In this document: positions 1 to 64,000 of the stretch, one piece after another | Layout: each line of letters begins with the position of its first letter | How positions within the stretch are numbered: position 1 is the stretch's first letter | Assembly (NCBI GenBank): GCA_035541755.1 | Contig: DATKMQ010000167.1 | Coordinates: 1 to 64,000 of the forward strand | DNA from: Syntrophorhabdaceae bacterium | GTDB taxonomy: Bacteria > Desulfobacterota > Syntrophorhabdia > Syntrophorhabdales > Syntrophorhabdaceae | Length of the DNA stretch: 64,000 nt | Direction: 5' to 3' | Position numbers and translations under genes: made by a program | Notes under the pieces: generated by a model | What the model was told of the DNA's origin: nothing | The model's database searches: none | The model's input: only the letters and a program-made list of their open reading frames with translations

Positions 1-238
<238 letters not shown>

Positions 239-259
239 CTATTTTTTGGGGCCTTAGAA

Positions 260-288
260 AATATAATGTCGGAATCCAGAGTTGTCAA
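260..288 (-). promoter_or_regulatory. sigma-70 type promoter for dnaK
   Basis: On the minus strand TTGACA (288-283) is followed by a 17-base spacer and TATATT (265-260). Transcription would begin near 253, giving a leader of about 30 bases before the dnaK ATG at 223. Confidence 0.7.
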
Positions 289-374
289 CGTTTTGGGCGT
301 AAATTTGTAGGTCCCGTTATACATATTAAGAACATAGTACCCACCTATCTCAACTGTCAATGCGATAGCCTCCC

Positions 375-1202
375 TTAAGATAAATCATAATGGGCTTTTA
401 CCCGTACGGCAACGAAGACGGCCAGGAAGAGACCAAAGGCAACGCCGACGATGGCCCCTCCTGCCGGCAAATCCAGCAGAAAGGCGGCAAATATACCGGA
501 TATCACCGCAAGGACGCCGGATAGAGACGAAATGATTATCGTTGTTTTGAATCCTCTTGCCACCTGAAGGGCCGTGGCCGGGGGCAGGATGAGAAGGGCG
601 GAAACGAGCATGATTCCCATGACCCTCATGGCAAGCACCACAGTCAGTGCGATGAGAAGCACAAGGACCTTGTTGATCCGATCTGTCCTGATCCCTGTGG
701 CTTTAGCCGATTCTTCGTCGAAGGTAATTGAAAGGAGCTCGTGGTAATAGAAGAAAACGACGCACAGGAGCGCAAGGGAGAGCGCTATGGAGACGATCAC
801 TTCGGCGGGACTTATAGCCAGTATGTTCCCGAAGAGATAGCTGAAAAGATCCACGTTGAACCCCCCGGCTGCGCTCGCCAGTATAATCCCGCCGGCTATG
901 CCCACGGACGATACAATACCGATCGCTGCATCCCCATAGATACGGGCCTTTTCCATAAGTTTGAGGATGCCCAAAGCGCTCGCCATTACAATGGGGACCG
1001 CCGTATAGAAGGGGTGCGTTCTGAGAAGAAGCCCCACGGCCACGCTTCCGAATGTCACGTGCGCAAGACCGTCGCCGATCAAAGACAAACGCTTGAGGAC
1101 AAGAAAAATCCCCAACGTTGAACAGAGAATGGCAATGAAGCACCCGGCGATGAGCGCCCTCTGAATAAAACCGTGGCTCAAAAGGTCCGTTAAGCCCGTC
1201 AT
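375..1202 (-). CDS. znuB: metal (zinc/manganese) ABC transporter permease, ZnuB-like
   Basis: A 275-residue, very hydrophobic protein with about eight membrane segments, the usual size of ABC-3 family permeases (ZnuB, MntB, TroC). It would form the inner-membrane channel for divalent metal imported by the neighbouring ATPase and binding protein. The order fur-binding protein-ATPase-permease on one strand is the classical layout of such operons. It starts 101 bases after the ATPase stop. Which metal is carried cannot be read from the permease; zinc is favoured by the Fur-family gene with a Zur-like operator at the head of the operon. Confidence 0.9.
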   Translation of the reverse strand: MTGLTDLLSHGFIQRALIAGCFIAILCSTLGIFLVLKRLSLIGDGLAHVTFGSVAVGLLLRTHPFYTAVPIVMASALGILKLMEKARIYGDAAIGIVSSVGIAGGIILASAAGGFNVDLFSYLFGNILAISPAEVIVSIALSLALLCVVFFYYHELLSITFDEESAKATGIRTDRINKVLVLLIALTVVLAMRVMGIMLVSALLILPPATALQVARGFKTTIIISSLSGVLAVISGIFAAFLLDLPAGGAIVGVAFGLFLAVFVAVRVKAHYDLS

Positions 1203-1303
1203 CTAAATGCCTCCAGTTCTTTTATTGCGCCCTCTTTCTCGAACCTGCAATCTCCGCTTGTCTTAGAACCCGTGCTCTTCATCCGGCGTCTAATCCCTGC
1301 TCC

Positions 1304-2059
1304 CTAATCATGCCGGTGGCATATGACGTGCTGCGAATACTCGCCGAAGTAACTCGCCATCTCATGCGACGCGCAGAAAGTATCGAAGGTACCGTAAAAG
1401 ATCACCTGCTTGTCGAGGTAGAGGAGTTCTGTGGCGTGCTTCCCAATGGTCCCGATATCGTGCGTAATCATGATAATGGTTATCTTTTTCTTATCATTGA
1501 GCTCGGTGAGCGTATTAAAGAACGTTTCCCTGGCTTCGGGATCGAGCGCTGTAGTGGGTTCGTCAAGTATGAGAAGCTCGGGTCCGGCAACCATTGCCTT
1601 GGCTATGAGGACCCTCTGCTGCTGACCTCCCGAGAGCTCGCCGATGAGTTTCTCCTGAATGTTTGTGATATCCATGAGAGAAAGTACATCGTTGACGGCC
1701 TCGTCATCCCTCTGGCCTATCCTCTTGGGAAAGCCTTTCTTCGAAAGGAGTCCCAGGGAAACGATTTCTCTCACGGTAGCGGGAAAATGAGGATTGAAAT
1801 CCTGCGCCTTCTGGGGCAAATATCCGACCTTCTCCCAGTTATTGAAGTCCTGAGGAGCTTGTCCGAAAAGCGATATCTTTCCCTTGGTAGGCTTGAGAAA
1901 ACCGAGGACAATCTTTATGAGCGTTGTTTTTCCCGAACCGTTCGGTCCCACCACACCAACGTAGTCGCCCGTGCGTATCTGAAACGAGATGTCCGTCAAT
2001 ATCTCAATGCCATTGTACTGAAAATGAAGATGCTCTGAAGAAACCGGATCTACCGACAC
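1304..2059 (-). CDS. znuC: metal ABC transporter ATP-binding protein, ZnuC-like
   Basis: A 251-residue ABC ATPase. Visible motifs are Walker A GPNGSGKTT, the Q-loop region YLPQKAQDF, the signature LSGGQQQR and Walker [13 protein letters not shown] followed by the switch His in MITHD. It would energise metal uptake with the ZnuB-like permease and ZnuA-like binding protein encoded beside it. The start overlaps the end of the binding-protein gene by ten bases, which indicates translational coupling. The C-terminal tail contains CHRHD, a possible weak metal contact, but this is not diagnostic. Confidence 0.92.
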   Translation of the reverse strand: MSVDPVSSEHLHFQYNGIEILTDISFQIRTGDYVGVVGPNGSGKTTLIKIVLGFLKPTKGKISLFGQAPQDFNNWEKVGYLPQKAQDFNPHFPATVREIVSLGLLSKKGFPKRIGQRDDEAVNDVLSLMDITNIQEKLIGELSGGQQQRVLIAKAMVAGPELLILDEPTTALDPEARETFFNTLTELNDKKKITIIMITHDIGTIGKHATELLYLDKQVIFYGTFDTFCASHEMASYFGEYSQHVICHRHD

Positions 2060-2985
2060 TGAAGCCCCACCTCCAGATTTTTCAGGTTTTCTTTCATGAG
2101 GTCGATGAAGGTCTTTCCGTCGGCGAGCTCTTCTTTGGAGATATTGTGGGCCCCGGAGAGTTTAAGAAGCTTCACCCCCGTCTCTCTTGCGAGAACTTCT
2201 GCCACCCTCGGCGTGATGAGCTCCTCATAATAGATATAGCGGACATTGTCACGCTCAATCATCTTCTTCAGTTCAATCATCTTTTTCGGCGAGGGTTCAG
2301 CATTGGGAGAGCCTGCATAGGCGGAGACATAGTGCAAGTGATAGCGATGCGCCAGGTAGTTAAAGGCAAAGTGGCCGCCATGGACAAACGTGTCCCTTTT
2401 GCAGTTCGAAAGACCATCTTTATACTCTTTATCCATGTCCTCAAGTTGGGCTTTATATGCCCCCGCGTTCTGTGTGTAGAAATCCCCGTTTTCCGGATCA
2501 ATCTGCACAAGTCCCTTGAGAATGTTGTCGACCATCTTCTGTGCATTGGTAAAATCAAGCCAGATGTGAGGATCATAGGCATCCGGACTGTGGCGCTCCC
2601 CAAACTCCTGGCTGTCCTGCATGAGAGTAATACCGCTGCTCGTATCGACGACGAGGAGCTTCTTATTGTCTGCCCCGCGAAGAACACTCTCCACCCAGGG
2701 CTCCATGTATTTGCCTGTGTAAAGGAATAGGTCGGCGTCGGCAATCTTCAGCATGTCGCCCGGTTTCGGTTCGAAGCTGTGCGCTTCAACACCGGGAGGT
2801 AGAAGCAGCGTCACGTTGGCCCTGCCGTCGGCGATATGCCTTGCAAAGTCATAGACTGTAAAGAGCGTGGCCACAACCACCGGGGGTTTCTTACCTTGAA
2901 GGTTCTCGCTCTCACGGCTATGACAGAAACAAAGGAGGAATGCGGCGCACAACAGGCCGATTGTACATGCCCTTTTTGTCTTCAT
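2050..2985 (-). CDS. znuA: metal ABC transporter substrate-binding protein, ZnuA-like (cluster A-I)
   Basis: The start ATG at 2985 overlaps the stop of the fur-family gene as ATGA, which favours this start over one 13 codons upstream. The first 20 residues form a hydrophobic export signal with cysteines near its end, so it may be a lipoprotein, although the lipobox is imperfect. Metal-ligand His residues typical of cluster A-I proteins are visible in EAHSFEP, DPHIWLD and GHFAFNYLAHRY. The His-rich loop characteristic of strong zinc chaperoning ZnuA proteins is short here, so manganese cannot be excluded. It would deliver metal from the periplasm to the permease. Confidence 0.92.
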   Translation of the reverse strand: MKTKRACTIGLLCAAFLLCFCHSRESENLQGKKPPVVVATLFTVYDFARHIADGRANVTLLLPPGVEAHSFEPKPGDMLKIADADLFLYTGKYMEPWVESVLRGADNKKLLVVDTSSGITLMQDSQEFGERHSPDAYDPHIWLDFTNAQKMVDNILKGLVQIDPENGDFYTQNAGAYKAQLEDMDKEYKDGLSNCKRDTFVHGGHFAFNYLAHRYHLHYVSAYAGSPNAEPSPKKMIELKKMIERDNVRYIYYEELITPRVAEVLARETGVKLLKLSGAHNISKEELADGKTFIDLMKENLKNLEVGLQCR

Positions 2986-3437
2986 GAGCCGCTCCTGCGT
3001 TGCAGCGCGGAACCCGAACAGCACTCCCTGCAGTAACCGAAGACCTGGAGAAAGTGTGAAACTACCCTGCCTTTAAGCCTTTGTGTAACCTCCTGCTCAA
3101 TGTCTTCCATACCGCAAAAGGTCAGGTCCTCAACCTTCTTGCAGGCTGTGCAGACAAAGTGATGGTGGTGGTCGGCATTATGGCAGTAATAGTAATAGAG
3201 CTTCCGGTCCGGGTGAACGACCTTTATAATAATGCCCGCATTGGAGAGATATTCAAGATTCCGATATACGGTAGGTAAACCGATATTCTTAAACAGGCCT
3301 TTGAGCCGTTTCCACACGTCTTCAGGACTCAGATAAGTCGGATCATGGGCGAGAACATCAAGTATGGCAAGTCGTTTGGGCGTTGCCTTCAAATGATAGT
3401 TTCTCAATAAGGTGGAAAAATCGGCGTCTCTGTTCAT
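2982..3437 (-). CDS. Fur-family metalloregulator (Zur-like)
   Basis: A 151-residue Fur-family repressor. The N-terminal winged helix includes the recognition region LPTVYRNLEYL. The C-terminal metal-binding part has HNADHHHHFVC and the CxxC pair CTAC, followed by a second CREC motif. The open frame extends upstream to 3482, but the operator palindrome and the predicted -10 element lie between 3437 and 3482, so the ATG at 3437 is preferred. The gene heads the znuACB operon and is coupled to znuA by an ATGA overlap. It most likely senses zinc and represses its own operon; the exact metal (Zn, Mn, Fe) is an inference from context. Confidence 0.85.
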   Translation of the reverse strand: MNRDADFSTLLRNYHLKATPKRLAILDVLAHDPTYLSPEDVWKRLKGLFKNIGLPTVYRNLEYLSNAGIIIKVVHPDRKLYYYYCHNADHHHHFVCTACKKVEDLTFCGMEDIEQEVTQRLKGRVVSHFLQVFGYCRECCSGSALQRRSGS

Positions 3438-3446
3438 TTCACCATC

Positions 3447-3469
3447 TAAATGAAAACAGTTTTCATTTA
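3447..3469 (-). promoter_or_regulatory. Fur/Zur operator: 23-bp perfect palindrome
   Basis: Two 11-base arms, TAAATGAAAAC and GTTTTCATTTA, flank one central base without a mismatch. The site starts three bases downstream of the -10 element at 3472-3477 and ends ten bases before the regulator ATG at 3437, where a bound repressor would block transcription initiation. The TGAAAAC-N-GTTTTCA core resembles described Zur boxes. Confidence 0.8.
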
Positions 3470-3471
3470 TA

Positions 3472-3500
3472 AATATATACATCGGGGTTCATAAGATCAA
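3472..3500 (-). promoter_or_regulatory. sigma-70 promoter of the fur-znuACB operon
   Basis: TTGATC (3500-3495), a 17-base spacer and TATATT (3477-3472) on the minus strand. The predicted start of transcription falls inside the operator palindrome at 3447-3469. Confidence 0.65.
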
Positions 3501-3603
3501 GGGGAAATTGAAAAATAGCGTCAGATACTGTACGGCAAGATCATGTACGTGGCCGACTATTGACTGCTCATTATCTTTAAGACTTCTATGTGGGAAAGAT
3601 TTA

Positions 3604-3622
3604 TTAGGCGCCGAAGCGCTAA
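3604..3622 (-). terminator. hairpin after the rhodanese gene, possible weak terminator
   Basis: On the minus strand TTAGCGC, a TTCG tetraloop and GCGCCTAA form a short GC-rich hairpin with one bulge, 16 bases after the rhodanese stop. There is no strong T run, so termination is uncertain. Confidence 0.35.
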
Positions 3623-3637
3623 GAACATCTATCAAGG

Positions 3638-4030
3638 CTACCGTTCAATTTCGTACCCTCTCCTCACCCACTCGGGATAGCCGCCGTAAAGCACCATCAC
3701 ATTCGAATACCCGATGTTTCTGGCTGCGAACGCAGCCTCCGCACTCGGCATTCAGCCCACGCCTCTGCAATAGAAAACAAGAGGCCTGTCTTTCTCTTTG
3801 GGCAGGAGGGCATCGAGCATACGGAATTTTTCTTGTGAAATGTTGATCGCCCCTGGGATATGGCCGAGTGAATACTCATACTCGGTCCGCGTGTCCACAA
3901 CCACGAGTTTCGTGTCCCGGCTCATCATCTTCTTGAGCTCTTCAGCCTCGATGTCGTTCGCATAGGCTAACCTGCAAGACAGGGCGAATATGAAAAGAAG
4001 AATGAAGAAGAACCCTCTTACAATCCTCAT
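3638..4030 (-). CDS. exported rhodanese-like protein, probable selenoprotein (in-frame TGA read as Sec93)
   Basis: Reading through one TGA at 3754-3752 gives a complete 130-residue single-domain rhodanese. Residues 1-24 are a signal peptide ending near LAYA, so it acts in the periplasm. The domain runs from about 26 to 130, with VVDTRTEYEYSLGHIPGAI before the active-site loop and a normal C-terminal half (VLYGGYPEW, RRGYEIE). The loop reads C88-R-G-V-G-U93-M-P-S; relatives have CxGxxCxxS, so the TGA falls on the second cysteine. A hairpin resembling a bacterial SECIS follows (separate entry). The start overlaps the thrC stop as ATGA. Alternatives are a nonsense mutation or sequencing error, but the downstream 37 codons are intact and family-like. 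Sulfurtransferase or thiol/selenol redox function is inferred; the partner is unknown. Confidence 0.75.
3711..3754 (-). promoter_or_regulatory. bacterial SECIS-like element for Sec insertion
   Basis: Immediately after the TGA (3754-3752), GGCTGC-GTTC-GCAGCC (3737-3722) forms a perfect 6-bp stem with a four-base loop containing GU, 20 bases from the TGA. The well-known E. coli fdhF element has a 6-bp upper stem and GGUC loop 18 bases from its UGA. A lower stem CCGA (3748-3745) with TCGG (3714-3711) can extend it across an internal loop. Confidence 0.6.
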
Positions 4031-5487
4031 GGTTTCCTGTAAATCGCGCGTATCGTTTTTTTCGCCTCTTCGATCTGGGACGCCGAGAGCGCGAATCCTT
4101 CCTCGGTACGCAACGGGCGGGACTCTACACGGTATACCCGTTCCTTCGTGGCGGCCTGATCCTTCATGCCCCGGGGGAGCTTAGGCGTGAGGCCGATGGC
4201 CTTTTCAACATCTTCAGGGAATTTTCCCGGATCGGCCGTTTCATATATGACCGCCGGTTTGTCATGCATGTTCTGTAAGAAGATGTCCAACGCCTTGTAG
4301 CCCACGGCGCCATGAGGATCAAGGATGATCCCGTACGTGTCGTACACATATTTCATGGTTACGTAGTGGAGTGGATTGGTGACGCCGATGGAAACGATGT
4401 CTTTTCGCATGGCAGCCATATCCGGCGCTCGGTCGATGACACCCGGCCTCATAACATTCCCTGTTGCCGTGTCCCGCTCATCGTACATGTGGCCGCCGTA
4501 AAAATCAATGAGGCGCGCAAGGTTACTCGGGTGCGACACAATCATTGCTGAGGACGGCGATTTAACAGAAGGCCGCACGGAGTACGTGCCTGATTCAAGA
4601 AACTCGGGAAACTCCGTGTTCTCGTTGACACCGCACACGATCTTCTCAACGGGAAGTCCCATCTGCCGCGCAACTACCGTACCCATCATGTTGCCGAAAT
4701 TGCCCGACGGCACGCTGGCGATAAACGATTCATCCGCGGCATCAATCTTAGAATATGCGTAAAAAGGGTAGACCGCCTGAGGGAGAAGTCTGCCAATACT
4801 TATGGAATTTGCCGATGTGAATCGCTCTTCATCGTCAAAGATCTCAAGGGCGAGCTCTTTATCTGCGAGGATATTCTTTGCCAGGGCCTGACAGACATCG
4901 AAATCACCATCTATTTCAAATGCGTGGACATTATCGCCAAGGGTTGTCATCTGTCGCCTTTGACCGTCACTGATAGACCCTTTTGGATAGAAGACAATGT
5001 TGTCGATGTTCTCTAGACCGTGGAGGGCATCCGCGACCGCGCCGCCTGTGTCCCCGCTCGTAGCCACGACGACTACGCGCTTCAGGCTCTTTCTGCTGAG
5101 AAAATAATCAAGCGCCCTCCCGAAGAAACGAGCGGCGTAATCTTTGAAGGAATATGTGGGTCCTTTGGTGAGCCACATGATATATGTCCTGCCCGTCACG
5201 TGCTCAATCTGCGTAGGAATCGTCTCGTAACGGTACGCGTCCTCCAACAGGGCCCTCAACTTCTCGGACGGTATTTCCCCTCCGAGAAAGGGGTGAAGGA
5301 CCTCGTAGGCAATCTCTGCGTAGGACATAGGTCGCATCGCGCGAATCCGCTCACTCGGGATGACCGGTATATCGTCCCTCGCCACCATGTAAAGGCCGTA
5401 ATTTGACGCCATCCCTTTGAGCAGGGCCGCCTCGAAGTTGACCTTTTCATCCCGATTGTTCGTGCTGTAAAACCATATTGGGTTCAT
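4027..5487 (-). CDS. thrC: threonine synthase
   Basis: About 486 residues. It converts O-phospho-L-homoserine to L-threonine using pyridoxal phosphate in the cytoplasm. The N-terminus WFYSTNNRDEKVNF and the PLP-lysine segment KGPTYSFKDYAARFF are typical, as are the phosphate-binding SGDTGGAV and the later VPSGNFGN. The open frame allows a start seven codons earlier (5508); the ATG at 5487 is chosen because relatives begin a few residues before YSTNN, but neither start has a clear Shine-Dalgarno. The stop overlaps the start of the rhodanese gene, so the two are co-translated. The link between the two functions is unclear. Confidence 0.93.
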   Translation of the reverse strand: MNPIWFYSTNNRDEKVNFEAALLKGMASNYGLYMVARDDIPVIPSERIRAMRPMSYAEIAYEVLHPFLGGEIPSEKLRALLEDAYRYETIPTQIEHVTGRTYIMWLTKGPTYSFKDYAARFFGRALDYFLSRKSLKRVVVVATSGDTGGAVADALHGLENIDNIVFYPKGSISDGQRRQMTTLGDNVHAFEIDGDFDVCQALAKNILADKELALEIFDDEERFTSANSISIGRLLPQAVYPFYAYSKIDAADESFIASVPSGNFGNMMGTVVARQMGLPVEKIVCGVNENTEFPEFLESGTYSVRPSVKSPSSAMIVSHPSNLARLIDFYGGHMYDERDTATGNVMRPGVIDRAPDMAAMRKDIVSIGVTNPLHYVTMKYVYDTYGIILDPHGAVGYKALDIFLQNMHDKPAVIYETADPGKFPEDVEKAIGLTPKLPRGMKDQAATKERVYRVESRPLRTEEGFALSASQIEEAKKTIRAIYRKP

Positions 5488-5514
5488 TGCAGGATATTTA
5501 GCATACAAGATGTT

Positions 5515-5543
5515 TTGCTTTTTTTCAACATAATGCTTATAAT
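5515..5543 (+). promoter_or_regulatory. sigma-70 promoter for the exported protein at 5551
   Basis: TTGCTT (5515-5520), 17 bases, then a perfect TATAAT (5538-5543). Transcription would start near 5550, only a base or so before the ATG at 5551, suggesting a leaderless or nearly leaderless message. Confidence 0.6.
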
Positions 5544-5550
5544 ATTATGT

Positions 5551-6123
5551 ATGATTAGGCGAAAGTACACTCTTTTTTTGGTATGTGCTATTATCGTCTC
5601 TTCCCTATCGGCATTCGTGGCGGTCTGCCCTCTTTATGCAGCCGCGCCCGCCTTAACTGATCCACAGAGCACGGGCACCACACCCAATAGCGCCCCGGCT
5701 ACCATTAAGCAGGAATTTCAGAGCTATAGCGATTCGAATGACAAGGCGCTCGACAAGGCTGTAACCGCGGAGAAGATTAGCTTTGTGCGATTAAAGCCGA
5801 CATCGGGGAACGCAAACGTCTCGCCCGATCAGAAGGTCTACAATATAGAATTCATGGACGATAAGGCGACCGGAAGCAAGCCCGAAAACGGTGCTGCTGA
5901 TACGCCAAACCTTGCCGTGCACAAAATAGAAAGCCTCGACTCGAGTAATCTTATGAAGAAGGAAACCGCCAAGGAAAACAAAACTGAGGTCTCTCTCGGT
6001 TACAAACTGTCTCCTTACAGTGAAATAGGCCTGGGCAAAGGATTTCTTATCGAGCACAACGAGACCACCTCGTTCCAGACACGTGACGACGGCTGGAGAT
6101 TTAAATTCAAAGTTAATTTCTGA
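5551..6123 (+). CDS. exported protein of unknown function
   Basis: About 190 residues. The N-terminus MIRRKYTLF followed by a long hydrophobic stretch and an Ala-rich end is a signal peptide of about 30 residues. The middle is polar and low in complexity, rich in Asn, Lys, Asp and Ser. The last 45 residues, from TEVSLGYKLS to the end, alternate polar and hydrophobic residues as beta strands do, and the protein ends in Phe, as outer-membrane proteins often do. I do not recognise a family. A start 12 codons upstream at 5515 is possible but would place translation inside the promoter. It diverges from thrC. An envelope or outer-membrane role is only a guess. Confidence 0.6.
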   Translation: MIRRKYTLFLVCAIIVSSLSAFVAVCPLYAAAPALTDPQSTGTTPNSAPATIKQEFQSYSDSNDKALDKAVTAEKISFVRLKPTSGNANVSPDQKVYNIEFMDDKATGSKPENGAADTPNLAVHKIESLDSSNLMKKETAKENKTEVSLGYKLSPYSEIGLGKGFLIEHNETTSFQTRDDGWRFKFKVNF

Positions 6124-6177
6124 TTGCCTCGTATTGCTCGCTTCCGACGGTTAGCCTCTCGCAACCGCATAGGCGCC

Positions 6178-7539
6178 TCATCGCCCTCCGCTGGTTTGAG
6201 TTACGGCCCCAAGCCACCTCTTCTGCCAGTACCTGTGCACCATGAACATTGCAGTCATGAACTGCGAAAGGTTCATAGTCCACCATACCGACGTTGCATC
6301 AAAACCGAGCACAACTACCCACAGGTAACACAGGGGAATCCGGATAAGCCACACGGTAGATGAGACAATGAGCATAATTCCCTTGGTGTCGCCGGCTCCG
6401 CTTAGAGCTCCACCCAGGACCATCCAGAAGGCCATGAAGGGTTCGCTGATCATGCTGATATAGATATACTTTATGCACTGGGCAACAACGACGGGATTCT
6501 TTGAAATGGCGGGGGCTATCTGCCTGGCTCCCATGATAACCCCCAGTGTAAGGCAAGCCACAATAATCACGCCCATGACGGCTGTAATGATACCCGCCCT
6601 GAAGGCATCTTCTCTCTTGTTTTCCCCGATGAGGTTCCCGGCAATAACTGCATTGGCCATATTGAACGCCATAGCCGGAAGAAAAATGGCTGATTCAATC
6701 CTGAGTCCGGCGGCAAAAGCCGCAAGGGTCTCGACGCTATCGCGCGGCAGAGCACTTAAGATGAGATAGAGCGCCATGGAATGGAGCTGCCAGAGAATCT
6801 GGGACAGCGCAAAGGGCCAACCGATCGTAATAATGGCGCGGGTAGCCTCCGCAGAGAAGCGCCTGATACCCGCTAAAAAAGGCATTATGGAGCGCAGATT
6901 GAGTATACTGCCTACAAAGACGCTGATGGCTGTGGACAGGGCTATGCCCTGATAACCGATCTTCGTATGAAAGACGAGAAAAAAATTGAGTCCGATGTTG
7001 ACGGCACAGACCACGGACATTGTTTTGAGCGAGATGCGGACCCGTTTGCAGGCCCTCAAAATTCCATTCGTGTTAATCACGATGTAGTGAAATAGAAGAC
7101 CAGCCGCATATATCTCTCCCAGGGGGATGGCAATGGGCTTGAGCTGCCTCGGAATATTTACAAGATTGATCAAGAAAGGGGTGAGGCCGATGCCCGCGGC
7201 GCCGAAGATTACCCCCGAGACAACCGCTGTAAGAGTTGTAGAATAGACGGCGTCATCGAGGGCGCCTTTATCGCCGGAGGTGAAAAGCCGTGAAATCACG
7301 GAGACGGTTCCGGCTGTGAGGGCGTTGGCAATGATGATGAAGACGAAATACATCTGAATGACAAATCCGTAAGCCGCCTGGATATCTTTTCCGATCCTGC
7401 CTGCAATATAGATATCGGTGAGGCCGATGAGAAACTCGAAGAACATAATGAGGGTCATCGGCCAGCTGTTCGACCAGCTTTCAGAAATAAATCTTCTTAT
7501 ATCTTGCCGCTCGAATATTCTACTGATAGGGCTTAGCAT
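6178..7539 (-). CDS. MATE family efflux transporter
   Basis: A 453-residue integral membrane protein with about twelve hydrophobic segments, the normal size of MATE/NorM exporters that extrude drugs or metabolites in exchange for Na+ or H+. The N-terminal FEFLIGLTDIYIAGRIG and the mid-protein GIALSTAISVFVGS segments are typical of the two MATE half-domains. An in-frame TGA lies nine bases before the ATG at 7539, so the start cannot be further upstream. No Shine-Dalgarno is visible there, and a 12-bp palindrome abuts the start codon. The substrate cannot be predicted and the gene appears to be transcribed alone. Confidence 0.88.
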   Translation of the reverse strand: MLSPISRIFERQDIRRFISESWSNSWPMTLIMFFEFLIGLTDIYIAGRIGKDIQAAYGFVIQMYFVFIIIANALTAGTVSVISRLFTSGDKGALDDAVYSTTLTAVVSGVIFGAAGIGLTPFLINLVNIPRQLKPIAIPLGEIYAAGLLFHYIVINTNGILRACKRVRISLKTMSVVCAVNIGLNFFLVFHTKIGYQGIALSTAISVFVGSILNLRSIMPFLAGIRRFSAEATRAIITIGWPFALSQILWQLHSMALYLILSALPRDSVETLAAFAAGLRIESAIFLPAMAFNMANAVIAGNLIGENKREDAFRAGIITAVMGVIIVACLTLGVIMGARQIAPAISKNPVVVAQCIKYIYISMISEPFMAFWMVLGGALSGAGDTKGIMLIVSSTVWLIRIPLCYLWVVVLGFDATSVWWTMNLSQFMTAMFMVHRYWQKRWLGAVTQTSGGR

Positions 7540-7551
7540 ATGTGATCACAT
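7540..7551. repeat. 12-bp palindrome at the MATE start codon
   Basis: ATGTGATCACAT is perfectly self-complementary and touches the ATG at 7539. It has the TGTGA half-site look of a Crp operator but without the usual six-base spacer, so Crp binding is doubtful. Confidence 0.4.
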
Positions 7552-7736
7552 GTCCGTCTTCACGGCAAATCACACCATTACAATAATCAATAAATAGAAC
7601 GAATGCAAGGGATGCGTCTATACGCGGGCGCGTTCATGCGCGTACAGAGGAGAGCGAAGACGGGCACATGAAGTTGTCTTTGACAAGCCCCTGCACCCAC
7701 GATCCCGCTGTCTGCTTCACACGTCGACTCAAATGA

Positions 7737-7767
7737 AACAGGTAGGAGAAGAGCACCCCTACCTGTT
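7737..7767 (-). terminator. hairpin downstream of the TRAP binding protein gene
   Basis: Perfect 10-bp arms AACAGGTAGG and CCTACCTGTT with an 11-base loop, 27 bases after the stop at 7794. The T run on the minus strand is poor, so this may be a weak or RNA-stabilising terminator. Confidence 0.5.
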
Positions 7768-7793
7768 CGTTATCTTCAGTTCTCGTTATGGCC

Positions 7794-8825
7794 TTACTTG
7801 CTGTATAGCTGAATGAGGCGCTGCGCTTCATTAAGTATCTTTGTGCCGGGGAGGCCTTTGGCGTCTAAGCCCTGGGCTTCCCTCTGTGCCATGTCCCTTA
7901 CAGGCGCGTAGAATTTGGCCATCTCCTCTTTAGAAATCGGTATGAACTCAACGCCGAGTTTCTTTCCCGCATCCATGGCGTGCTGGTTGGTTCTCGCAAC
8001 CTCCGCTTCCGTCTCCTGGCCGTAGTATTCTATGTTATTTTCGAAGACTTTCCTGATGTCCGGGGGGAGGCTGTTGAACTTCTTGAGATTCATCATCCTC
8101 ATGCCGCTATGCGTGCGATAGAAGTTGATCATCGTCGCGTACTTTGCGACCTCGGCGAATCTTAAGGATTCCAGTGTTTCTATGGGCGTGATGAGTCCGT
8201 CGAGGATGCCCTTCTGAAGACCCACGTAGACTTCCGAATTAGACATAGAGACGCCCTCTACCCCCAGTTCCTTGAGGGCGTTGGACACGTCGCCGACCAC
8301 CTTTATCCGCATGCCCCTGAGGTCGGCAATCTTGCGAACCGGTTTCCTGGTAATGAGTTGATTCATGGACCCACCCCAGCAAAGTACTTTCATATCCTTG
8401 TATTCTCTTTCGATCTCCGGGAATTTAACGAGCATCTCCTTGAAAACCTTTTCTCCCACGGCGAGATCGTTGACCCCGTAAAAAAATATGTAACTTGCCT
8501 TGGTGATCTGGAAACCGCTCTTCGACGTCGAAGGATTAATAAGCGCTATGTCAATCGCGCCTTGTTGTAATTCCTCCACAGCGTCCCGGCCGCCGATCAC
8601 CGCTCCGCCCCAGTACGGTTTGAACTTTACCCGTCCGTTCGTCTCCTTTTCAATCTTCGCCATCCATTTCTGATCCACGATGCTGTAAGTGTGCTCAACA
8701 CCGTAAGGCGTGCCATAGGTCAATTCGATTGGCTTGCCCTGCTGTGCGGCCCCAATACCGGGAAGAATAATAGCTATAATACAGGCAGCGATGAAGAGCA
8801 TCAAACCTCTTTTGATTTGTTTCAT
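7794..8825 (-). CDS. TRAP transporter solute-binding protein, DctP family
   Basis: 343 residues. The ATG at 8825 follows GGAGGAAGGG at good spacing, so it is preferred over one five codons upstream. A signal peptide covers about residues 1-27, ending near GIGAAQ. The mature part has the DctP-fold segments KFKPYWGGAVIGGRDAVEEL, LGMRIKV-like DLRGMRIKVVG and SNSEVYVGLQKGILDG. It would bind an organic acid in the periplasm. The small (DctQ) and large (DctM) membrane subunits are not next to it, so it is an orphan whose partners must lie elsewhere. The ligand is unknown. Confidence 0.9.
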   Translation of the reverse strand: MKQIKRGLMLFIAACIIAIILPGIGAAQQGKPIELTYGTPYGVEHTYSIVDQKWMAKIEKETNGRVKFKPYWGGAVIGGRDAVEELQQGAIDIALINPSTSKSGFQITKASYIFFYGVNDLAVGEKVFKEMLVKFPEIEREYKDMKVLCWGGSMNQLITRKPVRKIADLRGMRIKVVGDVSNALKELGVEGVSMSNSEVYVGLQKGILDGLITPIETLESLRFAEVAKYATMINFYRTHSGMRMMNLKKFNSLPPDIRKVFENNIEYYGQETEAEVARTNQHAMDAGKKLGVEFIPISKEEMAKFYAPVRDMAQREAQGLDAKGLPGTKILNEAQRLIQLYSK

Positions 8826-9102
8826 GTTCCCTTCCTCCATATTTTGAATTTCTGATAGCGATCTACCGCTATCCTTTTACGCCCACTAACCCCCTTGCCT
8901 TGTTAATGGAGCAAATTGTGCTCAAACTTAAGATGGTGGTAGTCGAGTGTAGCACGTATCCCGCTTCTCCTTCAAGATTTTTGTTCGCCGGCCGCTTTGC
9001 CAAGCGAACGCGCGTCACTCTTAATAAAGCATAGTGAAAGCGTCTCCCATAGCTTTTGCCAGGAGGTTGCAGAGGTACTCCGAGATTGCGCGGTGGTGAA
9101 AC

Positions 9103-9837
9103 CTACCTGCTGCGTACTGTCTCTCTTTGTCTTTTGACTTCGTACGCAGAAAGCGCGAAACATGTAGCAACATTTAACGAGGGAAAGGAGGGGTTGGTGG
9201 GAATCTTGATAAGGGCATCGCACGTGTCCCTGGTCAGTCTTCTTAAGCCCTCTTCTCCGCCAAGAACGAGACAGACAGGCCCCGTCAGGTCTATTTCCCA
9301 GATGGACGATTCACCGTGCTCATCGAGGCCGTAGCAAAAAAAACCCTGTTTCTTGAGCGTATCGAGATATCGCGCAAGATTGGTAACGCGCGCGATAGCC
9401 ACATGCTCCAGCGCGCCCCGCGCAATCTCAATAACAGTATCGGTAACTGTGCAGGCCCTGTCTTTGGGAATGATCAGCGCCTCTAAATCAAGACAGGCTG
9501 AACTGCGGACGATATTTCCGAGGTTCTGCGGGTCCTGCACGCCATCAAATGCACACAAAAACGGGTTCTTTCGGCCCTTCAGATCATTGAGAAGTTCGTC
9601 GGGATCCTTGTACGAAAATTCGTCTCTTTCCAGACAAATATGGGATTTAAGGCCTTTGAACCTGTTCAAAAACGCATCTCTGGCAAGGACGCGGAATTGG
9701 ATACCACGGGCTTTCGCCTCTATGATGCATTCGTTGAGCACCCTTTCAAACCCCTGTTCAACCCAGAGCTTTTTGACCTGCCCCGGATGCTCTTTCATCA
9801 CTTCAAGGATCGTGTTTTTATTGGTGAGAAGCGGCAT
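9103..9837 (-). CDS. rlmB: 23S rRNA (guanosine-2'-O-)-methyltransferase RlmB/TrmH family
   Basis: 244 residues, the usual length for RlmB-type SPOUT enzymes that methylate ribose 2'-O positions of rRNA or tRNA with S-adenosylmethionine. The N-terminal substrate-binding part includes KKLWVEQGFERVLNECI. The SPOUT knot motifs are visible as DPQNLGNIVRSSACL, LVLGGEEGLRRLT and IPTNPSFPSLNVATCFAL. The start ATG at 9837 lies inside the end of pyrF, a 20-base overlap that suggests co-expression. RlmB is the best guess, but the exact RNA target cannot be decided from sequence alone. Confidence 0.85.
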   Translation of the reverse strand: MPLLTNKNTILEVMKEHPGQVKKLWVEQGFERVLNECIIEAKARGIQFRVLARDAFLNRFKGLKSHICLERDEFSYKDPDELLNDLKGRKNPFLCAFDGVQDPQNLGNIVRSSACLDLEALIIPKDRACTVTDTVIEIARGALEHVAIARVTNLARYLDTLKKQGFFCYGLDEHGESSIWEIDLTGPVCLVLGGEEGLRRLTRDTCDALIKIPTNPSFPSLNVATCFALSAYEVKRQRETVRSR

Positions 9838-10543
9838 CTTTTATATCCTTACAGATCGCTCTCAGGAGATCCTGAGGATTTGCGCTGTCTCTCACCGCTC
9901 TACCGAGGACGATATAGGTGGCCCCTTTCTCGATAGCTTCCTTGGGTGTTATGGTACGTTTTTGGTCATCTTTTTTACCGTCGATCCTAACCCCGGGCGT
10001 CACGATGATAAAATCTTTTCCGCATGTCTCGCGTATCATCTCGATTTCGCCCCCGCCGGCTACAACGCCGTCAAGGCCAGCTTCTTTGACAAGCAGCGTA
10101 AGTCTTTTCGTCAGTTCAATAACGGGCATCTCAAAACCGATCCGCTTGAGTTCCTCACCGTCAAGGCTCGTGAGTACCGTAACGCCGATGATCTTCGGCT
10201 TATGAAGCCCCTGAGTGTGAACCGCCTTATTAAGTGCCGCTCGCGCCTCTTTCATCATTGTGAATCCGCCTGACGCGTGTACGTTGACCAGTTCCACCCC
10301 GAGTTTCGCCGCCTCGATCACCGCCTTGGCCACGGTGTTCGGAATATCGTGGTACTTGAGATCAAGAAACACCCTGGAGCTCTTCATGTTGATGAAATCT
10401 ACGATTTTCGGACCGCAGTGGGTAAAAAGCTGCTTGCCGACTTTGAACATACCCACGTGATCTTTGAATTCCATAACAAGTTTCTGGGCTTCCTCGAAAT
10501 GGTCCACATCGAGGGCGAAGATGATTTTTTCCTTGGGATCCAT
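9818..10543 (-). CDS. pyrF: orotidine 5'-phosphate decarboxylase
   Basis: 241 residues. It catalyses the last step of de novo UMP synthesis, decarboxylating orotidine monophosphate. The catalytic Lys-Asp network is visible in VFLDLKYHDIPNT. The start IIFALDVDH, the central ELVNVHASGG, the later TPGVRID and the phosphate-binding GRAVRDS near the end match the family. The ATG at 10543 is preceded by AAGGAGGACCC. Its 3' end overlaps the rlmB-like gene by 20 bases. About 90 bases upstream a 7-bp GC-rich inverted repeat (10607-10636) could form in the leader, but no attenuator can be claimed. Confidence 0.95.
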   Translation of the reverse strand: MDPKEKIIFALDVDHFEEAQKLVMEFKDHVGMFKVGKQLFTHCGPKIVDFINMKSSRVFLDLKYHDIPNTVAKAVIEAAKLGVELVNVHASGGFTMMKEARAALNKAVHTQGLHKPKIIGVTVLTSLDGEELKRIGFEMPVIELTKRLTLLVKEAGLDGVVAGGGEIEMIRETCGKDFIIVTPGVRIDGKKDDQKRTITPKEAIEKGATYIVLGRAVRDSANPQDLLRAICKDIKDAASHQ

Positions 10544-10884
10544 GGGTCCTCCTTGGTTTGAATACGCCTGCTATGAACAAAGGGTTTTTATAGCCGAATC
10601 GTCTGCCCCGCCCCGCATCGATCCTCAATGGGCGGGTCTGTCCACTCTCCAAACAGGCCGAGCATTGATACGTTATCCTTTAGCCCGTGATCTGTGACGC
10701 CGGCCATTCATCCGGTCCACGTCGTGGAACATCCATGTATTTTTTACTCCTTTTTGTTCAGGATGTCAAAGAACAACCGCAGGTGCGGGACCAGTTGATG
10801 GTTGCCATAAGGCCCCGCCAGTCGTTATAATAAAGATGACATATGGGCGAAGAGCCTTGATCCTAAGAACAGGGAGGCCGGTGT
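10544..10884. other. intergenic region between pyrF and the flavoprotein gene
   Basis: 341 bases with divergent transcription. It contains a 7-bp inverted repeat CCCGCCC/GGGCGGG at 10607-10636 in the pyrF leader and a sigma-70 promoter for the rightward gene at 10802-10831. No RNA gene or further coding frame was recognised. Confidence 0.6.
10802..10831 (+). promoter_or_regulatory. sigma-70 promoter of the flavoprotein gene
   Basis: TTGCCA (10802-10807), 18-base spacer, TATAAT (10826-10831), about 50 bases before the ATG at 10885, which has a GGGAGG Shine-Dalgarno. Confidence 0.6.
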
Positions 10885-12315
10885 ATGTCCTCGAAAGAAC
10901 GTCTCGTTGTGATAGGCGGGGTGGCGGCCGGAATGAGCGCTGCCAGTAGCTTTAAGAGGATGAAGCCACAGGACGAATCGTACGTTCTTGAAAAGGATCA
11001 TTTTATATCCTACGGGGTATGCAGTCTCCCCTATTACATTTCGGACGACGTGAAGGACATAGTGAGCCTGATCTCACTCACTCCCGAGAAGGCAACCCAG
11101 GAGCGGGGCATCACGGTGCTCACACGCCATGAGGCCTTACGGATAGATCCCGCACAAAAACAGGTCGTCGTAACAGATCTTAACGCAAATGAAACAAAAA
11201 CCGTCTCCTATGACAAACTTGTTATTGCCACGGGCGGATTGCCCGTCAAACCGCCGCTTCCAGGCATTGACCTCAAGCATATTTTCAGCGTCAGGACTCT
11301 AAATGACGGCATGGAGATTAAAAGATTTATTGACCGGTGGACGTCTTCCTCGGATTCAGCACCCGAACGTACAGCCGAAAACCGTACGGGCGTAAGGAAA
11401 AATATTATGAAAGCGGTCATCGTGGGCGGCGGTTATATCGGCATGGAAATGTGCGAATCGCTCAAGAAGCGCGGTCTTGATATTACAGTCATTGAAAAGA
11501 TGGACCGAGTGCTCGGAAACATGGACTCAAGCGTCACCGGCATAGTCGAGGATAAGCTCCGCTCGGAAGGGGTGACGCTCCGCAAAGGGGTTTCCGTTGA
11601 AGGCTTTGAAGGAAAGGATGAGGCCGTCACGAGGGTCATCACGGATAAGGGACCTTGCGACGCCGATATCGTGATCCTGGCCATTGGGACACGTCCCAAC
11701 ACAGCCGTGGCACGGGCTGCAGGCGTGATGCTGGGCGCAGGCGGAGCCATAACCGTTGACGAATTTCTCCGTACCAATGTGCCGGATATCCTTGCCGCAG
11801 GCGATTGCGCCGAAGCCACGCACCTCGTAACGGGTAAGAAAGTCTACATCCCGCTCGGCACCACGGCCAATAAGCAGGGCAGGATTGCCGGAGAAAATGC
11901 CGCCGGCGCGCGGCACATCTTTGAGGGCATCGTCGGAACCGCCGTTACCAAGATATTTGACCTGGAGGTGGCCCGGACCGGCCTTTCGCCACTAGAGGCG
12001 GACCATGAAGGATATCATTATTTTGTATCCACCATTCAGGGAACGTCGCGAAGTAGCGCCTATCCCGCGGGAAAGGCGCTCACCGTCACATATGTGGTCG
12101 AAGCAGAGACAGGCAGACTCCTCGGCGCACAGATGGCGGGCGTTGAGGGGGTGGCCCACCGTATCGATACACTTGCTGCCTGCCTCTACAACAGGATGAG
12201 TATAGAGGATGTGGCAAGGCTTGATCTGGGCTATGCCCCGCCCTTTGCCACTGTTTGGGACCCTATCCTTATCGCAGCCAATGTTGCGCTAAAGAAATTG
12301 CAAAAACCCGAATAA
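10885..12315 (+). CDS. FAD-dependent pyridine nucleotide-disulfide oxidoreductase, CoA-disulfide reductase/Nox-like
   Basis: 476 residues. The N-terminal FAD-binding motif VVIGGVAAGMSAA is followed by SYGVCSLPYYIS, which carries the single active-site cysteine of the CoA-disulfide reductase and NADH oxidase group. A second dinucleotide fold starts at VIVGGGYIGMEM, the FAD contact DILAAGDCAEA is present, and the C-terminal dimerisation domain ends with LDLGYAPPFATVWDP. It is some 30 residues longer than the usual 440-450, with an insert near residues 150-175. Likely role: NAD(P)H-dependent reduction of CoA disulfides, polysulfide or oxygen. A cyclic-nucleotide-binding gene follows 57 bases downstream and may be co-transcribed. 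Confidence 0.87.
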   Translation: MSSKERLVVIGGVAAGMSAASSFKRMKPQDESYVLEKDHFISYGVCSLPYYISDDVKDIVSLISLTPEKATQERGITVLTRHEALRIDPAQKQVVVTDLNANETKTVSYDKLVIATGGLPVKPPLPGIDLKHIFSVRTLNDGMEIKRFIDRWTSSSDSAPERTAENRTGVRKNIMKAVIVGGGYIGMEMCESLKKRGLDITVIEKMDRVLGNMDSSVTGIVEDKLRSEGVTLRKGVSVEGFEGKDEAVTRVITDKGPCDADIVILAIGTRPNTAVARAAGVMLGAGGAITVDEFLRTNVPDILAAGDCAEATHLVTGKKVYIPLGTTANKQGRIAGENAAGARHIFEGIVGTAVTKIFDLEVARTGLSPLEADHEGYHYFVSTIQGTSRSSAYPAGKALTVTYVVEAETGRLLGAQMAGVEGVAHRIDTLAACLYNRMSIEDVARLDLGYAPPFATVWDPILIAANVALKKLQKPE

Positions 12316-12372
12316 CAAGTTATTATATTTGGACAAAGTTCAGAACGAGAAAGAGGCATCCGGGAGGAAGAC

Positions 12373-12852
12373 ATGCTCCACCATGTGATATCGTCCGTCC
12401 AGGAAAAGATGGCAATGCTTGAGAAATCGCAGTGGGGAAGCGGCTTGAGCCCGGAAGACCTGGAGAAATTCGCCCAATACCTCTACGTAGGAAAAGCTGC
12501 AAAAGAGGAACCCATATTCAACGAGGGTGCCATAGAACCATATATGTGCTTCATTTCGGATGGGCTCGTAAGAATCGCCAAGGGAGACTCAAAGAAGACC
12601 GTGAAAACGATTTGCGAAATAGGTCCGGGACGAACCTTCGGCGAAATGAGCATCATAGACGGTCTACCCCGATCGGCTTCAGCGGGTGCCGCCGAAGAGA
12701 CGACTGTCCTCGTGCTCACAAAGGAAAACTTCGAATTGATTCTCGCCGATCATCCTAAGCTCGGCGTCTCACTCTATTCAAAACTCGCTCAGATGATGAG
12801 CCACCGGCTCCGTATATCGGACTGGATGCTCGTGGAATATCTCTACGAATAA
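12373..12852 (+). CDS. cyclic nucleotide-binding domain protein without DNA-binding domain
   Basis: 159 residues made up of one cNMP-binding beta roll. The phosphate-binding cassette reads FGEMSIIDGLPRSASAGA, close to the Crp/PKA pattern FGExxLxxxxxRxA. A helical N-terminus precedes it and the protein stops about 40 residues after the roll, with no helix-turn-helix. It therefore cannot act as a Crp-type transcription factor by itself and may regulate a partner protein. The ATG at 12373 has a GGGAGG Shine-Dalgarno. It sits 57 bases after the flavoprotein gene on the same strand, suggesting that pair works together, but no function has been shown. Confidence 0.8.
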   Translation: MLHHVISSVQEKMAMLEKSQWGSGLSPEDLEKFAQYLYVGKAAKEEPIFNEGAIEPYMCFISDGLVRIAKGDSKKTVKTICEIGPGRTFGEMSIIDGLPRSASAGAAEETTVLVLTKENFELILADHPKLGVSLYSKLAQMMSHRLRISDWMLVEYLYE

Positions 12853-12942
12853 TAAGCAGCATCGTTCTACCCTCAAGCCCACGCAAAGAAGAGGAACAAA
12901 TCCTAAGACGCCTCTCCTTCGAGCAGATCCCGTTTACTCGTC

Positions 12943-15303
12943 TTAAGCTCTGGATTTTCCGTCTTTCCTCACCAGACAGATACACAGCAGTATGCCGAGG
13001 AAGGTGAGGCAAAGCCCCACGTAGAAGGACGTAGGGACGTATCTGAAGACGACGGTATGTCTGCCTTTGGGCACCTGAACGGCCCTGAAGGCAAGATTTG
13101 CGCGGTATATCCTGGTTTCTTTGCCGTCCACATAGGCCCTCCACCCCGGATAATAGGTATCGCTCACGTAGAGAAAGGCATCCTGATTCGTATCACATGT
13201 GATGATCGACTTGTTGGGCTCGTACGAGACAAGCGTCATTTCCCCCTGAAGCGGTTGTTCTGCTGTGAGATATGGAATATGCTTATCCGTTATAACGAGT
13301 GTCTTTCTGAAATCAATGTCTTTGCTCTCTACCATTGTCTTTACTGTATCTTCAGTGGTATCCACCTTTCTGACCTTATCAAAGAGCAGGAATCTTCCAG
13401 GATACCTCTCGTATTCATAAAGGTAGGCCGCCTGGTCGCCCATGCCCTCTTTTGCAATCAGTTTGAAATCCTTGTTGTCCACCTCGTAGGAAATGATCAC
13501 GTACTTAATACCCCCCATGTCAAGGAGCCTCTCCGCTTCCACTACATTCTTAAAGCACGAAAACATACGTAAGAAAGTATCCTGACTTTGAACCCGCATG
13601 ACTTCCGATCCGCCGATAGCGTACAGGCCGTACATCGATGCATAGGGAGAACTCATACTGTTCTTGCCCAATACCACATTCTGGAACTGATACTCGGTTT
13701 TAACGGTAACGAAATACCTTTCAGTGCCGACGGGGGCAGGGATCTCTTTAACAACACCCTCTTTTGCTACAAACCATTTCCACGGAACAGAGCTGAAGAA
13801 CCCGTAATTCGCAAGAAATAGGTCCGCAATACTCACGCAGAGAACAAAAGAGAGGAGAATCTTTCGAAACCCGCCTTTTTCGCTTTTCAAGTAAAGAAAA
13901 AGCGCCAGGCAAAACAGGAAAGAGAACAGCAGAAACCGTTTCAGATTGTGCAGGTTAAACCATATCTCGTTGTACAGAGGCGGCTTGAACCCGTGCGCCA
14001 GCAGGAAATTTTCCACAGAGGCGCCGTAAAAACTGCAATAGCCCCACAGGATAGCAAAAACCAAGCCTACATAGAGCGATACCTGGACCGTGCACTCTAT
14101 CTTTCTGTCTCTATTCTCGAAATACGTTCTCAGTCGGTCCAGGCCGAAGGCCGTGCTCACAGAGATGCCGAAGAACAGCAGAAAGAGAAATTTTACCGGA
14201 TAACGAATCGCGTTGAAAGGTGGAATTCTGCACAATAGCTTGTAGAGCGGAGTGTTGCCACCAAGGGCCAGTATCAGAGAAATAAGCATTATGAACGCAA
14301 AGAATATCCTGCGCTTGTCCCGACCCAAAAAAAAGAGGACGGAAAAACAGATGGGCATGAGTCCGACGTAAACGGTCTTCAGCCATGACTGATTTTGCCA
14401 ATATTTTTCCATCGTTTGAAGGTAACCAAAGACATCAGGCAGAAAGAATTGAATGAAATCCTTCCAGCCAAAAGACCAGGTAACCACGTCCTGATACGGC
14501 AATCCGGAAGCGCGTATACTCTGGGTCTTGAGTTCATAGAAGGGCACCCATTGGGCCCCGGCAAGAAGGACGCACACGAGAAGCGTGATCCATAGGGCCT
14601 TTACCCCGTCGAGCCGGGATGGGCCACTTTCCAGCACGAACAGTTTCGGAAAAAAAGATATGAAGCACAGAACGATGACCGTCAACAGCACTATCTCGGG
14701 GGCGCCAGCGCAAAATTGAAAAACGAGGAATATGCCGGAAACGACTGCGTATTTCTTTCTCTTCGTCTCCACGTGTTTGAGGAAGAACAGGAGTATTGGA
14801 GAAAACCAGGCCACAGCAAAAAGATGAGGAAGAAGGTTATGGACCGAGACGAGATATCCCGACAGTATCAAAACCGTGCCGCCGAGAAAAGCCGACAATC
14901 GGGAAATTTTGATATAGCGCAAGAAGGCGTAGAACCCCACCCCCGTGAACAAGAAATGAAGTATGATAAGCCAGTTCCAGGCAACATTGAAGGGGAGGAG
15001 GAAGTAGATCAGATGAGGTGGATAGAATACGCCGGGTTGTAATGTGGCAAATAAAGGGATACCCGAGTAGTTATAAGGGTTCCAAAAGGGAAATATGAAA
15101 CTCTTGACGAGATCGACCCAGAGGATCTTGGGGGGTATGAAGAACGGGGCAAGGTCCCTTTCGCTGAAAATGTTCTTTGACGATAAAAAAGGATAGAAAT
15201 AGAGGAGAACTAAACCGCTGAAGCCGATAATCGGCAGAAATAGGTTACGCGCGTGATCGAGGAGCTCTTTGCTGAGTCGAACGGATTTGTAAAGACTGCG
15301 CAA
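12943..15303 (-). CDS. YfhO-like multi-pass membrane protein (putative lipid-linked sugar transferase)
   Basis: 786 residues with about a dozen membrane segments over the first 500 residues, a large soluble region, and one C-terminal membrane helix ending in a basic tail. The motif FSERDLAPFF near residue 50, the region DPQ-less PFWNPYNYSGIPLFATLQPG, and the C-terminal YYPGWRAYVDGKE are characteristic of the YfhO family (GT-C-like membrane proteins). Members are linked to glycosylation of surface polymers. The start is a TTG at 15303, 26 bases after the pilin stop, so it may be co-transcribed with the pilin and could glycosylate pili or surface polysaccharide; that is inference. Confidence 0.8.
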   Translation of the reverse strand: MRSLYKSVRLSKELLDHARNLFLPIIGFSGLVLLYFYPFLSSKNIFSERDLAPFFIPPKILWVDLVKSFIFPFWNPYNYSGIPLFATLQPGVFYPPHLIYFLLPFNVAWNWLIILHFLFTGVGFYAFLRYIKISRLSAFLGGTVLILSGYLVSVHNLLPHLFAVAWFSPILLFFLKHVETKRKKYAVVSGIFLVFQFCAGAPEIVLLTVIVLCFISFFPKLFVLESGPSRLDGVKALWITLLVCVLLAGAQWVPFYELKTQSIRASGLPYQDVVTWSFGWKDFIQFFLPDVFGYLQTMEKYWQNQSWLKTVYVGLMPICFSVLFFLGRDKRRIFFAFIMLISLILALGGNTPLYKLLCRIPPFNAIRYPVKFLFLLFFGISVSTAFGLDRLRTYFENRDRKIECTVQVSLYVGLVFAILWGYCSFYGASVENFLLAHGFKPPLYNEIWFNLHNLKRFLLFSFLFCLALFLYLKSEKGGFRKILLSFVLCVSIADLFLANYGFFSSVPWKWFVAKEGVVKEIPAPVGTERYFVTVKTEYQFQNVVLGKNSMSSPYASMYGLYAIGGSEVMRVQSQDTFLRMFSCFKNVVEAERLLDMGGIKYVIISYEVDNKDFKLIAKEGMGDQAAYLYEYERYPGRFLLFDKVRKVDTTEDTVKTMVESKDIDFRKTLVITDKHIPYLTAEQPLQGEMTLVSYEPNKSIITCDTNQDAFLYVSDTYYPGWRAYVDGKETRIYRANLAFRAVQVPKGRHTVVFRYVPTSFYVGLCLTFLGILLCICLVRKDGKSRA

Positions 15304-15329
15304 GGCACCAGTAATTTTCGATCACCACG

Positions 15330-15761
15330 TCACCAGGTGGTGCACCTATTTGTGGTATCGCCCGAAACTGACGCACATGCGATAGAAGCGGGGGTTGTGG
15401 GTAAGGTCGCTGTCACATTGATCGACATGGTATACGTTGCCGCCCCCGGTATCTGCACCTGCACGCTGCTCCCGTCGGTGCCCGCGAGGGTCACCCCCTG
15501 GATGCTTGCAGCGCCGATTATATCGCCCATTGTATAGGGCGTGGTGGTTCCCTTTATGTTGTACTGGGCAAATAGTATGGCGCTCGACCCTCTCAACGCG
15601 CTCAAAATACCTTTGGCGGTGGCATCACCGGCGTCCTGTTTAATCTCCAGATATTTCGGTATTGCAACGGCGGCCAATATACCGATGATAATGATGACGA
15701 TGATCAACTCTATCAAGGTAAAGCCCTTGCTATTCCCGATGGTATTCCTGAACGACCTCAA
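15330..15761 (-). CDS. type IV major pilin / prepilin
   Basis: 143 residues from a TTG at 15761. A strong GAGGAGGG Shine-Dalgarno (15776-15769) lies seven bases before it, giving a normal 13-residue leader ending in SKG before the cleavage site G|FTLIE with Glu5. An ATG 10 codons upstream (15791) also has a purine-rich site but would give an unusually long leader. The hydrophobic N-terminal helix is followed by KYLEIKQDAGDA and a Thr/Ser-rich globular part ending with a C-terminal cysteine pair, as in pilin D-loops. Pilin subunits polymerise in the inner membrane into surface fibres. A sigma-54 type promoter precedes it and PilR/PilS-like genes lie next to it. Confidence 0.88.
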   Translation of the reverse strand: MRSFRNTIGNSKGFTLIELIIVIIIIGILAAVAIPKYLEIKQDAGDATAKGILSALRGSSAILFAQYNIKGTTTPYTMGDIIGAASIQGVTLAGTDGSSVQVQIPGAATYTMSINVTATLPTTPASIACASVSGDTTNRCTTW

Positions 15762-15814
15762 GGTGTATCCCTCCTCTCGTCTTTTGCCCATATTCGTCCA
15801 CCTCTCCCCTTCAG

Positions 15815-15832
15815 TATGCAAACTTTATACCC
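15815..15832 (-). promoter_or_regulatory. sigma-54 type promoter of the pilin gene (candidate)
   Basis: On the minus strand GG (15831-15830), ten bases and GC (15819-15818) occur in the context GGGTATAAAGTTTGCA, with an exact TTGCA -12 box and the invariant GG of the -24 box. The start of transcription would be near 15806, 45 bases before the TTG. The adjacent NtrC-type regulator supports it; the rest of the -24 box deviates from TGGCAC. Confidence 0.5.
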
Positions 15833-16012
15833 TAAACAGTTCATGAGAGATACCCGCCCTCAAGCCGTTTATGATCTCCTTGCCACAATTCAAAATAAAC
15901 TATAACAGCTATAAAAAACAATAAGATACAATTAACATCTACGAAATTGGTTCTATATATCGTCTCAACCATCTGTCAACTATATTACGTTTTGTAATTC
16001 AAAATAGCAACA

Positions 16013-16038
16013 AATTTTTGTAGCTTACTACAAAAATT
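16013..16038 (-). terminator. AT-rich hairpin after the PilR-like gene
   Basis: Perfect 11-bp arms AATTTTTGTAG and CTACAAAAATT around a four-base loop, 12 bases beyond the stop at 16050. It probably separates the regulator transcript from the pilin promoter. Confidence 0.5.
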
Positions 16039-16049
16039 GTAGGAGAGCC

Positions 16050-17408
16050 TCATCTCACGCCCATATCGATCTCATATTTCTTTACCCTGTACCACATGCT
16101 CCGTTCAGAAATGCCCAAAATCTTTGCCGCTTTTGCCTGTGATCCCTGTGTTTTCTTCAGGGCATCGATTATCATGCTCTTTTCCAGTTCCGAAATCGCA
16201 TCATCCAGCGATTTGTCCGAATATGTGGTCTGACTCGCAAGTGAATAACCGCCCCTCAAATGAAGCGGAAGATCATCAACACTTATCACCTCGCCCTCAC
16301 ACATGATCACCGCCCTTCTCATGATGCCAATCAACTCCCGCACATTGCCTGGCCACGCATATTCGAGCAGGATGCCTCGCGCCTCATCCGAAACAGACAT
16401 AATTTTACCCTTGTCTTTTTCGAGATTGTGCAGCACATAATCGATGAGAACCGCTATGTCCTCGCGTCTTTCCCGCAGGGGCGGTATCACTATATGTATC
16501 TGGGCCAGACGAAAGTACAGGTCTTCCCTGAATTTGCCCTCTTTTATCTGGGTCTCCATCACGCGGTTCGTGGTGGAGACAACCCGTATATCGACCTTAT
16601 ACGTTTTGGTTGAACCGAGGTGCTCAACCTCCTGCTTTTCCACGGCCCTCAGCAGCTTTGCCTGAAGGTACGGGGTCATCTCCCCTATTTCGTCGAGCAC
16701 GATCGTTCCTCTGTCGGCCGCCTCGAATTTGCCCTGTTTCTGTTGAATGGCGCCGGTAAACGCACCCTTTTCATATCCGAAGAGCTCGCTCTCAAGCAGG
16801 TTGTCCGGTATGGAGGCACAGTTGACCACAACAAATTCGCCCGGTCGCCTGGATAACAGGTGTATAAGTTTCGCCGCTTCCTCTTTACCCACCCCCGTCT
16901 CACCGGTAACAAGCACCGGTAACCCTTTGTCGGCAACCTTTTTGATCTCCTTGAAGATGGTCTTCATCTGCTCCGATTTTCCTACAACGCCGTGAAATAT
17001 GTGGCCTTCGAACTCCTTCTCTCTCAAGAACTCTACTTCCTTCTTGAGCTTTCGCATGCCGAGGACCCTCTTCAAAATGACCTTCAATTCGTCGAGAAGG
17101 ATCGGCTTTATAAAAAAATCGGTGGCGCCCCTTTTTATGGCCTCAAGAGCGTTCTTCTTGGTTCCGTACGCCGTAATAATGAGGATGGGCACATCGCTTT
17201 TCTGCTTCAGGTCGCTCGTGGCCGAGAGTCCGTCCATACCCGGAAGGCTTATATCCATAATAACGAGGTCTGTAGCCGCATCGATCGCAGGGATCGCCTC
17301 TTCATAGGAGGTGAAAGAGCGCACTGAGTATTCTTCCCCCTTTAACGCCTCTTCCAGAAAAAATCTTACACCGGGGTCATCTTCGATAATCACTACGTGT
17401 TCATGCAT
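16050..17408 (-). CDS. sigma-54 dependent response regulator, PilR-like
   Basis: 452 residues in three domains. The receiver (about 1-120) has the acidic pocket EDD at 9-11, phospho-acceptor Asp52 in IMDISLPG and Lys in FFIKP. The central AAA+ domain has Walker A GETGVGKEE and the sigma-54 contact loop GAFTGA. The C-terminal Fis-type helix-turn-helix includes QAKAAKILGISERSMWYR. Such proteins open sigma-54 promoters when phosphorylated. The sensor kinase gene lies 121 bases upstream and a pilin with a sigma-54-like promoter lies downstream, so control of pilin expression is the likely role, as for PilS-PilR. Confidence 0.88.
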   Translation of the reverse strand: MHEHVVIIEDDPGVRFFLEEALKGEEYSVRSFTSYEEAIPAIDAATDLVIMDISLPGMDGLSATSDLKQKSDVPILIITAYGTKKNALEAIKRGATDFFIKPILLDELKVILKRVLGMRKLKKEVEFLREKEFEGHIFHGVVGKSEQMKTIFKEIKKVADKGLPVLVTGETGVGKEEAAKLIHLLSRRPGEFVVVNCASIPDNLLESELFGYEKGAFTGAIQQKQGKFEAADRGTIVLDEIGEMTPYLQAKLLRAVEKQEVEHLGSTKTYKVDIRVVSTTNRVMETQIKEGKFREDLYFRLAQIHIVIPPLRERREDIAVLIDYVLHNLEKDKGKIMSVSDEARGILLEYAWPGNVRELIGIMRRAVIMCEGEVISVDDLPLHLRGGYSLASQTTYSDKSLDDAISELEKSMIIDALKKTQGSQAKAAKILGISERSMWYRVKKYEIDMGVR

Positions 17409-17529
17409 AGTCTTGTCCTGGGTCCTTTTTTTTCAATATTACCAGAATTCCGTAAGAAGTCAATCCGTTCCTTCGAGCATGGAAGCGCTGTACATCTCCT
17501 TTCAGTTGACGTAAACGGGTGGTTTTGTT

Positions 17530-18666
17530 TCATGGACGCTCCTTAACGGCCTCTCCACCGTTCGTGTTCACGTGTCTCTCAAGCGGCAGTTCAATGATAA
17601 ACGTGGTGCCTTCATCACCGCTCTCAACCCTTATGTCTCCTCCGTGCAATTTTATGTTCCTCATGGCGATAAAGAGACCGAAACCCTTCCCGCCCTTCCT
17701 TTTGGTGAAGAACGGCTTGAAGAGAGACCGCAAATTCTCCTCATCAATCTTCGAATGCCGGTTATAAATCGAGATGAAGAGATCCCCTTTTTCCTCCCGA
17801 ATCCTTACGCTAATAAGGCCGTTCTCTTTTTCATAATAGGAAGCATTCTTAAGGATGTTGAAGATAACCTGATACATCTTGGTTCTGTCTAAAGTGCAGA
17901 GGAATTTGCGCTCCTTCTCAAACGTGCAGGTGAGGCCTTGCATCTCCTGGGACAGGCTGCGGATGGCCTCGTCAACAACATCGTTGAGATCGAACTCTTC
18001 AACCATCAGTTCATTGTCGTTAAGATCGAGCAGTTCTGTGGTAAAGATATCTATCTTCCGCGCCGCGTTGAGCATGGTGTCGAGGTACTGTCTCTGCGAC
18101 TCATCAGTCGCTTTCTGCTTCAAAAGTTCGCTCATACCTGTAATGGTGGCAAGGGGATTTCTCACCTCATGGGCAACCATGAGCGACATATATCCGAGAG
18201 GTATGATGTAATCAAGGTTTTCAATACCGCTCAAAAGAACGTTTTTTTCACTTTCGTCTGCCTTGAGTCGTATATATTCTATGAGCCGGTCAATGACGCT
18301 ATAGACCTCGATCATCTTGCCTCTCTTCTTCCTCATCTCCTCGAGCTTAACGTACTGCTCCGCCTTTCGCACCAGATCACTTATCGGTTGAGTCATGGCC
18401 CTCATAATAATGAAAGAGCAAAAGCCCGAGAAGAGACATGCGGTCCCAATCCATACCCATAGCATCCGCGTCTTCACCGGCGCCAGTATGTTGGAGCCGA
18501 TGGCAAGCGAAAGAAGACTTGTGAGCAAAACAATAACAGGGACGATAGTCCTCAGATTATAATTGAGGTTACTCGGGTCTCTGAAAAATCCTTTCTTGCC
18601 CGATTTCATGAGATTTCTATTTCCCTCACCGTTTGGTTCCCCGGCATACTTGCGTTTTCCAAACAT
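17530..18666 (-). CDS. membrane sensor histidine kinase, PilS-like
   Basis: 378 residues. Two membrane segments lie at about 35-55 and 68-88 with almost no periplasmic loop, followed by a HAMP-like linker. The dimerisation and phospho-acceptor box is VAHEVRNPLATITGMSELL. The ATP-binding part shows N-box NILKNASYYEKE and G-box GGKGFGLFIAM. The short external loop suggests sensing within the membrane, as PilS does with pilin. It starts six bases after the PilC stop with a GGAGGG site and precedes the PilR-like gene, so it belongs to the pilus operon. The signal is unknown. Confidence 0.87.
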   Translation of the reverse strand: MFGKRKYAGEPNGEGNRNLMKSGKKGFFRDPSNLNYNLRTIVPVIVLLTSLLSLAIGSNILAPVKTRMLWVWIGTACLFSGFCSFIIMRAMTQPISDLVRKAEQYVKLEEMRKKRGKMIEVYSVIDRLIEYIRLKADESEKNVLLSGIENLDYIIPLGYMSLMVAHEVRNPLATITGMSELLKQKATDESQRQYLDTMLNAARKIDIFTTELLDLNDNELMVEEFDLNDVVDEAIRSLSQEMQGLTCTFEKERKFLCTLDRTKMYQVIFNILKNASYYEKENGLISVRIREEKGDLFISIYNRHSKIDEENLRSLFKPFFTKRKGGKGFGLFIAMRNIKLHGGDIRVESGDEGTTFIIELPLERHVNTNGGEAVKERP

Positions 18667-18672
18667 ATGCTA

Positions 18673-19893
18673 TCACCCTCCCCGTATCGCGCGCATCATG
18701 TCCCACCATGGCATGAAAATGGCGAGTGCGAGAAACAACACCATACACGCCAGACCTGCCGTAAGAATCGGCTCGATCCATGCTGAAAGCCGGTTGACCG
18801 AGTAGGTGACTTCTCTGTCGTAATGGACCGATACCTCGCGCAGCATCTCTTCCAGAGAACCCGTCTCCTCGCCCGTTGCAACGAGATGAATTACAAGGGG
18901 TGGAAATATCTTCGCGTCTTTCAGAGGTCTTGAAATGCCTCTGCCCTTTTCAATGCTGACCGCGATATCCCGAACCTTCTCCGCCACGTATTCATTGCCA
19001 ACTGATCGGGAAACAATGTCGAGGGTCTTGATTATCGGGATACCGGCGCGTACCAGATTCTCCAGGATAAAAGCGAACCGGCCCATACAGATCTTCAGGA
19101 CTATGTCGCCAATGAGAGGCACCGACAGTTTTAGCCGGTCGATCGCATAGGTGCCTGCGGCCGTCCTCTTATAGAAGACGAAGGCTGTGATGAGCGCAAG
19201 GGCCGTAATGATGGCCGTCATGGTATATTTCTGAAAAATGTCGTTTATGAGAAGCAGGATTTGAGTGGGGAGCGGAAGATCCAGCTTGGCGCTTCTGAAA
19301 ATAGGCGCGAACTTAGGCACCACCACGTTGACAAGAATGACAAAGGCGATCGCAAGGGTCACGACCACGAATACGGGGTATCGCATGGCAGACTTGAGCA
19401 TCTCCTTTGTCTTCATCTGAAATTCGAGTACACCGGAAAGTCGCTCCAGTACTTCATCGAGGTTGCCGCTTAGCTCGCCGGCCCGTACCATGCCTATATA
19501 GAGCTCGGAAAATATGCCCCTGTGCCTGGCCAGGGCATCAGAAAAAGTCTGGCCCCGGTCAATATCCTGAGTGACCTCCCTGATGGCCACCTTCAGCCGT
19601 TCGTTATTTGTTTGCTCTTCCAGGGCCTTAAGACCGGACACCATGGGAATGCCGGCGCGAATAACCGTCTGGAGCTGACGGGTGAAGAATATAAGGTCGT
19701 CGTGCTTGACTCTTTGAAAGCGAAGCAGAAAGGCATCGACTGCGAATCCAGCACTTTTCTGTTCCTTGGCATCAAGAGGGAAGAGTCCCATATTATCGAG
19801 CTGAAGCATGGCTTCTCTCCGACTGTTTGCCTCCAGGTTTCCCGTAATCAGAAGGCCCCTGTCATCCCGTGCTCTATATGCGAATGTGGTCAT
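18673..19893 (-). CDS. pilC: type IV pilus/type II secretion inner-membrane platform protein PilC/GspF
   Basis: 406 residues with two repeats of the GspF domain and three membrane helices, one central pair and one at the C-terminus. Typical segments are FFTRQLQTVIRAGIP near residue 75 and the repeat-like RFAFILENLVRAGIPIIKTL in the second half. The protein forms the membrane platform that couples the assembly ATPase to the growing fibre. It sits between the ATPase gene and the sensor kinase on the same strand. The ATG at 19893 follows a weak AAGGTG. Whether it serves pili or a pseudopilus is decided only by the neighbouring pilus genes. Confidence 0.9.
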   Translation of the reverse strand: MTTFAYRARDDRGLLITGNLEANSRREAMLQLDNMGLFPLDAKEQKSAGFAVDAFLLRFQRVKHDDLIFFTRQLQTVIRAGIPMVSGLKALEEQTNNERLKVAIREVTQDIDRGQTFSDALARHRGIFSELYIGMVRAGELSGNLDEVLERLSGVLEFQMKTKEMLKSAMRYPVFVVVTLAIAFVILVNVVVPKFAPIFRSAKLDLPLPTQILLLINDIFQKYTMTAIITALALITAFVFYKRTAAGTYAIDRLKLSVPLIGDIVLKICMGRFAFILENLVRAGIPIIKTLDIVSRSVGNEYVAEKVRDIAVSIEKGRGISRPLKDAKIFPPLVIHLVATGEETGSLEEMLREVSVHYDREVTYSVNRLSAWIEPILTAGLACMVLFLALAIFMPWWDMMRAIRGG

Positions 19894-20027
19894 GATATGG
19901 TCGTTACACCTTATTTCCTAATCCCTGTCTCTTCCCAATCATCGTGGAATACTGAGCCCTTTCTGTACCCCTGCGTATTCTCGTCCTCGTCTGGTATCGC
20001 CGCATTCGCTTATGAGGTTCACGCTTC

Positions 20028-21725
20028 CTAATCCTCCTGCACCACGTTGAGGGCCTCTTCTATGGTTGTAACGCCGAAAAGCACCTTCATTACCGCGTCG
20101 TCTCTCATCACCCTCATGCCTTTTTCTCGCGCCTTCTTCTTTAGTACTTCACTGGGTACCTTGTTGACAATCAAATCCCTGAGCTCGTCATCGATAATGA
20201 GCACTTCGAAAATGCCGGTCCGTCCTCTGTATCCTTTGTATTTACAGGCGGGGCACCCTTTTCCTCTATACAGGAGCACGTCATCTTTGATCTGAAAGGT
20301 CTTGTGGATCGAAGGTGTCGGATAGTAGGACTCCTTGCACTCCGGACAGATCCTCCTGATCAACCTCTGCCCGATCACGCACGATACCGAGGAAGTGACG
20401 AGAAAAGGCTCAATACCCATTTCGACCAACCTCATGACTGCGCTCGGAGCGTCGTTAGTGTGAAGCGTAGACAGCACGAGGTGACCGGTAAGCGCCGAGT
20501 GGACGGCGATATTGGCCGTCTCTCTGTCCCTTATCTCGCCGACCATAATCACATCAGGGTCCTGTCTTAAGATGGACCTGAGACCGCTCTCGAAGGTGAG
20601 TCCGGCCCTGGGGTTCACCTGGGCCTGGGCAAGACCTTCCAGCGTATACTCGACCGGATCTTCTATGGTGATAATATTCTTCTCGGAAGAATTGATGTAA
20701 TTCAGGATGGCATACAGGGTACTCGATTTACCGCTTCCGGTGGGTCCGGTTGAAAGGATAAAACCATAAGGCCTTTTCAACACATTCTTGATTTTCTCTT
20801 TGTCATCGCGGAGCAAACCGAGATTGTCTATACCATAAAGCGCGGTGCTCTTATCAAGGAGGCGGAGCACCACCTTTTCCCCGTGAATGGTAGGAAATGT
20901 AGAAACCCTGAGGCCGACCTCTTTGCTAACATCACGTATATTGAACCGCCCGTCCTGGGGAGTTCTCGTCTTTGCGATATCTATACCGGCAAGTATCTTG
21001 ATCCTCGACACGATGGGCAGAAACATCTTCTTTTCCGGGCTCGGTATCTCCCTCAATTTTCCATCAACCCTCATCCTGATGCGCATCTGGTTCTTCGAGG
21101 GTTCAACGTGAATATCGCTCGCATTATCGGTCAATGCTTGCGCCAGAAGGCTGTTGACGAAACGAACAACGGGCTCTTCCTCTGCCAGATCCACCGATAT
21201 ACGTTCATCCTGGTCCAGGTCTTCCTGTTCATCTTTGACGAACGTAACTTCCTGCTGCCTGATTCTGTCAAGGGTCTCTTCAACGATGGTCTTTAATCCA
21301 TAGTATTTTTCGAGCGCGAGCCTGAGATCATCCTCGGTGACAATGAGTGGCTCTATCTCCATCTTCACGATGCGGGCCACGTTATCCATAGCGTCTATGT
21401 CGAGAGGGTCTACCATGGCAAGCTTTAAGACATTATGACGTCTCATCACCGGTATCGCCATGGAATGCTTGGCCGTATCGGCCGAAACAAGTTTCAGCAC
21501 GTCCTCGGGTATGGACAACTCATTGAGATTGACGATGGGGATACTCAGTTGTCTGCTCACCGTTTCTATAATTTCCTTTTCGGAAAGAAGTCCCAGTCGC
21601 ACGATGATCTTTCCGAGCTTATCGCCATATTTCTTCTGCTCGGTCAGGGCCCTGAGCAGATCCTTTTCTGTGATCTTCTCTGCATCCAGGAGCAATTCGC
21701 CCAAGCGTTTCCGTTTGCCTGCCAT
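20028..21725 (-). CDS. pilB: type IV pilus assembly ATPase PilB/GspE/MshE
   Basis: 565 residues. An N-terminal MshEN-type domain (about 1-150) begins KRLGELLLDAEKIT and repeats as KLGKIIVRLGLLSEKEI. This domain binds cyclic di-GMP in MshE, though the first repeat here has Glu where Gly is usual. The ATPase part has Walker A TGPTGSGKSSTLY, the Asp box ITIEDPVE, Walker B IMVGEIRDRETA and a four-cysteine zinc motif made from CPEC and CPAC. It powers fibre extension from the cytoplasm. It lies between the TPR protein and PilC genes in the pilus operon. Confidence 0.92.
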   Translation of the reverse strand: MAGKRKRLGELLLDAEKITEKDLLRALTEQKKYGDKLGKIIVRLGLLSEKEIIETVSRQLSIPIVNLNELSIPEDVLKLVSADTAKHSMAIPVMRRHNVLKLAMVDPLDIDAMDNVARIVKMEIEPLIVTEDDLRLALEKYYGLKTIVEETLDRIRQQEVTFVKDEQEDLDQDERISVDLAEEEPVVRFVNSLLAQALTDNASDIHVEPSKNQMRIRMRVDGKLREIPSPEKKMFLPIVSRIKILAGIDIAKTRTPQDGRFNIRDVSKEVGLRVSTFPTIHGEKVVLRLLDKSTALYGIDNLGLLRDDKEKIKNVLKRPYGFILSTGPTGSGKSSTLYAILNYINSSEKNIITIEDPVEYTLEGLAQAQVNPRAGLTFESGLRSILRQDPDVIMVGEIRDRETANIAVHSALTGHLVLSTLHTNDAPSAVMRLVEMGIEPFLVTSSVSCVIGQRLIRRICPECKESYYPTPSIHKTFQIKDDVLLYRGKGCPACKYKGYRGRTGIFEVLIIDDELRDLIVNKVPSEVLKKKAREKGMRVMRDDAVMKVLFGVTTIEEALNVVQED

Positions 21726-21775
21726 TCAAGACCTCATCACAGTCAGCCCGCCGTGAGTGTGCGCATCCGTTTACC

Positions 21776-22879
21776 CTACTGCCCTGTCTTCTCTATATAT
21801 CTCAATCTTTCCAGAACGTCTTTTCTTGCACCCGGCGATTTCACCGACGAAAGGTATTGTCTGTAGTACCGCGCCGCCTCTTCGTATTGACCGAGCCTGT
21901 CTTTGATCACCGCATATGACAGGAACAGATTGGGTTCCTTGATCTTCTTACTAAGGGGTATCTCAAGAAGCTTTGAGGCATCCTGGAGCCGTCCCTGACT
22001 TCTTAGAAGGGCGGAAAGATTGAGATAGGGCTCCACGCTGTCAGGCTCCAGTGCGATGGCTTTTCTGAAATATTCCTCGGCGAGTTTGCCCTCTTGATCC
22101 CTCATGACGATAAGCCCGATATTGTTATATGCCTTGGGATAATCGCTGTGGGATTCAAGTATTTTCTTAAAATAAAAGAGCGCCTCGGCCCGGTTGTCTT
22201 CCTGGATAGCTATGACGCCAAGATTATTGAGGGCTTCGGTATGGTCGGGTTGCTTCACCAGTATTTGTTTGTACAGGTCCTTGGCCTGTCTTAATCTGCC
22301 CGATTCCTGCGCATTTAACGCCTCATTATACAGGACATCGACGGCCCCTTCATCGGCCTTTCTTTCGACTGCTCTTACCGGATCGCTCGTCGTGACCTGC
22401 TTTTCATCCTGCTCCATAGTCTTTTCTTTTTTTGCCGGGGACGGAGAAATAGCCGTGCTACGCGTCTTAAGAATCTCTGCTTCGGCGGCGCCGGGAAGAG
22501 ATCTTTTATGAGGCTTCATTAAGACCGGTGGCTCTCCCACCGGCTTTATTGACGCCACAATCGTTGTCGCGTGCTCACCCGCCTTTCCTTTCGCCTTTTG
22601 AACAGGTTGCAGCATCTGCGGCGCGGTGGAGGAAGGGGCCTCAGCCTTAATCGGCTTTGCGGCAGCTGAGGCAGCCACGGGCCTATCTACAGGCTTTAAC
22701 CTCCGAGAATGTGACGTGTACAAATACATGACGACAGCCGCCACGCACACGAGAAGAGCAACGATATACAGAGGAATTCTCGATTTTCCGGCGTTATGAA
22801 GCGCCGGGTAAGAGGCTTCCCGGCCCTTCTTCTTCCTATCCTCCTCTGCCCTTTTCAGGGCATCCTGAATCACACTCAT
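21776..22879 (-). CDS. TPR protein with N-terminal membrane anchor (MshN-like)
   Basis: 367 residues. A cytoplasmic N-terminus starting MSVIQDALKRAEEDRKKK, the form seen in general-secretion GspB/MshN type proteins, precedes a membrane helix at about 35-52. A Pro/Ala/Lys-rich periplasmic linker follows and then at least five tetratricopeptide repeats from about 180, such as ALNNLGVIAIQEDNRAEALFYF. The ATG overlaps the secretin stop by one base. In MSHA systems the equivalent protein probably scaffolds the assembly machine across the periplasm. The assignment rests on position and architecture. Confidence 0.82.
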   Translation of the reverse strand: MSVIQDALKRAEEDRKKKGREASYPALHNAGKSRIPLYIVALLVCVAAVVMYLYTSHSRRLKPVDRPVAASAAAKPIKAEAPSSTAPQMLQPVQKAKGKAGEHATTIVASIKPVGEPPVLMKPHKRSLPGAAEAEILKTRSTAISPSPAKKEKTMEQDEKQVTTSDPVRAVERKADEGAVDVLYNEALNAQESGRLRQAKDLYKQILVKQPDHTEALNNLGVIAIQEDNRAEALFYFKKILESHSDYPKAYNNIGLIVMRDQEGKLAEEYFRKAIALEPDSVEPYLNLSALLRSQGRLQDASKLLEIPLSKKIKEPNLFLSYAVIKDRLGQYEEAARYYRQYLSSVKSPGARKDVLERLRYIEKTGQ

Positions 22880-24363
22880 CAGTTGATTTCCTCGTAAATA
22901 ACGCGCGGGGTCAAGAACACGACCAATTCACTTTTTGTATCGCTTGTTTCATTCACCTTGAAGAATTGCCCGATAACAGGGATCGACATGAGCCCCTTGG
23001 TGCCCGTGTCGGTATTCGACTTGATGCTCTTGATAAGCCCGCCGATGACTACGGTCTCTCCTTCTTTTACCTTCACGATCGTATCGACTTCTCGAACGTT
23101 AAGTATAGGCACTGTGGTGACACCCCCGGGCGCGACGACATCGCCTGTCCTTTCGGACATAATGGGATGTATGTTGAGGGTGATATTTCCCTTATCGTCT
23201 ATCTGGGGCGTGACATCAAGGGTGAGTCCTTCATCGATGAATCTCGGTGTGTACGTGATGGTAGGGTTCGCACTGCCCGTGACGGCGGTCTGCTGCACAT
23301 CGAAGTACACATCCTGAGTCGTAACCTTGATGATGGCCCGCTGATTATTGAGTGTCGATATTTTGGGGCTGGAGATCGTTTCCACTTTGCCGAAGATCTT
23401 CAAAAGATCGATGAAGGTGTTGTTAATATCCAGGTTTCCATTTCCGGCAAAGATACGGAAAAAGGGAGTGCCGGAGACCGCCGTGGTGGTACTGAGCGCG
23501 GGATCCGAGAACTGATTGAGTAACGCCTGCTGCCCTCTGAAGTTGAACTCTCCGATTCGTCCTTCAACCATCTTCCAGTTTACCCCCTGGCGTGAAGAAT
23601 CATTAAGCAAAACTTCAACAATCTTTGCCTCTATCATAACCTGACGATGGATGACCCCTTCGGCCGCTTTGAGAAATGTGTCAATATCTTTCAGGATCCG
23701 GGGGTAATCCGTAACGATTATCATCATGGCCTGCTTGTTCACCACGAATTTACCGTCTTTAGAAAGCAGACCTTTTATGTTATCTTCCAGGCTTTTCCAT
23801 ATGTCGGAATCTGTTTCACTCCTTACTGACACCTGGGAGCCGTATGTGCTGCTTGTCGTAGTGGCAACGCCTGTTGTGGTGGTTGTGCCTCCGATCGTCC
23901 CCGGGGTGGCGTAAACATTGCTCGTTCCGGTCTTCTTAAGGGCTATATAATTCAGGCTGAACATCCTGGTTTCCACTTTCGGCCTGGAAACGTAGATCGT
24001 TCTGTTCTCAATTTTGTACGTAAAGCTCAATGGCTCAAGGATATACTCAAGCGCCTTGACAAGGGTGACATCCTTCAAGTCCACCGTGGCCGTGCCTTTC
24101 ACGTCAGGCTCCACAACCACATTGTAATTTGCCTGTTTCCCAATGGCCCTGAGAATGTCTTTGACGTCGGCCTCCCGGAGCGAGAAAGAGAAGACCTCCT
24201 CCACCCTGGGCGTCTCCGTCCTTTTTTCTTTTTCTATCTGGAAAGAGACCGGGCTCGGTATCTCAGGGGGTTTAACCGTGGGACTTTTCTCCTTCGCCTG
24301 CTGAACATGGGCGCAGGAGCACAAGAAACAAACCATCGCCGCATAGATCCATAGTTTTCTCAT
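22879..24363 (-). CDS. outer-membrane secretin, MshL/PilQ/GspD family
   Basis: 494 residues. The N-terminus MRKLWIYAAMVCFLCSC is a lipoprotein signal with the acylated cysteine at about 17. A short secretin N-domain (FSLREADVKDILRAIGKQA) follows, then a Thr/Val-rich insert near residues 150-175, and the C-terminal secretin gate domain with VGEGETVVIGGLI-like KEGETVVIGGLIKS and the closing SELVVFLTPRVI. It forms the pore through which the pilus leaves the cell. The short N-region, without several KH-like domains, matches MshL better than PilQ. It overlaps the genes on both sides by one to four bases. Confidence 0.9.
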   Translation of the reverse strand: MRKLWIYAAMVCFLCSCAHVQQAKEKSPTVKPPEIPSPVSFQIEKEKRTETPRVEEVFSFSLREADVKDILRAIGKQANYNVVVEPDVKGTATVDLKDVTLVKALEYILEPLSFTYKIENRTIYVSRPKVETRMFSLNYIALKKTGTSNVYATPGTIGGTTTTTGVATTTSSTYGSQVSVRSETDSDIWKSLEDNIKGLLSKDGKFVVNKQAMMIIVTDYPRILKDIDTFLKAAEGVIHRQVMIEAKIVEVLLNDSSRQGVNWKMVEGRIGEFNFRGQQALLNQFSDPALSTTTAVSGTPFFRIFAGNGNLDINNTFIDLLKIFGKVETISSPKISTLNNQRAIIKVTTQDVYFDVQQTAVTGSANPTITYTPRFIDEGLTLDVTPQIDDKGNITLNIHPIMSERTGDVVAPGGVTTVPILNVREVDTIVKVKEGETVVIGGLIKSIKSNTDTGTKGLMSIPVIGQFFKVNETSDTKSELVVFLTPRVIYEEIN

Positions 24364-24923
24364 TTGCCCTTCTCCATTGCCTTTGTTTTGGGTTCTTCCG
24401 GGGTCTGATCTTCGAAGGTCACGAGATCGAGAACTCTTTTGACGCCATTGCGAATGAGGATGACCTTGTCGCTCTCGATCTCCAGGACCTTTTCGTTCCC
24501 GACCATGTCGCCTTTTCTCACGATTTCGTGATCGATGATGGCGACCCTATCCTTTCCCTTTTCAAGAATAGCGAACAATCTGGCGGCAGGCGTGGTCTCC
24601 TTGCTTCTTTCTTCTTTAAGCTGAGGCAATACAAACGGGTTTCTGGCCCACCCCACTTTCAGTTTATCAAAATCGGGCTTAAGCGCCGGGGGTGCGACCT
24701 CAGGCTGATTTGGTTTCATTGTGGACTGCGCTGATGATGTTTGTACGGAAGAGAGTGGCGGTGGCGTGGTCGTCTGCCCTGGTGTGGCCTGCGCCTGTCC
24801 GGAAGCGGGCCGGACAGCCGGCGCAGGAACCGTCGTCTTTTTCTTTCCGGTGAAGAAAAAGATATATCCTGAAATAACCAATACGACAATCGCAAAAATC
24901 AAAACCGGTTTACTTACTTTCAC
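24360..24923 (-). CDS. PilP/MshK-like pilus assembly protein with membrane anchor
   Basis: About 187 residues from a GTG at 24923 that follows AGGA and overlaps the PilO-like stop by 14 bases; the frame also allows an ATG at 24959. A single membrane helix lies close to the N-terminus, followed by a Pro/Thr/Gln-rich linker and a small folded domain containing RNPFVLP, RLFAILEKGKDRVAIIDHEIVRKGD and VLEIESDKVILI. This domain layout is that of PilP and of the homology region of GspC, which link the inner-membrane PilNO complex to the secretin. The stop overlaps the secretin start as ATGA. Confidence 0.75.
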   Translation of the reverse strand: MKVSKPVLIFAIVVLVISGYIFFFTGKKKTTVPAPAVRPASGQAQATPGQTTTPPPLSSVQTSSAQSTMKPNQPEVAPPALKPDFDKLKVGWARNPFVLPQLKEERSKETTPAARLFAILEKGKDRVAIIDHEIVRKGDMVGNEKVLEIESDKVILIRNGVKRVLDLVTFEDQTPEEPKTKAMEKGK

Positions 24924-25467
24924 CCTTTCTTCCTGTGAGCGCCTTAAAGTCGATAACAAATCTCCCCGTTACCTGAGGATACTCCTTTTCATCGTAACCG
25001 ATACGCGCAGCCTCGATCCCCTTAAAGGCCGGTTTGTTTGAAAGCTCCTCGAGGAAACGGCCCATCTCGAGAAACCCTCCCTTAAGTCCCATCTCGAAGG
25101 TCGGATTTACGAGCCCTCCTTTCTGGGATACATCAAGGGAGCTATAGTAGCCGCTCAAACTCACAACGGCCATTCCTCTGTCTCTTGCCGATCTCGTAAC
25201 ATTTTTCATGTATTCGGGCATCCTGTCTATGGCAGGCGCCTGGCTCATGAACTCGTCGTACGACACCTGTAGACTCTTCTGGGAGCTCGCCTCGCTCACG
25301 AGGTCCTTCATATCCCGCTCCACTGTCTGCCTTTCATTCCTTATCGCGGTCAATTTGCCTTCCTTGCTCCTGGCAGATGAATTCACCGGCACATAGACGA
25401 GGACAACCCACGCTATGATGATGAGCACGGGCAATAAGAACCAGACATAGAGACTTCTAAAGTTCAT
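24910..25467 (-). CDS. PilO/GspM-like pilus assembly protein
   Basis: 185 residues. One membrane helix at about 7-28 is followed by a coiled-coil region (residues 35-75, rich in Lys, Glu and Arg, ending VSEASSQKSL) and a ferredoxin-like fold with LSGYYSSLD, GLKGGFLEMGRFLEELSN and VTGRFVIDFKAL. This is the pattern of PilO, which pairs with PilN in the inner membrane and periplasm. It overlaps the PilM-PilN gene by eleven bases and precedes the PilP-like gene, the standard pilMNOP order. Confidence 0.85.
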   Translation of the reverse strand: MNFRSLYVWFLLPVLIIIAWVVLVYVPVNSSARSKEGKLTAIRNERQTVERDMKDLVSEASSQKSLQVSYDEFMSQAPAIDRMPEYMKNVTRSARDRGMAVVSLSGYYSSLDVSQKGGLVNPTFEMGLKGGFLEMGRFLEELSNKPAFKGIEAARIGYDEKEYPQVTGRFVIDFKALTGRKGESK

Positions 25468-27082
25468 GCTTCATGCACCTCGCCGCGATTATGAATTCCG
25501 TGATGGGCCTTCCCTTCATCCTGCCGTTTTCTTTTGCGACTATTTCCACATGATCAATGAAACCTGATTGTTTGAGAGACAAGACGAGATTAAATAGACT
25601 CAATTCAAGTGCATCAGGCTCTCCGAAAATAAACCCTCTGAGCGTGAGCGGATAATAATCGCCGACAGGTGTTCTCTTGAGCGGCTGGCTTGTAGAGCTT
25701 AAGAGGGCCCCCTGGGCCGGCTGCACGGATGAGGGGGTATTCTGCGTCTTTTGCGCTGACGAGGGCACGTCGGACTGGATATCACCGCCAAACTCGATGG
25801 ATTTCAAATAGACGTCGCCCGGAATCCGCGATGAGAGATACTTCATGAGGGTGATGAAGGTAAGATCTTTCCTCTGAATCTCGTTCCTGATAAATGTTAT
25901 ATCGGACGTGTCGAGCACGTTGCTCGCCCTCGTACCTAATGTGCTCAAGCCCCGCTTCATAGTTTCAAGCGTCTTTCGCTCCATGTTTATTCGCGTATCA
26001 ACGTTTCGTGAAGCGCCCCACATATAGAGAGAAACGAGAAAGAGGATTCCCGCAATGGCGATGGTCGCCATGGATATAGAGCGTCTCATGAGTCTGTCCT
26101 GCTCTCTCTTTCTTGCACCTTCCGGTAAAAGGTTGGGTAACACCTCCAGATTCATGCACAGGGTGTGTGCGGGTATGTATTTGTCTTCGATGCCCTGGAT
26201 CGTTTCCAGGTAATTTACCTGCTCCACAAGCGTCTCTTCGAGTTTATCAAAGAACCGTGGTATTTTTGCGCCCCGCCCCGTTACGTATACGCCCGTAATG
26301 GGCTTTTCCGGATATCTCTGGTTATATACGCTGAATGTCCTTTGGACTTCACCGGCAAGGCGCTCAAAAGGGATTTTCATGATCTCGGAGAATTCCTCGT
26401 CGAAGCCCTTTTCACGTTTGTAGCGCTCAGCCTGATCAAAGCTCAGTTCCGGACCGCCGCTCATCAAGGCATCGGAAAAACTCTCGGACGCCGTTAATAT
26501 CTCTCTCGCAAACATGAGTCTTCGACCGTTGGCGATGTAAAGGCCGGTCCGTTTTCCTCCCACGTCGATAACGGCAACCGATTTGTCGCCGATCTCTCCA
26601 AGTGCATAGACGTAGCCAAAAGCAATATCGGTAATGAGGGTAACTTCTGGAAAGCCCGCCCTCTGAAAAGTTGAAGCGATACGTTCAATCCAACCCTTTT
26701 GAGCGCCGACAAAGAGGACCTCATCTTTCATGACGCCTTTTTCTTCGATCTGGCCGAGCATGAGGTATTCATACACCATTCCGTCCAGTGAGGATGAGAG
26801 GGCCTTGGCCGATGCCCAATCCATTGCATCCTTCTGCTCCTTCTTTGGAAGGCGGGGAATAGTAAACGTTTTTTTGATAATATCGGGAGAGGAGAGGCCC
26901 ACAACCGCTTCGACGTCGGCACCTTCTTTGGTCCGGATATCGGCAAGTATTAACTCGAGGTCTTCAAAATCGCCCTTATAGGGATAGTCACCCTGAGATG
27001 CAATGATACTTTTGCCCGCGGTTCCTTTGCATCTCACATACTTGATGCTGACCGTCCCGATATCGACGCCTAATATATCCAA
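25457..27082 (-). CDS. PilM-PilN fusion, pilus assembly protein
   Basis: 541 residues. The first 300 or so form a PilM actin-like ATPase: MDILGVDIGTVSIKYV, IDVGGKRTGLYI and VTGRGAKIPRF mark the nucleotide-binding folds. A membrane helix follows at about 333-352, then a coiled region and a PilN-like periplasmic domain containing YLSSRIPGDVYLKSIEFGGD. PilM and PilN are usually two proteins that bind through the PilN N-terminus; here they are joined, so PilN's cytoplasmic tail is replaced by PilM itself. The start is a TTG at 27082 with AAAGGAT eight bases upstream. It is the first gene of the operon. Confidence 0.85.
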   Translation of the reverse strand: MDILGVDIGTVSIKYVRCKGTAGKSIIASQGDYPYKGDFEDLELILADIRTKEGADVEAVVGLSSPDIIKKTFTIPRLPKKEQKDAMDWASAKALSSSLDGMVYEYLMLGQIEEKGVMKDEVLFVGAQKGWIERIASTFQRAGFPEVTLITDIAFGYVYALGEIGDKSVAVIDVGGKRTGLYIANGRRLMFAREILTASESFSDALMSGGPELSFDQAERYKREKGFDEEFSEIMKIPFERLAGEVQRTFSVYNQRYPEKPITGVYVTGRGAKIPRFFDKLEETLVEQVNYLETIQGIEDKYIPAHTLCMNLEVLPNLLPEGARKREQDRLMRRSISMATIAIAGILFLVSLYMWGASRNVDTRINMERKTLETMKRGLSTLGTRASNVLDTSDITFIRNEIQRKDLTFITLMKYLSSRIPGDVYLKSIEFGGDIQSDVPSSAQKTQNTPSSVQPAQGALLSSTSQPLKRTPVGDYYPLTLRGFIFGEPDALELSLFNLVLSLKQSGFIDHVEIVAKENGRMKGRPITEFIIAARCMKHEL

Positions 27083-27478
27083 ATCGGCTTATCCTTTGGG
27101 GGCGAGGGCATTCGTAGAGTTTACCCCTGCTCTCCCTTTGCAACCCCTGGTAGAACTATAAAATTCAATATTTATGGATATTTGAGAAACTTTCTGAAAG
27201 TAGCTATTTAAGATTCTCATATATCCACAGAGAATTCCCATATTTATACGTAATTCTATATGGTTTCATTGAAACATGTCAATAACAAAATGGCGCCCGG
27301 AGAACAGGCGATGGTGAACGAATAAGCCGTGATTGGACATAACGCGCCGTAATTAAGATTTATAGATTTTCCCGGGGTCGTAGTCCGACACTTAACCGGC
27401 AGGGCCGTGATCAGTCAATCACTCAAGATTTCGAGGCGTAATAAGCGGAAGATCGGATACCACAACACAACGGTTAAG
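27083..27478. other. intergenic region upstream of the pilus operon
   Basis: 396 AT-rich bases between the PEP-CTERM gene end and the pilMN start. It holds a 14-base inverted repeat with one mismatch (27175-27188 with 27214-27227) enclosing a small palindrome ACTTTC-T-GAAAGT, and an 8-base inverted pair CTTAACCG/CGGTTAAG near 27390 and 27472. No convincing promoter, RNA gene or coding frame was recognised. Confidence 0.5.
27175..27227. repeat. imperfect dyad in the pilus operon leader region
   Basis: TGGATATTTGAGAA (27175-27188) and TTCTCATATATCCA (27214-27227) are inverted copies with one mismatch, separated by 25 bases that contain a further 13-base palindrome. It may be an operator about 90-150 bases before the TTG at 27082. 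Confidence 0.45.
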
Positions 27479-28258
27479 CTAAACGCCGGTTCGCTCCTTG
27501 CACGGTCTTTTACGTAGCCCAAAAAGGCATGCAAGCCCTGGGGCAAAAAGCCCCAGTGCTGCGGGCAGAGGTACCTCGGAAGCGCTCGCCTGAGTGGAAG
27601 TCTCCGCCGTGAACGTGCCTGTTTCACCTGCATCGAACCATTTCATCACGCCAAAAATGGCTGACTGGGTTTGATTAAATGTGTTGCCATTGTAAACTGT
27701 CGTCGTTATCTCCATAGAGTCCGTGGAAACGCCCGCCCCTGCTTTTGAAAGCGAAATCCACGCCTTTGAATCACCTGAGGCGGCCGCCGCGGGATCGTTT
27801 GAAGCGGCAAGTCCCAGAGAAATGGTATAGGGGATGGTGACAAAAACCCAGCCTGCAGTAGTGACCGTGAACGAACCGGTGAGCATTGCACTGCCCGAGC
27901 TATTGGCCGAGCCGATTCCATCGAGGTTTGAATGAGATACGGAGGAGATCAAAACAGAAGCGGCTGTCGCACCTTGCGCGTATGCATTCGATATGTTTAC
28001 GGCACTTGACGATGAGACCCAACCAGGCTCAAGATCTGAAAACGTCCCATTTTCTCCGAGACTATTCGACGCTAACGCATTGGTTCCGGTAGTCTGGGAG
28101 CCTGTGGTCCAGTTAAGTCCCCAGGAGATATTGAACTGGCTTAAGTCAAGCGATGCGGTGCTATCAGCTATTGACGCGAGAGCCTGCGACTGAGCCACCA
28201 CGAGGAGAATACCGATAAGCAGAACTCCGAAAAATACCCGACCTGTTTGCGTCTTCAT
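27479..28258 (-). CDS. PEP-CTERM-type exported surface protein
   Basis: 259 residues. The ATG at 28258 follows GAGAGGGAG and begins MKTQTGRVFFGVLL, a signal peptide ending near QALA. The mature part is Ser/Thr/Ala/Gly-rich and predicted to be beta. The C-terminus has the exosortase sorting signal: VPLPAALGLFAPG, a hydrophobic stretch and the basic tail GLRKRPCK. Such proteins are cut by exosortase and linked to extracellular polymer. No exosortase gene is in the window. It lies between the minor pilin genes and the core pilus operon on the same strand, with a plausible promoter TTGACA-16-GATAAC at 28376-28349. Confidence 0.75.
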   Translation of the reverse strand: MKTQTGRVFFGVLLIGILLVVAQSQALASIADSTASLDLSQFNISWGLNWTTGSQTTGTNALASNSLGENGTFSDLEPGWVSSSSAVNISNAYAQGATAASVLISSVSHSNLDGIGSANSSGSAMLTGSFTVTTAGWVFVTIPYTISLGLAASNDPAAAASGDSKAWISLSKAGAGVSTDSMEITTTVYNGNTFNQTQSAIFGVMKWFDAGETGTFTAETSTQASASEVPLPAALGLFAPGLACLFGLRKRPCKERTGV

Positions 28259-28348
28259 TGGCTCCCTCTCAAGTAATTCCATATTCTCCCATCCGCCGAC
28301 AGTCAGCTTCACCTTTGCAAGATGGAGGAAATAAGACTGTCTATACTT

Positions 28349-28376
28349 GTTATCCTACGGGCCGTATTCCTGTCAA
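28349..28376 (-). promoter_or_regulatory. sigma-70 type promoter for the PEP-CTERM gene (candidate)
   Basis: Minus-strand TTGACA (28376-28371), 16-base spacer, GATAAC (28354-28349), about 90 bases before the ATG at 28258. Confidence 0.4.
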
Positions 28377-28485
28377 TGAGGTTTGTCACACTATTTCCGT
28401 GGATGTTGAATTTCGGAAACGTAGACGCTTTTCACTGTTTCGAAGATTGAAGGAAATGCGGAGTGAGCGACTTCCTCGCACAGCT

Positions 28486-29319
28486 TCAAATAGAGAATGT
28501 AATCTTAAACGGATTACTCCATAAGTTAATATAGAATTGCATGGTATACACCCCAGTGGGCGGGGCGCCTGAGAACTGGAGGGTATAGGTGTGGATAGAC
28601 CCTTCGGCGTGAGATTGCGGGGATGCCAGGTAAAACGTCACGGATTTGTTTCCATTCCCAGCATAGATCCCATATGATGAATCGTAGCAACCAGAGGCTG
28701 GCGTTGGACCACATACAGGGTGTGACGGTAAGGCCGAGTTGTCAAAAATCAAAGTTGTATCTCGCATCATATTGATATAAACGGAGGGGCCACCTGTGAT
28801 TATTGATACATCAATGCGGGATATCGTGAAGGTGTCTCTGTTGTTGGAGATCGTGGGGACATCCGTATTGTTGCCGTGAATCGTTGGTATGCTCGAACCA
28901 TCAGGGACGAGGCTTATTGGATTGATGTAACGCCGAAAATTGGATAGTGCTACTGTCCTTGTTGCCACAGCGTTTGTCGCGGGGTATTTGGCCGTTACGG
29001 TAATCCGGTTATTCGGATGGTTGTACCTGAAGGAAAAAGTCCCTCCTGCAAAATTCAAATCGTGCTGCCCAGTTGGGTTGCTGAAAAAATTGTTGCTCGG
29101 ATTGGTGGCGTCGCTTAACCCGTCAGACACATAGCGAATGGCGTATTCGACGCCTGCATTTGCAAGGTTCAGGGCGCGGTATGAGTCGGCCTGATACGAG
29201 AAACCCTTCTGCTTGCTGCCCATCATGGAGACAAAGGCCGTGCCAAGCACCGCTATCAATGTCATAGCAATGACGAGAACAATCAGAGAAATCCCCCGAT
29301 TACTGAACAATATCTTCAT
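28486..29319 (-). CDS. PilX-like minor pilin / pilus-associated protein
   Basis: About 277 residues from the ATG at 29319, with GGTG upstream; two further ATGs lie a few codons earlier. The N-terminus NRGISLIVLVIAMTLIAVLG is a long hydrophobic helix like that of PilX/GspK-type proteins, with a degenerate cleavage site. Next come a helical FSYQADSYRALNLANAGVEYAI and a beta-rich remainder with a cysteine pair in PVCGPTPASGCYD. It overlaps the preceding prepilin gene by 20 bases, so it is translated with it. It probably joins the tip complex that primes pilus assembly. Confidence 0.72.
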   Translation of the reverse strand: MKILFSNRGISLIVLVIAMTLIAVLGTAFVSMMGSKQKGFSYQADSYRALNLANAGVEYAIRYVSDGLSDATNPSNNFFSNPTGQHDLNFAGGTFSFRYNHPNNRITVTAKYPATNAVATRTVALSNFRRYINPISLVPDGSSIPTIHGNNTDVPTISNNRDTFTISRIDVSIITGGPSVYINMMRDTTLIFDNSALPSHPVCGPTPASGCYDSSYGIYAGNGNKSVTFYLASPQSHAEGSIHTYTLQFSGAPPTGVYTMQFYINLWSNPFKITFSI

Positions 29320-29950
29320 AATCACCATTGAACGATCTGTTCGTATAATCATATGTCTGAGTGCAGAACAACCAAGGCCACCAGAAGCAGTTTAAGCCTA
29401 TCGGATTCTTCGGTGACATGGTTTCCTGCATCGTGACCTTCATGGTACTGTCCTGCGGGTCCGTCAGTTCCAGCGTTATGTTCGCGTAGTCATTTAAGTG
29501 CTGGCCGCTGGTCGTCAAATTTACGACGAATCGAGTAACATTCCTCCCTATCACATTGTTCGCAGAGAGCGAGGGTACCCAAAACGGATCCGAAGTAGAG
29601 CGCGAAAACCGGTAAAGGTTGTTGCTGTTATCGCGCAGTATCAACACATACTGGTTCTTGTCCACCACATTAGTCGCGGATAGATCGGGCCTGTAAAAAT
29701 AAAGGCTATTCACATAGAATGTCGAGTTTGTTACCCACTCCGCGTCCCGTAACTCCCTTGAGATTCTCTCCATGATGTACGATCCCTGCTGATAAAGCAG
29801 CCGTTGCTTGCTCGCAATGGTGTAGGTTTTTACCGCGCTGTCAATGAAAGAAAAGGTGAACACGGACAGGATGCCCAGTATCACGATCACTATGGTGATT
29901 TCTATTAAGGTAAATCCCTTACCGTACCGTAAACATTTCTCATGGTTCAT
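29300..29950 (-). CDS. prepilin-type protein, PilW/GspJ-like
   Basis: 216 residues with a typical prepilin start: a charged leader ending in YGKG, cleavage before FTLIE, Glu5 and a hydrophobic helix. The helix continues into QQGSYIMERISRELRDA, a segment common in PilW/GspJ minor pilins. The rest is beta-rich with two cysteines in the late segment LNCFWWPWLFCTQ, an unusual tryptophan-rich stretch. The start overlaps the stop of the next gene upstream as ATGA, within a set of four coupled minor-pilin genes. The likely role is in the initiation complex of the pilus. Confidence 0.82.
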   Translation of the reverse strand: MNHEKCLRYGKGFTLIEITIVIVILGILSVFTFSFIDSAVKTYTIASKQRLLYQQGSYIMERISRELRDAEWVTNSTFYVNSLYFYRPDLSATNVVDKNQYVLILRDNSNNLYRFSRSTSDPFWVPSLSANNVIGRNVTRFVVNLTTSGQHLNDYANITLELTDPQDSTMKVTMQETMSPKNPIGLNCFWWPWLFCTQTYDYTNRSFNGDYEDIVQ

Positions 29951-30348
29951 GGTGCTTTGGGCCTTTTTGTCACGATAGTGGAGGCATCATAGACCGAACC
30001 ATCCGGCATTATGGTGGACACAGTTATCTTCTTGTAGCCCACATCTGAGCCCGAGATACTAAGAGATAAATCTATGAAACTGGTGGTCCAGTTCCTTTGG
30101 TAGTTGGCCTCAGGTACATCGTTGTTTGGTGGATTAGTTGGAACCGCTATATTTGTGTAGGTATAGCTCGTCAACTCCTCCATCTTCTGCTCGGTATAAA
30201 ACCTTGCCTTAACGTAGTAATCCGGCGCGGAAAAGTATTTCATGGCACTTGTAAAGGCGACAAACGAGGCGGGCAAAATGATAGCGCCGACCACGATAAA
30301 AATGATGAGTTCTATAAGGGTAAAACCTCTGCTTTGCCCTCTGCTCAT
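29947..30348 (-). CDS. prepilin-type protein, PilV/MshD-like
   Basis: 133 residues. A short basic leader MSRGQSRG precedes the prepilin site G|FTLIE and a hydrophobic helix, followed by YYVKARFYTEQKMEELTSY, which resembles the helix of PilV/GspI-type minor pilins. The C-terminal part is a small beta domain ending VYDASTIVTKRPK. ATGA overlaps join it to the genes on both sides (30345-30348 and 29947-29950). Together with them it forms a minor pilin cassette. Confidence 0.82.
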   Translation of the reverse strand: MSRGQSRGFTLIELIIFIVVGAIILPASFVAFTSAMKYFSAPDYYVKARFYTEQKMEELTSYTYTNIAVPTNPPNNDVPEANYQRNWTTSFIDLSLSISGSDVGYKKITVSTIMPDGSVYDASTIVTKRPKAP

Positions 30349-30806
30349 TGCACTATCCCTGTGACAGCGAGGATGGTTACTGCCCTGTCCGGGCTCGACC
30401 CTTTGCCAATATTGATGGAAGCGACGCCGGCTGTCCCAAACGTTGGTTCCCCAAGGGTATTAAAAATCAATACATTGCCCGATAGATTAGTACTTCTTAT
30501 GGTGACACCATCCGGCAGGCTCTTCTGTTCGATGAGGTTCACACCTTCACGCAGGCTGTAAGAGCTTGTACCCGTCGAAAATATTATATTTTGCTGGTTG
30601 CCCGTGCCCATGGCCCGCGTCTGTACATACTGGATATCGGCGATAAGCTGGTCGGCCGCGATTGTCGATCTGTCCTGATCGCTTATCTGAATGCTCACAA
30701 CCGCGGCACCGGCAAGCAGTGCGAGCGCCGCAATTACAATAATGAGTTCGACGGAGGTAAAACCGTTTCGAGAACCTTTCACTATTTCACGACATTTCCT
30801 TCGCAT
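30345..30806 (-). CDS. prepilin-type protein, GspH/FimT-like
   Basis: 153 residues. The leader MRRKCREIVKGSRNG ends before FTSVELIIVI, a prepilin site with Glu5 displaced by the sequence FTSVE, as seen in FimT/GspH proteins. Further on, DRSTIAADQLIADIQYVQTRAM is the family's helix-to-sheet transition, and the beta domain includes LIFNTLGEPTFGTAG, typical of GspH. It is the first of four coupled minor-pilin genes and starts two bases after the glycosyltransferase stop. Confidence 0.83.
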   Translation of the reverse strand: MRRKCREIVKGSRNGFTSVELIIVIAALALLAGAAVVSIQISDQDRSTIAADQLIADIQYVQTRAMGTGNQQNIIFSTGTSSYSLREGVNLIEQKSLPDGVTIRSTNLSGNVLIFNTLGEPTFGTAGVASINIGKGSSPDRAVTILAVTGIVQ

Positions 30807-30808
30807 GA

Positions 30809-31489
30809 CTACCGGAATAGATTATATTTTACAATTGTGAAGAAGGCCTTGATGCCATCCCGCCAGGTGATCTTCTTGCCTTCTTCGTAGCCTCGCCCGT
30901 AGTAGGAAATAGGTATTTCGTAAATCCGGCACTTCTTCTTTGCGATCTTGGCGGTTATCTCCGGTTCAAAGCCGAACCTGTTCGACTCTATGGTAATGCC
31001 GTTCAACGCCTCGCGCGTGAACACCTTGTATCCCGTTTCCATATCAGTAAGATTGAGATTCGCGAACACGTTCGAGATGAGCGTAACCAGATAGTTTCCC
31101 AGGTAATGCCAGAAGTAGAATACCCGATGGGGACCGCCAAGAAACCGCGAGCCGTAAACCACATCGGCCTTTCCCTCGAGAATTGGCTCGAGCAGCTTTG
31201 GGTAATCCCTCGGATCGTATTCAAGGTCGGCGTCCTGTATGATGATGATATCGCCCTGCGCTCGGGCAATGCCGGTTCTTATAGCCGCACCCTTTCCCTG
31301 GTTTGCATCATGAAAGATCGTGCTCAAGCCTTCCTGTTTCAATCCTTTCAGATATTCACGCGTGCCGTCTGTGGAGGAGTCGTCCACTACGATAATCTCC
31401 TTATCATACGGTGTGCTGCTGACAGCTGCGATAATTGCGTCAATAAAATTGATCTCGTTATAAGCGGGAATAATGATCGATAAGAGCAC
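30809..31489 (-). CDS. glycosyltransferase family 2 (dolichol-phosphate mannosyltransferase-like)
   Basis: 226 residues. The GT-A fold begins LLSIIIPAYNEINF, with the nucleotide-sugar and metal motif IIIQDADLEYDPRDYPKLL (DxD-like) and ETGYKVFTREAL. This is the DPM1/ ArnC-like group that moves a sugar from a nucleotide donor to a lipid carrier. No membrane segment is obvious, so it would act at the cytoplasmic membrane face. It is transcribed with the minor pilin genes that follow within two bases and may supply sugars for pilus or surface modification; the sugar is unknown. Confidence 0.85.
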   Translation of the reverse strand: MLLSIIIPAYNEINFIDAIIAAVSSTPYDKEIIVVDDSSTDGTREYLKGLKQEGLSTIFHDANQGKGAAIRTGIARAQGDIIIIQDADLEYDPRDYPKLLEPILEGKADVVYGSRFLGGPHRVFYFWHYLGNYLVTLISNVFANLNLTDMETGYKVFTREALNGITIESNRFGFEPEITAKIAKKKCRIYEIPISYYGRGYEEGKKITWRDGIKAFFTIVKYNLFR

Positions 31490-31644
31490 TCGCGCATCTC
31501 CTGTTTCTGTTTAATTATACTTACACCGCTCGTCTTTGCAATAAAAACCTAAAGGAGCCGCGGGGTTTCATCCAAATTATAGTACAAACTGCGAAAAAAA
31601 ATAGTGTCGTAAATTACAAAAAAATGTGTCATATTGGTACACAG

Positions 31645-32955
31645 ATGGAAATTCCGTATCTTGAATACTTCGGCTTGACGGAAAAGCCTTTCGGCATGTC
31701 GCCGGACCCCGCATTCTATTTTGAGTCAGAGGAACACAAGAAGGCCTTCGATTACCTCACATTTTTCACCTCGCAGCAGGAGGGTTTTGCACTGATTTAC
31801 GGGGATGTGGGCTCGGGTAAGACGACCATTTCCCGTATCTTTCTCAACTCGCTCGATCGGGAGGCTTACAACACAGCGCTCATCCTGAACCCCGTAACCG
31901 ACGAAACCGAATTTATGAAAGAGTTGCTCAAGGAGTTCTCAATCCAATATGAGCCGCATACCAAGAAAGAACTCTACGACACGCTGAGACACTTCTTGCT
32001 TGAAGAATTTCAAAAAGGAAAAGAAAACATTCTGATCATCGACGAGGCGCAACTGCTCTCCTACGAAATGCTCGAATTCATCAGGCTTCTGTCAAACATC
32101 GAGACTGACAAACGAAAGATACTCCACACTGTGTTCTTCGCCCAGCCTGAGTTTCTGGACCGGCTGAAAGACCCCGGTTTGAGACACCTTGCTCAGAGGA
32201 TCACCGTGACCTACGGCATACGACCGCTCACGTACCACGAGGTGAAATCGTACATCAATTACCGGCTCTTTAAAGCCGGCTCCAGGGGACCCCTCGAATT
32301 CCAGGACAGGGCGGTCAGATTGATACACATGGCATCAAAGGGTTACCCGCGCCTCATCAACTATATCTGCGACCGGTGTCTGCTTGTGCTCTATGCCGCC
32401 TCCGCGCACACGGTCGACACCAGCGTGGTATCGAAGGTACTAATCGAAGAGAGTATCCCTCTTGCCTCCGTAAAAAAAACATGGCGTGAGAAGAGCATGC
32501 GGATCTATCCCTTAGCCGGAGGCGCCGCACTACTCGTGATCCTGGGTATGGCGGGCTACCACTTTTTCCTGCCGGACTCCCATAGACACTTCCTCACAGG
32601 TGCAAAGACGCCTTCGCAGATGTCGGCAGCGCCGAAATCTGAAGCGCAGGATAATTCGTATGCTCAAAACAATGGGCAGACAGGCGCGTATGCGACAGGG
32701 ATGGCTTCAGGCGGGGCTTCATCCGGCTCAGGGAATATAGAAATCCCTCTGCGTAAGGTCGTCGTAAATACCGAGGCGGCCAATGTGAGACTGAGTCCGG
32801 ACACGAACTCCCAGCGAATCGGGACCATCATGAAAGGGGCTATCCTTCCGGTCTTTGCCGAACAAATCGACAAGAACAATCTCAAATGGTACAGGATCGT
32901 TCTCTACGAGGGAACAGAGGGCTGGATAGCATCAACGGTAGTTGAGGCCGACTAA
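31645..32955 (+). CDS. ExeA/MshM-like AAA ATPase fused to a periplasmic SH3 domain
   Basis: 436 residues from the ATG at 31645 (an ATG at 31624 is in frame; neither has a strong ribosome site). The N-terminal AAA domain begins EYFGLTEKPFGMSPDP, the standard start of ExeA/MshM/GspA proteins, with Walker A YGDVGSGKTT and Walker B ILIIDEAQLL. A membrane helix lies at about 283-300. A linker rich in Gln, Ala and Ser leads to a bacterial SH3 domain (about 370-436) with EAANVRLSPDTNS and EGWIAST. ExeA-type ATPases help insert secretins through peptidoglycan; the SH3 domain probably touches the wall. It is divergent from the glycosyltransferase and minor-pilin genes. Confidence 0.87.
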   Translation: MEIPYLEYFGLTEKPFGMSPDPAFYFESEEHKKAFDYLTFFTSQQEGFALIYGDVGSGKTTISRIFLNSLDREAYNTALILNPVTDETEFMKELLKEFSIQYEPHTKKELYDTLRHFLLEEFQKGKENILIIDEAQLLSYEMLEFIRLLSNIETDKRKILHTVFFAQPEFLDRLKDPGLRHLAQRITVTYGIRPLTYHEVKSYINYRLFKAGSRGPLEFQDRAVRLIHMASKGYPRLINYICDRCLLVLYAASAHTVDTSVVSKVLIEESIPLASVKKTWREKSMRIYPLAGGAALLVILGMAGYHFFLPDSHRHFLTGAKTPSQMSAAPKSEAQDNSYAQNNGQTGAYATGMASGGASSGSGNIEIPLRKVVVNTEAANVRLSPDTNSQRIGTIMKGAILPVFAEQIDKNNLKWYRIVLYEGTEGWIASTVVEAD

Positions 32956-33048
32956 AGTCCAGGCAATCGCGAAATTTGAACAATGAAAACGGCCGTCCGT
33001 CTCACTTACTCGCAAGCGTGACGTCAGAGCCAGTCAGGGATGTCTCGT

Positions 33049-35193
33049 CTAGACGTACCACATCTCTGCTTCGAAGGTCTCGGAGGGAACGCTGATGGAG
33101 AGATATCCTCTTTTTGGAATTCTGTCCACGATCATGTCCCTGACTTTGAGGGAAAGCCAGACGTTTAATTTGTCCTTCCTTGAAACTCCGAGCGCGTCAA
33201 ATGGTACCATAACTTCGAGGTTTTCAGTAAACGCGGCACGAACGGGCAATCCGGTCTCAGTTACGCCCGTTTTGAGGTGATAGAGAATCTTGTGATCCGT
33301 CCTGGCCATGATGTTGATCTCAAAAGAGAGATCGGCCATGTCGCTCACAAACGTTTTGTCGATATCGAGTCTCAAAAAAAGATTGCTTTCATCAAATCCA
33401 TAATAACACCCTTTTATCAGTGACACCGTCTCGTGCATGGCCACCCCGTGGCCCCTTCCTTCGAGATAACCGGCGCCTATCCACTCGAAGTAATTCGTCA
33501 CACGACCATCTATCTGGGGATGAATGAAATTGATGGGCTCCCTTGTGGGTCTGGTTTCACGGTCCTCCACTATAATCGGTATACTCAAGATTTCCGGAGG
33601 CTGTTTATTAAGAAACCGGTATACATTGGAAAGGTTCTCCCTGAACAGGAAATCAAAAATCTCATCATTCTCGGAAGAATGCTCATCGCCGTACCACCAG
33701 AACCAATCACTCCCTTCAGCTATATAGATCGATTCCCACGCCTTGGCATTGCTGTGACCCGGGTCTTCGGCATCCAGGAAATCCCTTGTCTCGGCAAGCT
33801 CGGTCCAGCCGGCGTTGTCCTCGCTATGGCCGATCCATATGGAAAAATTATGACCGATCCAGGAACCGGCAAAGCAATGATGAAGCTCGCCAAATTCCCT
33901 GCAATGACTGAGATAGTCCGAAATCGTAGTGGGGACGATGCCTGAGTCAGAAAGGATGCCTTCGTAGAGATACTTCAGGAAATCCCTTCCATCGTTCTTG
34001 TAGTTCTCCCAGGCGTTTTCACCATCCATGGCTATCGTGATCAAGGGCTCTCTGATTTTACCCCGCAGGGAATCACGAACTGTTCTTATCCTTCTTAAGC
34101 AATCTGAGGCCGCATCTTTTGCATCCATCCGCGAATAATGGAACGATATGAGGTCAGATAAGGACTGATCCCGAAAGATCACTTGAATCTCTTTCTCTCT
34201 TCTTTCGTACCGATAGGGTTTGTAAAGGATTTCGGGGTTGGACAAAAACCCGTTTCCGTCCCGTCGTGATCCCCAGTTTAAGCTTTCAAAAAGGATGTCC
34301 TCATCTGTGGCGAGCCATTTCACATCGTGATCCATATAGAGCGCCAGCGCATCATCGCTGACCGAGCCCTCGGGAGGCCAGACACCACGTGGCTTGTTTC
34401 CAAAGATTTCTTTGAAGAGAGTTAGAGCGTCTCCTATCTGTCGGGACGCATCGTCCGGCCTTGCGAAGGGCCGATCCGGAAGCGCTACGTTCGGCATGGA
34501 CTCTTTCGCCGACCTGCTGTCGATAAGAAGAGGGATTATCGGATGATAAAATGGCGAGGTTGAAAGCTCGATCTGACCGCTTAACGCAAGTTCCCTGTAA
34601 AGAGGGATAATACTCTTCAGAATCATCTTCTGCACGCCGACAAGGGTCTTTTTGTCATCCTCGCTGAAGAGTCGTCCCTTGGACTTCAAGTACTTCAAAT
34701 CATCGTGGAGCTCAAAGAACGTCGGGTCGATCCAGGCGAGAAAGAAGAACATCTGAATGTCCCTCAATTCTTCGTCGGTGAAATAACCCACTATTTTGTC
34801 CATCCCGTCCTTGGGATAGTAGAACCCTCTTTTTCTCAGGAGCTCATAATATCGCGGGAAGGGTCGAATCATATTGTCCCAGTTCGCGTTGAAAAAGTTG
34901 GTGAGGATAAAAATTTTGTCCGAGGCGGTTAGATCTTTGGGCTCTTTATTGAAGACGGAGACATAGGAGTCATTTACCTCAAGGTTCTCGTAATCAAAAA
35001 GCTGCGCGAGAAGGGAGGGCACCAGGTTGAAATTCTGTCTCATCGCGGGAAATTCTTTGACTATTGCCGCCATATCGTAATAGTCCTTGGTTCCATGCAG
35101 CAATACCCAGGGCAGAAGGTATTCTCCCGTGAAGAGATTCTTGTAGTAGGGCTGATGCATGTGCCAGAGGAATGATATGTAAACCGGTTCCAT
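33049..35193 (-). CDS. glycoside hydrolase family 57 protein
   Basis: 714 residues. Conserved region 1 of GH57 is at the start (ISFLWHMHQPYYKN). Later regions are RGVWPPEGSVSDDAL, the stretch DVKWLATDEDIL and TIAMDGENAWENY, which hold the carboxylates used in the retaining mechanism on alpha-glucans. A C-terminal beta domain of about 170 residues follows, ending in ISVPSETFEAEMWYV. Members act as alpha-amylases, amylopullulanases or branching enzymes; this one has no signal peptide, so it likely handles cytoplasmic glycogen-type polymer. It stands alone, convergent with the ExeA-like gene. Confidence 0.87.
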   Translation of the reverse strand: MEPVYISFLWHMHQPYYKNLFTGEYLLPWVLLHGTKDYYDMAAIVKEFPAMRQNFNLVPSLLAQLFDYENLEVNDSYVSVFNKEPKDLTASDKIFILTNFFNANWDNMIRPFPRYYELLRKRGFYYPKDGMDKIVGYFTDEELRDIQMFFFLAWIDPTFFELHDDLKYLKSKGRLFSEDDKKTLVGVQKMILKSIIPLYRELALSGQIELSTSPFYHPIIPLLIDSRSAKESMPNVALPDRPFARPDDASRQIGDALTLFKEIFGNKPRGVWPPEGSVSDDALALYMDHDVKWLATDEDILFESLNWGSRRDGNGFLSNPEILYKPYRYERREKEIQVIFRDQSLSDLISFHYSRMDAKDAASDCLRRIRTVRDSLRGKIREPLITIAMDGENAWENYKNDGRDFLKYLYEGILSDSGIVPTTISDYLSHCREFGELHHCFAGSWIGHNFSIWIGHSEDNAGWTELAETRDFLDAEDPGHSNAKAWESIYIAEGSDWFWWYGDEHSSENDEIFDFLFRENLSNVYRFLNKQPPEILSIPIIVEDRETRPTREPINFIHPQIDGRVTNYFEWIGAGYLEGRGHGVAMHETVSLIKGCYYGFDESNLFLRLDIDKTFVSDMADLSFEINIMARTDHKILYHLKTGVTETGLPVRAAFTENLEVMVPFDALGVSRKDKLNVWLSLKVRDMIVDRIPKRGYLSISVPSETFEAEMWYV

Positions 35194-35232
35194 ACGTATT
35201 AATTATCGCCTATTGACGCTATTTATTAAAGT

Positions 35233-35709
35233 CTATTCAACTTCAATATGGGTAAGCGCAATCTCTTCACCTATTGTAATGAGACCCACGGTCCCCGGAT
35301 GCGAATAGCTTCCCCTGAAGCTTCCCGGATTGAATAAGAAGACGTCGCCTTTTCTTTTCATAAAAGGGACATGAGAATGGCCGAAAATAATCACGTCTAC
35401 GTCTTGAAATTCCCTGAACACCCTCTCCTCAATCCCCTGGGGAGACCCGTTTCCGTGCATCACGCCGATCTTTCTACCTGCTATCTCTTCTATCCTTCTG
35501 GCCGGAAGAAGCCGTTGCAGTTCGTAATCATCCATGTTGCCTTTTACCGCCTTAAGTTCCCAGTTGGAAAGATAATCATACACCGGGGGCGCCGTTATAT
35601 CGCCCGCATGAATGATCATCTGAACATCCTGGAACGCGGTCCTCATTGTCTTCCTGAAATGGTCGGTGACATGGGTGAGATGTGTGTCGGAGAGTACACC
35701 TATCTTCAT
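35233..35709 (-). CDS. YfcE-type metallophosphoesterase
   Basis: 158 residues from the ATG at 35709, where the fold starts MKIGVLSDTHLTH; the frame is open 40 codons further upstream but that part is Cys- and Phe-rich and not family-like. Metal ligands are visible in SDTHLTH, IIHAGDIT, VKGNMDDY, MHGNGSP and FGHSHVPF, the full calcineurin-like set of the YfcE/MJ0936 group. These small cytoplasmic enzymes cleave phosphodiesters; the natural substrate is generally not known. It follows the GH57 gene on the same strand by 39 bases. Confidence 0.9.
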   Translation of the reverse strand: MKIGVLSDTHLTHVTDHFRKTMRTAFQDVQMIIHAGDITAPPVYDYLSNWELKAVKGNMDDYELQRLLPARRIEEIAGRKIGVMHGNGSPQGIEERVFREFQDVDVIIFGHSHVPFMKRKGDVFLFNPGSFRGSYSHPGTVGLITIGEEIALTHIEVE

Positions 35710-35921
35710 GTTACCGGAGATAGTAAACAAAATTGAGGTCTCTGTCAATGCAAAGAAAGAACACAGTGGAGTGCACAGGCAGGGCTCTGTCCGGCCCACG
35801 CCGATTTTCATTCCTGTCCGGTTTTTCATCCTGCGCGATTATTGCGCCCTTAAGCGCGTGAGGAGCCCCTCAGTGACCACCCGCTAAACTCACGCCCGCG
35901 CATTGACTTCCCAGGGAAGCA

Positions 35922-37121
35922 ATGGTACATTACCTGATGGAAATATTGAGGAAAACAACTTCAAAATTCAATGTCTACATAATGAAAGAATTGGCCACCA
36001 TCCTCCTTCTTTCAATGGGCATCCTCACCTTCATTCTCATACTCGGTCGCCTCGGCAAAATGGCCGATTTCGTTATCAACAAGGGGGTAGGGATCAGCGA
36101 TATTCTCCTCCTCATCCTGTACTCCACCCCCCTCTATCTTTCATTCACGCTCCCCATGGCCTTTCTTCTCTCTGTGATTGTTGTGTTGGGAAGACTCTCC
36201 ACAGAAAACGAAATCCTTATTCTCAAGGCAAGCGGCGTGGATTTGAAGCGCCTTTTCGTGCCGATCACAACGCTCGGAGCTCTCATAACCGTCTGCGCCC
36301 TCCTCAACGCAAACCTGCTTTTACCCAAGAGCGGGGAACTCTTCAGAAATACATTCTTCGACGTATTGAAGAAAGGCATATCCGTCGAAGATAAAGAGGG
36401 TATCTTTAACGATACCATACGGGGAATTGTCATATATGTGGACAAGGTCGACACGGAAAAAAGGATACTTTCAGGGGTCGTGGTTTCTGATGAGAGAGAC
36501 AAACAGATCAAGCAGACCATATCCGCGCAAAAAGGATATATAAATGTGGACCCGGACACCCTTGATCTGTACTTCGCCCTTGAAAACGGGAACCTTCACC
36601 GATGGGAAAAATCGACCGATACTTACAGAAACGTGAGCTTCAACAACTATACCTTTTCCATGAACCTCTCGGAGATGATCCCCAAGGTGGGAGAACTGAG
36701 AAAGAAACCTTACGAGATGAACAGGGCCGAGTTGAAAAAGACCCTGGCCGACTCGGAGAACGACAGCAAGCGGTATGACACGCTGCTCGATGTATACAAT
36801 GTCAAGGGTTCCCTGCCCTTCGCCTCTGTTGCGTTTATCTTTCTCACGGTCCCGCTTGGGGTCAAAAGAAAGGTCGAGGGCAAGCTTTCGGGCATGCTCT
36901 ATAGCCTCTTGCTCTTTTTGTTCTATTACCTGCTCATGGCGGTGGCGGAAAATGTCGGCATGACCATTCACCTGCCCGTGATCCTCACTTCCTTTCTCCC
37001 CAATCTCACCATTGCGGCAATGGGCATCTACCTCATGAGAAACTTAAATGAAGAAGAATACGCCACCGTGTGGCAAAGACTAAAATATCTGTGGGCGCAC
37101 TCAATTGAAAAGACTCAATAA
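35922..37121 (+). CDS. lptF: lipopolysaccharide export permease LptF
   Basis: 399 residues of the YjgP/YjgQ family. Three membrane helices near the N-terminus, a periplasmic beta-jellyroll region at about 140-260 (GIVIYVDKVD, ISAQKGYI) and three C-terminal helices give the standard LptF layout. With LptG and the LptB ATPase it extracts LPS from the inner membrane. An alternative start at 35937 is possible; the ATG at 35922 has AGGGA close upstream. It overlaps lptG by 17 bases. The presence of LptFG shows an outer membrane with LPS. Confidence 0.92.
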   Translation: MVHYLMEILRKTTSKFNVYIMKELATILLLSMGILTFILILGRLGKMADFVINKGVGISDILLLILYSTPLYLSFTLPMAFLLSVIVVLGRLSTENEILILKASGVDLKRLFVPITTLGALITVCALLNANLLLPKSGELFRNTFFDVLKKGISVEDKEGIFNDTIRGIVIYVDKVDTEKRILSGVVVSDERDKQIKQTISAQKGYINVDPDTLDLYFALENGNLHRWEKSTDTYRNVSFNNYTFSMNLSEMIPKVGELRKKPYEMNRAELKKTLADSENDSKRYDTLLDVYNVKGSLPFASVAFIFLTVPLGVKRKVEGKLSGMLYSLLLFLFYYLLMAVAENVGMTIHLPVILTSFLPNLTIAAMGIYLMRNLNEEEYATVWQRLKYLWAHSIEKTQ

Positions 37122-38184
37122 ATATCTCATTATCAGTGCGGCAAAGATCTTATTGATTGCCGAGCTTGCCGGCGTCATCATGTTTCTGACCATCGAATTC
37201 TTTGATAAGATGGATATCTTTACGTCATCTATCAAGATCTTTGCGGTAAGTGTAGTCTATCTTATGCTCATGCTGCCTTTCTATGTCCATGCGATTCTCC
37301 CTTTTTCCTTCCTCATTGCAATGCTCATCATGCTCATCCTCATGATCAGAGGAAATGAAATGATTATTGCGCGGACTTCGGGCATCAGTACGCTTTCGCT
37401 CATGAAGCCGCTACTTGCTTTTTCCATGGTCCTTGTAGTCTTCTCGTTCGTACTCTCAGAGTGGATCATCCCCTTCACTTCAGGCGCTTCTGACTATCTA
37501 CTCAGGGTAAAGATACGTGGAGGAGAATCACAAGTATTCTTCAAGAACGATAAGATATGGTTCAAAAAGAATAACGTGATATGCAACATAGACTATTTTG
37601 ATGCAAAGAGCGACACGATAAAGGGACTTACGGTCCTGGAACTTTCCGACACCTTCGCCATAAAAAAACGATACGATGCCGAGCAGGGCACATTCAAAGA
37701 CGGCTCCTGGTATTTCACGCATGTTGCCGAGCGCACGTTCGACGGAAACGGGATTATTGCAAAAAAGACCTACGCCGAGTTTAAGGACTTAATCGAGGAG
37801 CCCCCGTCGTTTTTTAAAATTGCCAATAAAGATCCGGAGAACATGGGCTACGGGGAACTTGCCCGCTACATAGAGAAGCTGAAAAGTGACGGGCACAACA
37901 TCAGGAGATATCTTGTGGACCTTTACAACAAGGTGGCCTTTCCGTTTGCCAATCTCATCATGGTATTTGCCGCCTTTTCGGTCGGTCTCAGGTACATGAA
38001 GACAAAGCATGTGTCCGTGGGCGTGCTCTCCGGTATCATGCTCGGCGCGTGCTACTGGGGTGTACACTTTCTGTCACTTGCGTTCGGTTACGGCGAGACC
38101 TTCCCCCCCCTGTTTGCCGCCTGGCTTTCGAATTGTCTCTTTATCGCGGCAGGCATAATTGGCATCGTAACGTTAAGGACATAG
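37105..38184 (+). CDS. lptG: lipopolysaccharide export permease LptG
   Basis: 359 residues, same family and topology as the preceding gene: N-terminal helices beginning LNKYLIISAAKILL, a periplasmic domain around IWFKKNNVICNIDYFD and three C-terminal helices, with ERNIKRYLVDLYNK-like NIRRYLVDLYNKVAFPFANL before them, a family hallmark. LptF and LptG form the transmembrane part of the LPS extractor. The start lies inside the end of lptF, so the two are coupled, which ensures one-to-one subunits. Confidence 0.92.
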   Translation: MKRLNKYLIISAAKILLIAELAGVIMFLTIEFFDKMDIFTSSIKIFAVSVVYLMLMLPFYVHAILPFSFLIAMLIMLILMIRGNEMIIARTSGISTLSLMKPLLAFSMVLVVFSFVLSEWIIPFTSGASDYLLRVKIRGGESQVFFKNDKIWFKKNNVICNIDYFDAKSDTIKGLTVLELSDTFAIKKRYDAEQGTFKDGSWYFTHVAERTFDGNGIIAKKTYAEFKDLIEEPPSFFKIANKDPENMGYGELARYIEKLKSDGHNIRRYLVDLYNKVAFPFANLIMVFAAFSVGLRYMKTKHVSVGVLSGIMLGACYWGVHFLSLAFGYGETFPPLFAAWLSNCLFIAAGIIGIVTLRT

Positions 38185-38243
38185 ATTTAAAATGAGCCAT
38201 ATGATACAATTTTCGCAGCGTTCAACAGAAAGGAGTAAGTGAA

Positions 38244-38717
38244 GTGAGGGCGTATCTTGACATAGAAACCGATAGGGCCGGCAATATTTGTGTATTTGGC
38301 GTGTCTATCGAGAACAACGGTTTTCTCCAGTGGTATGGAGACGATATTAAGAGTGGCAGTATCGAACGGCAGCTGAGCAACGTAAAGACTATTGTGACCT
38401 TTAACGGTGACGGGTTTGATCTCCCGCGAATCAAGCAGTGTTTGAATATCGATCTTCAGGCAAATTGCGTGTCCAGAGACCTCTTCAAGGAAAAGAAAAA
38501 GCTCGGCATCAGGGGCGGGCTCAAAGACCTTGAAAAGATGTTCGGCATTGAACGGAAAACGGACGGCATGAACGGGTATAAAGCCATGTGGCTCTGGGAG
38601 AAGTATAAGAATTTCGGCAATCGCGACGCGCTTAATCTTCTGCTCGAATACAACAAGGAAGACGTCATAAACCTCATACGGCTCGAAGAGATACTGGAGA
38701 GCCTCAGGGAGGAATGA
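38244..38717 (+). CDS. DEDD-type predicted 3'-5' exonuclease (RNase H-like fold)
   Basis: 157 residues from a GTG at 38244 preceded by AAAGGAG. All three exonuclease motifs are visible: AYLDIET (motif I), VTFNGDGFDLPRI (motif II) and EYNKEDVINL (motif III), which supply the DEDD metal ligands. This matches the YprB/RNase_H-like predicted exonucleases; it is short and has no helicase or other domain. It would act on DNA or RNA 3' ends in the cytoplasm. Its stop overlaps the start of the hydrolase gene that follows. Confidence 0.83.
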   Translation: MRAYLDIETDRAGNICVFGVSIENNGFLQWYGDDIKSGSIERQLSNVKTIVTFNGDGFDLPRIKQCLNIDLQANCVSRDLFKEKKKLGIRGGLKDLEKMFGIERKTDGMNGYKAMWLWEKYKNFGNRDALNLLLEYNKEDVINLIRLEEILESLREE

Positions 38718-39430
38718 CGTTCACAGAACCTTTTGAGTTAGCCTCCGTATCCAACAAGATAAGCGGACTCATGGTTTTCCCGGAGGGCACGGGAAAGTTT
38801 CGCTGCGTCATACTCTCACACGGGCTTATCAGCTCAAAGGAAAGCTCAAAGTACGTAGCCCTCTCCGAGAGATTCGCCGAGGCAGGCGTTGCCACGTGCA
38901 GATTCGATTACCACGGCTGCGGCGAAAGCGGAGGTAAGATCGGACAGACAACGCTTACCATCCGCCTTGACAATCTTAGCCGCGTCGCGGATTACGTGCT
39001 CCATCACAACAAAATCAATCCTGAAAAGATCGGAATAATCGGAAGCAGTTTCGGGGCCACCTCAGCACTTATCAAGGCAGCGCGAGACGCGCGGATACGG
39101 TGTGTCTCCCTCTGGGCGACCCCTTATCTTCTTGAAAAAGAGGGAGATGGCAGCATTGATGGCATCCCGTTTCAAGATGACATATATACCGACTTTGCGC
39201 GCTATGACGTGCTTGAAGAGGCAAGAAAGGTCAGCCGTGCCCTCGTCATTCACGGGGAGGTGGACGAAACTGTACCCTGCGCTGAAGGGCAACGAATCTA
39301 TGAGAATCTTAGAGAACCTAAGGGCATAGAAATCGTGAAGGGAGGAGATCACGTATTCTCCAATCCAGCGCACAGAGACAGGGTAATCAATCTCGCTCTG
39401 GATTGGTTCGATACCTATCTCCCCGCATAA
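38714..39430 (+). CDS. alpha/beta-hydrolase (serine hydrolase)
   Basis: 238 residues. The nucleophile elbow is IIGSSFGATS, with the oxyanion region ILSHGLISSKESS near the start; the acid and base are likely in HGEVDETVP and KGGDHVF. The FRFDYHGCGESGG-like segment RFDYHGCGESGG is typical of the acylpeptide/feruloyl-esterase-like small hydrolases. It is soluble and cytoplasmic. The ATG overlaps the stop of the exonuclease-like gene (ATGA). The substrate cannot be predicted. Confidence 0.85.
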   Translation: MTFTEPFELASVSNKISGLMVFPEGTGKFRCVILSHGLISSKESSKYVALSERFAEAGVATCRFDYHGCGESGGKIGQTTLTIRLDNLSRVADYVLHHNKINPEKIGIIGSSFGATSALIKAARDARIRCVSLWATPYLLEKEGDGSIDGIPFQDDIYTDFARYDVLEEARKVSRALVIHGEVDETVPCAEGQRIYENLREPKGIEIVKGGDHVFSNPAHRDRVINLALDWFDTYLPA

Positions 39431-39515
39431 GCCGGATCTGAGCGCGTCCATGCGCAGAGTGTGCTCGAAGCTTTAAATTGTATCCTAATATCGGGCGAAC
39501 GGACTCACGGTTATT

Positions 39516-40211
39516 TTACGGTTCGCTGTCCTTTTTCTTTTCACCCATTGATTTCAGCCGGTCTCTGATCAGGTCTCCGACCACATTGCTCAGTCCGATG
39601 CCGAGCGCCAGGGACAGAATCAGAATGATCCCTCCGAACATGATGAGAAAACTGGCGGTAACGATATTATTCCCCAGGCCCATGTATTCAAAGACGATGC
39701 CGAACGTGATGACGATCAGGAGAATCCGCACGCCTCTTGCAATAAAATCACCGTAAGTGATTCGAGCGTTCTTGCTCGTCAGATAGATCACTCTGCCGAT
39801 GAAATTGCTGAAAATAATGCCGATGATAACGATGACGAGAGAGACAATAATACTGGGAAGCGCCGCTGAAATGCGAGAGGCATAGTCGGAGAATTGAGAA
39901 ATGCTGGCAAGATTCAGACTGGCCGATAGAAAGAAGACGATGAAGATCCAGTATACGATCTTGCTCACGATCAGGGAAGGTGGGGTCTTCACGCCGCCTT
40001 TTTCCAGAAAGTTGATGATTCCCGCTTCCTCAGCCCACTTATCAAAACGGAACAGTACGAGTAGCTTGCTCAGGATCTTCTTCACGAGCCAGCTGAAGAC
40101 AAACCCGATGAGCATGATGAAGACCATGACGAGGATGCTTTGATAGACATCCTGGAAATAGTCCCAAAGGTCGAGAAACATGTCCTGGAAAAACTTCAGA
40201 ATAGCTTGCAC
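39516..40211 (-). CDS. small MscS-like / conserved TM-helix membrane protein
   Basis: 231 residues with four or five membrane helices and short loops; the first helix region reads ILVMVFIMLIGFVFSWLVKK and the C-terminus ILSLALGIGLSNVVGDLIRDRLKS resembles the pore-lining helix of MscS-type channels. It lacks the beta and C-terminal cage domains of full MscS. It may be a mechanosensitive-channel-like protein of the short group with repeated TM helices. It is transcribed alone, in a convergent position to the hydrolase gene. The function is uncertain. Confidence 0.7.
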   Translation of the reverse strand: MQAILKFFQDMFLDLWDYFQDVYQSILVMVFIMLIGFVFSWLVKKILSKLLVLFRFDKWAEEAGIINFLEKGGVKTPPSLIVSKIVYWIFIVFFLSASLNLASISQFSDYASRISAALPSIIVSLVIVIIGIIFSNFIGRVIYLTSKNARITYGDFIARGVRILLIVITFGIVFEYMGLGNNIVTASFLIMFGGIILILSLALGIGLSNVVGDLIRDRLKSMGEKKKDSEP

Positions 40212-40281
40212 GGAAAAATCTTATTCAAAGTGGGTTTGCATGTCAATGGAAATCCTCATATTTATTTTTGGTATTTTTTTA

Positions 40282-40310
40282 TTGACATTCTCCTTTGATT
40301 CGTTTAGGAA
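40282..40310 (+). promoter_or_regulatory. promoter of the ferredoxin gene
   Basis: A consensus TTGACA (40282-40287), 17-base spacer and a poor -10 TAGGAA (40305-40310), followed after 14 bases by the strong Shine-Dalgarno AAAGGAGGG of the ferredoxin gene. Confidence 0.55.
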
Positions 40311-40337
40311 ATTGTAAAAAGAAAGGAGGGAAGAAAG

Positions 40338-40511
40338 ATGCCTGCTAAAGTTGATCAAGATGCCTGCACCGGATGTGGCGCCTGCGCTGAGATATGTCCT
40401 GCCGATGCCATCTCCGTGGATGAAACAGCAAAAGTTGATCCCGAGCTCTGCACAGAATGTGGTGCCTGTGTAGAAGAATGCCCGGTAGAAGCTATTAGTC
40501 TGGAAGAGTAA
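40338..40511 (+). CDS. 2[4Fe-4S] clostridial-type ferredoxin
   Basis: 57 residues. Two CxxCxxCxxxC motifs, with cysteines at 10, 13, 16, 20 and 38, 41, 44, 48, bind two [4Fe-4S] clusters: DACTGCGACAEICP and ELCTECGACVEECP. It is the usual size of clostridial ferredoxins, low-potential one-electron carriers of anaerobic metabolism. It has a strong Shine-Dalgarno (AAAGGAGGG), its own promoter and a strong terminator, so it is monocistronic and probably highly expressed. It is convergent with the FeS oxidoreductase gene. Confidence 0.95.
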   Translation: MPAKVDQDACTGCGACAEICPADAISVDETAKVDPELCTECGACVEECPVEAISLEE

Positions 40512-40528
40512 TCAGGCTTTTGAAAATA

Positions 40529-40559
40529 TAAAAGGATGGGTCCTTAACCCATCCTTTTA
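40529..40559. terminator. bidirectional terminator between ferredoxin and FeS oxidoreductase
   Basis: Perfect 12-bp arms TAAAAGGATGGG and CCCATCCTTTTA around a seven-base loop, with T-rich ends on both strands, between convergent genes. Confidence 0.85.
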
Positions 40560-40584
40560 TGTGCCTTTTGTCTACGTTCCCTTT

Positions 40585-42588
40585 TTAGAAGCTTTTCGCA
40601 ACAATCTCCGAGAGATCGAGTGCCTTCATGGTTTCGGTCTTTTCTTTATCTTTTATGGCATCTTCCATCATGATGAGGCAATAGGGGCACGCCGTGACCA
40701 CGGTGTTGGCTTCAAGCGCAATGGCTTCGTCGATCCGCGCATGGTTGATCCTCTTATGGTGTTCTTCCATCCATATCCTGCCTCCGCCGCCGCCGCAGCA
40801 AAAACTCCTGTCATGGTTTCTCCCCATTTCGACATATGGCCCCTTGCTCACCCTGTCGACAACATTTCTCGGCGCTTCAAAGACGCCGTTCACCCTCCCG
40901 AGATAGCAGGGGTCGTGGAACGTGATCGTCCCTTCGATTGAGGGGTTGAGCGTGAGTTTGCCTTCTTTTACCAGCTTCCAGATGAATTCCGACTGATGGT
41001 AGACCTCGAAATTGCCTCCTATTTGCGGATATTCATTCTTCAGGGTGTGATAGCAGTGAGGGCAGGTTGTGATGATCTTCTTGACGCCCATTTCGTTGAG
41101 GAGCTCAACATTACCCTGCGCGAGTCCGAGGTAAAGCTCTTCATTCCCGCACCTTCGGGCAGGGTCGCCGCAGCAGGTCTCTTCCTGACCGAGAATGCCG
41201 AAGGAGACGCCGGCCTTGTTGAGGATCGAAGAAAATGATTTCGCGACCTTTCTGTTCCTGTCGTCGAGGGATGCCACGCACCCTACCCAGTAGAGATATT
41301 CTGCCTCTTGTTCGGCGAGATTCTTCACCCCGAGGTCGGCTATCCATTCGGTCCTCTGTCTTTTGCCCATACCATAGGGGTCTGTCTTCTGCTGGAGATT
41401 CTTGAAAAGGAGCCTTGTTTCGGAGGTCGTCTTGCTCAGGGTGAGGGTGAGATATCTTCTCATCTCAATGTTCTTGTCAAAGGTCGGTATAGAAATGGGA
41501 CAGTTGACCTGACATGCGAGACAGGCCGTGCATGACCAGAGTGTCTCCTCCTGGATAACCTTATCGATGAGGCCTTCCTCGTTCTTAACACCCTTGGCCT
41601 TTCTCTCCCATTCGGCTTTTAAATCCTGAATCAACTGCTTTGGAGAAAGCGGCTTTTCCGTGTTGTAGGCGGGACAAAGGTCCTGACACCGGCCGCACCT
41701 CGTACAGGCATCGAGATCGAAGATCTGGCTCCGCGTGAACCCTTCGATGCTGTTCACGCCGAATTCTTCGGCAGTCTCAAAATCGGCGATAGGCTGGATC
41801 GCGCCTCTCGGGGTCAAGCCTCCCGGAACATCTGTGATTCCCCTGAACATCATGTTCAGCGAGGAGGTAATGATGTGAAGCAGCTTTGAATAGGCGATAT
41901 AGACGATGAGTCCGAAGGAAAGGATCATGTGGACGTACCAGAGCACCCGGTGCGTGACCATAATGCCCTCCTTGGAACCCGTGAAAATGCCGGCCACGGA
42001 CCAGCCCACAAAACTCCAGACTTCATAAGCCGGTCGCGTCGCCGCTATCCTCGCGCCTTCTACAAGAAACCCTGTGACAAGCACCACGAGAATCCAGAGA
42101 AGGACGAGGGCGTCTTCAGCTCTGCTGTCGAGCCTTGTCGGCTTTCTCACATATCGTCTCCATGCGGCGAAGAGTACGCCGACGATGGCCATGAGCCCTG
42201 CAACTTCCAGGATGAACGAAAACGTGAGATAGAAATCTCCGATAAGGTATTTGATGTTGAAAACGGGTTGGAAGAAATCATCCTGAAAGGCCACGAGAGC
42301 GGTACCGAAGGCGAGGATGAGAAATCCCCAGAACAGAAAAAGGTGCATGATGCCGGGATAGGATTCCCTGAGGATTGATTTGTGGAAGATTCCGTTAACT
42401 ATATAATATCCTATGCGTTTTCCTAAACCCCTGGTGAAATTGATCGGCGAGGGTTTCCCGATCTTCCACATTTTGTATCGCTGAACGATGCCCATAATCA
42501 AAAGATAGATTGTTATCGCGGCGAGTATGTAAGTAATTATCCTCGCATACGGCCCCGCGTTCCAAAGGACCTCTCTTCCGATCTCCAT
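40585..42588 (-). CDS. membrane-bound FeS oxidoreductase (cytochrome b + HdrD-like; probable ETF:menaquinone oxidoreductase)
   Basis: 667 residues. The N-terminal 280 residues contain about six membrane helices of the NarI/cytochrome b type, with histidines that could bind heme (FHKS, MHLF, THRV, YVHM). Two [4Fe-4S] motifs follow: CTRCGRCQDLC and CTACLACQVNC. The C-terminal half has two cysteine-rich CCG domains, with ETCCGDPARRC and RSFCCGGGGG, as in heterodisulfide reductase HdrD. This single-chain architecture is that of the syntroph and sulfate-reducer oxidoreductases thought to pass electrons from EtfAB to menaquinone. No etf genes are adjacent in the window. The possible promoter is TTGATT with TAAAAT some 20-50 bases upstream. 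Confidence 0.85.
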   Translation of the reverse strand: MEIGREVLWNAGPYARIITYILAAITIYLLIMGIVQRYKMWKIGKPSPINFTRGLGKRIGYYIVNGIFHKSILRESYPGIMHLFLFWGFLILAFGTALVAFQDDFFQPVFNIKYLIGDFYLTFSFILEVAGLMAIVGVLFAAWRRYVRKPTRLDSRAEDALVLLWILVVLVTGFLVEGARIAATRPAYEVWSFVGWSVAGIFTGSKEGIMVTHRVLWYVHMILSFGLIVYIAYSKLLHIITSSLNMMFRGITDVPGGLTPRGAIQPIADFETAEEFGVNSIEGFTRSQIFDLDACTRCGRCQDLCPAYNTEKPLSPKQLIQDLKAEWERKAKGVKNEEGLIDKVIQEETLWSCTACLACQVNCPISIPTFDKNIEMRRYLTLTLSKTTSETRLLFKNLQQKTDPYGMGKRQRTEWIADLGVKNLAEQEAEYLYWVGCVASLDDRNRKVAKSFSSILNKAGVSFGILGQEETCCGDPARRCGNEELYLGLAQGNVELLNEMGVKKIITTCPHCYHTLKNEYPQIGGNFEVYHQSEFIWKLVKEGKLTLNPSIEGTITFHDPCYLGRVNGVFEAPRNVVDRVSKGPYVEMGRNHDRSFCCGGGGGRIWMEEHHKRINHARIDEAIALEANTVVTACPYCLIMMEDAIKDKEKTETMKALDLSEIVAKSF

Positions 42589-42748
42589 TACAAACCTCCA
42601 AGGCTTTTTGTCATAATTTTATCTGTATAAACAAAGTAAAATCAATAAAAATGTGATTAATTTCACTTTTTAAGTGTGACGCAGGTCTTACCTTTGCTGA
42701 ACGCAAGGTTCAGGCGAGCAAAAAGACGGTCACAACCTGCAAATTTAT

Positions 42749-42756
42749 GAACTTTT
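42749..42756. repeat. target-site repeat left of the IS1595-type element
   Basis: GAACTTTT occurs here and again at 45443-45450 on the other side of the element, matching the 8-base target duplication known for IS1595 elements. Confidence 0.6.
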
Positions 42757-42782
42757 TCGGAATATTATACTTGACATACCTA
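42756..42782 (+). repeat. left terminal inverted repeat (27 bp)
   Basis: TTCGGAATATTATACTTGAC and the following seven bases are repeated exactly in inverse orientation at 45419-45445. The TTGACA at 42771-42776 inside it serves as the -35 box of the transposase promoter. Confidence 0.88.
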
Positions 42783-42799
42783 AACCCCTGTGCTATAGT
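42771..42799 (+). promoter_or_regulatory. transposase promoter starting in the left inverted repeat
   Basis: TTGACA (42771-42776), 17-base spacer, TATAGT (42794-42799), followed by the Shine-Dalgarno AAAGGAG and the ATG at 42823. Confidence 0.75.
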
Positions 42800-42822
42800 T
42801 TTAGTAGAAAGGAGATATAACA

Positions 42823-43714
42823 ATGGGACAGTCAATTATAAACTCCAAGCATTTCAGTGATGAACAAGCCGCTTATGATTTCATCGAAGAAAGACTGTGG
42901 CCTGAAGGCCCTGTATGTCCTCATTGTGGCGATAAAGATCATATCGGTAAGATGAATGGTAAAAGCCATAGGATCGGCATGTATAAATGCTACGCATGCT
43001 ATCAGCCTTTTACGGTAAAGGTCGGTACGATCTTTGAAGACAGTCATGTGCCTATGCATCAATGGCTTCAGGCAATCTATCTTGTATGTTCCTCGAAGAA
43101 GGGTATAAGTTCGAATCAGCTTCATAGAACCCTGGATGTCACTCTTAAAACCGCATGGTTTATGTCGCACCGTATACGGATGGCTATGAATCAGGAACCA
43201 AGTGGCCCCTTTGGTGGAATAGTCGAAGGCGATGAAACTTTCATAGGCGGTAAGTTGCGCATAGGTCCGCTTTCCGACAAGCCGGGAAAACGCCCCAAAG
43301 ACAGACCTTCTCATACCGCGAACAAGGCCCCCGTATTCTCTCTTGTACAACGTGGCGGATCTGTGAAGTCCTATCATGTTGAGAAAGTCACCGCAAAGAA
43401 TCTTAGGCCGATAGTAGACAAAATGGTCACTAAGGACGCTCATTTTATGACCGACACTTCTACTGTTTTGGATAGTGTTGGTTTTGACCGCAAGCATTCC
43501 AAGGTATACCGTTGAAGGGTATTTCTCGATCCTCAAGAGAGGCATCAATGGCGTATACCATCATTGCGATGAAAAGCATCTTCACAGATACCTTGCTGAG
43601 TTCGATTTCAGGTATAATAATAGAGTGGCTAGGGGTGTTGATGATCTTAACAGGGCAGACAACTGTCTGCGAGGCGTTGTCGGTAAACGATTGACCTATA
43701 CGACGTCTCACTGA
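42823..43714 (+). pseudogene. IS1595-family transposase, disrupted by internal deletion/frameshift
   Basis: The first frame (42823-43515) gives an N-terminal zinc ribbon (CPHCGDKDHIG and YKCYACYQPF) and the DDE domain through GDETFIGG and FMTDTST. It then ends prematurely in HSKVYR. The +1 frame continues from about 43508 with TVEGYFSILKRGINGVYHH and HRYLAEFDFRYNNR, the family's C-terminus, to 43714. About 12 to 16 residues that normally join these parts are missing, so a small deletion changed the frame. The gene had a strong promoter and Shine-Dalgarno. Programmed frameshifting is unlikely because residues are lost. Confidence 0.85.
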
Positions 43715-43734
43715 GGGAGGAAGAAAGAGCAAAT

Positions 43735-43881
43735 ATGCCAAAAAGAAAAAAGCCGAAACTGAGCGCGAAGAAGCAACATGCCCTCTTTTTGGAGACTGCA
43801 AAAGCTGTTCAAGCCGAGGATGCAGGAGAAAGGTTTGAGAAGGCTTGTGCAAAGATTCTAAAACGGGAGAAGAAAACATAG
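43735..43881 (+). CDS. small basic passenger protein of the IS element (48 aa)
   Basis: 48 residues, very rich in Lys, Ala and Glu, starting MPKRKKPKLSAKKQHALF and containing ETAKAVQAEDAGERFEKA. GGGAGGAAGAAAG precedes the ATG at 43735 at a longish distance. From memory, similar short proteins often follow IS1595-type transposase genes, but I cannot verify this by search. It is probably helical. Its role is unknown; coupling to transposition is inference. Confidence 0.6.
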   Translation: MPKRKKPKLSAKKQHALFLETAKAVQAEDAGERFEKACAKILKREKKT

Positions 43882-43962
43882 TTATGTACCACAAGACAAA
43901 AGCATATAAATCACCCAATATAAGGTCATTAAAAACATTGGCATGAGAGATAACAGTACAAT

Positions 43963-44457
43963 ATGATAATCTTCGGGTTTAGTCTCTCTACTTCTGATGT
44001 TTGGTTGCTCGGTACTTGCGGTTTTCTCTTTATGGCTTTGATCGGTTATCGCCTTACAATCAACGCTCAAAGGCACAATGCTTTTAATATTGCCGCTACC
44101 ACTTTCAGAGCCAAATTTATAGCCGAACTTGAAGGGCTTTATCCCATTCCCGTAAATTGGCCCAAGAGTATCGAAGTACAGTCTTTCCTTGGTTCCAAGT
44201 TTCCCAAAATTCAATCCATCGTTGAAGAATTTAGAGGATATTTGCCCGGTAGGATTAAAAAAAAGTTTGACAAAGCATGGGTAGATTACTATAGCGCTAC
44301 TGGTCAAGAAGGCTATCAATGCTATCATCACTATATGCCATTTATGTCTACGTATAATGTTGACGGTAAACAAATTACGAAAGATACACGGGATACTTAC
44401 AAGGAAACCTTTAAACATAATGTCGATACTCTCCTTTCATTTGCAAAGCGAAAGTAG
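43963..44457 (+). CDS. membrane-anchored protein of unknown function (IS passenger)
   Basis: 164 residues. One membrane helix near residues 10-30 (VWLLGTCGFLFMALIGYRLTI), then NAFNIAATTFRAKFIAEL, a helical region rich in Lys and aromatic residues, and a Cys/His/Tyr-rich stretch QCYHHYMPF. I do not recognise a family. Codon use is AT-rich like the rest of the element, unlike the chromosomal genes around it, which indicates transfer with the element. The frame is intact. No clear Shine-Dalgarno precedes the ATG. Confidence 0.6.
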   Translation: MIIFGFSLSTSDVWLLGTCGFLFMALIGYRLTINAQRHNAFNIAATTFRAKFIAELEGLYPIPVNWPKSIEVQSFLGSKFPKIQSIVEEFRGYLPGRIKKKFDKAWVDYYSATGQEGYQCYHHYMPFMSTYNVDGKQITKDTRDTYKETFKHNVDTLLSFAKRK

Positions 44458-44490
44458 AATCACATAACCAAGTCACTGAATTTAGCGCTA

Positions 44491-45402
44491 TCATTCTTCT
44501 TCCCCTCTTACTAAGTCTGTAATCGTTGAAGCATTCTTCTTTGCAAACAAGATTCTATTCATCATGTGGTCGGAGCGAATATTCTTTTGCTTTAGCCAGC
44601 CAACGTACTGATCATACACAACGTCCTACTTTTCATCTGTGTTTTCAAAATACTCTCTGCTAAACCAACGAAATTTGTATCGGCCCGTTGTTTCAAGTGT
44701 TGCTGAAAATGGTTTCATCGACTTACGAACTGGTCTCCTTTTGGGGCCAATAAATAAGTTGTCAGCATGCTTCATGGCCTCTCTTGCTAAGATATCAGCA
44801 GCTTGAATTCCAACTTCACTCCTGGACGCAAATGTAATGCTATCCAAGTATGAAGCCCCTTCCCAACCAGAGGTCTCGGTCAAGAACGAATACAAAACCT
44901 CGGCACTTGCGTTTGTTTTTGGGTTTCTGTCGAAAACGAACCTTACCTTTTGCTGTGGAACGGATATACTTACTAAATCACCGAAATCCATGATCACGTT
45001 AAGAAAACAATGATGATAAGGAATGTGTTGTATTTCATCGGGAAAAACTTCTTTGTAATTTTGGATATCAAATATAGCGGCTCGTCACATTATTTTGGTA
45101 TTAACCAGCATATTAACCAAATCGGCATAGAGGGAATCCCTATCTTCTTTGGGCCAGCCCTTATAATTCCTGTGACCCGACTCGCAATCAGCCGCGTGGA
45201 ATGGAATCCCCCCCGTGCGTTGATTCCAGCTAACTGCCAAGGCGTCCCATTCTTCTTGCGTTCCAACCAGACCAGCTACAGCAAAAACCCGTTGTTCTTT
45301 CTCGTCATGGCTCTCATCCCCGAACACGATTAACATGGCGATCACCCACCGCTTTTTTCGATCTTCCCTAATTTCCTCTATGGTAGGGGCTTTATAGATC
45401 AT
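44491..45402 (-). pseudogene. DUF3800 family protein, interrupted by two in-frame stops
   Basis: Reading one frame from the ATG at 45402 to a TGA at 44491 gives 303 codons with a TGA at 45087-45085 and a TAG at 44628-44626. The N-terminal MLIVFGDESHDEKEQRVFAV is the acidic start of the DUF3800 fold, and QAADILAREAMKH near the end is its conserved active-site helix (RNase H-like fold). The residues around both stops read smoothly in frame, so two separate nonsense mutations are the simplest explanation. DUF3800 genes are common in mobile elements and defence-related islands. It is a passenger of the IS1595-type element and most likely no longer functional. Confidence 0.75.
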
Positions 45403-45418
45403 CTTACGCCCCCACCTG

Positions 45419-45445
45419 TAGGTATGTCAAGTATAATATTCCGAA
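45419..45445 (-). repeat. right terminal inverted repeat (27 bp)
   Basis: Exact inverse of 42756-42782. Its inward TTGACA could also serve the DUF3800 pseudogene, but the -10 that would go with it (GTAAGA) is poor. Confidence 0.88.
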
Positions 45446-45450
45446 CTTTT
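45443..45450. repeat. target-site repeat right of the IS1595-type element
   Basis: GAACTTTT, the same as at 42749-42756. The base after the left copy is offset by two against the inverted repeat, so the exact element ends are uncertain by two bases. Confidence 0.6.
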
Positions 45451-45453
45451 TTC

Positions 45454-45481
45454 TTGACAGGTTTTTCGTTCTTCTGATAAG
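45454..45481 (+). promoter_or_regulatory. promoter of the LysM-NlpC/P60 gene
   Basis: TTGACA (45454-45459), 16-base spacer and GATAAG (45476-45481) just outside the right end of the mobile element and 27 bases before the ATG at 45508. The insertion left this promoter intact. Confidence 0.5.
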
Positions 45482-45507
45482 GTACTCTTTACAGCACAAG
45501 GGGTGTT

Positions 45508-46497
45508 ATGAGAAGAGCCATTCGCGCCATAGGTTTGTTTTTTTTATTGGCATACCTGACGACACCGTCGATTTCAGCCGCTTCACCACTAACGCACAAG
45601 GTGAGACAGGGCGAGAATTTGTACAGTATCGCGAAGAAGTACCACGTGTCGGTGGTCGATCTCAAGAACCTCAACAACCTCCGGTCGGCAAAGCTCTCCC
45701 TCGGACAAACCTTGCTCCTGAAGGATAGCGAGCCGGACAAAACCGCCAAAAAAGAGCTTCACAAACAATATACCGGAAAAAAGAGTCAGACTCAGGAGAT
45801 CCAGGTCGGCGACAATGAGAACGACGGCGAATTTATCGAGTACAAGGTAAAAAGAGGGGATACCGTCGACACGGTGGCAAAAAGGTTTAATGTAGACAGA
45901 GACGAGCTCATCGAGTCGAATAATCTCCAGAGCGCCAAGGGTATTAAAAGGCTCTCACCGGGCAGGGCCATTCTCATACCCAGGATGATCGAAGAGGGCG
46001 AAGAAGAAATTGTCACACTCACCAATAAACCCTTGAAACCGTGGAAGGACGGCGATGAAAAATACATGCTCGTCAAGGTGGCCAAGAGCTTTATGGGTGC
46101 TCCTTACAAATACGGCGGAAACACGGTGAAGGGGCTCGATTGCTCTGCCTTCGTCAAAAAGATTTATGAGATATTCGATATACAGCTCCCGCGGAGTGCC
46201 AGGGACCAATTCAAGATCGGCTCCAAGGTGGCAAGGGATGCGTTGGCCGTCGGCGACCTCGTCTTCTTTAAAACCAAACGATATGCCAAATATCCAACCC
46301 ATGTGGGCATCTATATCGGCGAGGACAATTTCATTCACTCTTCGTCAGGGCACGGAAGGATCGGTGTCAAAATAGATTCTCTCTCTACTGAATACTATGC
46401 GAAAGCTTACATTGGGGCGACCCGAATCAAAGACAGCTCCTTCGAAGAAGTCCCCGAAGCAGCCACCACCTCCGACAGATCTTCCCGCAATCTATAG
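45508..46497 (+). CDS. secreted LysM and NlpC/P60 peptidoglycan endopeptidase
   Basis: 329 residues. A signal peptide (about 1-26, ending SISAA) precedes two LysM repeats: VRQGENLYSIAKKYHVS at about 30-75 and VKRGDTVDTVAKRFNVD at about 112-160. The catalytic NlpC/P60 domain runs from about 185 to 310. It has the nucleophile in GLDCSAFVKKIYEIF and the catalytic histidines in PTHVGIYIG and FIHSSSGHG. It would cut stem peptides of peptidoglycan in the periplasm, anchored by LysM. The following membrane protein gene begins after four bases, suggesting co-transcription. Confidence 0.92.
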   Translation: MRRAIRAIGLFFLLAYLTTPSISAASPLTHKVRQGENLYSIAKKYHVSVVDLKNLNNLRSAKLSLGQTLLLKDSEPDKTAKKELHKQYTGKKSQTQEIQVGDNENDGEFIEYKVKRGDTVDTVAKRFNVDRDELIESNNLQSAKGIKRLSPGRAILIPRMIEEGEEEIVTLTNKPLKPWKDGDEKYMLVKVAKSFMGAPYKYGGNTVKGLDCSAFVKKIYEIFDIQLPRSARDQFKIGSKVARDALAVGDLVFFKTKRYAKYPTHVGIYIGEDNFIHSSSGHGRIGVKIDSLSTEYYAKAYIGATRIKDSSFEEVPEAATTSDRSSRNL

Positions 46498-46500
46498 TAT

Positions 46501-47427
46501 GTGAAAAAAGAACATCTTCTTTTCCTCCTTGCCATAGCTTTCTATCTCTCGGGTTTCTATACGCTTATCCGCAGGATAGACCCTTTTCAGTATTTCTTCT
46601 ACATCACCTCCTGGTGGTCCTACATCATCTTCATCGACACAGTACTCTTCTTGAAATACAAACGGTTTTTCGTGCTTAACCGGTCCCTGTTTTTTGCGGT
46701 GGTCATTTCATCGGGATACTGGTGTTTCTTCGAGCTGATGAACCTGTGGCTTAATAACTGGTCCTATGTCCGGCTTCCCCGCGAGCCGGTATACAGATAC
46801 CTGGGTTATTTTCTTGCATTCGGCACGGTGGTCCCGGCCATCTGCCTTACTGAGCAATCTCTGGGAGGTGCCTTTCGAAAAGTATGCGTGAAACCGACCC
46901 ACATTCCCCATTATGCCCTATACGCCCTGACAATAGGCACCGCGGCTTTAATCCTGACCGTTGCTCTGCCCCGGTACTGTTTCTGTCTCGCCTGGGTATT
47001 CGCCATATTCTTGCTTGACGGTCTCAACTATCGGTGGGGTTTTGACTCTTTCGGCCGGGATCTCGAGCACGGCCGCATGGAGAAACTATTGTCGTGGGCG
47101 ATAGCGGGTCTTATCTGCGGCTTTTTGTGGGAGTTCTGGAATTTCTGGTCTTTGTCTAAATGGGTCTATACGGTTCCCTTCTTTACAAAGGGAAAGATTT
47201 TTGAGATGCCCCTTGCCGGGTACCTCGGCTTCATAGCCTTCGGGCTTGAAACTGCAGCCTTCACGAACCTTGTCAAAGGGATTGAAGTCCCCGGAAAGAG
47301 AAGATGGTACCATCTCGTGCTGGCCGCCTCCCTCCTCTGTTCCATCGTATCGTTCCCTCTCATAGACAGCTACTCGGTCCGCTCCTTTGGGTCGGCCACG
47401 GCCGCCGCGCGTTCCTGTAACAGGTAA
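46501..47427 (+). CDS. multi-pass membrane protein of unknown function
   Basis: 308 residues from a GTG at 46501. About eight membrane helices with many aromatic residues (FFYITSWWSYIIFIDTVLF, WEFWNFWSLSKWVY). The internal segments SSGYWCFFELMNLWLNNW and AGLICGFLWEFWNFWSLSKW look like two copies of one unit, so the protein may have arisen by duplication. I do not recognise a family. It begins three bases after the NlpC/P60 stop and probably shares its transcript, which suggests an envelope role, but no function can be assigned. Confidence 0.65.
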   Translation: MKKEHLLFLLAIAFYLSGFYTLIRRIDPFQYFFYITSWWSYIIFIDTVLFLKYKRFFVLNRSLFFAVVISSGYWCFFELMNLWLNNWSYVRLPREPVYRYLGYFLAFGTVVPAICLTEQSLGGAFRKVCVKPTHIPHYALYALTIGTAALILTVALPRYCFCLAWVFAIFLLDGLNYRWGFDSFGRDLEHGRMEKLLSWAIAGLICGFLWEFWNFWSLSKWVYTVPFFTKGKIFEMPLAGYLGFIAFGLETAAFTNLVKGIEVPGKRRWYHLVLAASLLCSIVSFPLIDSYSVRSFGSATAAARSCNR

Positions 47428-47467
47428 TTATTGACATATCGCACCGTTATGTGGTGAAATACGAGCC

Positions 47468-47932
47468 ATGGTCAAAAAGAAAGACAAGGAACTCACGCGA
47501 AAGCCGGACTTGATGGCTACGGCCTTTGAAGCAACCGCGCGTTACATGCGCGAGAACGTAAGGCTCTGCATCATCGGGCTTGTGGTTCTCGTTGTGGCCA
47601 TCGCCTCAGGCTATGCCTATGCCCTTCACGCAAAAAGCCAGCGTGACAAGGTCGAGTTTCGTCTCGCCCAGGGTATAGAGGCGTTTGATGCGTACGAGGT
47701 CAATGGAAAAAAGGAAGACATTGAAAAAGCTGAGACTGCCTTTAATGACGTTGCCCGGAAGAATATGGGGCAAACGTACTACGTTGCCAAGCTCTATCTC
47801 GCCAAGATCGATTACATGAACGGAAAGACTGAAGACGCCAAAAGACTCTACGGAGAGGTATCGAAGGGCGCTTCAAGTCCGACGCTCAAAGCACTCTCCG
47901 AAAAAGCCGTTCAACACTTAGAAAAGAAGTAA
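47468..47932 (+). CDS. YfgM-like membrane-anchored TPR protein
   Basis: 154 residues. A basic N-terminus and one membrane helix at about 34-55 (CIIGLVVLVVAIASGYAY) lead to a short periplasmic helical domain with one or two TPR-like repeats (AETAFNDVARKNMGQTYYVAKLYLAKIDY). The layout is that of YfgM/tetratricopeptide-like ancillary SecYEG proteins, but it is shorter than the typical 200 residues. It stands 40 bases after the membrane protein gene on the same strand. The assignment is tentative. Confidence 0.7.
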   Translation: MVKKKDKELTRKPDLMATAFEATARYMRENVRLCIIGLVVLVVAIASGYAYALHAKSQRDKVEFRLAQGIEAFDAYEVNGKKEDIEKAETAFNDVARKNMGQTYYVAKLYLAKIDYMNGKTEDAKRLYGEVSKGASSPTLKALSEKAVQHLEKK

Positions 47933-47994
47933 CCCGGCGCTCCCTAATCAATTCGCGCGATTAAAGACCCACCGCATTCTCCTTAACACCCCTG

Positions 47995-49224
47995 TTATTC
48001 GTACCGCAGGGCGTCTATGGGATTGAGTAGCGACGCCTTGTATGCCGGATAGAAACCGAAGAATATCCCCACTATCCCTGAAAACGCAAAGGCAAGCACG
48101 GCAGAAACAACGGACACATCGGTACGCCAGCCCGCGGACATGGAAATTACTTCCGACCCGGTAATTCCGGCGACAAGCCCGATCACGCCGCCGATCAGAG
48201 AGAGTATCACGGCTTCCATGATGAACTGAAGCCTGATGTCCCACGTCTTGGCCCCGATGGCCATCCGTATGCCGATTTCGCGGGTCCGTTCCGTCACCGA
48301 GACGAGCATGATATTCATAATCCCGATACCCCCCACAAGGAGCGACACGGATGCAATGGCGCCGAGCAGGAGCGTCATGACCTTTGTAGACTGTTCTGCA
48401 GCCTGCATGAGTTGGGTCAGGTTTCTCACCGAGAAATCATCATCTTTCTTTGCGCCGATGTGGTGTCTTTGCCTTAACAGGTCTGTGATCTGCTTCTCAC
48501 CCGAATCGAGGTCATCGGCGCTTTTCGCCTTGACCATGATCTGTCTCACCGAACCGGCAAAAACGGTGCCGAAGAGTTTCTTCTGTGCTGTGGTCACCGG
48601 TACGAAGACCGTATCATCCTGGTCCTGTCCCATAACCGACTGCCCTTTGACCGCCATAACGCCGATCACCCTGAAAGGGACCTTTTTTATCCTGATGATC
48701 TGATCGATCGGATCGATGCCGCCGAAAAGGTTATCGACAACAGTCTGTCCGAGAATGGCCACCTTGGTTGCGCTTCTGATGTCTTCGTCGGTAAAGGCCC
48801 TGCCCGAGCCCACAGGCCAATCGCGCACGCTCACAACACCCGGTGACGTTCCATAAACACCGGTAGACCAGTTAAGGTTTCCGTACACGATCTGGGCCAC
48901 CCCGTTCTGGATGGGCGCCACGTCCTGGACTGACGGGCACTCTTTCTGGATAGCGTCCGCATCATTGAGGGTGAGTGTGGGCTGGCTCCCGAAGCCCATC
49001 CTGAGCCCTCCCGACGTCTGGCTGCCGGGCAGCACGATGAGCAGGTTGCTCCCCATTGATGCCATCTGTTCCGATATCTGACGGCTTGCCCCGGTACCTA
49101 CCGCGAGCATAGCGATGACCGCCCCTACCCCGATGATAATGCCGAGCATGGTGAGGGCGGAGCGCATCTTGTTCACCCGCAGGGCACGAAGCGCTATCTG
49201 TACGGTCCAGGGAATACTGATCAT
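47995..49224 (-). CDS. MacB-type ABC transporter permease
   Basis: 409 residues. It starts WTVQIALRALRVNKMRSALTMLG, the classical MacB/LolC/FtsX N-terminus with the first membrane helix. A periplasmic domain of about 200 residues follows, and three C-terminal helices that include LLVGGIGIMNIMLVSVTERTREIG, the family hallmark. It lacks the ATPase, which is the separate gene upstream, overlapping by four bases. With the MacA-like adaptor and TolC-like protein it would form a tripartite exporter for macrolide-like compounds, lipids or peptides. The substrate is unknown. Confidence 0.92.
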   Translation of the reverse strand: MISIPWTVQIALRALRVNKMRSALTMLGIIIGVGAVIAMLAVGTGASRQISEQMASMGSNLLIVLPGSQTSGGLRMGFGSQPTLTLNDADAIQKECPSVQDVAPIQNGVAQIVYGNLNWSTGVYGTSPGVVSVRDWPVGSGRAFTDEDIRSATKVAILGQTVVDNLFGGIDPIDQIIRIKKVPFRVIGVMAVKGQSVMGQDQDDTVFVPVTTAQKKLFGTVFAGSVRQIMVKAKSADDLDSGEKQITDLLRQRHHIGAKKDDDFSVRNLTQLMQAAEQSTKVMTLLLGAIASVSLLVGGIGIMNIMLVSVTERTREIGIRMAIGAKTWDIRLQFIMEAVILSLIGGVIGLVAGITGSEVISMSAGWRTDVSVVSAVLAFAFSGIVGIFFGFYPAYKASLLNPIDALRYE

Positions 49225-49940
49225 TTTCTTACCTCACCTCGCATGCCTTTGTCGTCTGCCGTGGCCATGTCGCTCACCACATTTCCGTCGAGAAACCGTA
49301 TGATGCGCCGGCTGTAGGCGGCTATGTCCGGTTCATGTGTCACGAGGATGACGGTGATTCCCGATTCATTGTTCAGCTTTTGAAAAAGCTCCATAATTTC
49401 TATGCTTGTGTGGGTATCCAGGTTTCCTGTAGGCTCGTCCGCCAGGATGATGGGCACCTCGTTGACTATGGCGCGCGCTATGGCCACCCGCTGCTGCTGG
49501 CCTCCCGATAGCTGGTTGGGATGGTGGTCTTCCCTGCCCTCGAGCCCCACCGTCTTTAATGCGGCGCGTGCCTTCTGTCTTCGGTCTTTGGCGGGGACCC
49601 CGCTGTACAACATGGGAAGTTCCACATTCTCGAGCGCCGAGGTCCTGGATAAGAGGTTAAATCCCTGAAAAACAAAACCAACTTTCTGGTTGCGTATATG
49701 GGCGAGTTCATCCCGTGTCAATTGCCCTACGTCAATGCCTTCGAGGAGGTATTGGCCGCCAGTGGGTATGTCCAGACAGCCGATGATATTCATGAAGGTG
49801 GATTTGCCCGATCCTGAGGGTCCCATTATGGCCAGGAACTCTTTTTCCTCGATGTCCACGATAACCTTATCCAGGGCCCTCAGTTCGATATCGCCCAGCT
49901 GATAGATCTTCGAGATGTTCTTTACTTCGATGAGCTTCAT
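49221..49940 (-). CDS. MacB/LolD-type ABC transporter ATP-binding protein
   Basis: 239 residues. Walker A is [10 protein letters not shown], the Q-loop [11 protein letters not shown], the signature LSGGQQQR, Walker [13 protein letters not shown] and the H-switch VTHEPD. The start [20 protein letters not shown]-like [19 protein letters not shown] is typical of the LolD/MacB group. It overlaps the permease by four bases and its start lies one base after the adaptor stop. It drives the MacB-type permease mechanically, transmitting movement to the periplasmic adaptor. Confidence 0.93.
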
Positions 49941-51244
49941 TATCTGATGAACCTCGGTGGGGGAGGCGTGGAGTTGCCGTTGGTCTTGGCAGCCGTCTTG
50001 CTTACCGATTCGACAATCACCTGCTGCCCCTCGGTCACGTCTCCCGATGTAATCTCCGTCATGGATCCGTCGCTTATACCTATGGTTACCATGCTCCGTC
50101 TCGGCTTGCCGTTTTCCAATAGATAGATTGCATAGCTTTTTTGTGCGGGCTGGCTCGCTTCCTTGGTCATCTGTGGGGGATCAGAGCGACCATCACCTTT
50201 TCCCCCATCCCTACCCTTACCGCTTTTGTCTGACGTCCCCTGTGACCTGCTCACGGCCTTATCGTTAGCAGGCTTCGTCGGGGTTGTGCCGTCTTTTTCG
50301 GATGGCCTATACCTTAACGCCACGTTCGGGATTTTGAGGATCCCATCCTTGCTCGCAACGATTACGGAAACATTTGCCGTCATGCCGGGCATGAGTCTCA
50401 AATCGTTGTTGTCCACCTTGATCACTACATCGTAGGTGACAACATTCTGAACCGTAATAGGCGCTATGCGTATCTGATCCACTATGCCGCGAAAGGTATT
50501 GTCCGGGTACGCATCGACCGTAAACTCCACATTCTGGCCTACCCTTATTTTTCCCACGTCGGCTTCATCTATGTTCGTATCGATCTGCATCTTCGTAAGG
50601 TCCTGGGCGATCGTGAAAAGTGTGGGGGTCTGAAAGCTCGCTGCAACCGTCTGCCCCACATCCACGGCCCTGGATACAACCACGCCGTCCACGGGCGACA
50701 TGATCTTGGTGTATCTCAAGTTGGTCTCAGCGTAACGCAGGGCTGCTTCATTCTGAGATACCTGGGCGAAAGCCGCGCTTAACAGGGCATCGTTTGAGTC
50801 ATAAGTTGCCTCTGATGTATCAAGGTCCGCTCTGGCGATCAGGTCCTTTGCAAAGAGTTGTCTGTTACGGTCCCTGGTCCTTTTGGAATCGGTCTGCGTT
50901 GCTTTTGCCTTGGCCACGTTCGCCTGTGCCGCCAGCAAATTGGCCTTGGCCTGGTCCACTTGCGCTTGAAAAGTTGCAGGATCGATCTCCGCTATGATCT
51001 GTCCTTTCTTCACCCTCGAGTTGAAATCCACGTGGAGTTGTTTGATGGTCCCCGAAGCCTGAGTACCCACAAGCACGGTGGTCACGGCATTCATGGTGCC
51101 GGTCGCTGTTACAGTGGCCTTAAGCGAGCCGCTCTGAATGGCGACAGTTTTGAATTTTACCCCGTTATCCTTGCTGCGAAGAAAGATGAACAAACCCATA
51201 CCGACGAGTACGAGGCAGGCTGCTGCAATCACTATTTTCTTCAT
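49940..51244 (-). CDS. MacA-type periplasmic adaptor (membrane fusion protein)
   Basis: 434 residues. An N-terminal membrane anchor (about 4-19) precedes a barrel and lipoyl domain split around a coiled coil (AKANLLAAQANVAKAKATQ, DLIARADLDTSEATYDSNDALL), and a beta-barrel and membrane-proximal domain (AVDVGQTVAASFQTPTLFTIA). Between the barrel and the last domain is an insert of about 40 residues very rich in Lys, Gly, Ser and Asp, which most MacA proteins lack. It bridges the inner-membrane exporter and the TolC-like channel. It overlaps the TolC-like gene by one base. Confidence 0.9.
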   Translation of the reverse strand: MKKIVIAAACLVLVGMGLFIFLRSKDNGVKFKTVAIQSGSLKATVTATGTMNAVTTVLVGTQASGTIKQLHVDFNSRVKKGQIIAEIDPATFQAQVDQAKANLLAAQANVAKAKATQTDSKRTRDRNRQLFAKDLIARADLDTSEATYDSNDALLSAAFAQVSQNEAALRYAETNLRYTKIMSPVDGVVVSRAVDVGQTVAASFQTPTLFTIAQDLTKMQIDTNIDEADVGKIRVGQNVEFTVDAYPDNTFRGIVDQIRIAPITVQNVVTYDVVIKVDNNDLRLMPGMTANVSVIVASKDGILKIPNVALRYRPSEKDGTTPTKPANDKAVSRSQGTSDKSGKGRDGGKGDGRSDPPQMTKEASQPAQKSYAIYLLENGKPRRSMVTIGISDGSMTEITSGDVTEGQQVIVESVSKTAAKTNGNSTPPPPRFIR

Positions 51245-52614
51245 TATCTTACCCCTATTGCTTTTTCAATGGTTGCCTGGGCATTCTTACAATCCGTGAG
51301 TGCCTGCGTGTACGCCACCTGGGCATTGCTCAAGTTGACGAGCGCGTCGGTCACCTCCAGGGGACTGCCCACACCGGCCTGATATCTCCCCGTGGCAAGA
51401 TCGACATTTTCTGTGGCCTGTTTCACCGTAAGCTCCGATGTGCCGATTCTTTCCTCCGCTTCCCGAAGGGTGAGGTATCCTTGCTGCACCTGGGAGTATA
51501 TGTCGAGCCGAAGCGACTGCTCGTTGGCCTTGAGAGCATCGTAATTGGCCTGCGCCTGGGCTACCTGGTATTTGGTGTAGAATCCGGTAAACAAAGGAAC
51601 GGAGAGATTTACCCCGTAGCTCCAGTTGTCGGTCAAGGGAAAATTGGTGCCGGAGTAATTGTAGTTCGCATTTCCGCTCAGCACCGGGAGGTATCCCTTG
51701 CGGGCGAGATCAATCGATGCCTTGGCCGCCTCCCCTTTCTTTATGAGAGACTGGAGATCGGACCTCTGGGCGTAAACCCTGGAGAGGGCATCCTCAAAGG
51801 CAAGTCCATACTTTACGTAGAAGAGATTGTCCTTAAGAGTATACTCAGGCGAACCTGATATTCCCATGGCATTGTTCAGAGTGACCCGGGAGAGCCTGAT
51901 TTGATTCTCTGCCTTGATAAGGTTGAGTCGCGCATTGCTTAAGTCGACCTCAGCTTTCGTTACGTCGATCCGTGCTCTCGTTCCCACATTATAAAAACCC
52001 TGGGCTTGATCGAGGTGCTGCTGGAATTGCTTGACCGATTCGGCGGCCACGTCCCTGTTTCTTTGGGCTTGGAGCACATTGTAGAACGCCTGCTTCACGT
52101 TAAACACGACCGTGTCCAGAAGGTTATTCAGATCGAAACGTGACGACTCTGTGTTCAAACTGCTGATAGTCACCTGCGTGGGCGTCTTTCCGAAATCGAA
52201 GATTGTCTGGTTTAAACCCACAGTGCTCGTATATTGATCGTATTTCCCCGGGGTGTCGATGCCCGAGTTGTTTGCGCCCGGGTAGATCTTGCTATAGGAG
52301 CCGGATGCGGCGATCTGCGGGTAGTAGTTTGCTTGAGCCTGCCCAATGGTAGCCTCGTTGGCTTTGACCGTGAACCGCCCTGCAAGTATGCTTGGTTGAA
52401 TCCTAAGCGCAGTGTCGATTGCCTGCTCTAACGTCAGTTCTGTCCCGGGGGTGATCGCCTGCGCGGATGCCGGCAGAGGCAACAAAAGAAAGAGCAAAAG
52501 CAGGAAGGCTAATAGCGTCCCGAGTTGCCGGGAAAATTGCGACACATCTTTGATTCCCGACTGACTGTTTGGATTTAGTGGACTCGTGCGAAGGCATGTG
52601 AGATCTGACCGCAT
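51244..52614 (-). CDS. TolC-family outer-membrane efflux protein
   Basis: About 456 residues. The frame is open to 52743, but the sigma-54 promoter at 52722-52738 lies inside that extension, and the ATG at 52614 follows AAGGGAGAG, so it is the real start. The signal peptide is at about residues 28-52 of this reading, preceded by a polar N-terminus of 25 residues, longer than normal. Two outer-membrane efflux repeats follow (QAKANYYPQIAASGSYSK-like QANYYPQIAASGSYS, then YAQRSDLQSLIKKGEAA), with the coiled-coil tunnel segments ending NAQATIEKAIG. It is the first gene of the tolC-macA-macB operon. Confidence 0.9.
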   Translation of the reverse strand: MRSDLTCLRTSPLNPNSQSGIKDVSQFSRQLGTLLAFLLLLFLLLPLPASAQAITPGTELTLEQAIDTALRIQPSILAGRFTVKANEATIGQAQANYYPQIAASGSYSKIYPGANNSGIDTPGKYDQYTSTVGLNQTIFDFGKTPTQVTISSLNTESSRFDLNNLLDTVVFNVKQAFYNVLQAQRNRDVAAESVKQFQQHLDQAQGFYNVGTRARIDVTKAEVDLSNARLNLIKAENQIRLSRVTLNNAMGISGSPEYTLKDNLFYVKYGLAFEDALSRVYAQRSDLQSLIKKGEAAKASIDLARKGYLPVLSGNANYNYSGTNFPLTDNWSYGVNLSVPLFTGFYTKYQVAQAQANYDALKANEQSLRLDIYSQVQQGYLTLREAEERIGTSELTVKQATENVDLATGRYQAGVGSPLEVTDALVNLSNAQVAYTQALTDCKNAQATIEKAIGVR

Positions 52615-52721
52615 AGTCTCTCCCTTAAAGAGTGGCTTAACGCGAAGTAACGGCGTATATGAGTTGCCAAGGTTACATAACGGAAAAATATGAATAGGTT
52701 TTACCACAATGTAGACCTTTT

Positions 52722-52738
52722 TTGCAATCATTGTGCCA
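52722..52738 (-). promoter_or_regulatory. consensus sigma-54 promoter of the tolC-macAB operon
   Basis: Minus-strand TGGCAC (52738-52733), five bases, TTGCAA (52727-52722), an exact match to the -24/-12 consensus with GG and GC separated by ten bases. The start of transcription would be near 52712, about 98 bases before the tolC-like ATG. No enhancer-binding protein gene is adjacent. Confidence 0.8.
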
Positions 52739-52833
52739 GTCACATATCGCGGGTAAGACGTCTGTTTACGCGCCTTGATTTCTCATAGGGTGATATGCGT
52801 TTCGACAAAAAAGTCTATTATGAATCCCTGTCG

Positions 52834-52847
52834 CGACAATCTTGTCG
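52834..52847. promoter_or_regulatory. 14-base palindrome, operator candidate
   Basis: CGACAA-TC-TTGTCG lies between the sigma-54 promoter and the Crp/Fnr gene. It is a possible site for that Crp/Fnr-type protein, but its sequence does not match the known FNR or Crp boxes. Confidence 0.4.
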
Positions 52848-52869
52848 AATACGCTCCGGATACAACTGG

Positions 52870-52914
52870 TGAAAGCGGTCTTGAAGACGATGGGTCATGA
52901 GTCGCTTTCAAGAC
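52870..52914. repeat. two overlapping inverted repeats
   Basis: TGAAAGCG (52870-52877) pairs with CGCTTTCA (52903-52910), and GTCTTGAA (52878-52885) pairs with TTCAAGAC (52907-52914). The arms overlap, so only one of the two structures can form at a time. Confidence 0.5.
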
Positions 52915-52970
52915 ATCCCTGAAACACCGATGACCAGCCTTGTCGTTGGCTGGACTCGCTATTTTACGGT

Positions 52971-52999
52971 TTGACAAGGAAGAATTTTTATAGTATCTA
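52971..52999 (+). promoter_or_regulatory. sigma-70 promoter of the Crp/Fnr regulator
   Basis: TTGACA (52971-52976), 17-base spacer, TATCTA (52994-52999), just before the likely starts at 53017 and 53041. Confidence 0.6.
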
Positions 53000-53016
53000 A
53001 TACCTCTCGGGAACCC

Positions 53017-53733
53017 TTGGACAATCTCAAGACATATGATATGAAAGCACAGGAGCAAATCAGGCTGGATGTGCTTAAGAGAAGCCGGCTGTTTGGAGGT
53101 CTCTTGCCGGCGGAGCTTAAGGATTTGATCGTCTATTCAACTTCAGTGCGCTACGACAAGGGGGCTTCGATCTTCAAGGAAGGGGATCGCGCGGACTTCT
53201 TTTATGCGGTTCAGGAGGGTCTGGTAAAACTTTACAAAGGGACCTTCTCAGGCAAGCATTTTACTTTCACCGTGGCAGGTCCAAGCGATACGTTGAATGC
53301 CACAGCGGTGTCAGGGGACAACTACTTCATGTCGGCCCAGGCATTAAACGAAGTTGTTCTGCTTAGGATCGGACGAACGCCTTATCTCGCTTTTTTATCC
53401 AAGCATCACACGGTTGCCCTTGAGCTTATCGCAATGCTCGCGCGTCGCCTCAACAGGGAATGTGACAGGGTTGTCGGGCTCCTGGGAGAGGACGTAGAAC
53501 ATCGACTCCTTATCTCCCTTTTCACGCTCGCACGAAAATTCGGCACCAGCCTGTCTCTGACCAGGGAAGAGCTCGCCAGCTGCGCGGGAACAACCACAGA
53601 AACCGCAATCAGGGTCCTCTCACGTCTCAAGAAACAGGGGATCATCAGTGGCACGGCCGAGAGGGGAGGCATAATTATTACAGACCTCACTAAACTGCAA
53701 AAGCTAGTAGCAGAAAATGAGGGCTGGATTTAG
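53017..53733 (+). CDS. Crp/Fnr-family transcriptional regulator
   Basis: 238 residues from a TTG at 53017; an ATG at 53041 is in frame and neither has a clear Shine-Dalgarno. The sensor domain is a cNMP-like roll (about 30-150) beginning FGGLLPAELKDL, lacking the FGExxL/RxA phosphate cassette, so it is not a cAMP sensor. The C-terminal winged helix includes SLTREELASCAGTTTETAIRVLSRLKK, the recognition helix. No N-terminal Fnr cysteine cluster is present, so heme or another ligand may be sensed. It diverges from the efflux operon and may act on the sites between them. Confidence 0.87.
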   Translation: MDNLKTYDMKAQEQIRLDVLKRSRLFGGLLPAELKDLIVYSTSVRYDKGASIFKEGDRADFFYAVQEGLVKLYKGTFSGKHFTFTVAGPSDTLNATAVSGDNYFMSAQALNEVVLLRIGRTPYLAFLSKHHTVALELIAMLARRLNRECDRVVGLLGEDVEHRLLISLFTLARKFGTSLSLTREELASCAGTTTETAIRVLSRLKKQGIISGTAERGGIIITDLTKLQKLVAENEGWI

Positions 53734-53743
53734 ACCGCTTTCG

Positions 53744-54175
53744 CTACTCCTCTTTTTTCACGTACGAACCCATAGGCGCCGTCGTAAAATGAAGGATCGG
53801 CCGTTTGATCTGTCTCACCCAATAAGGGCAGTGGCTCAAGCCCCTGGGCACGAAAATGAGACAGCTTTTCGTGACGAAATGCTGTTCTCCTCCGAGCCAG
53901 ATCTCCACCTCTGCCCCAAGATCATGTATATCCTCGGGATTTGTCCCGAAAAAGGCGATGACCTCGTCGTACTCATGCGTATGAGAAGGCGGAGGTACAT
54001 GCGCATCCGACTCCTTCAGATACCATGCCGCGGACAGATAGAACGCGCCGTTCACAACGGAATCGTCCAGGAAAAGTAGCCTTGCTCTTGATTTATCTGC
54101 ACTTTCGGGGCCCCCGTAGCCTTTGGGGACTTTCAGGTCTGTCACGATATGCTTGCCGTATTTAGTATCATCCAT
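53744..54175 (-). CDS. cupin-like protein of unknown function
   Basis: 143 residues, soluble, without a signal peptide. The sequence SHTHEYDEVIAFFGTNPEDI resembles a cupin metal motif, HxHxxE/D, and IFVPRGLSHCPYWV resembles the second cupin motif with one His, so a metal-binding barrel is likely. The substrate is unknown. It is convergent with the Crp/Fnr gene and lies upstream in strand order from nothing but the reductase genes that follow on the same strand after 65 bases, so it may be part of that catabolic module. Confidence 0.7.
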   Translation of the reverse strand: MDDTKYGKHIVTDLKVPKGYGGPESADKSRARLLFLDDSVVNGAFYLSAAWYLKESDAHVPPPSHTHEYDEVIAFFGTNPEDIHDLGAEVEIWLGGEQHFVTKSCLIFVPRGLSHCPYWVRQIKRPILHFTTAPMGSYVKKEE

Positions 54176-54240
54176 GGCTCATCTCCGTCTTATTCTCTTT
54201 CTTGTTCACTTTTGTTCCATATTCTCTCGGTCTCGCGCGG

Positions 54241-56319
54241 TCAGATTGCACGACCTATACGGGCTCCGTCTGAGATCGCCCCGTGCATAAGCCCGAACTC
54301 CCTGCAGTCGCCTATTTGAAATACCACCATTCCATCCTTTTCCAGTGTTTTACAGAGGCCGTTGTCAGGCGAAAGCGGTAACGCCAGGATGATGCTATCG
54401 GCTTCAAGGACCTTGCGTGTGCCCTCCTTGGTCGTTACAACGAGGCCTTCGTCGGTTATCCTCTCATAGGTAACCCCCGCCATTCTGGTGACACCCACCT
54501 TGTCGCACCACATGAAAAAACGCAGGGGTGTCTGGAAGGGCAGCCCATCTCCCAAGGTTTCCGCTGTATCCACGATCGTCACCTGTCTACCACGCATCAC
54601 AAGGAAATGAGCGAGCTGGCAGCCCTGGATGCCCCCGCCCATGATCACTACCCGTTTCCCGAGTGGCATAAAGACCTTTGTTAACCTGGAGAGAAGCCCG
54701 GGTCCTACAAACTTGAGGATACGCTTGAGCATTCGATGGAGGTTATCGCTCTTTACCACTTTCCGATTGTCGATGCCCGGTATGCCAGGGATAGCCGCCA
54801 ATCCACCCGTGCCGAGAATCACGACATCAGGGTGCAGATTCTTGATCGTAGACAGGTCAGCTGATTCGCTAAGTCTCAGCACGACACCCGCTTTTCTCAA
54901 CTGCCCTTCATAATAACGTATCGCGTTGAGAAGCGACTCAAGCTCTCGTTCCTTCACCGTAGCCGCAATAGGGACGAGTCCTCCGAGCCTTCCCGCCTTG
55001 TCACAGAGCGTCACCTCATGTCCTCTGAGCGCGGCCACACGAGCGGCCTCCATACCGGCGAGGCCCCCACCGATAACTAACACCCGTTTCTTCTTCTCAG
55101 CAGGCGTGATCGCATACTCGCGTTCCTTGCCCGCTGCGGGGTTCATCCGGCATTTTTGCGGGTTATCACCCCTGCGTGAGTGGACGCAGTACCCGCATCC
55201 CGCACAGGGCACGATGTCGTCGAGTCTTCCGCTTTTCACCTTGTTCGGCAGCTCCGGGTCTGCTACGAGGCGTCTCGTCATGCCGATGAAGTCAAGCTTT
55301 CCCTGCCGCAAGGTCTCTTCTCCCAGCATCGGGTCCAGTCTGCCCGCACAAGCGACCGGCACTTTAACACCTCGCTTAATCGCCGCCGCGAGAGGCACAA
55401 TAATCCCTTTTCCACCCTTGCTCAGATCGAGCAGCCCGAGATCGAGGTGTTTCGGCGGCTCAGGGAAGAGAAGGTGCTCGGGAAGGAGCATACTCAGGTA
55501 ATCACCGTAGCCCGTGACCCTCACCTGAATAAGATCTGCACCCGCGGCTTCGATGAGCGGTGCCATTCCTTCCGCCTCCTCAAGGGTTGTGCCATTTGTG
55601 AGCCCGAACTCCACAGCGTTAATGTTGGTTGCGATGGGATAATCGCTCCCACAGAGTCTCTTCGCCTCCCGAATCGCTTCGCAATAAAATCTCGTCCGAT
55701 TTTCCAGACTGTCGCATCCGTATTCATCGTGACGCCTGTTCCAGAAACGCGAGAGAAAACAGTTGATGAAATGGTAATAGGAACCGTTGATTTCCACCCC
55801 GTCATAACCCGCTTTCTTGGCTCGCAGCGCTCCCTTGGCGAAGACCTCTACGAGTTCATGGATCTCAGGGATCGTAAGCTCGTGGCCCGGCACCCAGGCA
55901 TCTCCCGGCAGGTCCTTTTCTTCGATGCGGGAGACGGCCACCCGCTCGGGATTACCCATGCCTTCGAATCTCTCAAGCCATGGCCCGGCGTGCATGAATT
56001 GGACAAAGACCGGACAGTCGTATTTATGTATCTCATCCACCATTCGGCTATGGTAGGGGATACAGCTGTCATCATGAAACCTGAACCCTTTGGGTATAAA
56101 ATGAGTGCCTCTCGGCCATTCCACTCCACAGTTCTCGATTATGATAAGCCCGACACCGCCTCTGGCAAATGCCGAGTAGTATCCTGCCATCTCATCCGTC
56201 GGATTGCCGTCGAGCGCATAGCCGGAGCCCGCTGCTGTCTTGATGATCCGGTTCTTGGTTCTAAGACTCCCGATACGTCCCGGTTCCATGAGTCTATCGA
56301 AGCTTGTCATATCCGCCAT
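54241..56319 (-). CDS. old-yellow-enzyme type enoate reductase with FeS and FAD domains (BaiCD/2,4-dienoyl-CoA reductase-like)
   Basis: 692 residues from the ATG at 56319, which has AAAGGAG upstream (an earlier ATG at 56379 is less likely). The N-terminal TIM barrel (about 1-360) begins SFDRLMEPGRIGSLRTKNRI and binds FMN. A [4Fe-4S] cluster motif follows (PCAGCGYC and KCRMNPAAG). The C-terminal half has an FAD fold (KRVLVIGGGLAGMEAAR) and an NAD(P)H fold (RVVIMGGGIQGCQLAH). Such enzymes reduce C=C bonds conjugated to a carbonyl in anaerobes. It is followed by an FAD reductase gene 19 bases upstream and lies next to a Dpp/Opp-type transporter. Confidence 0.9.
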   Translation of the reverse strand: MADMTSFDRLMEPGRIGSLRTKNRIIKTAAGSGYALDGNPTDEMAGYYSAFARGGVGLIIIENCGVEWPRGTHFIPKGFRFHDDSCIPYHSRMVDEIHKYDCPVFVQFMHAGPWLERFEGMGNPERVAVSRIEEKDLPGDAWVPGHELTIPEIHELVEVFAKGALRAKKAGYDGVEINGSYYHFINCFLSRFWNRRHDEYGCDSLENRTRFYCEAIREAKRLCGSDYPIATNINAVEFGLTNGTTLEEAEGMAPLIEAAGADLIQVRVTGYGDYLSMLLPEHLLFPEPPKHLDLGLLDLSKGGKGIIVPLAAAIKRGVKVPVACAGRLDPMLGEETLRQGKLDFIGMTRRLVADPELPNKVKSGRLDDIVPCAGCGYCVHSRRGDNPQKCRMNPAAGKEREYAITPAEKKKRVLVIGGGLAGMEAARVAALRGHEVTLCDKAGRLGGLVPIAATVKERELESLLNAIRYYEGQLRKAGVVLRLSESADLSTIKNLHPDVVILGTGGLAAIPGIPGIDNRKVVKSDNLHRMLKRILKFVGPGLLSRLTKVFMPLGKRVVIMGGGIQGCQLAHFLVMRGRQVTIVDTAETLGDGLPFQTPLRFFMWCDKVGVTRMAGVTYERITDEGLVVTTKEGTRKVLEADSIILALPLSPDNGLCKTLEKDGMVVFQIGDCREFGLMHGAISDGARIGRAI

Positions 56320-56338
56320 GTGAGATCTCCTTTCGTTT

Positions 56339-57781
56339 TTATGTGTGCGATATGTACAATGCGGCGTGTTCGCCCGCAATTCTGCCGGAATTCACGGCAT
56401 AAGCAAATGCGGTACCCGTGAGCACATAGTTGTAGGTGTCTGAGGCCCACCCGCCCGTGTCATTTCCGGCAGCAAAGAGTCCCGGGATAGCCTTTTCGTC
56501 CTTTCCGAGCACTTCCATGCGTTCATTGATCTTGATCCCGCCGGTCGTCCCGTGAAAAGCCTGATGACATATGAGGGCATAGTAGGGTGGCCTCACGAGC
56601 GGTTGCAGATACCTGCGGTCTTTGTAAAAGAGCTCGTCAAACCCTTTGGCACAGCCGTCGTTGTACACCTGAATAGCGTGTAAGAGCTTCTTGGGGTCAG
56701 CCCCGATCCATCTCGCGATACCTTCCCATGAGTTCTCGATCCTGACCCGTCCCTCCTGTACTTCTTTTCGCAACTGCTTGTCTATATCTACCATTCGGGT
56801 TCCGGGGGGATACAGCCGGTGATGGCCCCTGATAAGCCCATCGTCAATGAAGCTCTGCTTAACGCTCTCATCAAAGATGGTGTAGCAAACTTTGCCCGGC
56901 TGCCTGTCGAGGGCATTAGCGCTCTCCGAAGGAACGTAGGTTGATTCGTCACAAAACCGCTCACCGCGCTTATTCACCCAGATGGTATTCGCCTCCACGG
57001 AAACGATCCCGACTTGCAACGTCCCCGTATAGAAGGGTCCCATGCTGAGAAGGTTGCCTAAGCCCTCTGAGGCGGCCCCTGCCTGTCTTGCGATCACGAA
57101 CCCGTCTCCCATAAGCGGGATACCATGTACGTGGGCGTCCTCGGTATAGTTGGGGCAGTAACGTTTGAGCATTTCTTTGTTGCCGGAGTAGCCCCCGGTG
57201 GCGATAATGACACTCTTCACCGGGATCGTTATTTCCCGTCCTTTGGTTTCGACGACAACACCTGAAACACCCTCGCCCTTGTTGAGAACTATCTTCTTCG
57301 CCGGTGTCTCTTTCATGAGCGTAACTCCCAACTCATCGCACTTGTCGATGAGCGTTCTTATGAGAGCGGCACCATAGCCTTTAGGTAAGTGGTAGACGCG
57401 CGGTACCTGGTTGAAGTATCCGTTCGGAACGTCCTCGAACGTGACCCCCAGCTTTTCCAGCCAGGCGATAGTATCGCCCGATTTGTCTATGAAAGTCCGG
57501 ATGATCTCCGGATTGATTTTCCAGTGAGAAAAGGACATACTCGCCTTGAAGAGATCTTCTTTACGTGCGTCGATGCGCAGCCTCTTTTGTACAGGACTTT
57601 CGGCGGCGAACAGGGCTCTGGCGAGCGCCGTGTTACCTCCGAAGACCTTGCGCTTTTCAAGAACGACGACTTTGGCCCCTTTTTCTGCAGCAGCAACGGC
57701 TGCAGCCATGCCGCCGCCGCTTCCCACCACTGCAATATCGTATCCGGGTTTCGCCCCTGTCAGTTTCTTTGATGATGCCAT
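56339..57781 (-). CDS. FAD-dependent fumarate reductase/ketosteroid dehydrogenase-like flavoprotein
   Basis: 480 residues. The N-terminal FAD motif is YDIAVVGSGGGMAAAVAAAEKG and the capping domain follows. The C-terminal segment containing HQAFHGTTGGIKINERMEV and GLFAAGNDTGGWASDTYN is the FAD-binding end typical of the FrdA/SdhA/KstD superfamily. There is no heme domain, FMN-binding domain or signal peptide, so it is cytoplasmic. It could reduce or oxidise an alkene bond next to a carboxyl or keto group. It sits directly before the enoate reductase gene and probably acts in the same pathway. Confidence 0.87.
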   Translation of the reverse strand: MASSKKLTGAKPGYDIAVVGSGGGMAAAVAAAEKGAKVVVLEKRKVFGGNTALARALFAAESPVQKRLRIDARKEDLFKASMSFSHWKINPEIIRTFIDKSGDTIAWLEKLGVTFEDVPNGYFNQVPRVYHLPKGYGAALIRTLIDKCDELGVTLMKETPAKKIVLNKGEGVSGVVVETKGREITIPVKSVIIATGGYSGNKEMLKRYCPNYTEDAHVHGIPLMGDGFVIARQAGAASEGLGNLLSMGPFYTGTLQVGIVSVEANTIWVNKRGERFCDESTYVPSESANALDRQPGKVCYTIFDESVKQSFIDDGLIRGHHRLYPPGTRMVDIDKQLRKEVQEGRVRIENSWEGIARWIGADPKKLLHAIQVYNDGCAKGFDELFYKDRRYLQPLVRPPYYALICHQAFHGTTGGIKINERMEVLGKDEKAIPGLFAAGNDTGGWASDTYNYVLTGTAFAYAVNSGRIAGEHAALYISHT

Positions 57782-57912
57782 ATATGTGCCTCCCTATCAG
57801 CTATTGTTATCATTGCATCGTTATCACGCGGTTGTGAGATCCCCGACCTCGCCGGTAATGTCCTTGTATTTTCTCTCTTGCGCATAAGGGAGCAGGTGGA
57901 GGCGCGTGTGCA

Positions 57913-58920
57913 TCAAAACAGAACACAGGCAACCTTGTGGGTCCCGGTGACGTCCTTCATCACGGGGACCGTTTCTCTGCATTCCTTTCTCGCCGACGGA
58001 CAACGGGGATGGAAAGCGCATCCGGGTGGAGCATTAAGCGGACTCGGCACGTCGCCCTTGAGAATGATATGATCCCGCATTTCCTCTATGGTGGGGTCAG
58101 GGATCGGAACCGCCGAAAGCAGGGCCCTGGTATAAGGGTGGAGAGGGTTCTCATAGAGGTCTTTCCAGTGCGTGATTTCCACGATGCGCCCGAGATACAT
58201 GACGGCAACCCGGTCGCTTATGTGGCGAACCACGGCAAGATCGTGAGCAATGAACAGGTACGTCAGGCCGAGCTTCTCCTGCAGTTCCTGCAGCAGGTTG
58301 ATGATTTGCGCTTGGATAGAGACATCCAGGGCGGATATGGGCTCATCACAAACGATGAAGGAAGGATCGGTGGCAAGCGCCCTGGCGATGCTCAACCGCT
58401 GCCTTTGCCCACCGCTAAACTCATGGGGCACACGATCTTCCATGGACGGGTCAAGTCCTACCATCCGAAAAAGTTCGGCGAGCCGCTCGCGGTACTCATG
58501 CCTGGTCGTGAAAAGCCGGTGGACCTTCATGGGCTCGCCAACGATATTGCCAGCCGTCTGCCGCGGGTCGAGTGAGCTGTATGGGTCCTGAAAGATCATC
58601 TGCATCTGGTGGCGCAACCGCCTCATTTGACTTCTTGTGAGCCCTGCAATGTCCTGTCCGTTGAAAACGATCTGACCCTGGGTAGGCTTGTAGAGGCGAA
58701 GAATACAGCGCGCCACCGTGCTCTTCCCGCAGCCTGACTCCCCGACAAGACCGAGCGTTTCTCCCTTTTTCACCGCAAACCCCACATCGTCAACCGCATG
58801 AACATGGGCCACAACCCTTCGGCGAAAACCTCTTACGATAGGGAAATACATCTTGAGGTCCTTCACTTCAAGGATGTTGCGGTCACGGTCTGTAGTAGGT
58901 TCATCTGCCAATGAATTCAC
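57913..58920 (-). CDS. oligopeptide/dipeptide ABC transporter ATP-binding protein (DppF/OppF type)
   Basis: 335 residues. Walker A is [13 protein letters not shown]-loop [14 protein letters not shown], signature [15 protein letters not shown], Walker [15 protein letters not shown]. The C-terminal oligopeptide/dipeptide extension (about 260-335) ends in the cysteine-containing [15 protein letters not shown] motif, possibly an FeS or metal site seen in this subfamily. The start overlaps the DppD stop as ATGA. It pairs with DppD to energise the transporter. Confidence 0.93.
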
Positions 58921-59897
58921 CTCATATCAAGGGCGCATGCGGTATAATGATCGTCCCCGACGTTCCGCAGCTCGGGCCACGGCTTTTGTTTGCATGCGTC
59001 TACCCTGTAGGAGCAGCGAGGATAAAACGCGCAGTGACCGGGCATGCTGCTTAAGCTCGGAGGCAGCCCCGGGATGGGCACAAGCTTTCGGCCCTTGGGC
59101 TCATCGAGTCTCGGCACCGATTTAAGAAGGCCCACGGTATAGGGATGGCGCGGGGCTGCAAATATATCCTTGGATTTTCCTGATTCTATGACCCTGCCCG
59201 CATACATGACGTAGATCCTGTCGGCGTAACGCGCTACAACGCCGAGGTTATGGGTCACGACAAGTAACGCTGTATTGCTCTTCTTCACCATGTTCTTGAC
59301 GATTTCCAGAATCTGAGCCTGCGTGGTAACGTCAAGTGCGGTGGTTGGTTCATCGGCCACGAGCAGTTTGGGATTGCAGGAAAGAGCAATGGCTATCATG
59401 ACACGTTGCCTCATCCCGCCCGAGAATTGGTGGGGATACTGATAGAATCGTTCAATTGCATCAGGAATTCCCATGAGACGCAAGAGCTCGAGGGCCAATT
59501 CCCGTGCCGTCCGCTTATCCATCTTGAGATGGAGCATGACCGATTCCATAATCTGCGTGCCTATGGTGAGAGAAGGGTTGAGCGAGGTCATGGGTTCCTG
59601 AAAGATCATCCCCATCTTCCCGCCGCGTATCTCGCGCATCTTCTCGCTGTCCGCTTTGTATTTGAGGATATCCTCGCCTTCGAAGAGGGCCTCACCCGAC
59701 ACAATCTTGCCGGGAGGAGAGGCAATGAGCTGGAATACAGAGAGCTGACTTGCAGACTTCCCACAACCCGATTCGCCGACAAGCCCTACTACTTCTCCCT
59801 CGTCAATGTAGTAAGAAACGCCGTCTACGGCTCTCACCGTGGCCCTGTCCGTTCTGAATTCGGTTACAAGATTCTTTACCTCGAGAAGGTGCGCCAT
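58917..59897 (-). CDS. oligopeptide/dipeptide ABC transporter ATP-binding protein (DppD/OppD type)
   Basis: 326 residues. Walker [14 protein letters not shown], the Q-loop [13 protein letters not shown], signature [15 protein letters not shown] and Walker [15 protein letters not shown] are visible. The C-terminal oligopeptide-type extension contains [16 protein letters not shown]. It starts two bases before the DppC stop and is coupled to DppF. The pair gives two ATPase subunits for the heterodimeric Dpp/Opp transporter. Confidence 0.93.
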
Positions 59898-59899
59898 GG

Positions 59900-60793
59900 T
59901 CAGAGCGTACCTCTCAGCCTCGGATCAAGGGCGTCACGCAAACCATCTCCCACGAGGTTAAAGGCAATCACGATAAGCATGACGCAGAACCCCGGAGCAA
60001 AGGAGAGAACGGGATTACTCAGCAGGTATCGATAGCCGTCATTGACCATGGCTCCCCAAGCCGCGGCAGGTGGCTTGATACCTACGCCGAGGAACGAAAG
60101 CGATGCCTCCGAAAGAATCGCCACGCCGAGGTTCAGGGTGATGAGCACAATGAGAGGCGGCAGGCAATTAGGCACTATATGGAGGGTCATAATCCTCAAG
60201 TCGCTCGCTCCGATGACCTCCCCTGCGGTGACGTAATCGGCCTGTTTCACCGAAAGAACCTGGCCTCTCATGAGCCTTGCCTGGGTGGGAATGAGCGCGA
60301 CCCCGAGCGAAATGATCACGTTCCAGAGGCCCCCGCCCAGGGCAGCTGCAATGGCAAGGGCAAGCATAATGGGCGGGATCGCCATCATAGCGTCTATGAA
60401 GCGCATGATCACGGTATTGGTGATCTTTCCGAAATAGCCGGCGAAAAGCCCCAATGCCATGCCGATGATAGCTGCGATACCCACGGAGATGATGCCCACG
60501 GCCAGCGATATACGCGTTCCATAGATAATGCGACTGAGTTCGTCCCTCCCTAAGGGGTCCGTGCCGAGCATGTGTTCCCGAGAAGGAGACTCAAGCGCCT
60601 TGCCTAAATTCTGGGCATAAGGATCATACGGGGCAATAAGCGGCGCGAAGGCCGCGGTGAGTAAAAACAGGAGAATGACGACCGTACCGAAGATAACGAC
60701 CTTCCGTCCAAAAAAAACCCTTACGAATCGTTTAAACTCACTGGCTTTTGGAGGGAGCTCAAGAAGTTCCTCGGTGGTCGATGGGCTCATCAT
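59900..60793 (-). CDS. oligopeptide/dipeptide ABC transporter permease (DppC/OppC type)
   Basis: 297 residues. A cytoplasmic N-terminus of about 30 residues and a first membrane helix are followed by the DppC motif HMLGTDPLGRDELSRIIYGTRISL, then five further helices and the EAA loop EVIGASDLRIMTLHIVPNCLPPLIV. It forms the channel with the DppB-type permease, whose gene ends 13 bases upstream. Confidence 0.93.
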   Translation of the reverse strand: MMSPSTTEELLELPPKASEFKRFVRVFFGRKVVIFGTVVILLFLLTAAFAPLIAPYDPYAQNLGKALESPSREHMLGTDPLGRDELSRIIYGTRISLAVGIISVGIAAIIGMALGLFAGYFGKITNTVIMRFIDAMMAIPPIMLALAIAAALGGGLWNVIISLGVALIPTQARLMRGQVLSVKQADYVTAGEVIGASDLRIMTLHIVPNCLPPLIVLITLNLGVAILSEASLSFLGVGIKPPAAAWGAMVNDGYRYLLSNPVLSFAPGFCVMLIVIAFNLVGDGLRDALDPRLRGTL

Positions 60794-60805
60794 GCAAACT
60801 CCTTC

Positions 60806-61753
60806 CTATTCTTCCTGACGTATTCTGGGGTCGAGCCATCCATAGGAGAGATCGACCAAAAGGTTGGCGAGGGCAACCACGAAGGCAATCATGAGGACAC
60901 AACCCTGCACAACGAGAAAATCTTTGTCAAAGACGGACTTAACCATGAGTCGCCCGATGCCTGATATGTTAAAAACCGTCTCTACCAGCACAGACCCACC
61001 CACGAGATTTCGGACCTGAATGCCGAGCAGGGTGACCACAGGGATCACGGCGTTTCTCAAGGCGTGCTTGAAAATGATCACCCGCTCCTTAAGGCCCTTG
61101 GAGCGGGCCGTGCGAATATAGTCCTGTCGGATTACTTCCAGCATGGAAGAACGCGTCTGCCGAGTGAGCGACGCCAGGGGAACCACAGCGAGGCATATAA
61201 CCGGCATGATGATCTGTTTCAAATTCAAAGAGAAGTTGTCAAAAGGAGAGGTATAACCCTGAACAGGAAGCCAGCCGAGTTTCAGAGAAAATAGATAGAT
61301 CCCGAGGATGCCGAGCCAGAAGAGGGGAATGGCCATGCCGAGATTGGCTGAGACCGTGATGAGCTGATCGAGGACGCCCCCTCTGCGAACCGCGGCGATG
61401 ATTCCTGCGGGCACACTGATCAGTGTGCCTAGTATGAGTGCGATAATGCCGAGGTGAAACGTGACGGGCAGGCGGCTTGCCACAAGGCTTGTCACACTCT
61501 CCCCGTACATGAGCGATTTGCCCAGGTTGCCATGGAGCACGTTGATCAGCCATCGCAAATATTGGACCACCACCGGTTGGTCGAGCCCCAGTTGAGTCCG
61601 TAGTGCGTTGATCTGCTCCTGGGTGGCGTTCTCTCCAAGCATGGTCAGGGCAGGGTCGCCGGGGATCAAGTGGATGATCAGAAAGCCGATGATGCTGACG
61701 ATGAGAAGTACTACAATCGTCTGAATCAACCTGCGGAGGATAAAAGCCGCCAC
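60806..61753 (-). CDS. oligopeptide/dipeptide ABC transporter permease (DppB/OppB type)
   Basis: 315 residues and six membrane helices. It starts FILRRLIQTIVVLLIVSIIGF with the family N-terminal helix, then LRTQLGLDQPVVVQYLRWL, the EAA loop MLEVIRQDYIRTARSKGLKERVI and the final GWLDPRIRQEE. The start is 16 bases after the binding-protein stop. Together with DppC it makes the membrane pore of the transporter. Confidence 0.93.
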   Translation of the reverse strand: MAAFILRRLIQTIVVLLIVSIIGFLIIHLIPGDPALTMLGENATQEQINALRTQLGLDQPVVVQYLRWLINVLHGNLGKSLMYGESVTSLVASRLPVTFHLGIIALILGTLISVPAGIIAAVRRGGVLDQLITVSANLGMAIPLFWLGILGIYLFSLKLGWLPVQGYTSPFDNFSLNLKQIIMPVICLAVVPLASLTRQTRSSMLEVIRQDYIRTARSKGLKERVIIFKHALRNAVIPVVTLLGIQVRNLVGGSVLVETVFNISGIGRLMVKSVFDKDFLVVQGCVLMIAFVVALANLLVDLSYGWLDPRIRQEE

Positions 61754-61769
61754 CGAAACCTACCTCCGA

Positions 61770-63383
61770 CTATTTATCAATCCACGCATCCTCTGGCGTC
61801 CACTGCGTGTCAATGGTGATACCGATCCCTGTGTCGTGCACATTCTTGTAAAAGGCATTCATGCGTGGCTGCGTGTAGAAGAATTGAAAGAGCGCGTACT
61901 TGTCGATGAAAAGCTTCTGAGCCTCCCACGTGAGCTTCTTCTTGGTCTCGAAATTCGGGGCACTGACCGCCTTGGCCAGGGTCGCCTCATAATCGTCTGC
62001 ACACATGATCGAATCTTTGAGATAGGACTTGCAGGACGCGTTCACAGCAAGGTTGTTCGTAGCGTCGGGGAGGATCATGGGTGACTGCTGGATCATGAGT
62101 CCCTTCCAACCTCCCCTCAAGAGTTGCTGGTGTCTCCCCTGGTTCACGGGCTCTATCTCGACCGTGATGCCCACCTTGGCCAGGTATTGCTGGATAGCCG
62201 GTGGTGGATACACGTAATTTCCCCAGGTAGGGGCGTAAAGCGTCGTCTTGAATCCGTTCGGGTATCCCGCCTCCGCGAGGAGTTTCTTTGCTTTGGCCGG
62301 GTCATAGGGGTAGCCTTTCACTGCCGGGTTGACGCCCCATGTACCCGGGTAGGCATACTGGTTACAAACTTTGCCGTATCCAAGAATCAATGAATCCACA
62401 AGGGCCTTCTTGTCGATCGCGTACTCAATCGCCCGTCTCACCCTGATATCGGCATAGGGCGAATCCGCATGGCCGCTGTCGCCCGCCACGCATATATTGA
62501 GGCCGGAGAGACCCCCTGTACTAAAGTAATACTTGCCCTCTTTCTCCAGATCTTTCACGTCAGGGGGCTCAACAATCAACAGAACATTCATCTCTCCTTT
62601 TCTAAAGGCCATGGTACGTGACACCATGTCTGTGATGAACGTCCACTCCACGCCATCGAGGTACGGCTTGCCTTTCTGCCAATAACCGGCAAACTTTTCA
62701 AACTTGACGTTCGTATCACGCTGCCAGCTCACAAACTTGAAGGGACCGGTCCCAACGGGGTGCGTCTTGGCCCAGTCAGCCCCGTTCTTCTGGAATGCGG
62801 TTGGAGAGATCATCATGCCGGCGTGCATGGTAAAGTTGTCGAGCAGGGTACTCGTCCATTTGGAGAGATTCAGTTTAACCGTGGAGCTGTCGATTACCTC
62901 GACCGATTCTACTGACTTCAGTTCTGGATTGTTCGATGTCCGATACCGATCGAGGTTCCATTTTACGGCCTCTGCATTGAAATCCGTCCCGTCATGAAAC
63001 TTGATCCCTTTCCTCAAGGTAAGGGTGATGGAACTCAAGTCCTTCGCTACCTTCACTCCAGAGGCGAGCCACGGAACCGGCATGCCTTTCTGGTCGTAGC
63101 GGAATAAGGTCTCCACCGCTGTGTAAGCTACCCGTACGCCCGTGGAACTCATAGGACGAGCAACAGGGTCTCCAAGGTCATCCGCGTCCAAGGCATGGGT
63201 AATCCTTAAAACACCGCCGTAATGCGGCGTGACTTTGGGCTGGGGTGCAGAGACAGCCTTATTTTGGGGGGCTGTCGCCTTGGGCTGTGCACTCCAGGCA
63301 GGTACAGCAAGCATCACAAGTACCGCACAACAGACCAACACTTCCAGGAAACGGATTATCCCAAGTAAACCTCTCTTTTTCAC
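61770..63383 (-). CDS. oligopeptide/dipeptide-type ABC transporter substrate-binding protein (SBP family 5)
   Basis: 537 residues from a GTG at 63383, placed seven bases after AGGAGG; the frame is open to 63482 but no other start has a ribosome site. A signal peptide (about 1-35) ends near AWSAQ. The mature protein has the SBP-5 pattern: an early LRITHALDADDLGDP, GIKFHDGTDFNAEAVKWNLDR, HPVGTGPFKFVSW and the late AKKLLAEAGYPNGF. Such proteins bind peptides, nickel or plant-derived compounds. Because the reductase genes lie downstream in the same direction, the ligand may be an aromatic or unsaturated acid derivative rather than a peptide. Confidence 0.9.
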   Translation of the reverse strand: MKKRGLLGIIRFLEVLVCCAVLVMLAVPAWSAQPKATAPQNKAVSAPQPKVTPHYGGVLRITHALDADDLGDPVARPMSSTGVRVAYTAVETLFRYDQKGMPVPWLASGVKVAKDLSSITLTLRKGIKFHDGTDFNAEAVKWNLDRYRTSNNPELKSVESVEVIDSSTVKLNLSKWTSTLLDNFTMHAGMMISPTAFQKNGADWAKTHPVGTGPFKFVSWQRDTNVKFEKFAGYWQKGKPYLDGVEWTFITDMVSRTMAFRKGEMNVLLIVEPPDVKDLEKEGKYYFSTGGLSGLNICVAGDSGHADSPYADIRVRRAIEYAIDKKALVDSLILGYGKVCNQYAYPGTWGVNPAVKGYPYDPAKAKKLLAEAGYPNGFKTTLYAPTWGNYVYPPPAIQQYLAKVGITVEIEPVNQGRHQQLLRGGWKGLMIQQSPMILPDATNNLAVNASCKSYLKDSIMCADDYEATLAKAVSAPNFETKKKLTWEAQKLFIDKYALFQFFYTQPRMNAFYKNVHDTGIGITIDTQWTPEDAWIDK

Positions 63384-63520
63384 GACCATACCTCCTTGAT
63401 AGAACATTATCTCGTCGGTTACCCCAAAGTCCAAATCCACGGGTTGTACCTTGCCACTCACGAAAAATGAGCCCTCAGCCAATCATATTCTCATCGGGAA
63501 CGATTACTACGTTTTTTTAT

Positions 63521-63546
63521 ATCATGTAAATATATTGTTACATGAT
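63521..63546. promoter_or_regulatory. 26-base dyad between divergent genes, operator candidate
   Basis: Arms ATCATGTAA (63521-63529) and TTACATGAT (63538-63546) are perfect inverse copies around an AT-only-but-one loop. It lies 138 bases before the binding-protein GTG and 99 bases before the rightward gene, where a regulator could control both. Confidence 0.5.
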
Positions 63547-63644
63547 TTAGATCATATAACAATCAATAAAATGGTGCTTTACAGATATACATATGGGCCG
63601 CGCTAACAAGGGCTCACGAACAACATGATTCCCCTGGAGGGTAT

Positions 63645-64000
63645 ATGATCGATCTTGCAGTAGACTTTATGGGCATACGACTCAAAAACCCGCTCGTAGT
63701 GGCCTCAGCCGATATCGGACGAAGCGTCGGGCAGATCAGGAAAGCGGAGCAATGCGGGGCTGCTGCTGTTATCGTGAAAGGCATGCTCCCGGACGACTCG
63801 AGCGAACTCAAGTCCGTCATGCGAGTGCTCGTGGATGAAAAAGCGCAGACCGTGTATGGAGCAGCCGGGGCGAGCAGATTGAGCTACACGGGGGGCATTG
63901 AGGTTATAAAAGCTGCCAAGAAAGAAACGAGTATGAAGATCGGGGCCTGCATGCCCTATCTTCCCGTATACGATCCGGCCGTCATTGCTGAAGGGGCAAA
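63645..64000 (+). CDS. dihydroorotate dehydrogenase-like flavoprotein, N-terminal part (runs off window)
   Basis: The first 118 codons are visible and the gene continues to the right. The ATG at 63645 follows CCTGGAGGGTAT with GGAGG four bases away. The protein starts MIDLAVDFMGIRLKNPLVVAS, a segment shared by PyrD, dihydropyrimidine dehydrogenase and related TIM-barrel enzymes that bind FMN and pyrimidine-like substrates; GCSAVIVKG-like CGAAAVIVKGMLP and KIGACMPYLP are also present. The pyrimidine operon is elsewhere (pyrF at 9818), so this copy, divergent from a transporter and reductases, is probably a catabolic relative. The fold is sure; the reaction is not. Confidence 0.75.
   Translation, partial: MIDLAVDFMGIRLKNPLVVASADIGRSVGQIRKAEQCGAAAVIVKGMLPDDSSELKSVMRVLVDEKAQTVYGAAGASRLSYTGGIEVIKAAKKETSMKIGACMPYLPVYDPAVIAEGA

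Follow-up and report, generated by a model that had tools for sequence, protein, structure and literature searches.

The question raised by this locus is what a TGA triplet is doing within the reading frame of a small gene for an exported rhodanese. Is it a stop, an error, a codon for some other amino acid or a codon for selenocysteine (Sec), and, in the last case, what would Sec contribute to the active-site loop of such a protein? The matter is also one of annotation, since under the standard code the protein ends at residue 92 and the read-through form lies below the NCBIfam cut-offs, so that a conserved enzyme of this kind is easily missed or truncated. The gene lies in the window, by which is meant the whole stretch of 64,000 nucleotides that was analysed, and its features are the following.

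4030 to 3638, minus strand: gene for the rhodanese, a probable selenoprotein of 130 residues, with ATG at 4030 and TAG at 3640-3638
3974-4030, minus strand: predicted N-terminal export signal, ending at C19
3767-3769, minus strand: codon 88, the rhodanese active-site Cys (FYC88RGVGU93), invariant in the 27-member alignment A1
3752-3754, minus strand: in-frame TGA, codon 93, very probably read as Sec
3704-3754, minus strand: extended SECIS stem-loop, a fold predicted from the window sequence alone
3722-3737, minus strand: candidate bSECIS apical hairpin GGCUGC GUUC GCAGCC, its loop 20 nt after the UGA and beginning with G

The initial annotation gave no strand; the gene is on the minus strand, where translation confirms the single frame that had been described, with its sole TGA at codon 93 and a continuation of 37 residues to a TAG. 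With TGA read as U, the protein begins MRIVRG, ends in VFYC88RGVGU93MPSAEAAFAARNIGYSNVMVLYGGYPEWVRRGYEIER, which includes the active-site loop, and an AGGA-like ribosome site is found 5' of the ATG. The plus-strand reading of 3638-4030, a rejected candidate, yields no gene. The placing of the TGA at the active-site Cys position can be refined: the triplet falls at the second-Cys position of the loop, the sixth position of the rhodanese loop, where Cys relatives carry that residue, and the catalytic C88 is still there.

That the protein belongs to the rhodanese family is clear from the read-through form, which gives a continuous match to PF00581 over residues 29-123 at 82 bits, against a gathering cut-off of 22. 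An AlphaFold2 model built on a three-row alignment adopts the rhodanese fold with a pLDDT of about 90 over most of the domain, falling to 81-85 near the active-site loop, and the nearest folds in the PDB as identified by Foldseek are 3tp9 (E 2e-8) and 6mxv (E 4e-8). By its PF00581 score and its invariant C88 the window protein is a rhodanese domain. These results bear directly on whether the TGA could be a true stop, with a 92-residue truncated rhodanese as the product. An ordinary ATG-to-TGA frame of 92 residues does exist under the standard code, but the residues that follow the TGA lie within the rhodanese domain, both in the PF00581 match, which runs to residue 123, and in the AlphaFold model, and they are conserved equally with the rest of the protein, the identity to homologs being 51% before the TGA and 52% after. 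Under such a reading the retention of the hairpin considered below would also lack a reason, and a true stop is for these reasons very unlikely indeed.

Relatives of the gene were sought in 148 related genomes and in 246 genomes from the phylum of a Thermodesulfovibrionales relative, and a tree was built from 44 exported rhodaneses representing two phyla, the Thermodesulfobacteriota-like lineage of the window and the Nitrospirota side. Among these 44 members codon 93 is TGA in 40 and a Cys codon in 4 (TGC in L024 and TGT in L074-L076), with nothing else found at this position and no loss of frame, which is the pattern that the initial annotation had put forward as a check on its reading. Cys is also present at the second loop position in the multi-domain relatives L042 and L045. 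Selection appears to act on both sides of the triplet, with pN/pS at 0.44 before the TGA and 0.39 after, and there are no stops 3' of the TGA in the 27 genes compared. Could the triplet nevertheless be a sequencing error for TGC or TGT, or a sign of pseudogene decay? The window genome is a draft in 180 contigs and four homologs do carry TGC or TGT, but TGA recurs at this one codon in 40 of the 44 genomes, each of them assembled separately, and this recurrence, together with the purifying selection after the triplet and the absence of further stops, leaves error or decay with almost no credence.

The distribution of the two residues on the tree carries its own information. The Cys members lie inside Sec clades at two separate places, and well-supported branches force two changes; L024, for instance, is the nearest neighbour of the Sec form L030. 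The pattern is most simply read as one in which Sec was ancestral in this rhodanese group and was lost twice to Cys. With 40 of 44 members carrying Sec codons, selenium use would be the rule rather than the exception in this group across the two phyla.

How, then, would the UGA be read as Sec? In bacteria the published model of the bSECIS element asks for no fewer than 4 stem pairs, a loop of 3-9 nt with G in one of its first two positions and a spacing of 16-37 nt (PMC13188914), and the window hairpin, with a stem of six pairs (GGCUGC/GCAGCC) and the loop GUUC, agrees with the model on every point (PMC13188914). The fold of 3700-3757 has a z of -2.35 against 200 shuffles. The family shares a pattern 3' of the TGA in which G-C-w-G-C is followed by a four-base loop and a second G-C-w-G-C, and in the first set, which comprises 27 genes, 25 have GGUC as this loop. 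With background codon use some 27% of sequences would be expected to form the stem, as against the 27 of 27 observed in that set. Five core pairs are kept in all 35 aligned Sec genes, which were chosen to fit one register; left out of this alignment were L077, L081, L084 and L085, from the Nitrospirota side, where the stem is shifted or has 4/5 pairs in register, and L031, which carries an insertion. Within a wider list of Sec genes, five pairs are found in 32 of 36 and four pairs in the other 4 of 36.

That the hairpin is maintained as such is indicated by covariation. The pair formed by bases 21 and 30 is CG in 19 of the 35 Sec genes, UA in 11, UG in 2 and AU, GC and GU in 1 each, and since each of the two bases falls at the third position of its codon (Ala paired with Ala or Val) their match is not demanded by the protein. 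Changes on both sides number 14 cells against 4.2 in shuffles, with none of 500 shuffles as high, although the rows are related by descent and these shuffle counts are hence not probabilities; controls in which the register was slid fall well below the covariation in the true register. The both-side changes are confined to this one of the five hairpin pairs, their absence from the other four being attributable to coding constraint, mostly for Ala-Ala-Val-Ala-Ala. Swaps among several pair types across two phyla would be hard to explain otherwise than by selection for pairing. Covariation was used here because the minimum-energy fold of the 51-nt element discriminates weakly: with a mean z of -1.1 it is not clearly better in many members than that of synonymous controls, and L017 and L041 have an alternative fold that is slightly better than the hairpin. 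A search of window positions 1-12000 with Rfam at the gathering score gave no family match.

The Cys forms differ in what has become of this element, with the hairpin perfect in L024 (genome G031), a recent convert to Cys, and broken in L074-L076, whose conversion is older. These genes would represent two stages of Sec-to-Cys conversion, one with the hairpin intact and one with it decayed, and two losses that can be traced in this way offer a good natural test of the purpose of Sec in the rhodanese loop.

A hairpin of this type is of use only to a cell that makes Sec, and the search for the four sel genes that had been proposed in the initial annotation returned all of them. The window genome, a 3.85 Mb draft in 180 contigs that is about 96% complete, contains selA (583 bits), selB (378 bits), selD (373 bits) and the tRNA-Sec gene selC (76 bits), each above its cut-off. 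The selD gene (L012, G000:C90) has an in-frame TGA of its own in the glycine-rich active-site region (QGGGUASKIGPGDL), followed on its 3' side by a stable hairpin of nine pairs, so that the rhodanese gene is not the sole Sec gene of the genome. In each of the 25 TGA-bearing genomes that were checked, one or more of SelA, SelB and tRNA-Sec is above cut-off; G001 and G005 have tRNA-Sec and SelA with no SelB match, and G006 has SelA alone, with a SelB match below cut-off and no tRNA-Sec found. As the genomes of the relatives are drafts and SelB is widespread, being above cut-off in 128 of the 148 relatives searched, the presence of the machinery serves as a check of consistency and is a weak discriminator.

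The machinery also has to be set against the idea that the UGA is decoded as Cys or as another amino acid, by some other tRNA with a UCA anticodon or through a reassigned code. Cys is, after all, the alternative residue at codon 93 among the homologs. Yet the genome holds the full Sec machinery, including a good tRNA-Sec, its selD has a TGA in its own active-site region, ordinary genes such as thrC terminate in TGA, and a SECIS element is needed for Sec only; decoding as a residue other than Sec is on these grounds highly improbable. The weight of the evidence thus falls on Sec. Codon 93 of the rhodanese is very probably read as selenocysteine through the SelABCD system of the host under the direction of the hairpin, making this a genuine selenoprotein, and what had been called a probable selenoprotein is upheld by the sel genes, the alternation of TGA with Cys codons and the covarying bSECIS-like hairpin.

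Where the protein resides and what surrounds its gene might be expected to say something of its role. Export, which the initial annotation had already assumed, is supported by a hydrophobic N-terminus and by C19 at its end, which no less than 90% of A1 shares. The hydrophobic stretch ends ALSC19, in which the residue at -3 is not the usual Leu, and in the lineage of the window the rhodanese is a probable lipoprotein and thus probably anchored in the membrane, the signals of the relatives in the other phylum ending mostly in AQ-type sites. The neighbouring genes in the window are as follows.

4027-5508, minus strand: threonine synthase gene thrC, directly upstream, with a 4-base overlap (ATGA) with the rhodanese gene
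2982-3482, minus strand: Fur-family regulator, the downstream neighbour
375-3024, minus strand: znuA-like binding protein, ABC ATPase and permease of a zinc-type transporter, 3' of the Fur gene

The thrC gene is directly upstream in all 23 members of family f1 examined, its frame touching or overlapping that of the rhodanese in the window and in a relative of the same genus, and fur and/or znuA lie downstream in 19 of the 23. It may be observed in passing that the region 375-3482 (minus strand) thereby places a zinc-type uptake cluster beside a selenoprotein gene. On the Nitrospirota side the neighbours are different, consisting mainly of genes common to related genomes and of housekeeping genes; in two genomes the rhodanese has a TlpA-like redox gene close by. 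The thrC, fur and zinc transporter genes give no pointer to sulfur chemistry and are little informative on function.

What might a Cys-Sec pair achieve within such a loop? The Cys at the start of the rhodanese loop, here Cys88, is the ordinary rhodanese nucleophile. Position 93 is Cys or Sec in 44 of the aligned rhodanese domains, and 43 of these carry one or the other at position 88 too, in a set that is biased towards relatives of the query. The TsoB proteins, which have Sec at both positions and in which a rhodanese is joined to DsbD and to a thioredoxin-like domain, suggest by analogy that loops of this sort may be fed with electrons from the cytoplasm. From this pairing and these fusions we infer that Cys88 would take the sulfane sulfur and Sec93 resolve it. 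In such a mechanism Cys88 would acquire sulfane sulfur from a persulfide, a polysulfide or thiosulfate, after which Sec93, five residues further on in the loop, would attack the Cys88 persulfide with release of sulfide. The Cys-Sec selenenyl-sulfide that is left would then be re-reduced by a periplasmic thiol relay of the CcdA/DsbD type; one DsbD/CcdA-type protein is found elsewhere in the window genome. The mechanism as a whole, in which the protein would be engaged in the reductive handling of sulfane sulfur in the cell envelope rather than acting as a classical thiosulfate:cyanide transferase, is one that we credit and doubt in equal measure.

A broader proposal, to be taken as tentative, is that the window protein stands for an uncatalogued family of Sec-ancestral envelope rhodaneses in two phyla that could act as Cys-Sec persulfide or polysulfide reductases, the fold now serving a reductase instead of a transferase. 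To be entertained with a similar reserve is the suggestion that the Sec rhodanese serves in the handling of selenium, such as the periplasmic transfer of selenite or selenide, or in thiol-disulfide redox or sensing, and not in the reduction of sulfane sulfur. The Cys-Sec pair does resemble the redox motifs of other selenoproteins, and rhodanese-like ExtH proteins, which are tied to the reduction of selenite and tellurite, give a weak match (NF040901), but at 14 bits against a cut-off of 200 that match is far below the threshold.

Rhodanese selenoproteins as such have been recorded in surveys, as the initial annotation said of selenoproteomes and as the literature bears out (PMC1088965, PMC2398784, PMC9312934, PMC13188914). 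The recorded forms have UxxS (form 1), UxxG (forms 2 and 4), CxU (form 3) and UxxxxU (form 5, TsoB) in surveys including PMC13188914, an example of form 1 being WP_010941598.1, which the table of PMC13188914 credits to Zhang and Gladyshev 2005. Form 1 shares with the U93-M-P-S of the window protein a UxxS within a PF00581 domain, a likeness of motif. The rhodanese fold of 3tp9 and 6mxv is likewise shared, although Sec is absent from both and the sequence alignment places no Cys at the U93 position in 6mxv.

Sec at the U93 loop position is found, too, in the multi-domain C-x-G-x-x-U-x-x-S proteins L044, L047 and L049, which have about 450-500 residues rather than 130. Proteins of this size with several rhodanese domains occur at nine loci (L044, L046, L047, L048, L049, L063, L087, L088 and L089), where the first domain carries C-x-G-x-x-U-x-x-S/T with a TGA, and they are frequent in both phyla. 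A different arrangement is seen in L061, with a TGA at the catalytic Cys position (VYUASG) and neither Cys nor Sec at the second.

None of the NCBIfam models is reached at its cut-off by the window protein, the nearest being TsoB and LYCAU. In TsoB (NF045694) the second Sec of the FYUAGLTUVRS loop corresponds to the U93 position, and all 27 A1 members match the profile; the window protein scores 75 bits against a curated cut-off of 805, and whereas in TsoB the catalytic residue is Sec as well and the rhodanese is accompanied by DsbD and a thioredoxin-like part, the window protein is a lone domain with one Sec. Fusions of the TsoB type, which join rhodanese to DsbD and bear two TGA codons (FYUAGLTUVRS), were also seen at L050, L051, L064 and L065 in the phylum of the window. 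The form 3 LYCAU family (NF041203) comprises small rhodaneses with Cys and Sec in one loop, as in the window protein, which scores 63 bits against its cut-off of 115, but in LYCAU the Sec is two residues past the Cys (CxU) and in the window protein five (C-x4-U). Small Cys-x-Sec rhodaneses (with YCSU, YCTU or YCAU, for instance) were encountered at L053, L054, L055, L056, L057, L058 and L060, with Asp or Glu at the U93 position. Set beside these systems, and lying outside NCBIfam coverage at cut-off, the window protein and its relatives form, as judged from their sequences, a stand-alone, exported and Sec-ancestral subfamily of a known kind of Sec rhodanese.
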